Virus record (IMG/VR): IMGVR_UViG_3300025695_000111
Location: 1 to 21,876 of that record
DNA from: a virus
Length of the DNA stretch: 21,876 bases
Strand: one strand, 5' to 3'
The notes under the pieces are model-generated. The model was not told the DNA's origin. It saw only the letters and a program-made list of their open reading frames with translations, and did not search any database. Each line of letters begins with the position of its first letter. The stretch's first letter is position 1. Below, one piece after another: positions 1 through 21,876 of the stretch. The position numbers and the translations under genes were made by a program.

Positions 1-38
1 CACTAGCAAATGTAGTAAGACTGCCCACTACATGGTAG
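1..38 (+). CDS. C-terminal tail of an upstream gene (partial)
   Basis: Frame 3 is open from the window edge to a TAG stop at 36-38 and reads LANVVRLPTTW. It ends nine bases before the ATG of the next gene, which matches the tight packing seen throughout this strand. By analogy with T7 order, where the tail tube genes precede gene 13, this could be the end of a tail tubular protein, but that is only positional inference. A competing reading in frame 2 stays open to a TGA at 104-106 and would overlap the next gene by 59 bases. It is less likely because other overlaps on this strand are short. Confidence 0.35.
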   Translation, partial: LANVVRLPTTW

Positions 39-47
39 CTACTCCAT

Positions 48-467
48 ATGAAAAAAGTGAACAACAGAGCCGTCCTAGATGGCCTATTCCTATTCGCTAC
101 ATCTGAAGACCATCGATGGTATTCTGTAGCTGAATTCTACCAATACTTCATCTACCCTCTAATGTACGACAAGCTCCGTGTATGGCGCGATGAAGACGGT
201 AAACCTATCGGCCTTTTCACCTACTGTTTCCTATCAGAAGAGAAGGCACAGCAATTCCTCGACGATGAATACACGATCCTAGAGGAAGACTACAAAGCTG
301 ATGATGGGGATGAAATTTGGGGCATAGAGTTTATTGCTCCATTTGGTCATGCGAGGAAAATCGTCTCTGACCTTAAACAAGAATACGCTGACAAGTACGG
401 GGAACCCCGTCCGATATACTGGCGTAGATTGCATAAACCTTACGAAAGACGAAGAGGTAAATTATAA
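48..467 (+). CDS. HlyC-family toxin-activating lysine acyltransferase homologue
   Basis: The 139-residue protein matches the RTX-toxin activator HlyC over most of its length. HlyC transfers a fatty acyl chain from acyl carrier protein to internal lysines of pro-haemolysin. Visible landmarks are SEDHRWY with His22, aligning with the catalytic His23 of HlyC (SPLHRNW), and IEFIAPFG at 93-100, aligning with IDWIAPFG that carries catalytic Asp92. The acidic catalytic position is therefore Glu94 here, a conservative change. No RTX toxin or secretion gene is in the window, so the substrate is probably a phage or host protein. The gene sits where T7 has gp13, directly before virion protein genes, and T7 gp13 may itself be GNAT-like (recalled, not checked). 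The stop overlaps the next start as TAATG. No clear Shine-Dalgarno precedes the ATG at 48. The family call is confident; the role is unknown. Confidence 0.8.
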   Translation: MKKVNNRAVLDGLFLFATSEDHRWYSVAEFYQYFIYPLMYDKLRVWRDEDGKPIGLFTYCFLSEEKAQQFLDDEYTILEEDYKADDGDEIWGIEFIAPFGHARKIVSDLKQEYADKYGEPRPIYWRRLHKPYERRRGKL

Positions 468-1867
468 TGGGTGGTGGTTCTCCGGCTCCGGCTCCTCCGC
501 CCCCTGCGCCAGATTACAGTTCGCAATTTGCGGGCTTGGCCAGTGGGCAGAATACAATCCGTTCGGACATTCGTTCGGCGGAAGACACGTTCCAAGACGA
601 GTCTCGTGATCTATCCCGTGAGATCACCACAGGCTTCAATGATCAAGAAGACCGTTTTGACACGGTTGATCGTGGTATCGATGATCTTGGACGAGACGTT
701 AACACAGGGTTCTCAGATGTAAGTGAGAGCCTCACAGGCCTGTCTACTGATATGGGCAACCAGTTCGACGCATTTGGTAACCGTATGGATACTGGTTTTT
801 CAGGTGTTAACGAAAACATGAACACTGGCTTCGGTTCTTTGTCCAATCAAGTGGACACCCGTTTCGGGGAACTGAATACAGGCATGAACACTGGCTTCGA
901 GACGCTAGGTTCTAACGTTAACACTGGCTTTACTGCTCTTGGTGATCTTGTAGGCGCAAATGACGCCGCTCTGATGGCCAATCAGCAAGAAGGCTTTGCA
1001 GGTGTTAATGAGAACGTCACGAACGTAGGTACGAACCTCGGCAATCAGTTGACTGAGACGTCCTCGAATGTTCTTGCAGGTCAGGCTAACATTGCAGATC
1101 TCGTACAACAGTATGGCGGCAATCTCGACACCTACTATGCGGCTTTGGCCCAAGGTCAGTCTGAGGCGGCGGCTCGTCAGGCGGCTCTGCAAACTGGTTT
1201 GGATGGCTTCCGTAGCGACTACGACACGGCTACTACCGTGGCACAGCAACAGCGTGGTCGTATTCAGGATGCTGTTATGGGTGGTAACACTCAGATCCAA
1301 GAACAGTTGGCTAGTACCGCAGATGCTAACGCACAAGGCCTTCGTAACCTTCGTGGCGACGTATCTGGTGTACAGTCAGATGTTCAATCTGGTAACGCTC
1401 AGGCAACCAAAGACTTCTCTGATGTAGCACGTCGTATTGCTACAGGCTTTGACGATGGTTCTCAGCAAAGCACGAACTTGCGTAATGAATTCATTGATCG
1501 TCTGAACACTGTTCGCTCTGTGCTTACACAGCAAGGTGATCAGATCGATGAAAACACACGTCAGACTTACTCTACTCTGGTGAGTTCGTTCGACGAGCAA
1601 GGTTCTCTTATCGCTAATAGCGTAGACAACATGGGTAACCGTACGGCCCGTGCATTGGATCAGCAAGGTAACCTACTCCTTGCACAGTTCAATACGCAGG
1701 GTCAGCGCGTAGATCAGACTGCATTGAATATCAATCGTATGATGACGCAAATGGATGCCCTAGGTTATCAGCCCGGCACTAATCAGCAAATGGGCATGAT
1801 GACAGGTGCTATGGGCAATGCGAACGTTTATTCGGGTCTAGCGTCTCCGTACGCTTCCACCCGCTAA
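467..1867 (+). CDS. Lysine-poor coiled-coil virion protein with 11-residue repeats
   Basis: A 466-residue protein beginning MGGGSPAPAPPPP, then long helical, coiled-coil-like sequence. Phenylalanines at residues 100, 111, 122, 133, 144 and 155 are exactly 11 apart in a pattern F..V/L...M/V..F, a hendecad repeat expected to form a slightly right-handed coiled coil. Residues 57-82 show heptad-like spacing. The rest is rich in Gln, Asn, Thr and Ala. The C-terminus is Met- and Gly-rich and ends in GLASPYASTR. By hand count there is a single lysine (Lys315), about 27 arginines and no cysteine. It follows the acyltransferase by a TAATG overlap with GAGGT about 9 bases upstream. Position and composition suggest a fibrous or internal virion protein, comparable by location to T7 gp14. 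No enzymatic motif is visible, and the exact place in the particle is unknown. Confidence 0.7.
   Translation: MGGGSPAPAPPPPAPDYSSQFAGLASGQNTIRSDIRSAEDTFQDESRDLSREITTGFNDQEDRFDTVDRGIDDLGRDVNTGFSDVSESLTGLSTDMGNQFDAFGNRMDTGFSGVNENMNTGFGSLSNQVDTRFGELNTGMNTGFETLGSNVNTGFTALGDLVGANDAALMANQQEGFAGVNENVTNVGTNLGNQLTETSSNVLAGQANIADLVQQYGGNLDTYYAALAQGQSEAAARQAALQTGLDGFRSDYDTATTVAQQQRGRIQDAVMGGNTQIQEQLASTADANAQGLRNLRGDVSGVQSDVQSGNAQATKDFSDVARRIATGFDDGSQQSTNLRNEFIDRLNTVRSVLTQQGDQIDENTRQTYSTLVSSFDEQGSLIANSVDNMGNRTARALDQQGNLLLAQFNTQGQRVDQTALNINRMMTQMDALGYQPGTNQQMGMMTGAMGNANVYSGLASPYASTR
764..946 (+). repeat. Tandem 33-base coding repeats (11-residue units)
   Basis: Five to six consecutive units encode the 11-residue pattern within residues 100-160 of the coiled-coil protein. 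The recurrent core is aacactggctt or a close variant encoding NTGF. The units are diverged at third positions, so this is an old protein repeat and not a recent duplication. Confidence 0.75.
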
Positions 1868-1904
1868 ACGATAAAGAAACTTGAGAAAGCCAGAGACATT
1901 ATTG

Positions 1905-2171
1905 ATGGACGATCAGCGCCTGAATAGAATTGAGACTAAACTCGACAAACTAGCTGAAGCAGTAGTGTCTCTGGCACGGATGGAGGAGCGTATGATTACG
2001 CTCTTCAACCGTATGGGGAAATACGAAGAACGCCAAGACAGCCTAGAGGCCCGTGTAGACGATGTTGAAACTGATATCGTCAAGAACGGAACAACTCTTC
2101 GCTTTGCCGAAAGAGTATTTTGGGTGGTTATTACAGCCGCCATTAGCACAGGATTTTGGTATCTAAGATGA
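1905..2171 (+). CDS. Putative holin: coiled coil plus C-terminal membrane segment
   Basis: An 88-residue protein from ATG 1905 (MDDQRLNRIETKL). Residues 1 to about 60 form a charged helix with heptad-like spacing of Leu/Ile/Met. A short polar hinge follows, then one hydrophobic stretch at the C-terminus (RVFWVVITAAISTGFWYL). This architecture resembles XhlA-type haemolysin/holin accessory proteins. The gene lies directly upstream of the lysozyme and its TGA overlaps the lysozyme ATG (ATGA at 2168-2171), so a holin or membrane-pore role is likely. An in-frame TTG at 1881 would add eight residues, but ATG 1905 has AGAG about ten bases upstream. Only one membrane span is evident, as in class III holins; an antiholin is possible. 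Confidence 0.55.
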   Translation: MDDQRLNRIETKLDKLAEAVVSLARMEERMITLFNRMGKYEERQDSLEARVDDVETDIVKNGTTLRFAERVFWVVITAAISTGFWYLR

Positions 2172-2905
2172 TCCCTGATAACGTATCCCAATCTGGGATA
2201 AACATAGTTAAGAAATTCGAGGGTTTGCACAAAGTCACCGATAGTGGCGATGTCCGTGCGTACCGTTGCCCCGCAGGTAAATGGACGATTGGCTACGGCC
2301 ATACTAAAGGTGTCCGTTCAGGTATGCGGGCCACCCCTGCACAATGCGAAGAATACCTTGTAGAGGATCTTAACGAGGCAGGTGCAATCGTACGTCGTTA
2401 TGTGAACGTACCTTTGTCACAGAACCAATACGACGCTCTCGTGTCGTTCGTGTTTAACCTCGGTGGCGGCAACTTCCGTTCAAGCACCTTGCTCAAGAAA
2501 CTGAACAAGGGCCTGTACGATGAAGTACCTGCACAACTCCTACGGTGGAACAAGGCTCGTGTAGATGGTGTTCTAACTGAGCTACGAGGCTTGACCCGTC
2601 GCCGTACCGCAGAAGCGGCTCTGTTCTCAATGGACGCTCCTCTTGCGGGTGATGGCGGAGACATGATGCCTCAGAAGCCTGAACAGGCCGCCACGAAGCC
2701 TCTCACGCGCTCTAAGACCTTAGCAGGTGCAGGTGCGGCAGGTATCGGTACTATTGGTACTGTTATCGGTGACGCGGCAAACCAGATCGAAGGTCTTGTT
2801 GCTTATTCGGAAGATCTTAAACTTGTCTTCCTCGGCCTCACCATCGTCGGCATTGCCTTAGTAACTTACGCCCGCATCAAAGACCATAAAGAAGGCGAAC
2901 GCTAA
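2168..2905 (+). CDS. GH24 endolysin (lysozyme) with C-terminal membrane anchor
   Basis: A 245-residue muramidase that cleaves the glycan backbone of peptidoglycan. The start is ATG 2168 inside the ATGA overlap. The GH24 signature is clear: Glu18 in KKFEG, Cys34 in AYRCPAG, Thr40 in KWTIGYGHT. Cys-5-Thr spacing is normal for the E-D/C-T triad, but 15 residues separate Glu18 and Cys34 instead of the usual 8, because about seven residues (around VTDSGDV) are inserted. The catalytic domain runs to about residue 155. After a linker comes a small-residue-rich stretch (about 185-204) and a strong transmembrane helix at about 219-237, followed by a charged tail. Phage lysozymes usually end after about 150-165 residues, so the C-terminal membrane part is an addition. 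It could tether the enzyme or contribute holin function. The stop overlaps the next start as TAATG. Confidence 0.88.
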   Translation: MIPDNVSQSGINIVKKFEGLHKVTDSGDVRAYRCPAGKWTIGYGHTKGVRSGMRATPAQCEEYLVEDLNEAGAIVRRYVNVPLSQNQYDALVSFVFNLGGGNFRSSTLLKKLNKGLYDEVPAQLLRWNKARVDGVLTELRGLTRRRTAEAALFSMDAPLAGDGGDMMPQKPEQAATKPLTRSKTLAGAGAAGIGTIGTVIGDAANQIEGLVAYSEDLKLVFLGLTIVGIALVTYARIKDHKEGER

Positions 2906-3168
2906 TGTTCCTTCTTAGCGGTGTCTGGGGCAAGGTTAAGCTAATCATTGCAGGTATATTCGCGGCATTGTTGCCTATCCTGTATGTCCTTGGACGCCGT
3001 GACGGTAAGAAACTCGAACAGCGTAATGCACTAGAAGATGCGGTTAACACTGAACGTGAACGCGCTGATTTCTACAAGACGATGGATGAGCACAGCAATG
3101 AAGCTGAAAACAGCAAGCCTCGTAATCGCAGTGACCTTATTAACAGGTTGCGCGGGAACGGTTTATAA
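2905..3168 (+). CDS. Rz-like inner-membrane spanin
   Basis: An 87-residue protein with one N-terminal hydrophobic helix (about residues 11-29) followed by a short basic stretch (GRRDGKK) and a charged helical periplasmic region. This is the layout of inner-membrane spanin subunits, which join an outer-membrane lipoprotein to fuse the two membranes in the last step of lysis of Gram-negative hosts. Its position straight after the endolysin, and the lipoprotein gene embedded in its 3' end, are the classic Rz/Rz1 arrangement. The protein is shorter than lambda Rz (153 residues). Spanins diverge too much for sequence alone; the call rests on topology and context. Confidence 0.75.
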   Translation: MFLLSGVWGKVKLIIAGIFAALLPILYVLGRRDGKKLEQRNALEDAVNTERERADFYKTMDEHSNEAENSKPRNRSDLINRLRGNGL

Positions 3169-3355
3169 GACTGAGCTAGACGTCTACTGCCCACCCATCG
3201 TGGAATACGACAGTCAGTTCAACAACAGATTAGCAGACGAAATCGAAAGCATACCTGTCACAGACGGAAACACAGCCGTTGTTGAAGCCCTTTCGGATTA
3301 CGCCGCACTCAGAGACAAGATACGAGCGTGTCGCAAGGAAAGAGATAATTTGTAA
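3098..3355 (+). CDS. Rz1-like outer-membrane lipoprotein spanin, embedded out of frame
   Basis: An 85-residue protein starting at ATG 3098, inside the Rz-like gene in another frame, and running 187 bases past it. The N-terminus is a lipoprotein signal peptide: MKLK, a hydrophobic core, then lipobox LLTGC with the modified cysteine at residue 18. A GGATGAG about eight bases before the ATG serves as ribosome site and favours 3098 over in-frame starts at 3038 and 3086. The mature part (CAGTVYKTELDVYCPP) is extracytoplasmic and lacks the strong proline richness of lambda Rz1. It would sit in the outer membrane and pair with the upstream Rz-like protein. The stop TAA overlaps the next ATG as TAATG at 3353-3357. 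Confidence 0.8.
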   Translation: MKLKTASLVIAVTLLTGCAGTVYKTELDVYCPPIVEYDSQFNNRLADEIESIPVTDGNTAVVEALSDYAALRDKIRACRKERDNL

Positions 3356-5229
3356 TGGCAGATCCTACTACTCCAGATGGCCTTGTTGGCGATCCTAATG
3401 CGGCCTCGGTCACGAACAACCTTACAGGTAATACACCTGCGGGCACGTTCATGGGCACGAGTTCTTCAGTCGCTACAAATGCGGATTATATCGGTGGGAC
3501 GAACATTGCGAATGTATCGTCTGACATTATCCGTGACCCCGCAGGTTTCCTCGGTAGTGAGGGCACCCTAGCGGACAACGTACCTGACATTGATCCTAAT
3601 GCTCAGGGTACGAACATTGATAATAACAAATATAACGTTGACGTAGACGCTCTCCAAGGTTCCGCACAGCAAGCGGCCGTAGGACAGGCGGCTAGTGTCA
3701 CCGCGCCTACATCTGCACCTACCTACACTGCACAGACAACCGCAGGACAGGTTGGTCAGGTAATGGATAACCTTGACCCTGCCACGGCTACCGTGACGCA
3801 GGATAACTTGGTTGATGAAGAGACGATTGATTTAGAAGGGCTTGCTACTGGCACGAACGCGGATGGTTCCGTGAACGAGGTCGGTCAGGCCCTTAATACT
3901 GTCTTCACCCAAGATATCTCCCGTATTGTCGATACGAGCACTGTATCAGGCCAATTGCTTGCAGACCGCCTCGGTGAGGGTAACTACACGGATGCTAAGA
4001 CGCAGACGACCTATTGGTTGGATGAACTGTCTAAGGACTTCGTAGATCCTAATACAGGACAACCTAAGATCCCATCGTGGGCGGCAGGTGCTCTTCGTGG
4101 TGTGAACCGTATGATCGCCTTTAAGGGCGTTACAGGTTCGGCGGCTATGGGTGCTGTAGCGGCGGCTACTATGGAAGCTATGGTTCCTATCGCACAGGAT
4201 CAGGCTAATTTCTTCCGTACGATTACTGCTAAAAACTTGGATGCCAAGAACACTCAGGCATTGCAGACAGCACAGATTTTGGCTAATATGAACTTGGCTG
4301 AAATGGACACTCGCATGGAGCAAGCTGTCTATAACGCCAAGACCTTCGTACAATACGATTTGACTAACGTTCAGAACGAACAGCAAGTCGAACTCGTTCG
4401 AGCACAGGCCAAGCAACAGGCCATTATGGAAGACGCTAACCAAGTAAACGTACAGCGTCGTTTCAATGCAGAAAACCAAACTCAGGTTGACCAATTCTAT
4501 TCACAGCTAGGCGCACAGATTGACCAGTTCAACGTCACTCAGCGTAATGGCATGTCGCAGTTCAATGTTGGTCAATCTAACGACATGTCGCAGTTCAACC
4601 TGCAAATGGAAAATCAGCGTGAACAGTTCTACCTGAACATGCAGAACCAGATTGATATGGCCAACGCTCAGTGGCGTCAGCGAGTCACTTTGACTGATGC
4701 CCAGATGGCCTTCGATGCGGCCGCTACGGACGTTAAGAACATCGTGGGCTTGACTAGCGAACAGCTAAACCAGATGTGGGATCGTTCGGATTCCCTGTTG
4801 GATTACGCTTGGCGCGAAGGTGAAAGTCAGAAAGATCGTAACGTACAGATCCAAGTCGCTAAGATGAACTACGACGCTCAGGTTGCGGCCGCGAATGCTA
4901 AGAAGAAGGGCTTCGGTGCGGTTGTTGGTAGCATTGCAGGTAACGTACTTGGTGGTTGGGCAGGATCTACAACGGGCTCTGCGGCAATCACTACTATGCT
5001 TGGTTTCTCTGACGAGCGCCTCAAAGACGATATTGTTCAATACGGCGAACTTGATAATGGCATTAAGTTGTTCAAGTGGACGTGGAACGAGGCGGCTAAG
5101 AAGATTGGCGCTGATAAGTGGCCAACATATGGCGTTATCGCTCAGGACGTTCAGAAGGTTATTCCTGATGCCGTACGTCTCGGCAAGAACGGTTACCTGA
5201 CCGTAGATTACAATAAGGTGGTAGCATGA
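3355..5229 (+). CDS. Fibrous virion protein with C-terminal S74 self-cleaving chaperone domain
   Basis: A 624-residue protein. Residues 1-230 are Ala/Thr/Asn-rich and low in complexity. A hydrophobic small-residue segment near GSAAMGAVAAATM is followed by a long helical region with Gln/Asn-rich 11-residue repeats (380-434). A second Gly/Ala stretch (VVGSIAGNVLGGWAG) precedes the C-terminal domain. That domain begins FSDERLKDDI, the signature of peptidase S74 intramolecular chaperones, with predicted nucleophile Ser552 and general base Lys557. The chaperone assists trimer folding of fibres and then cleaves itself off, here releasing about 73 residues ending VDYNKVVA. This is short for the family (usually above 100). 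It has about 28 lysines and no cysteine. Likely a tail fibre or tail-associated protein; given its neighbours, an internal core protein is also possible. Confidence 0.78.
   Translation: MADPTTPDGLVGDPNAASVTNNLTGNTPAGTFMGTSSSVATNADYIGGTNIANVSSDIIRDPAGFLGSEGTLADNVPDIDPNAQGTNIDNNKYNVDVDALQGSAQQAAVGQAASVTAPTSAPTYTAQTTAGQVGQVMDNLDPATATVTQDNLVDEETIDLEGLATGTNADGSVNEVGQALNTVFTQDISRIVDTSTVSGQLLADRLGEGNYTDAKTQTTYWLDELSKDFVDPNTGQPKIPSWAAGALRGVNRMIAFKGVTGSAAMGAVAAATMEAMVPIAQDQANFFRTITAKNLDAKNTQALQTAQILANMNLAEMDTRMEQAVYNAKTFVQYDLTNVQNEQQVELVRAQAKQQAIMEDANQVNVQRRFNAENQTQVDQFYSQLGAQIDQFNVTQRNGMSQFNVGQSNDMSQFNLQMENQREQFYLNMQNQIDMANAQWRQRVTLTDAQMAFDAAATDVKNIVGLTSEQLNQMWDRSDSLLDYAWREGESQKDRNVQIQVAKMNYDAQVAAANAKKKGFGAVVGSIAGNVLGGWAGSTTGSAAITTMLGFSDERLKDDIVQYGELDNGIKLFKWTWNEAAKKIGADKWPTYGVIAQDVQKVIPDAVRLGKNGYLTVDYNKVVA
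4492..4656 (+). repeat. Five tandem 33-base coding repeats (QF-type 11-residue units)
   Basis: Residues 380-434 of the S74 protein consist of five consecutive 11-residue units, each starting QFY or QFN (for example QFNVTQRNGMS, then QFNVGQSNDMS). The two middle units share the sequence catgtcgcagttcaa at the DNA level. The period equals that of the repeat in the coiled-coil protein at 467-1867, although the residues differ. Confidence 0.8.
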
Positions 5230-5429
5230 CATTTGAAGAAGCAATCCGCCGTTCGATCAAGGCATACTTTGATGGTAAAGACCCCGCCAAACTGAATGAG
5301 GTTAAAGGTGAGGTTCGCTACACTCGTGAGTACTTCGACGAAATGGAAGAAGAGCTTATCGGCAGTAAAGACGCCGCTCCTGTAGAAGAAGACATGGAAG
5401 AGGAGATGGACGAAGATGCCGTTGAATAA
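5226..5429 (+). CDS. Small acidic protein of unknown function
   Basis: A 67-residue protein joined to the S74 gene by an ATGA overlap, with AAGGTGG six bases before the ATG. The N-terminal half is a mixed-charge helix (MTFEEAIRRSIKAYFDGK). The C-terminal third is almost all acidic (EEDMEEEMDEDAVE). There is no membrane segment and no known motif. Conserved coupling between virion genes suggests a role in assembly, such as a chaperone or small scaffold-like factor, but the sequence does not prove this. Its last 14 bases overlap the next gene in another frame, and the GA-rich acidic codons supply that gene's ribosome binding site (GAGGAGA). Confidence 0.7.
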   Translation: MTFEEAIRRSIKAYFDGKDPAKLNEVKGEVRYTREYFDEMEEELIGSKDAAPVEEDMEEEMDEDAVE

Positions 5430-5997
5430 TCCTGCTATGCCAGACGCCCCAATCCCGGGGGCTAACTACACGGCTAACGAACAAAACTATCCGTGGCACC
5501 GTCCACCAGACATCATCGATACAGATGAAGCTATTGAGTATGTCGCAGACAAGTTCAACGACGGTACTGATGGCCTGAAATACATGGAAATGATCCGTGC
5601 AGGAGTTTCCATTGCGGCCGTAACTGACATGCTCGTTACTATCGGTATCAGCGACGGTAAGTGGACACCTGACTTTGCTATTTTGATTGCAGGGCCTGTA
5701 GCACGATTGCTTACAATCTTCGCTAAGGGTTACGACATTGATTATGAAATGGGCCTCGACACTGAAGGGCCGTTCGTAACATCCGAATTCCTCAAGGCAA
5801 TTGAAGGATCTAATCAAGTCGTAACTATCAACGACGCTGAGATTGAAGAGGTCAAAGAAAGTGCACCTCAAAGCACGGATGGCTTGATGGCTATGTCTAC
5901 TCAAGAAGAGCAAGATGCTATGCTCGGCTACGGCCCTGATGAAGAGCCTATGCCTCAAGAAGAGCAACCAATGCCTATGAATGAGGAAGACGTATAA
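5416..5997 (+). CDS. Conserved-looking acidic phage protein, function unknown
   Basis: A 193-residue protein. The N-terminus is proline-rich (PGANYTANEQNYPWHRPP), a segment that resembles uncharacterised proteins of several marine phages. A folded core of about residues 35-120 follows (DEAIEYVADKFNDG, then GKWTPDFAILIAGPVARLL). The tail is acidic and Met/Gln/Pro-rich (EEPMPQEEQPMPMNEEDV). There is no signal peptide, no convincing membrane helix and no catalytic motif. It is coupled upstream by a 14-base overlap and downstream by TAATG, so it is made together with the two large virion proteins and may act in their assembly or be a minor virion component. Confidence 0.7.
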   Translation: MPLNNPAMPDAPIPGANYTANEQNYPWHRPPDIIDTDEAIEYVADKFNDGTDGLKYMEMIRAGVSIAAVTDMLVTIGISDGKWTPDFAILIAGPVARLLTIFAKGYDIDYEMGLDTEGPFVTSEFLKAIEGSNQVVTINDAEIEEVKESAPQSTDGLMAMSTQEEQDAMLGYGPDEEPMPQEEQPMPMNEEDV

Positions 5998-8705
5998 TGG
6001 GTTTCTTTGATGACTTCAGCGAGAGCTTCGCAGACAGCTTTAACACCTCATACAATACGTCTCGTTCTAAAGCACTAGACGCTGAGGCTGATGCCGCTAA
6101 ACAGGCCGCTCAACGCTTCTTAGAGCGCCAAGAACAGGCGTCTGAGCTACGCCGTGAAGATCGTGACCGTATCTCCCGTGCACAGCGCCTAGAGAGTGAA
6201 CTGAGCCTTCCCGAAGGTACTTGGGCAAACATCTATTATTGGGATATGGACGGATACAGCATGTCTGATATCCGTGAGATGGCACAGGAAGGCACATTCA
6301 ACGCTATTCCAGTTCCTGAAGATGAAACTCCTGTGGCGGCAGATCCTAATGCTACGAATGCAAGTGGTGCTGTTGATGGAACGGAAACTCCGCCTACCGT
6401 AGCTCCTACGGCAACAGTAACGCCAGAAGCGGCTCAGACAGAAGCCATGCTTGACCCTAATGCCGATGGCTCAGGTGTTCGACTTTCTTACACTGAATAT
6501 GCGGCAAGCAACGGTCGCACAGGCGATCCTACGGCAGGTCAGAACCAAGAGGTTGTTGATATCGTTACTCGTTCGTGGGCTCAGGTGGGCCTTGGCGACA
6601 ATATCGGTATTAACTCAGGCTTCCGTGGCGAAGATGAATCTAACCACGACGGTAATGCATTCGATATCGATGTATCTGGCCTTGATCGTGATCAGCGTAT
6701 CGCTCTTGTCCGTTCGCTTTCTGCTAATGGCGCTAGGGGCATTGGCTTCGGTAATAATACAATCCACGTCGATGTCCGTGGCGATAGCCCACGCGTATGG
6801 TGGTATGACGCTCAGGGTGATGATACTACATCTATCCCTGAAGCCCTCAGCTACTCTGCGGGTGTTCTCGGTCAGCACGTCGGTGGTAACCTTTCTGCGG
6901 GCGGTCGTCCAACGGATGGCGCAGACGGTACTCCAGTTGGCTCAGGATCTACCCAGATTGAAGTGGGAGATTCTCCATTCCTTACCCGCGTGAATGAAAC
7001 ACTAGAACGTGAGCATACGGATCGTGTTCTGAATATTCTCGGTATCTCTGAGGAAGAATACGAGGCAGGTCGTACACGTCTCTCTTACAACAACGTAAAC
7101 CCATCAATCCAATACACCTACACCCCACGTCTGACAGGGGATGATCTCCCGACGACATGGAACGCGGCTATGATCGCTCAGGTTATGGATAGTGAAGATT
7201 ACCGTAACGCAGAGACGCCTGAAGCGCGTATGGCTATTCTGGAAGAGACACGTCGTTCGATGGCGGAGGAGGCAAATGCCGCTAGGTCTCCTAAAGATTC
7301 GGCATTCGAATTGCTTGTGTCTAGTCAGGAATATGAAAATGCTGATGCGGCAGGTCGTACGGCACTGCTTGAACAGTTTGAGCGTACATGGTCTGACCTT
7401 GGTCGTGCTGAAGGTGGTGGCGAAGATAATCGTACAGCTAAACAGATTGCATTCGATCTTTACCAAGAGAGTGATGAATACACTTCGGCTAACCCAGAAG
7501 CACAGATTGATCTTCTCGCTCAGTGGGAACGTCAGTGGGCGGAAGACACCGCACGGGATACTTCGGGGGGCAGTACCACACTTACTCCTGCACGGCTTGC
7601 ACAGCTTCGCTCTGACGCTGAAATCGATCTATTGTCTAGCGACCCTGCCGTACGCGAGGCCGCTCAGAACTACCTAGAAAACATCTACCCAATTCAAGAA
7701 CGCAATATCCTTGCGGTTAACTCGGCGGTAGGCAGTGGTGACGAAACTACATTCAGTGTCCGTTACAGAAACTCTGAGGGCAATGTAGTAAGTGTTACTG
7801 CCCGAGAGACTGCCGACGGTTATGTACCTCTCAATGGTTCTCAGGTTATTGAGAACGTAGTCGAGGTTATTACTCCTGACGACATGGATCGCCGTATTCA
7901 GGCGGTTACTCAGGCAAGCGCCGTATATCGTCCTGCACTGGATCTTCGTTCTGCGGTTACTGTTGCATCGTTCGGTGCATACGAACTTGACCGTATGGCG
8001 GCACGTTCTGAATACGTCCTTACGACTACCGCAGGTGGCGTGAGTATGTTTGAAGGCGCTAAGACGGAACTTAACACGCTTATGGGTGTTATTGGTCAGG
8101 CAGGTCAGGATCTTAGCAACGACCAAGAGAGCGTATTGGCCGCTCTTAACGCACACCTAGCGGGTGTAGCAGGTGCGGGCGGTACAATGACCAGTGAAAT
8201 GGCTTCGCAGTATCGTGAATTCGGTGCGGCAGTTATTCGATACGTCTTCGCCGCAGGTAGGGCTCTAGGCCAAGAAGGTAACGGCTTCTCAAACAGTGAC
8301 TATGATAATATCTTGAGTTCTATCGTCAATGCTCGTAGCTATGAAGCCTTCTCTAACAACCTTCGTAACTTCACTCGTACTCAGTTTGATAACTTGAACG
8401 AGGTTGTTTCTAGCGCCTCTCAGAACCCGCAGGTTCTAGCCGCTCGTGAAGCAGGTGCAGGTTACTTGGTTGATCCTGCCCTACAGAACTCAGAGCAATA
8501 CTTCACTACGCAACAACAGGGTGACACGTCTTCCGCAGTTGATAGGCGTCGTGGCATCTACGATTGGTCGCAGAACCGTGCAGGACGCATCATACGCTAT
8601 GTAGAAAACGTCGATGAAAGCATCGTCTCACAGATTCCAAGCCTACAAGGCTTCGAAGGACGCGGCGTATTGATCTTTGATAACGGACGAATTGAGGCAT
8701 ACTAA
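5997..8705 (+). CDS. Large virion protein with M15-type zinc peptidase domain
   Basis: A 902-residue protein. Residues 1-70 are a charged helix. A Pro/Thr/Ala linker (about 95-155) leads to a domain at about 160-275 resembling D-Ala-D-Ala carboxypeptidase/endolysin M15. It has INSGFRG, then SNHDGNAFDID, then IHVDVRG, giving predicted zinc ligands His217, Asp223 or Asp225, and His257. Such a domain cuts peptide cross-links in peptidoglycan and would help the ejection tube through the cell wall. Residues 392-521 hold three copies of an approximately 37-residue repeat. The rest is Ala/Gln/Ser-rich without recognised motifs. By hand count there are 5 lysines and no cysteine in 902 residues. Size and place before a 1200-residue protein match the T7 gp15-gp16 ejection proteins, although in T7 the wall-cutting domain is a transglycosylase on gp16. 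Internal core location is inferred. Confidence 0.75.
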   Translation: MGFFDDFSESFADSFNTSYNTSRSKALDAEADAAKQAAQRFLERQEQASELRREDRDRISRAQRLESELSLPEGTWANIYYWDMDGYSMSDIREMAQEGTFNAIPVPEDETPVAADPNATNASGAVDGTETPPTVAPTATVTPEAAQTEAMLDPNADGSGVRLSYTEYAASNGRTGDPTAGQNQEVVDIVTRSWAQVGLGDNIGINSGFRGEDESNHDGNAFDIDVSGLDRDQRIALVRSLSANGARGIGFGNNTIHVDVRGDSPRVWWYDAQGDDTTSIPEALSYSAGVLGQHVGGNLSAGGRPTDGADGTPVGSGSTQIEVGDSPFLTRVNETLEREHTDRVLNILGISEEEYEAGRTRLSYNNVNPSIQYTYTPRLTGDDLPTTWNAAMIAQVMDSEDYRNAETPEARMAILEETRRSMAEEANAARSPKDSAFELLVSSQEYENADAAGRTALLEQFERTWSDLGRAEGGGEDNRTAKQIAFDLYQESDEYTSANPEAQIDLLAQWERQWAEDTARDTSGGSTTLTPARLAQLRSDAEIDLLSSDPAVREAAQNYLENIYPIQERNILAVNSAVGSGDETTFSVRYRNSEGNVVSVTARETADGYVPLNGSQVIENVVEVITPDDMDRRIQAVTQASAVYRPALDLRSAVTVASFGAYELDRMAARSEYVLTTTAGGVSMFEGAKTELNTLMGVIGQAGQDLSNDQESVLAALNAHLAGVAGAGGTMTSEMASQYREFGAAVIRYVFAAGRALGQEGNGFSNSDYDNILSSIVNARSYEAFSNNLRNFTRTQFDNLNEVVSSASQNPQVLAAREAGAGYLVDPALQNSEQYFTTQQQGDTSSAVDRRRGIYDWSQNRAGRIIRYVENVDESIVSQIPSLQGFEGRGVLIFDNGRIEAY
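7170..7560 (+). repeat. Three copies of an approximately 37-residue coding repeat
   Basis: Units start near residues 392 (QVMDSEDYRNAETPEARMAI), 436 (LLVSSQEYENADAAGRTALL) and 484 (LYQESDEYTSANPEAQIDLL). Each has Ser/Asp, acidic, Tyr, then a small or polar pair, Ala, and after about seven residues a hydrophobic pair, ending in an Arg/Trp-containing helix. A fourth copy is in the next gene at 8942-9049. The spacing suggests a helical-hairpin module. Confidence 0.65.
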
Positions 8706-11700
8706 TGGCAGATACAGACACCGAAAACGCACCAACTTCAGGTCAGCTATCTGCGGAAGAGTTGGATGCCTTGATGGAACAGTTGGCGGAACAGCAAGCA
8801 GAAAGTTCTGCCGAAGCCGCCGCTAACCGTCCGTTTACTGGCCAAGAATACGTTGATGACCCTCAGTTCAGCGAAGGTTTCTTCAGTGGGGCAATCGACC
8901 GTATGGAAACACCCATTACGGAAGAAGAGCGTAGTAACCCTGTTATTTCTCAGGCTGTTGAATCCGAGGCTTACCGCAATGCTACTACCTCGGCGGAACG
9001 TACTAACCTTCTTGCTGATGCGGTAAACGAATATAACAGCTCCATCTACAATAGCCGTGGTGAACGGGTCATGGGTGGTGAGGGTTCTACACTTGATGCG
9101 ATTAGTCGCGCACTGAACCGAGGTATCCCGGGGGGTGAAACTCGCGCTACGGGTGTTCGTACAGAGCAAATGACTCGCCCTGTCGAGAACCCTGACTTTG
9201 ATCCTGAGATGCCCGAAGGGCCAGACAACCCCCGTCTAATTGACGCCACAGAGACGTTTATCGTTCCTAAGCCGGGGGCGGAAAGTTCGTGGTTCCAACG
9301 CAATGTTGCAGGTGGCGTCCTTAGAGGTGCCCGTGAGCTTGGGGCGTTCGTAGAGGATGGCCTTGATTACATTGGTGTAGGCGACCCTGCTACTGACAGG
9401 GTTCGTGAGAACTTCCCTGTATACGCTCCTCGTGATGCCCTAGACCAAGGTGTCCAAGAGGTAGTGGCTATCCTATCAGGTGGTGTAGGTGGTGCAGGTC
9501 TTGCCACTAAGATCGATGATGTGTTTCGTTTAGGCCCTCGTGCGGCTCAGTGGGCGTCTCGTATGTGGGATGATGCTAAACGTATCGACCCTGCAAACGC
9601 ACAGCGCCGTTTTGAACTTGCTATGCGGGCATTTATTGCTGAACGCGGTGCTAGTATCGGTGCTACGGCAACAACCCCAGAAGGAACAGAACCTCTAGTA
9701 GGCGATTGGGCCCTAGAACAGTTGGGGTTCGATGCAGGTGAAAACGAACGTGTAGCGCACTACATCGATAACGAAGCATTTGCAGTCGGCCTGAACGTAT
9801 TGGCCCGTGGCCTTGGCGCAGGTTGGCGCTACGGTAGACGTCTTTTTAGCGGCCTGTCTGAAGATCCTGATCGTCGTGCGATCGAAACGGGTATGCTTAT
9901 CCTGAAGAATATCGATTCAGGTAACGCAGATGTGCCCGCAGTCGTCTTGGCTGAACGTGCCCGTATCATGGGCGAGGTTATGATGAATAACCGTGAGTTC
10001 CGTCTAGGCGTACTAGGACAGCGTATGGATGAAGCGGGCAACGTCGTAGACATCATCCCGGGTGGTTCTATTGAACTAGACAGTGGTACGGCATTGATGC
10101 TTGGTGCCCGTGATTATGCTGAACGTGCGTATGCATGGCGTCGTCCTTTGATGGAGCCTGAAGCATATGAGCGTATGCTAGACGATGTAGCAAATGAAGT
10201 TGCTGAAAATATCGTAGGTCTACGTCAGGGTATGCGAAATGAGCGTATCGTCCGCGAGGGTGATAACGCAATTCTTCGTGATACCTCTAATGTACTGCAA
10301 GAAAACGCTAATGCTTATGCTTCGCCCGAGATGGCAAATGCAGGTGCACAACAGCTTGCTACGGATGTAGCTACTCCTGTTATTGAAGCACGTCGTACCC
10401 TAGATGCGGCAAGCCGTGCGCTAGACACTGCTCGTACTACAGGGCAACAGGCGTATGACCGTGACGCTGTAATGCGGGCACTGGACGTAGCACGTCAGAA
10501 CAACGCCCTAGGCAGTGACGCGGCTGAACGCCAGATCCTCGAACAGCTTACAGGCCCTGACCTACTCAGGGCTTGGGAAGACGCTCGTACAGCATACAGT
10601 GACGCATTCGATGCTATTGAAGAAGGTATCGACTTTGATCGTCAAGGTTTGCGTGATCTAGTTACTGAGCTTGCGGATGAAACGAACCAGTTCTCTACAG
10701 TTACTGTTCGTGAAATGGAAGCTGACCCATTCCGTCTCTTGCTAGACGGTATGTCCGCACAACAGAAACGTGATCCTGATACAGGTCGTCTATTGTTCGA
10801 CACTGTGGACGGTGAACGTGTTCCTGTCATGGAAACTGTCGATGACGTCATGGCACGGATTGAAGGGGACTTGGATCTCAAGTTCATCTACACAGACCTT
10901 CGTCCTGCAATCTCTCGTCGCATGGATCTGTTGCAATCTCGCAACATGCCTATCCCTGCCTCGCTAACACGTCTGAAGCAGTTCATTGACGATGCGGCTG
11001 AACAGTCAGGTGATCCTGCATTCCGTGAGGCTATGGATCTCTATGAAGACTATGCGGGCACATTTCTTCGTACGGAACCTCTTCGTCAGTATGACACTAC
11101 AGCCCGTCAGGTTGCAGATGAATTCGAAGTACGGCCGGGGGAACGTATCGGTGAACTAGACGCCTATGAAGCAGGTATGCGGGCACTGAATGTGTCTGAG
11201 AATGCTCAAAGTTCTCAATACATCACAGCATTCATCGATGCACTTAATCGTGGTCAAGGCGGCAACGTAACTGATGAAATGGCTCAGGCATATATGGGCA
11301 TGGCCCTGAATAACCTAGCCCGTAGCACACGTCGTGGTGATACAGTATCGTCAGAACAAATTCGTACTGCGGTAGCCCCATATCTTGATCAGCTACGCGC
11401 CACTAACAGTGAGGCGGTATCCTCTTTTGAGAACGCCGTTCAAACTATTGAGATGGCTCAGATGGGATTGGCAAATGCTGAAGAGGCGGAACGTGTAGCC
11501 CGTGCGGCATACGATCAGATCCTAACAGAAGCACAAGAAGATGCGGCTTCCGTATTCATCCGTAACTTGGATGGGGTAAATCCTTCTCCTCTAGAAGACA
11601 CGGCTACACAATGGTCGCAAATCTTCAATGCGGCGGACGCTCCAGAACGTGTCGAAGAGCTTATGCGTCGTGCGACATCTACGGGTAACCAATTGGCAAT

Positions 11701-12322
11701 GGACGGTATCAAGTCCCGCTACTTGGCTTATGTCAGAGATCGTATCTTCACACAGGGCCGCCGTGGCGCTGACGTAACGGCAGATGGTACGGCCGCAGTC
11801 CGTGAGGTTAGCCCAACACAGCTTACCAATATGCTTGAAGGTACGGGCGACAATACCCTCACTACTCTGCGCCGAGTGTTCTCAGATGAACCTGAAAGGG
11901 CTCAGGCACTGGAGCGTATGTTTGAGGTATTGAATATCAGCGTGAACAACCGTGCTATGCGCGGTAATAACTTCGGTTCTACCACCGTGTACGATGGGGA
12001 TCTGAAGCGTACAGTTGACCGTCTGATTGTCCTATCACTTGGGGTTCTGAACCCTGTCGCCACTAGAGCCCGTAACCTGTCGGCTGTTATCGTAGAAGGA
12101 CGTCAACAACAGATCGTAGAGGCTATCCAAACTAACTTTGCATTGATGGTAACATCACCTTCGTACTTCGACGAGGTAATGCAAGCGGTAGCAAGCGATC
12201 TTACGGACGAAAGCCTGACACGCCTGATTACACCATACATCGCACGGGCCACATTCGGTGCGGGTAAAGATGGTGACTCTAGCGTCCCTCAGAACTATGA
12301 GGCGGTAGAACCTGAAGAATAG
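8705..12322 (+). CDS. Very large internal virion (DNA ejection) protein, gp16-like by position
   Basis: A 1205-residue protein, the largest in the window and the last gene of the plus-strand block. Its size and position recall T7 gp16 (1318 residues), part of the ejectosome that spans the host envelope and draws DNA in. The N-terminus is acidic and Ala/Gln-rich. A single repeat unit at residues 80-115 matches those in the preceding protein. Glycine/alanine-rich stretches around residues 250-270 and 355-375 could insert into membranes. Most of the rest is predicted helical, Arg/Glu/Ala-rich. I see no transglycosylase or other enzymatic motif. By hand count there are 10 lysines and no cysteine in 1205 residues, while arginine is abundant. 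It starts in a TAATG overlap. Identity as a structural protein is likely; exact function is inferred. Confidence 0.68.
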   Translation: MADTDTENAPTSGQLSAEELDALMEQLAEQQAESSAEAAANRPFTGQEYVDDPQFSEGFFSGAIDRMETPITEEERSNPVISQAVESEAYRNATTSAERTNLLADAVNEYNSSIYNSRGERVMGGEGSTLDAISRALNRGIPGGETRATGVRTEQMTRPVENPDFDPEMPEGPDNPRLIDATETFIVPKPGAESSWFQRNVAGGVLRGARELGAFVEDGLDYIGVGDPATDRVRENFPVYAPRDALDQGVQEVVAILSGGVGGAGLATKIDDVFRLGPRAAQWASRMWDDAKRIDPANAQRRFELAMRAFIAERGASIGATATTPEGTEPLVGDWALEQLGFDAGENERVAHYIDNEAFAVGLNVLARGLGAGWRYGRRLFSGLSEDPDRRAIETGMLILKNIDSGNADVPAVVLAERARIMGEVMMNNREFRLGVLGQRMDEAGNVVDIIPGGSIELDSGTALMLGARDYAERAYAWRRPLMEPEAYERMLDDVANEVAENIVGLRQGMRNERIVREGDNAILRDTSNVLQENANAYASPEMANAGAQQLATDVATPVIEARRTLDAASRALDTARTTGQQAYDRDAVMRALDVARQNNALGSDAAERQILEQLTGPDLLRAWEDARTAYSDAFDAIEEGIDFDRQGLRDLVTELADETNQFSTVTVREMEADPFRLLLDGMSAQQKRDPDTGRLLFDTVDGERVPVMETVDDVMARIEGDLDLKFIYTDLRPAISRRMDLLQSRNMPIPASLTRLKQFIDDAAEQSGDPAFREAMDLYEDYAGTFLRTEPLRQYDTTARQVADEFEVRPGERIGELDAYEAGMRALNVSENAQSSQYITAFIDALNRGQGGNVTDEMAQAYMGMALNNLARSTRRGDTVSSEQIRTAVAPYLDQLRATNSEAVSSFENAVQTIEMAQMGLANAEEAERVARAAYDQILTEAQEDAASVFIRNLDGVNPSPLEDTATQWSQIFNAADAPERVEELMRRATSTGNQLAMDGIKSRYLAYVRDRIFTQGRRGADVTADGTAAVREVSPTQLTNMLEGTGDNTLTTLRRVFSDEPERAQALERMFEVLNISVNNRAMRGNNFGSTTVYDGDLKRTVDRLIVLSLGVLNPVATRARNLSAVIVEGRQQQIVEAIQTNFALMVTSPSYFDEVMQAVASDLTDESLTRLITPYIARATFGAGKDGDSSVPQNYEAVEPEE
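8942..9049 (+). repeat. Fourth copy of the approximately 37-residue module
   Basis: Residues 80-115 (SQAVESEAYRNATTSAERTN and the following NLLADAVNEYN) align without gaps to the first repeat of the preceding 902-residue protein. The shared core is ES/DSE-x-YRNA followed by an E/AR pair and a hydrophobic pair. Confidence 0.6.
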
Positions 12323-12333
12323 GCAATAAAAAT

Positions 12334-12373
12334 GCCCCTGACATTGATCCGTTGGTTAGACGGTGTCAGGGGC
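12334..12373 (-). terminator. Intrinsic terminator between convergent gene blocks
   Basis: A perfect 10-base inverted repeat, GCCCCTGACA (12334-12343) and TGTCAGGGGC (12364-12373), encloses an inner CCGT/ACGG pair (12349-12352 and 12360-12363) with a 7-base loop. Read leftward, the stem is followed by ATTTTTATT (complement of 12325-12333), a normal U-rich tail, so it should end the minus-strand transcript just after its last gene. Read rightward, the stem is followed by GC-rich sequence without a T-run. It may still slow or end the late transcript. Confidence 0.85.
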
Positions 12374-12405
12374 GGAGCCCACTAGCATGTGAGGCTATAA
12401 TCTAA

Positions 12406-12660
12406 CTACTTACTTGAAGCCTCTGGGTCAACATCTGACTCGGGGGTTTTTTCTTTTTCAGTAGCCATATTTTGCTTTTCAAACAGACCTAGTTCGAACA
12501 CGGAACGGTTTAACATCCAGTGCATGAATGGTAGGTTCGATACGGAACTCTTGATGATGACATTACCATCTTCATCAAAGCCCGTGACTACAGCACTATG
12601 CATTGTGCCTTTGCACTCTTCCAAGAGAGCGTCTACCTTTTTTACTGCCTCATTAGACAT
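12406..12660 (-). CDS. Small phage protein of unknown function
   Basis: An 84-residue protein, the last of the leftward block. The core (VVTGFDEDGNVIIKSSVSNL, then LNRSVFELGLFEKQN) looks like a beta-strand pair plus an amphipathic helix and resembles uncharacterised proteins of other marine phages. The C-terminus is a charged, disordered tail (EKTPESDVDPEASSK). A strong AGGAG lies seven bases upstream of ATG 12660, and the start overlaps the end of the DUF1289 gene by eight bases. No membrane segment, metal site or catalytic motif is evident. Confidence 0.75.
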   Translation of the reverse strand: MSNEAVKKVDALLEECKGTMHSAVVTGFDEDGNVIIKSSVSNLPFMHWMLNRSVFELGLFEKQNMATEKEKTPESDVDPEASSK

Positions 12661-12841
12661 TGCGTTTCTCCTTTGATACGCGGTTCATAATTTCTGCTCG
12701 TTCATCGTCACTCAGGATTGTCCAATATCGGATTTCCGAAAGGCTTCTTCCACAGCCCTCGCAAAGTTCTCCCGATATTCGGCAATGTCTGATGCACGGT
12801 GTAACAATGACGTCCTGTCTGTCACGTCTCGGCCGCCGCAT
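12653..12841 (-). CDS. DUF1289 small cysteine-rich protein
   Basis: A 62-residue protein with the DUF1289 pattern: TPCIRHCRISGELCEGCGRS followed by LSEIRYWTILSDDERAEIM. The family's conserved cysteines, the GCGRxxxEI motif and the W-x(4)-D/E-E-R helix are all present. Proteobacterial members are short and thought to bind a metal or iron-sulfur cluster through these cysteines; the function is not established. The start at ATG 12841 is supported by GAGGAAG about six bases upstream. The first 130 bases lie inside the 3' end of the neighbouring gene in another frame. The Arg-rich first 11 residues (MRRPRRDRQDV) are probably a by-product of that overlap. Phage capture from a host is plausible, because DUF1289 is common in bacteria. 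Confidence 0.82.
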   Translation of the reverse strand: MRRPRRDRQDVIVTPCIRHCRISGELCEGCGRSLSEIRYWTILSDDERAEIMNRVSKEKRNV

Positions 12842-13038
12842 AGTACTTCCTCAAAAACACCAAACAACAAATCGAACTTAACCTGATAGATCTGTTGTAG
12901 GCCGATCAGGTAGTTCATCCTTTCGTCTTCAGACGGTTCTTTAGGGGAGTCGAACGCCCACTTGATGTAAGTGCCGATATCGTCAGTAACGTTCCAACAC
13001 TCCATGATAGCGGCTTCTAAATCAAAACGATCTTTCAT
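12712..13038 (-). CDS. Small phage protein of unknown function, 3' end overlapped by DUF1289
   Basis: A 108-residue protein. Residues 1 to about 66 (FDLEAAIMECWNVTDDIGTY, then GLQQIYQVKFDLLFGVFEEV) resemble small uncharacterised phage proteins that often end shortly after the FEEVL-like segment. Here the frame continues for about 40 more residues, almost exactly over the stretch shared with the DUF1289 gene, so the tail may be an extension that arose with the overlap. The start ATG 13038 has AGGAG eight bases upstream and overlaps the preceding TGA as ATGA. No catalytic motif is visible. The protein seems soluble and helical. Confidence 0.72.
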   Translation of the reverse strand: MKDRFDLEAAIMECWNVTDDIGTYIKWAFDSPKEPSEDERMNYLIGLQQIYQVKFDLLFGVFEEVLCGGRDVTDRTSLLHRASDIAEYRENFARAVEEAFRKSDIGQS

Positions 13039-13205
13039 GCCCGTCTCTCCTGCATGTTTCTAAGATAGGCGGTGTCGAAACCTCGTTGCCATTCTTTGTG
13101 TAGAACAGATGTGTTCTTGTATGGTGAATCTAACACCCCTTTGAAAAACGCCCTGAACCCCATGTCGAATGCCTTTTCTAACGGCTTCTTAACTGCACCG
13201 CCCAT
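13035..13205 (-). CDS. Rmf/CrpP-like 56-residue protein
   Basis: A short gene from ATG 13205 to TGA 13035-13037, with AGGAG nine bases before the start and an ATGA overlap into the next gene. The protein begins MGGAVKKPLEKAFDMGFRAF and contains SPYKNTSVLHKEWQRGFDTA. The pattern G..A...G....PY......W..G...A matches the compact helical family that includes ribosome modulation factor and CrpP. Rmf binds 70S ribosomes and drives dimerisation into inactive 100S particles. If related, a phage copy could act on host translation, but many members of this family in phages have no known role. The reading frame, start and ribosome site are well supported; the family call is by pattern only. Confidence 0.7.
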   Translation of the reverse strand: MGGAVKKPLEKAFDMGFRAFFKGVLDSPYKNTSVLHKEWQRGFDTAYLRNMQERRA

Positions 13206-13218
13206 CTTAGTTGTCTCC

Positions 13219-15177
13219 TTACGCTGAGATATCTACGATCTCACAAACACCGCCCGTACAGGCTAGGGTCTGAGAGCTTTTGGTATTGTCTTCTTTCTCG
13301 TAGTCAGAAAGTTTAGACCAATCTATTTTCTCTGGCATAGCGGCCTTAGCGGCTTCATACTCTTCCTTCGTACAGTCTTGGTACGGAGCTTGTTCGTATG
13401 TATGCTCACTGAATGGCAGGAACGAAATACCTGAGATTTCATCGAAGTTTTCGTACACCCATGCACCAACTTCCATCCATTCGTGATCCTTAACGGAGAT
13501 TGTAACAGATGGTTTGTGGTGGCACCAATGACGCTGATAGATCAGCCATAGTTCAAGCTGTTGAATGGCACTCTTGTCGTTACGGCAGATAGCACCGTGA
13601 GGGGCCTTCATAGGGAACGAGAACACTTTAGTAGAGTTACCGTTAACCACACAGTCTTCCGCAGGAATGTTCATGTCCATGAGGAACTGAGTGAGAGGGT
13701 CTTTAGCGTCACCACGCACTGTACGGATATAGTACGGGTTGTGGCGGGTATGGATGCCTGATGCTGAATCTACAAGCTGTGAGACGGTGCCTGAAGGCTT
13801 CACACAAGTGATAGAGGTAGATGGATTGATACCAATCTCAGCCGCCAGTTTCTTGTTTGTCTCTTCGGCAACCTTCTTCATTTCATCTAGCCAACGTGGG
13901 CTATCCGCAACGTTCGCCAAGACATTGTGATCCATAATCCCTGTCAGGGACACGCCCAACAAACGCTCTTCTTCCGTATTCTTCTGCCAGATGCGGCGAA
14001 GGTATGGGAAATTCGTCAGACAGCTTTGGAATGTACCGATGATGGTAGCAGTCTCTACCTTACGCTTGAGGTCAGCCTTAGTATCCTCAGCCCGTACTAC
14101 TACCTCTGAGAGGTTGCAGAATTGGTAATTTCGAAGGATGATCTCCGAACACGGGTTAGTTCCGAAATCGTGATCATGGTCGCGCATACCCGTCTTCTTA
14201 GCCTGTTCACGGGCCGCCTGACGGTTAAAGATACCACGCTCACCTGACTTAGACTCGACCAAGGCCAACCATTCACGCATGAATGTTTCCATTTCAGGCT
14301 TTGTGTCATACACGGCCGAGTTATTAGCCAAAGAACGCTGTCCATTATCCAACCACCATTGTCCCGCTTTCGCATGGCGCATACGGTCGTCAGACAGGTT
14401 TGACAGGGAGATCATAGCAGAACGACGTACGCCGCCTACAACAACCACCTGACCGACCTTACACATGATGTCATGGCACTCTAGCGCACTCAGCTTACGA
14501 CCTGTAGCACCCTTAAAGATTGACACTGTGAAATTGAACAGGTCAACAAGAGGCTGAGGGCCTGATGCACGGCCACCGAAGGTCTTTAGGCGGGCACCCG
14601 CAGGGCGAACCTTAGACACGTCCCACTTAGGGATCTCACCTGAATACAGGAGAGCTACCAATTGACGGAATGCTTTCGCCCAACCTTCTTTGCTATCACG
14701 CACCATAATGGTGGTTTCGCTATCGAATAGCTCTTCAGGCACTTCAGGCAGTTTCTTGATGTGGTCTTTCTCAACAGAGAAGCCTACACCTGTACCGCAG
14801 AGAAGGATAAACATCGCTTCATCAAACGCTTTAGGATCATCGACAGGGATATACGAACAGTTGTAGCCCGCAGTGTTGTCCCGTGCCAAAGCAGGGCCCG
14901 CAGTCATAAGCGCCCGCATAGAGGGCATAACCTCAAAGTTTAGGATAGCGAAACGGATACGGTCTTTAACCTCGTCCGTAACCGTGTAATTCAGCTTTTC
15001 CTTCAATTGGGCCGCCATGAAATCTACATAGCGAGTTACCGTCTCAACCCAATCTTCACGGCGTCCCTTCTCCTCAAGCCAACGGCTATAACGTGACTTG
15101 TAGATGAATTCCTCATAATCGCTTGGGAAAGCAATTGTACCCTTATTCTTAGTGCCTGTTTTTGACATTTTATGCAT
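13219..15177 (-). CDS. nrdJ: Adenosylcobalamin-dependent (class II) ribonucleotide reductase, monomeric
   Basis: A 652-residue enzyme converting ribonucleotides to deoxyribonucleotides, using a cobalamin-derived radical. Aligned to the Lactobacillus leichmannii enzyme, Cys343 in NPCSE is the thiyl radical site with Asn341 and Glu345 beside it. Cys107 (AGYNCSY) and Cys354 (YQFCNLSE), 11 residues after Cys343, form the redox pair. Cys640 and Cys645 near the C-terminus (ACTGGVC) are the mobile re-reducing pair. KPSGTVSQLVDSASGIHTRH is a typical substrate-site stretch. It is shorter than the roughly 740-residue bacterial reference. All key residues are present, so it should be active if the host supplies B12. 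It lies between mazG and the Rmf-like gene. The start is ATG 15177 or, nine bases in, ATG 15168; neither has a strong ribosome site. Marine roseophages and cobaviruses carry such genes. Confidence 0.95.
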   Translation of the reverse strand: MHKMSKTGTKNKGTIAFPSDYEEFIYKSRYSRWLEEKGRREDWVETVTRYVDFMAAQLKEKLNYTVTDEVKDRIRFAILNFEVMPSMRALMTAGPALARDNTAGYNCSYIPVDDPKAFDEAMFILLCGTGVGFSVEKDHIKKLPEVPEELFDSETTIMVRDSKEGWAKAFRQLVALLYSGEIPKWDVSKVRPAGARLKTFGGRASGPQPLVDLFNFTVSIFKGATGRKLSALECHDIMCKVGQVVVVGGVRRSAMISLSNLSDDRMRHAKAGQWWLDNGQRSLANNSAVYDTKPEMETFMREWLALVESKSGERGIFNRQAAREQAKKTGMRDHDHDFGTNPCSEIILRNYQFCNLSEVVVRAEDTKADLKRKVETATIIGTFQSCLTNFPYLRRIWQKNTEEERLLGVSLTGIMDHNVLANVADSPRWLDEMKKVAEETNKKLAAEIGINPSTSITCVKPSGTVSQLVDSASGIHTRHNPYYIRTVRGDAKDPLTQFLMDMNIPAEDCVVNGNSTKVFSFPMKAPHGAICRNDKSAIQQLELWLIYQRHWCHHKPSVTISVKDHEWMEVGAWVYENFDEISGISFLPFSEHTYEQAPYQDCTKEEYEAAKAAMPEKIDWSKLSDYEKEDNTKSSQTLACTGGVCEIVDISA

Positions 15178-15193
15178 CCATTATGTTAGTGAT

Positions 15194-15520
15194 TTATCGA
15201 TTGTCACCGCTACCGCCGATGACGCCCCGCTCCTTGCGATCAAGGAGTTTGTGCACATTACCCTTCGCCGCTTCACGCATCGAAATGTCTAGGTCTGTGC
15301 AAAGTGCGGCCAAATACCAGAAGACGTCGCCTATCTCTTTGGCAAGGTCTTCCCTCTGCTCAATCGTGATGTGGCCATCATCATCACGATAAATCTTCTT
15401 AATCTTGTTAAGCACTTCACCGACTTCACCTGCTAGGCCCATCGCGGGGTACATCAGGCGGTATTTCTCGTCGTAGATTGCCGTTTCTGCGGCACATGCT
15501 TGGTATGTATCGAAATCCAT
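15194..15520 (-). CDS. mazG: MazG-like nucleoside triphosphate pyrophosphohydrolase
   Basis: A 108-residue all-helical MazG-family enzyme, which hydrolyses (d)NTPs, and in some phages perhaps (p)ppGpp-linked or modified nucleotides, to the monophosphate and pyrophosphate. The metal-binding signature is intact: Glu32 and Glu35 in GEVGEV, then Glu62 and Asp65 in KEIGDVFWYL. The start ATG 15520 has GAGGT about four bases upstream and sits three bases before the stop of the preceding gene; a longer in-frame start at 15553 would lie inside that gene and is less likely. Placed just before nrdJ, it fits nucleotide-pool control during replication. Confidence 0.88.
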   Translation of the reverse strand: MDFDTYQACAAETAIYDEKYRLMYPAMGLAGEVGEVLNKIKKIYRDDDGHITIEQREDLAKEIGDVFWYLAALCTDLDISMREAAKGNVHKLLDRKERGVIGGSGDNR

Positions 15521-15522
15521 TA

Positions 15523-16104
15523 TTACCTCAGTGGCTGTTTGCCGTGGAACCAAGAGACAAGGGCCTTACGACGCCCCCACCAAATTGGCCTCGCGACATG
15601 TGGTAGGTGAGAAGGGAAGATGATTGCCATGCCCCGAGATTTAGGGGCGGCCTTCACATAGTTCCCGTTCGGAAGATAAGTGTGTGAATCAATCTCTAGA
15701 TTGCCGCCCACATAGTCAGACGGATCTGATAGCTGAAGCACACAGGTCAGCTTACGCGTTGCTACGGCATCATTGCTGTTGTCCGTATGCTTGCCGTAGA
15801 ACTGGCCGAAGCCGTATTCCAGATACTGAAGGTCTTCCATTTGCCCGTCTAACTGTAGCTGTAGCCAACGGTCGTTAATGTCCTTCACCTCTTTCTGAAT
15901 ACGCATGAAGAACCATGAGCTATCGACACTCAAGGGAACCCAAGACAGATCACAGTTACGCGTGAAGAACTGTTTGATACTTCCCTTGTTGTTATCTAGG
16001 ACACGGCCCTTCTGTACTTGTTGGCGATCCATGAAACGACAGATGTCGTCACACTCGTCGTCATTGAACATCTTCGTCCAAGTAAACTGATTGACGTGCT
16101 TCAT
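15523..16104 (-). CDS. 2-oxoglutarate/Fe(II)-dependent oxygenase (prolyl hydroxylase-like)
   Basis: A 193-residue protein with the double-stranded beta-helix oxygenase pattern. FGQFYGKHTDNS supplies iron ligands His106 and Asp108, and PSHLPHV supplies the distal His169. Arg179 in WWGRRKALVSWFHG is placed to bind 2-oxoglutarate. The ending (FPSHLPHV, then SWFHGKQP) resembles PKHD-type hydroxylases. These enzymes couple decarboxylation of 2-oxoglutarate to hydroxylation of a protein, nucleic acid or small molecule. The substrate cannot be told from sequence. It sits between DUF3310 and mazG in the nucleotide-metabolism run, so a DNA-base or translation-factor target are both open. Such genes are common in marine phages. 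The start ATG 16104 has AGGAG upstream, formed by the end of the DUF3310 gene. Confidence 0.85.
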   Translation of the reverse strand: MKHVNQFTWTKMFNDDECDDICRFMDRQQVQKGRVLDNNKGSIKQFFTRNCDLSWVPLSVDSSWFFMRIQKEVKDINDRWLQLQLDGQMEDLQYLEYGFGQFYGKHTDNSNDAVATRKLTCVLQLSDPSDYVGGNLEIDSHTYLPNGNYVKAAPKSRGMAIIFPSHLPHVARPIWWGRRKALVSWFHGKQPLR

Positions 16105-16108
16105 GGCC

Positions 16109-16399
16109 CTACTCCTGAGCCTTCTTCAGGTAGTAGTCAGCCTTCGCCATCGATTCATTTCCGCCCTTATGGCGCTCACGCCAGACGTACTTAATGGCGT
16201 TGCCTTTGCAGTAGCCACGGAACTCTTCGGGGGTCAGTGCCGCCTTGATTGCATCGATGCATTCAATACCACCTTGACGGTAATGTGGCGGGGCGTTGAC
16301 CAAGTCTACTACTTCTGCGGACGTATAGTTAAGATCAAAACTCTGATCATACTCCTTGTCCACCGTATCAAACGGCGGAACATGACCTCGGATAGTCAT
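16109..16399 (-). CDS. DUF3310 protein, related to the C-terminal part of T7 gp1.7
   Basis: A 96-residue protein. After a variable N-terminus, residues 34-96 carry the DUF3310 pattern: NAPPHYRQGGIECIDAI, then TPEEFRGYCKGNAIKYVWR, then KADYYLKK. The same order (PSHY, IEAIEVI, FKGYCFGN, KYRLR, KADFYKEL) occurs in T7 gp1.7, a nucleotide kinase acting on dGMP and dTMP. This protein covers only that C-terminal region, so kinase activity should not be assumed. Its position among nrdJ, mazG and polymerase genes fits nucleotide metabolism. ATG 16399 has AGGAAG seven bases upstream. Confidence 0.85.
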   Translation of the reverse strand: MTIRGHVPPFDTVDKEYDQSFDLNYTSAEVVDLVNAPPHYRQGGIECIDAIKAALTPEEFRGYCKGNAIKYVWRERHKGGNESMAKADYYLKKAQE

Positions 16400-16400
16400 A

Positions 16401-16802
16401 TTAGTGCTTCCTATGTTTGCGTGGATTGAATTTCATTTTGCTGATATCGACGATATTGTCCTGCGCCTGTTCAGCTTCCCGAGCCTTCTGCACGGCTTCT
16501 AGGAACTCTTCATCAGGCTCGAAGACGATCTCCATTTCATCATCTTCATCTTCGTCGTATTCTTCTTCCATAGCGGCCATGAAGGCCCCCACAGAAGCCA
16601 TCTGACCTGCAACCAATACGCTGTCGTGTTGAGTAGAAAGGATAGCATACATGCCGCGTAGCAGGGTCTGCATATAGGCAATGTAGTCTTCGTCTACGTC
16701 GTCGTCGAACTCCCAACCGCCACCGAAGGCTAGGTTACCCTCTTCATCAAGAGAGAGTTCGATGTATACGCCATTCAGTTTCTCTAGCTGTTCTGCACTC
16801 AT
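16401..16802 (-). CDS. Acidic phage protein of unknown function
   Basis: A 133-residue protein that is strongly acidic, with a near-continuous Asp/Glu run at about residues 79-100 (EEEYDEDEDDEMEIVFEPDEE) ahead of a basic C-terminus (KMKFNPRKHRKH). A hydrophobic stretch around LLRGMYAILST is too short and mixed for a clear membrane helix. The acidic run could mimic DNA or bind a basic partner, which is speculative. The start overlaps the endonuclease I stop as ATGA, with AAGGAACG upstream. No known family was recognised. Confidence 0.72.
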   Translation of the reverse strand: MSAEQLEKLNGVYIELSLDEEGNLAFGGGWEFDDDVDEDYIAYMQTLLRGMYAILSTQHDSVLVAGQMASVGAFMAAMEEEYDEDEDDEMEIVFEPDEEFLEAVQKAREAEQAQDNIVDISKMKFNPRKHRKH

Positions 16803-17251
16803 GTCACGTTCCTTAATGATGCAATGATTTCCAAAGAGGCTTTGTTATGCTTTTCCTTCAGCCAATTTCTTGGAACGAGAGTGTCAGCAAACTGGAAGCC
16901 ATAACGCGCACACCACATGCCGTACGTCGTCTTTGATCCCTTACGGATCTTTCCTTTGCTATTGGTAAAGACGAAACGAAGGTCTAGCTCAGGATACTGT
17001 TCCTGAATTAGTAGGTGCTTCTTGCGGTCTTCCACAGTGAAGCGCCCCTTCGTCTCAATTACGATACCATTAGGAAGAAGAAAGTCAGGGGTGTAGTAAT
17101 GGTCAGTTTCAGGGATCACATAGGGAATACGAAAGCATTCATATTCCGCATCGACACCTGCCTTAACCAGTTCACTCTGAACCTTCTCTTCCAAGCCTGA
17201 TCGATAACCTGCCGCGATGGCACGAGCGTTTGTAGGGCGCTTCTTAGCCAT
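16799..17251 (-). CDS. Endonuclease I (Holliday junction resolvase), T7 gp3-like
   Basis: A 150-residue protein nearly identical in length and layout to T7 endonuclease I (149 residues). T7 endonuclease I cuts branched DNA, resolves junctions before packaging and helps break down host DNA. Matching blocks are YRSGLEEKV, PYVIPETDHYYTPDFLLPNG, IETKG and DRKKHLLIQEQYPELDLR, then NWLKE. Predicted catalytic residues are Glu21, Asp56, Glu66 and Lys68, equivalent to Glu20, Asp55, Glu65 and Lys67 of T7. The start is ATG 17251, where GAGGAAG precedes it and the gene overlaps the upstream nuclease by eight bases. A longer open frame to 17431 is an artefact inside that nuclease. Confidence 0.95.
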   Translation of the reverse strand: MAKKRPTNARAIAAGYRSGLEEKVQSELVKAGVDAEYECFRIPYVIPETDHYYTPDFLLPNGIVIETKGRFTVEDRKKHLLIQEQYPELDLRFVFTNSKGKIRKGSKTTYGMWCARYGFQFADTLVPRNWLKEKHNKASLEIIASLRNVT

Positions 17252-18116
17252 TAGCTTCCTCATTATACTCTGAATACCAGAAGTGGCGTGGAGAGGCCGC
17301 CTTAGAGCCTGTCTGGGGCTTGTAGACAGCGTCAGGCCAACACTTGCGCTGATACGAACAGAACGTGCATGACGTATGTAGACGCTTGCTACCTGTAGGC
17401 TTGCTACGGAAGTATTCGTTCGTAGGCTCAAAACACCTTACGAATTCCTTGTCTTCAGAGACGTGCTTAATACGCTCGACAATCTCAGTCTCTAGTTTCT
17501 CTAGATCCTGTGGCGTAGGTTCCGCTTCAACAACACGGATTTCTCCCGTCGATTTGTTAACGACGATCCAACCACCCATGTCAGTGTTAGTGCCACGAGT
17601 GTATCCTAGAAGCTGTGCGGTATAACCGAAGGCATCATCCTTAGCGACACCATGCCAACCATCTTGCCATTTATTGTCGTAGGCCCAAGGGGAAGACGAC
17701 TTGGTATCGTAGGTCTTACCATCGATCTCAATATCGTTCTCGCCTTTGATGACAGTTCCTGCAACCGCGTACTGAGCCTGAGACTTACCGCCCGTGATAT
17801 TGGCACCAGACACGCGCAGTAATACCTCGACAATAGCTTCGATAGCATCGCCTAGCATCATACGCACAATGTGGTTGTACGGCATACGAGACCGTTCCTC
17901 GCCCGCCTTTTCCATTTGGAGTTGGCAGGTAGGGCGTCCGATATTGCTCATACGGAGACGGAAGGGTTCCTTCTCACGGAACAGTTGCTTACGCAAACCT
18001 TCCTTGAAAAGTTCTCCTGCCTGTTCGATCCACTCTTCTTCACAGTGAACGGATTCACCATTAGAGAGTTTGTCTAGCGTCATACGGAGACGCGCCTCAA
18101 GCGGTGAAATAGACAT
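17244..18116 (-). CDS. Cas4/RecB-like PD-(D/E)XK nuclease with four cysteines
   Basis: A 290-residue protein. The nuclease core shows Asp128 in KGENDIEIDG, Asp137 and Lys139 in YDTKSS, and the RecB-family motif Gln168...Tyr172 (QLLGY). Cys64 near the N-terminus plus Cys250, Cys253 and Cys259 (SCTFCSYQRKC) reproduce the Cas4/AddB arrangement that holds a 4Fe-4S cluster. It is probably an exonuclease for recombination or host DNA degradation, filling the place of T7 gp6. No CRISPR array or other cas gene is present, so this is a phage recombination nuclease. The start ATG 18116 has GAGG about eight bases upstream. A longer frame beginning with GTG 18167 would run through the terminator and is rejected. 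Confidence 0.82.
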   Translation of the reverse strand: MSISPLEARLRMTLDKLSNGESVHCEEEWIEQAGELFKEGLRKQLFREKEPFRLRMSNIGRPTCQLQMEKAGEERSRMPYNHIVRMMLGDAIEAIVEVLLRVSGANITGGKSQAQYAVAGTVIKGENDIEIDGKTYDTKSSSPWAYDNKWQDGWHGVAKDDAFGYTAQLLGYTRGTNTDMGGWIVVNKSTGEIRVVEAEPTPQDLEKLETEIVERIKHVSEDKEFVRCFEPTNEYFRSKPTGSKRLHTSCTFCSYQRKCWPDAVYKPQTGSKAASPRHFWYSEYNEEANG

Positions 18117-18137
18117 AACTAATCCTCTATTAGGGGC

Positions 18138-18164
18138 AAAAGAGGGGCACATTGGCCCCCCTTT
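18138..18164 (-). terminator. Intrinsic terminator inside the leftward operon
   Basis: On the minus-strand RNA, AAAGGGGGGC (complement of 18155-18164) pairs with GCCCCUCUUU (complement of 18139-18148) across a 6-base loop, with one G-U pair, and a further U follows. On the plus strand the G-U becomes an A-C mismatch, so the hairpin favours leftward RNA. It lies between the SSB stop and the nuclease ribosome site and would lower expression of everything downstream relative to SSB. Confidence 0.75.
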
Positions 18165-18177
18165 CACAAGTTTCGGT

Positions 18178-19008
18178 TTAGTCGTCTAAATCGTCCGCCA
18201 GATCGCCTTCGAGGGCGTCCAACGCATCATCATCCAGTTGATTGCCGCGAATGGCATTCTGGTAGGCAGATTCAATGCGATCATTGTCACGCTTAATCAT
18301 TTGCGCCATATACACCATCGTGTCATAGGTATCCTGATCCAACGGAAGAGTTTCCGACAGGTCAGGTTTGAAGTGCATGACGTAATAGGTGACTGAGCCA
18401 TTTTCTAGCTCTTCAGCCGATAGCTCACACCAATAATCGTAGAAGTTAGCGCCACGAGGTAGTGTCTTAACATACTCGTCCTCGAAGGGAGAGAAGTTCG
18501 CGCCCTTGAGAAACATTATAGCAGGTTTGTTCTCGACAGTCACTGAATTTCCGTCGGCATCCTTACCTTCGTAGGACACAAGAACGCGAAGGATACGGTT
18601 ACATTTGATGCCCTCGTATTTCTTCTGTTCTGCCTTTCCGAGTTCATTCAGAACCTTCGATGTAGGCTTACCACAACGCAATGTACCTTTCTGATCACGA
18701 GGCTCCACACGGAAGTTCGGGATCTGAATAGTACGGTTAACCACCTTCTTCTCAGTATTGTCGAAGTGAATCCACTGGAACAATTGAGAGAGAACACGGA
18801 TTTTGACGTTGTCGGCATACACTGCCTCGTCTTCAGATTTAAGGAAGAATTTACCTTCCTCAATCTTACGACCCTGCGGGTCTTTCCGACGGGAATTAAC
18901 GGTCAAGATTGGTAGACGATCCCCACTGCTTGCGGGAGCATCACTGGTTCCCAAAAGGGCGGCAAGTTCACGTTGCTCTGATTGGTCGATGACGGCCAGA
19001 CTGCTCAT
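18178..19008 (-). CDS. Probable single-stranded DNA-binding protein
   Basis: A 276-residue protein directly downstream of DNA polymerase. The core (KFFLKSEDEAVYADNVKIRV, FQWIHFDN, CNRILRVLVSYEG, KPAIMFLKGANF) looks strand-rich, as in OB-fold proteins. The C-terminus is highly acidic (LDDDALDALEGDLADDLDD), like the tail that T7 gp2.5 and other SSBs use to contact polymerase and helicase. Similar proteins in marine podoviruses are annotated as ssDNA-binding. The start ATG 19008 has AGGAGA seven bases upstream; another ATG two codons earlier touches that ribosome site and is too close. The downstream terminator would make this the most abundant product of the operon section, as expected for an SSB. 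It is larger than gp2.5 (232 residues). Confidence 0.7.
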   Translation of the reverse strand: MSSLAVIDQSEQRELAALLGTSDAPASSGDRLPILTVNSRRKDPQGRKIEEGKFFLKSEDEAVYADNVKIRVLSQLFQWIHFDNTEKKVVNRTIQIPNFRVEPRDQKGTLRCGKPTSKVLNELGKAEQKKYEGIKCNRILRVLVSYEGKDADGNSVTVENKPAIMFLKGANFSPFEDEYVKTLPRGANFYDYWCELSAEELENGSVTYYVMHFKPDLSETLPLDQDTYDTMVYMAQMIKRDNDRIESAYQNAIRGNQLDDDALDALEGDLADDLDD

Positions 19009-19054
19009 AGTCATTCTCCTATTGATTTGGACTTTCATCCTACATTTGTTAGTG

Positions 19055-21175
19055 TCATACGTCAACACTAACTGGTGCTTTTTCCATCCAGTTTTTGCCT
19101 GATTCAGCTTCAACATCTAATGGAAGTACGGGCGTGTAATCGAAGCGAGTTTTAAGCTCCTCTCCGACATCCCTCATTGCCCACACGAGGGTTCTTACGA
19201 CCTCGTCACGCTCACTCGGAAACACGTCTACAACGATTGAATCGTGGACGGTCAGGATCAGCTTTGACTTGAGGTTCTTGTCTCTAAACGCTCTCAGTGC
19301 ACGGATGCATGAGAGAGGCACACAGTCCGCCGTAGCGAAACTCTGCACAGGATAGTTTACCACGGCTGTGGCGTTCGTTATGCGGCCATTTCTAAGTCGC
19401 TTGGCATTTGGAAAATAGAATTCGCGACCGCTAGGAATTCTGACAATTCCGTCTCGGATAACTCCATCCATAAGGGTTTTATGCCACCGCTTGAGCCCTT
19501 CATAGATATTGAAGTACTCCTTGAAATACGTCTGAACGTGCGGTGGCTCGTTTGCTCCCATTCCGCCATAAAGTGGTGCAAATGTGTAGGCTTTCGCTTC
19601 TTGGCGCAGGGTCTTATCAACAGCGTCAACTGCACATTGGTTAATGATGGATGCAGTTTGCTTGTGTACGTCTTTACCCGATAGGATATCGTCGATGATC
19701 TGTGGATCACGGCTCAGTTCTCCTGCGACACGGAACTCAAGACCTGAGAAATCAAGCTCCATAATCTCGCCACCTTCAAAGCGTGAGACTACGCACTTGC
19801 GAACAGGGAATGTGCCACCGCGCGGTAAGTTTTGGAAGTTAGGATTTGATGAAGACAGACGACCTGTTCTTGTAGTGCACTGGTTAAACTGTGCGTGAAG
19901 GAACCCGTCAGGACGCGTATGCGTTTGGATACCCTTAACGAACGAGTCTAGATAAGTGTTCACAGCATTTAGTCGGCTAATGCCTTGCAGGAACTGAACA
20001 GCAACAAGATTATCCTTGCCATATGCCTGAGCAACCAGACGCTTGATAGTCGTCTTGTCTGTCTTAAACCCGTTGATAGATGCATCCATAGGGCCTTCAG
20101 GAACTAGCTTTAGACCTGCAACCTTACCTGTTTCCATCAAGGTAAAACCTTGTCCATCACAGTGAGGGCACTTAGTCAGGTTCTTCCACGGGGTGCCATC
20201 TTTCTTGTATTTCTGGAGTTTGCCTCCACCTTTGCAGGGTTCACAGTGATAGGCGACCGTCTTCATTACACGGCGGGTGAACTTGCGTACTGCATTCGTG
20301 AATTGGCTATGGGATAGACGGGCAGGGGGAAGAGGCTTGCCGTTAGCACCTACGCCAATATTGAAAGTACGCTTATGGGATTCCTTGTCTACAACCGTGC
20401 GCGAATACACGACCTTAGTCATGTCCGCACCTGAGTTAAGGTTGATAGGCGTATCGCCCATCACGTCCTTGACGATCTCTTCCAGTTTCTTCTGGATCTC
20501 CTCCTTCTCGTTAAGGAACTCTTCCTCAACCTCGTTCAAGGCATTCATGTCGATCCTGATACCGTTACGCTCAATCTCCACGAGGAATTGTGTCATTTCG
20601 TTCATTAGCGTGAAGACAGGCTTCAGACCTGCATTACTGTTCTTCTCAAGATCAGCCTGTTGCGCTAGGTAGATCTCTGCACAGGACAGTACGTCAGCAT
20701 CTGCGTATTCAATGACAGTGTCCAAGGGCATTTCAGAGAAGTCCATCTTCTGAACCTTGAACAATTCATCGACTAGATCAGAACGCTTACGGGTTACGTC
20801 ACGGCGCTCGGCTGTAGCTTTAAGCGACAGTTCCTTACGTTGACCACGGGCGAAGATGTATTCCCCGATCATGGTGCAATACCACTCTTTAGGAACCTCT
20901 AGGCCCGCCTCTAGGACGTATAGGTAGTCGAACTTATCGTTGTGAGCTACGCCGACATCAGCCGAGGCAAGAGCCTTAGCAAACGCGTCTGGGCTATCTG
21001 GATTTTCGCACTCTTTGTGATAGAAGATTGAACGCTCTGCTTCTCCGATCACGCCATCTTCTATTATTCTCCAATGTGCGCTCACTATCCTGTTCTTCGG
21101 ATGGAACGGACTGTTGTCGATGGTGCCATTCTCCCTCTGCACCGTCGTCTCTAAATCGAATACTATTACTTTCAT
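19055..21175 (-). CDS. polA: Family A DNA polymerase with 3'-5' exonuclease and inserted zinc motif
   Basis: A 706-residue replicative polymerase of T7/Pol I type. The exonuclease domain (about 1-175) has Asp7 and Glu9 (FDLET), HNDKFDYLYV with Asp83, and Tyr157/Asp161 (EYADAD). Polymerase motifs are TGRLSSSNPNFQNLP (437-451), motif A Asp475 and Glu480 (DFSGLEFR), motif B Lys528, Phe532 and Tyr536 (KAYTFAPLYGG), and motif C His644-Asp645 (TVHDSIV). Phe532 occupies the E. coli Phe762/T7 Tyr526 site. Between the two halves, around residues 260-360, is an insertion with CEPCKGGG (311-318) and CPHCDGQG (336-343), two DnaJ-type CxxCxGxG motifs likely binding one zinc. This falls near where T7 carries its thioredoxin-binding loop. 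The start ATG 21175 has GGAG eleven bases upstream. All catalytic residues are intact. Confidence 0.96.
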   Translation of the reverse strand: MKVIVFDLETTVQRENGTIDNSPFHPKNRIVSAHWRIIEDGVIGEAERSIFYHKECENPDSPDAFAKALASADVGVAHNDKFDYLYVLEAGLEVPKEWYCTMIGEYIFARGQRKELSLKATAERRDVTRKRSDLVDELFKVQKMDFSEMPLDTVIEYADADVLSCAEIYLAQQADLEKNSNAGLKPVFTLMNEMTQFLVEIERNGIRIDMNALNEVEEEFLNEKEEIQKKLEEIVKDVMGDTPINLNSGADMTKVVYSRTVVDKESHKRTFNIGVGANGKPLPPARLSHSQFTNAVRKFTRRVMKTVAYHCEPCKGGGKLQKYKKDGTPWKNLTKCPHCDGQGFTLMETGKVAGLKLVPEGPMDASINGFKTDKTTIKRLVAQAYGKDNLVAVQFLQGISRLNAVNTYLDSFVKGIQTHTRPDGFLHAQFNQCTTRTGRLSSSNPNFQNLPRGGTFPVRKCVVSRFEGGEIMELDFSGLEFRVAGELSRDPQIIDDILSGKDVHKQTASIINQCAVDAVDKTLRQEAKAYTFAPLYGGMGANEPPHVQTYFKEYFNIYEGLKRWHKTLMDGVIRDGIVRIPSGREFYFPNAKRLRNGRITNATAVVNYPVQSFATADCVPLSCIRALRAFRDKNLKSKLILTVHDSIVVDVFPSERDEVVRTLVWAMRDVGEELKTRFDYTPVLPLDVEAESGKNWMEKAPVSVDV

Positions 21176-21239
21176 TGCTAGGAATACTCCAAAGGTTTAT
21201 CGGTGGTAGCCTCAAGTCAGGCCACTTAATTTTCGGCAT
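20994..21239 (-). CDS. Possible small ORF overlapping the polymerase start
   Basis: An 81-residue frame that begins 14 bases inside the end of the GNAT gene and overlaps the first 182 bases of polA out of frame. The N-terminus, MPKIKWPDLRLPPINLWSIP, fills the gap between the two genes and resembles short phage proteins with a WPDL...PPINLW motif, as far as I recall. The remainder is Arg/Ser/Glu-rich with no clear fold and may be shaped by polA. AGGA lies only one base before the ATG, a poor spacing, so initiation may depend on termination of the upstream gene. Uncertain; it may be a by-product. Confidence 0.35.
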   Translation of the reverse strand: MPKIKWPDLRLPPINLWSIPSNESNSIRFRDDGAEGEWHHRQQSVPSEEQDSERTLENNRRWRDRRSRAFNLLSQRVRKSR

Positions 21240-21876
21240 TTCCTATGTACTCATGGGAATAACTGACGATATCTCGCGGTGCCCATCCGCCTAGATGCGT
21301 CCTGCCTTTGTCACGCCGCTTCTTCATGTTCTTAGACGTGGGCTTCCACAAAGGTGAGTTATTGCGATACTCGCCCATTCGTGGGTGAACCGTCTTACTG
21401 AAGTAGCGACAACCTTGACTGACATACATTTCAGCAATTGCGTCACTGATGCGTACGCCAATCCCCAAGCCTTGGTAGTCAGGCAACACAACGGTGCGAT
21501 GACCACGGTAGGCATTCTTTACTGTTCCTGACGGGTATGAAATGGCAGATCCAAATCCAACGACATTTGATCCCCACAGGCAGATCCAGAATTTTCCACT
21601 CTTATTGATGTTTTCTGTGAGATAGTGATGCGCGCTGAAGATTGGCCACGCGCTGACCCCACAAGGTAAGAGTTCCAACTCAATTGCGGGACGTCGAAGA
21701 CACCCCCTCGGCAAAAACTTGCCTTGCACTGTGTCAAACACCCAATCAGGTTTAAGCCATTCGATAATGTCATAGTGACACGATGCAAAAACCACATTGC
21801 GTAACCCTTTGTTACGAATGTATCGGCTCACTGCATTAGCACAGGATTTAGCTACGTTACGATCTATCACACTTGT
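21226..21876 (-). CDS. ABC-type ATPase/GNAT acetyltransferase fusion (5' end outside window)
   Basis: The frame is open to the window edge, so only the last 216 residues are seen. The first part (NVVFASCHYDIIEWLKPDWV, then VFDTVQG) looks like the end of an ABC ATPase, with the H-loop histidine in SCHYDI. After LRRPAIELEL comes a GNAT fold with the acetyl-CoA loop DYQGLGIGVRIS and preceding strand HRTVVLP. This matches a family of ATPases fused to predicted acetyltransferases found in archaea and phages; the substrate is unknown. If the gene starts inside the window, GTG 21870 would give 214 residues, but the ATPase remnant argues that most of the protein lies upstream. It precedes polA and may be the first of several genes co-transcribed with it. 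A basic stretch (KNMKKRRDKGR) follows the core. Confidence 0.75.
   Translation of the reverse strand, partial: TSVIDRNVAKSCANAVSRYIRNKGLRNVVFASCHYDIIEWLKPDWVFDTVQGKFLPRGCLRRPAIELELLPCGVSAWPIFSAHHYLTENINKSGKFWICLWGSNVVGFGSAISYPSGTVKNAYRGHRTVVLPDYQGLGIGVRISDAIAEMYVSQGCRYFSKTVHPRMGEYRNNSPLWKPTSKNMKKRRDKGRTHLGGWAPRDIVSYSHEYIGNAEN

Follow-up and report, generated by a model that had tools for sequence, protein, structure and literature searches.

A thumb-tip insertion with paired CxxCxGxG motifs in the family-A DNA polymerase of an HMO-2011-type marine phage contig

HMO-2011-type phages have been described as dominant and broadly distributed in the ocean (PMC9038755). The DNA polymerase of HMO-2011 was described as carrying a partial DnaJ domain between its exonuclease and polymerase domains, a feature with two CXXCXGXG motifs that is shared by three RCA phages (PMC6918029, 2019). 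The presence of the two motifs serves as a group criterion in PMC9038755 (2022), where seven isolates and 207 metagenomic genomes carry them, and the same two-motif criterion is applied in PMC8528129 (2021). The motifs have been tied to zinc binding and to the part that DnaJ plays in lambda replication (PMC9038755). The words thioredoxin and processivity are absent from the text of PMC9038755, and PMC6918029 contains a single "thioredoxin", in a reference title. A literature search for a zinc or DnaJ motif in the thumb of a phage family-A polymerase gave nothing further of relevance among the entries that it listed. The GenBank record of HMO-2011 lists the Pfam DnaJ central domain (PF00684) in the polymerase gene itself.

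The thioredoxin-binding domain of the T7 DNA polymerase (gp5) is likewise a thumb-tip insertion in a podovirus family-A polymerase. In T7, thumb helix H1 spans residues 339-348 and is followed by strands 6c (355-357) and 6d (361-363) and by helix H2 (365-372), with the thioredoxin-binding-domain peptides 269-288 and 294-302 located N-terminal to H1 (PMC9198812). The peptides L346-K355, covering the end of H1 and strand 6c, and G360-R373, covering strand 6d and H2, crosslink to template DNA, and so does the thioredoxin-binding loop (PMC9198812). Shortening of the thumb of E. coli Pol I lowers both processivity and fidelity (Minnick 1996, cited in PMC10061031). Plant organellar DNA polymerases, likened here by description, carry Lys-rich thumb insertions thought to contact duplex DNA, and no zinc motif is mentioned for them in the available part of that source (PMC7699545).

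The window, i.e. the whole stretch of 21,876 nucleotides analysed here, encodes at 19055..21175, on the minus strand, a 706-residue family-A DNA polymerase with a 3'-5' exonuclease (Pfam DNA_pol_A, PF00476, E=3.4e-56; PHROG 17 "DNA polymerase", E=2.6e-102). Residues D7, E9, D83, D161, D475, H644 and D645, which we take to be the catalytic residues, are invariant in multiple alignments of relatives. The best named matches are the polymerases of Roseobacter phages CRP-3, CRP-235 and CRP-212, with 58-60% identity (60% for CRP-3), and the polymerase of Puniceispirillum phage HMO-2011 itself is 38% identical. Altogether, 12 records show 34.8-59.8% identity over 99-100% of the query, the full-length similarity expected of an HMO-2011-type polymerase. 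Judged by this sequence similarity, the window is a contig of an HMO-2011-type marine phage. The polymerases of, among others, HMO-2011, CRP-1, CRP-2, CRP-3, CRP-212, CRP-235 and Pelagibacter phage HTVC033P belong to the same family and share the insertion and the cysteine pairs, with no essential difference. A plasmid search with the polymerase gave no record in which 80% of it was covered at any one place. The polymerase of another contig, IMGVR_UViG_3300003621_000381, is 100% identical to that of the window, and the two probably come from the same virus population. In Methylophilales phage MEP402 (positions 1501-3612 of its locus), the annotation splits the family-A polymerase into gp13 and gp15, with a small ORF in between.

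Several other genes of the window could be assigned. The polymerase gene adjoins a GNAT acetyltransferase (21226-21870, minus strand; PF00583, E=3.9e-08), and a DNA helicase occupies this place in the records of HMO-2011, CRP-3 and HTVC033P. After a Cas4-domain-like exonuclease (17244-18167, minus strand; PHROG 1990, E=3.4e-26) comes a gene for a phage endonuclease I (16799-17431; E=1.6e-63), and a 2OG-Fe(II) oxygenase (15523-16104, minus strand; PF13640, E=2.8e-13) lies within the replication and nucleotide gene block.

The original prediction placed a CEPCKGGG/CPHCDGQG pair between the exonuclease and polymerase motifs; the sequence, place and spacing of the pair proved right, with motif starts 25 residues apart. 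The first motif corresponds to residues 311-318 (20222..20245, minus strand) and the second to residues 336-343 (20147..20170, minus strand). They are separated by a 17-residue basic hairpin tip, KLQKYKKDGTPWKNLTK, at residues 319-335 (20171..20221, minus strand). The predicted span, 20094-20310 or approximately residues 290-361, takes in the half that bears the motifs, the whole insertion being longer (about residues 258-373). The four conserved cysteines suggest that the pair holds one zinc. When the polymerase was shuffled 200,000 times, at least one CxxCxGxG appeared in 150 shuffles and two in none; a chance origin of the pair was rejected on this ground and on its full conservation in relatives. 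Across the six frames of the window there is only one other CxxCxGxG, at 14902 on the minus strand. As required by the published definition of the group (PMC9038755), the window polymerase carries two CXXCXGXG between the exonuclease and polymerase domains, with a PF00684 score below the cut-off. PF00684 gives a weak match to residues 309-346 (E=0.0022, 18.7 bits for a cut-off of 32.7), and at E<=0.1 it matches all 45 aligned relatives, over profile positions 16-54 of 65. A PDB sequence search with the insertion alone returned phototropin (E=0.0043), plastocyanin and DnaJ 1exk (E=9.5); the phototropin and plastocyanin matches were treated as chance.

The motif pair itself is thus already published for HMO-2011-type phages, and the window polymerase is a further member of this group. 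Its conservation can be described more precisely. The four cysteines are present in every one of 174 HMO-2011-type polymerases, namely 11 isolates and 163 distinct contig sequences, the latter being nearer relatives since the searches kept the best 80 of 102, the best 80 of 568 and the best 80 of at least 599 relatives. Among 165 distinct contig polymerase ORFs, obtained from 229 viral-contig loci, the pattern C-x2-C-x21-C-x2-C is present in 163, and the two ORFs lacking it are outgroups (L248 and L249) fetched by other queries; outgroup queries in viral contigs gave few loci. One search pattern, KLQKYKKD, lies inside the insertion and favours carriers, but the two patterns of another search lie outside the insertion and their loci still have the four cysteines. 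The CxxCxGxG of the first motif is present in all 163 distinct four-cysteine contig polymerases, and its two glycines are found throughout the 173 sequences with fixed spacing. The second motif is laxer: at this fixed spacing its cysteines and last glycine are kept in 173/173 sequences, the first glycine in only 116/173, the other 57 having T, A, S or K. CRP-2, CRP-207, CRP-345 and CRP-603, four of the 11 isolates, have CxxCx[AT]xG at this place, which makes the published requirement of two CXXCXGXG motifs a little too stringent. The polymerase of CRP-738 has 12 extra residues, rich in K and R, between the cysteine pairs and keeps the four cysteines.

The hairpin between the pairs is also highly conserved. 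In the 173 sequences, K or R occupies two positions at 99%, and G and an aromatic residue (F, Y or W) are each present at 100%; the net charge of the hairpin is +3 to +6 in every one of them. Over 45 sequences, the 61-residue core of the insertion averages a net charge of +8.1 versus -10.5 for the other ~640 residues, a basicity that is not extreme, as equally or more basic 60-residue segments occur in the same protein (median share 0.087, worst 0.31). When the phage collection was searched by tblastn with the 121-residue insertion, 12 records came up at E<=6e-9, from 11 distinct phages that all belong to the HMO-2011 type; all further matches had E>=0.01. A single match of the insertion in a bacterial genome was judged spurious; it falls in an amino-acid transport locus (one scan). 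Vibrio phage 1.209.O (Zobellviridae) represents a relative without the insertion and has only a short loop at the corresponding site.

To locate this site in the thumb, alignments to Klenow and T7 gp5 were combined with a predicted structure. The AlphaFold2 model of the polymerase (45 sequences) has a pLDDT of 90.3 and a pTM of 0.83, with values of 86 to 94 for ten-residue blocks over residues 291-360. Against Pol I large fragments it scores a Z of about 33, the Bacillus fragment 3ht3_A giving a VIA-align Z of 33.1 and an rmsd of 3.0; since 548 of 706 residues are aligned to these fragments, the insertion appears as an addition to a complete polymerase. As context, a search of a viral structure library gave 211 matches at E<=0.001. 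In multiple and pairwise alignments, INLNSGADMTKVVYS of the window polymerase aligns with NLSSTKQLQTILFEK of E. coli Pol I (Klenow), which is helix H1, and in the multiple alignment GFKTDKTTIKRL aligns with Klenow GAPSTSEEVLEEL, which is helix H2. The pairwise alignment of the window polymerase with Pol I ends at the insertion and covers H1 only, H2 being placed by the multiple alignment and the predicted model. The thumb-tip insertion of ~100 residues (258-373; 20057..20404, minus strand) hence lies between helix H1 (249-257) and helix H2 (374-386). DSSP of the model assigns to it two helices, 264-270 and 289-299, and two strands, 304-310 and 344-352, which flank the cysteine pairs.

In T7, the segment from FNPSSRDHIQKKL to DDEVLEGV aligns pairwise with the same two Pol I helices with no large gap; the placement of the T7 thumb relies on this pairwise alignment and on the helix numbers of PMC9198812, as the multiple alignment set the T7 H1 off the other H1s. 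The H1-H2 site is occupied by a short hairpin in T7 and E. coli Pol I and by the insertion in the window polymerase. The pair had been predicted to lie near the thumb, where T7 has its thioredoxin-binding loop. The thumb tip is indeed the location, but the T7 position does not hold, since the T7 loop precedes H1 and the insertion follows it; an identical site was therefore rejected. T7 gp5 also has no CxxC, and no sequence similarity was found between its loop and the HMO-2011-type insertion. On the other hand, the T7 peptides 346-355 and 360-373, which crosslink to the template, bracket the H1-H2 hairpin, indicating that the insertion emerges from a part of the thumb which in T7 is in contact with DNA. 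Since the insertion is confirmed at the thumb tip and is found in every close relative examined, neither a position away from the thumb and the DNA path nor an absence from close relatives, the two outcomes named beforehand as counting against the original prediction, was observed.

An insertion at the H1-H2 site also occurs in phiKT/phiKMV-type polymerases (Autographiviridae and kin), whose full-length profile match to the HMO-2011-type is 100% (E=1.4e-74), the profile alignment being firm outside the insertion and poor through its middle, so that the two insertions are at most putative homologues. Unlike the HMO-2011-type enzymes, none of 11 such polymerases has a CxxC. Their cysteine-free insertions at this site carry a basic glycine loop (such as GKNKG, GKNAG or GKKKG), so that a basic thumb-tip extension appears to be a recurring design.

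Collectively, these data could be explained by a basic finger, stapled by zinc, that provides the thumb tip with further DNA contacts and so raises DNA affinity or processivity, a reading that we consider slightly better than an even chance. According to this model, the four invariant cysteines would bind one metal, most likely zinc, and the metal would hold together a ribbon of two strands (304-310 and 344-352), at the end of which a loop carries the basic signature K-x-K-K-[DN]-G-x-P-aromatic. The insertion would take the place of the short H1-H2 hairpin of the thumb, which touches the template in T7, and the finger could run along or over the primer-template duplex, providing extra backbone contacts. 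The HMO-2011-type enzyme would then possess a built-in grip where T7 borrows thioredoxin. As a counterpoint to a DNA grip, the H1-H2 hairpin could serve as a docking surface.

A docking partner may be proposed from the gene that follows the polymerase. It encodes a candidate single-stranded-DNA-binding protein (SSB) of 276 residues when read from an inner ATG (18178..19008, minus strand; the ORF is open to 19116); the first ATG of the ORF falls within the terminal part of the polymerase gene, and the inner ATG at 19008 better fits the lengths of the relatives. The AF2 model of this protein (pLDDT 85.6) has T4 and RB69 gp32 as its closest folds (VIA-align Z 7.5, 7.3, 6.9 and 6.7), a moderate match with an rmsd of 4.1 over 174 aligned residues for gp32 2a1k_B (Z 7.5). 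Among non-gp32 folds, a phiC31 integrase-RDF chain (9teh_I) reaches Z 6.6 and the rest 4.3 or less. The best Foldseek match has E=0.015, with none at E<=0.001, and sequence comparisons gave no PHROG or PDB profile match and only scattered weak Pfam matches, thus no sequence family. T7 gp2.5 was rejected as a relative: profile comparison gave a probability of 0.2%, and the fold points to gp32. T7 gp2.5 is also absent among the fold matches listed, an absence compatible with kinship. By its predicted fold, the gene after the polymerase is a candidate SSB of HMO-2011-type phages. In each of the 140 distinct loci that have 700 nt or more of downstream sequence, a member of its family comes directly after the polymerase. 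By charge count, the protein of the window has an acidic C-terminal tail (18181-18255, minus strand), with a net charge of -9 over the last 25 residues, and a net charge of -4 or lower over this length is found in 69/69 distinct C termini of the family versus 10/348 other ORFs.

By analogy, the basic finger might dock the acidic tail of the adjacent SSB and so tether the polymerase to the fork, which we judge unlikely but better placed than the readings that follow. The constant neighbourhood, the acidic C termini and the gp32-like predicted fold are in line with such a contact, and the tail of T7 gp2.5 binds the T7 thioredoxin-binding domain (PMC7699545). However, the gp32 match is moderate, and acidic tails are common in bacterial and phage SSBs, as in E. 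coli SSB, gp2.5 and gp32 (PMC2965674), so that the tail does not single out the finger surface. A DNA grip and a dock for the SSB tail can both be true. An acidic helicase tail, such as that of T7 gp4, lacks support as a partner of the finger, since the three helicases examined end with net charges of +1, 0 and +2 over 25 residues.

More doubtful is a purely structural staple, in which the zinc knuckle would serve to hold a long thumb loop in its fold and would itself make no functional contact. It agrees with the cysteines being stricter than the DnaJ-like glycine (116/173), as expected if metal binding matters, and with the cysteine-free insertions at the same site in other phages. Nevertheless, the hairpin tip, with its K-x-K, glycine and aromatic residue, is nearly as conserved as the cysteines, which goes beyond the needs of a passive loop.

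It is very improbable that the insertion acts as half of a DnaJ-like zinc domain which recruits host DnaK to the replisome. The CxxCxGxG motif is shared with the cysteine-rich domain of DnaJ, the weak PF00684 match falls in the middle of that profile, and DnaJ has a part in the replication of lambda, as the 2022 paper points out (PMC9038755). However, the domain of E. coli DnaJ has four motifs and two zinc sites, as opposed to two motifs and at most one metal site here; the second motif is degenerate in 57/173 sequences, and the spacer between motifs is 17 residues versus 14 between motifs 2 and 3 of E. coli DnaJ. Furthermore, 45 polymerases match 12 Pfam families at E<=0.1, none of them a J-domain, and no J-domain turned up in any of the 11 isolate genomes. 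Having half the repeats and no J-domain, the insertion was rejected as a member of the DnaJ domain or co-chaperone family. Equally improbable is the binding of a redox partner, thioredoxin or glutaredoxin, as in T7: the insertion adjoins the T7 thioredoxin-binding site across helix H1 and 6/11 isolates encode a glutaredoxin, but the insertion point differs from that of T7, no glutaredoxin was found in the other isolates and none of the 11 encodes a phage thioredoxin, a gene content compatible with a host thioredoxin.

Returning to the insertion itself, the present analysis adds its exact place in the thumb, distinct from that of the T7 loop, together with a basic tip that is conserved, a second motif that tolerates more change, and a neighbouring gene product with an acidic tail and a gp32-like predicted fold. 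More tentatively, and with less confidence than in the DNA contacts themselves, the HMO-2011-type replicase may be viewed as a self-contained clamp, whose zinc-stapled finger would make it processive with neither thioredoxin nor another borrowed factor and may also take the acidic tail of the phage's own SSB. In the available portions of the literature, the "partial DnaJ domain" of this replicase is a label with no stated role; once the domain is placed on the side of the thumb that contacts the template, a testable idea emerges, that of a built-in zinc clamp. If true, HMO-2011-type phages would have a second solution to the problem that T7 solves with thioredoxin, and devices for processivity or docking would have been acquired at two separate places in the thumb tips of phage family-A polymerases.
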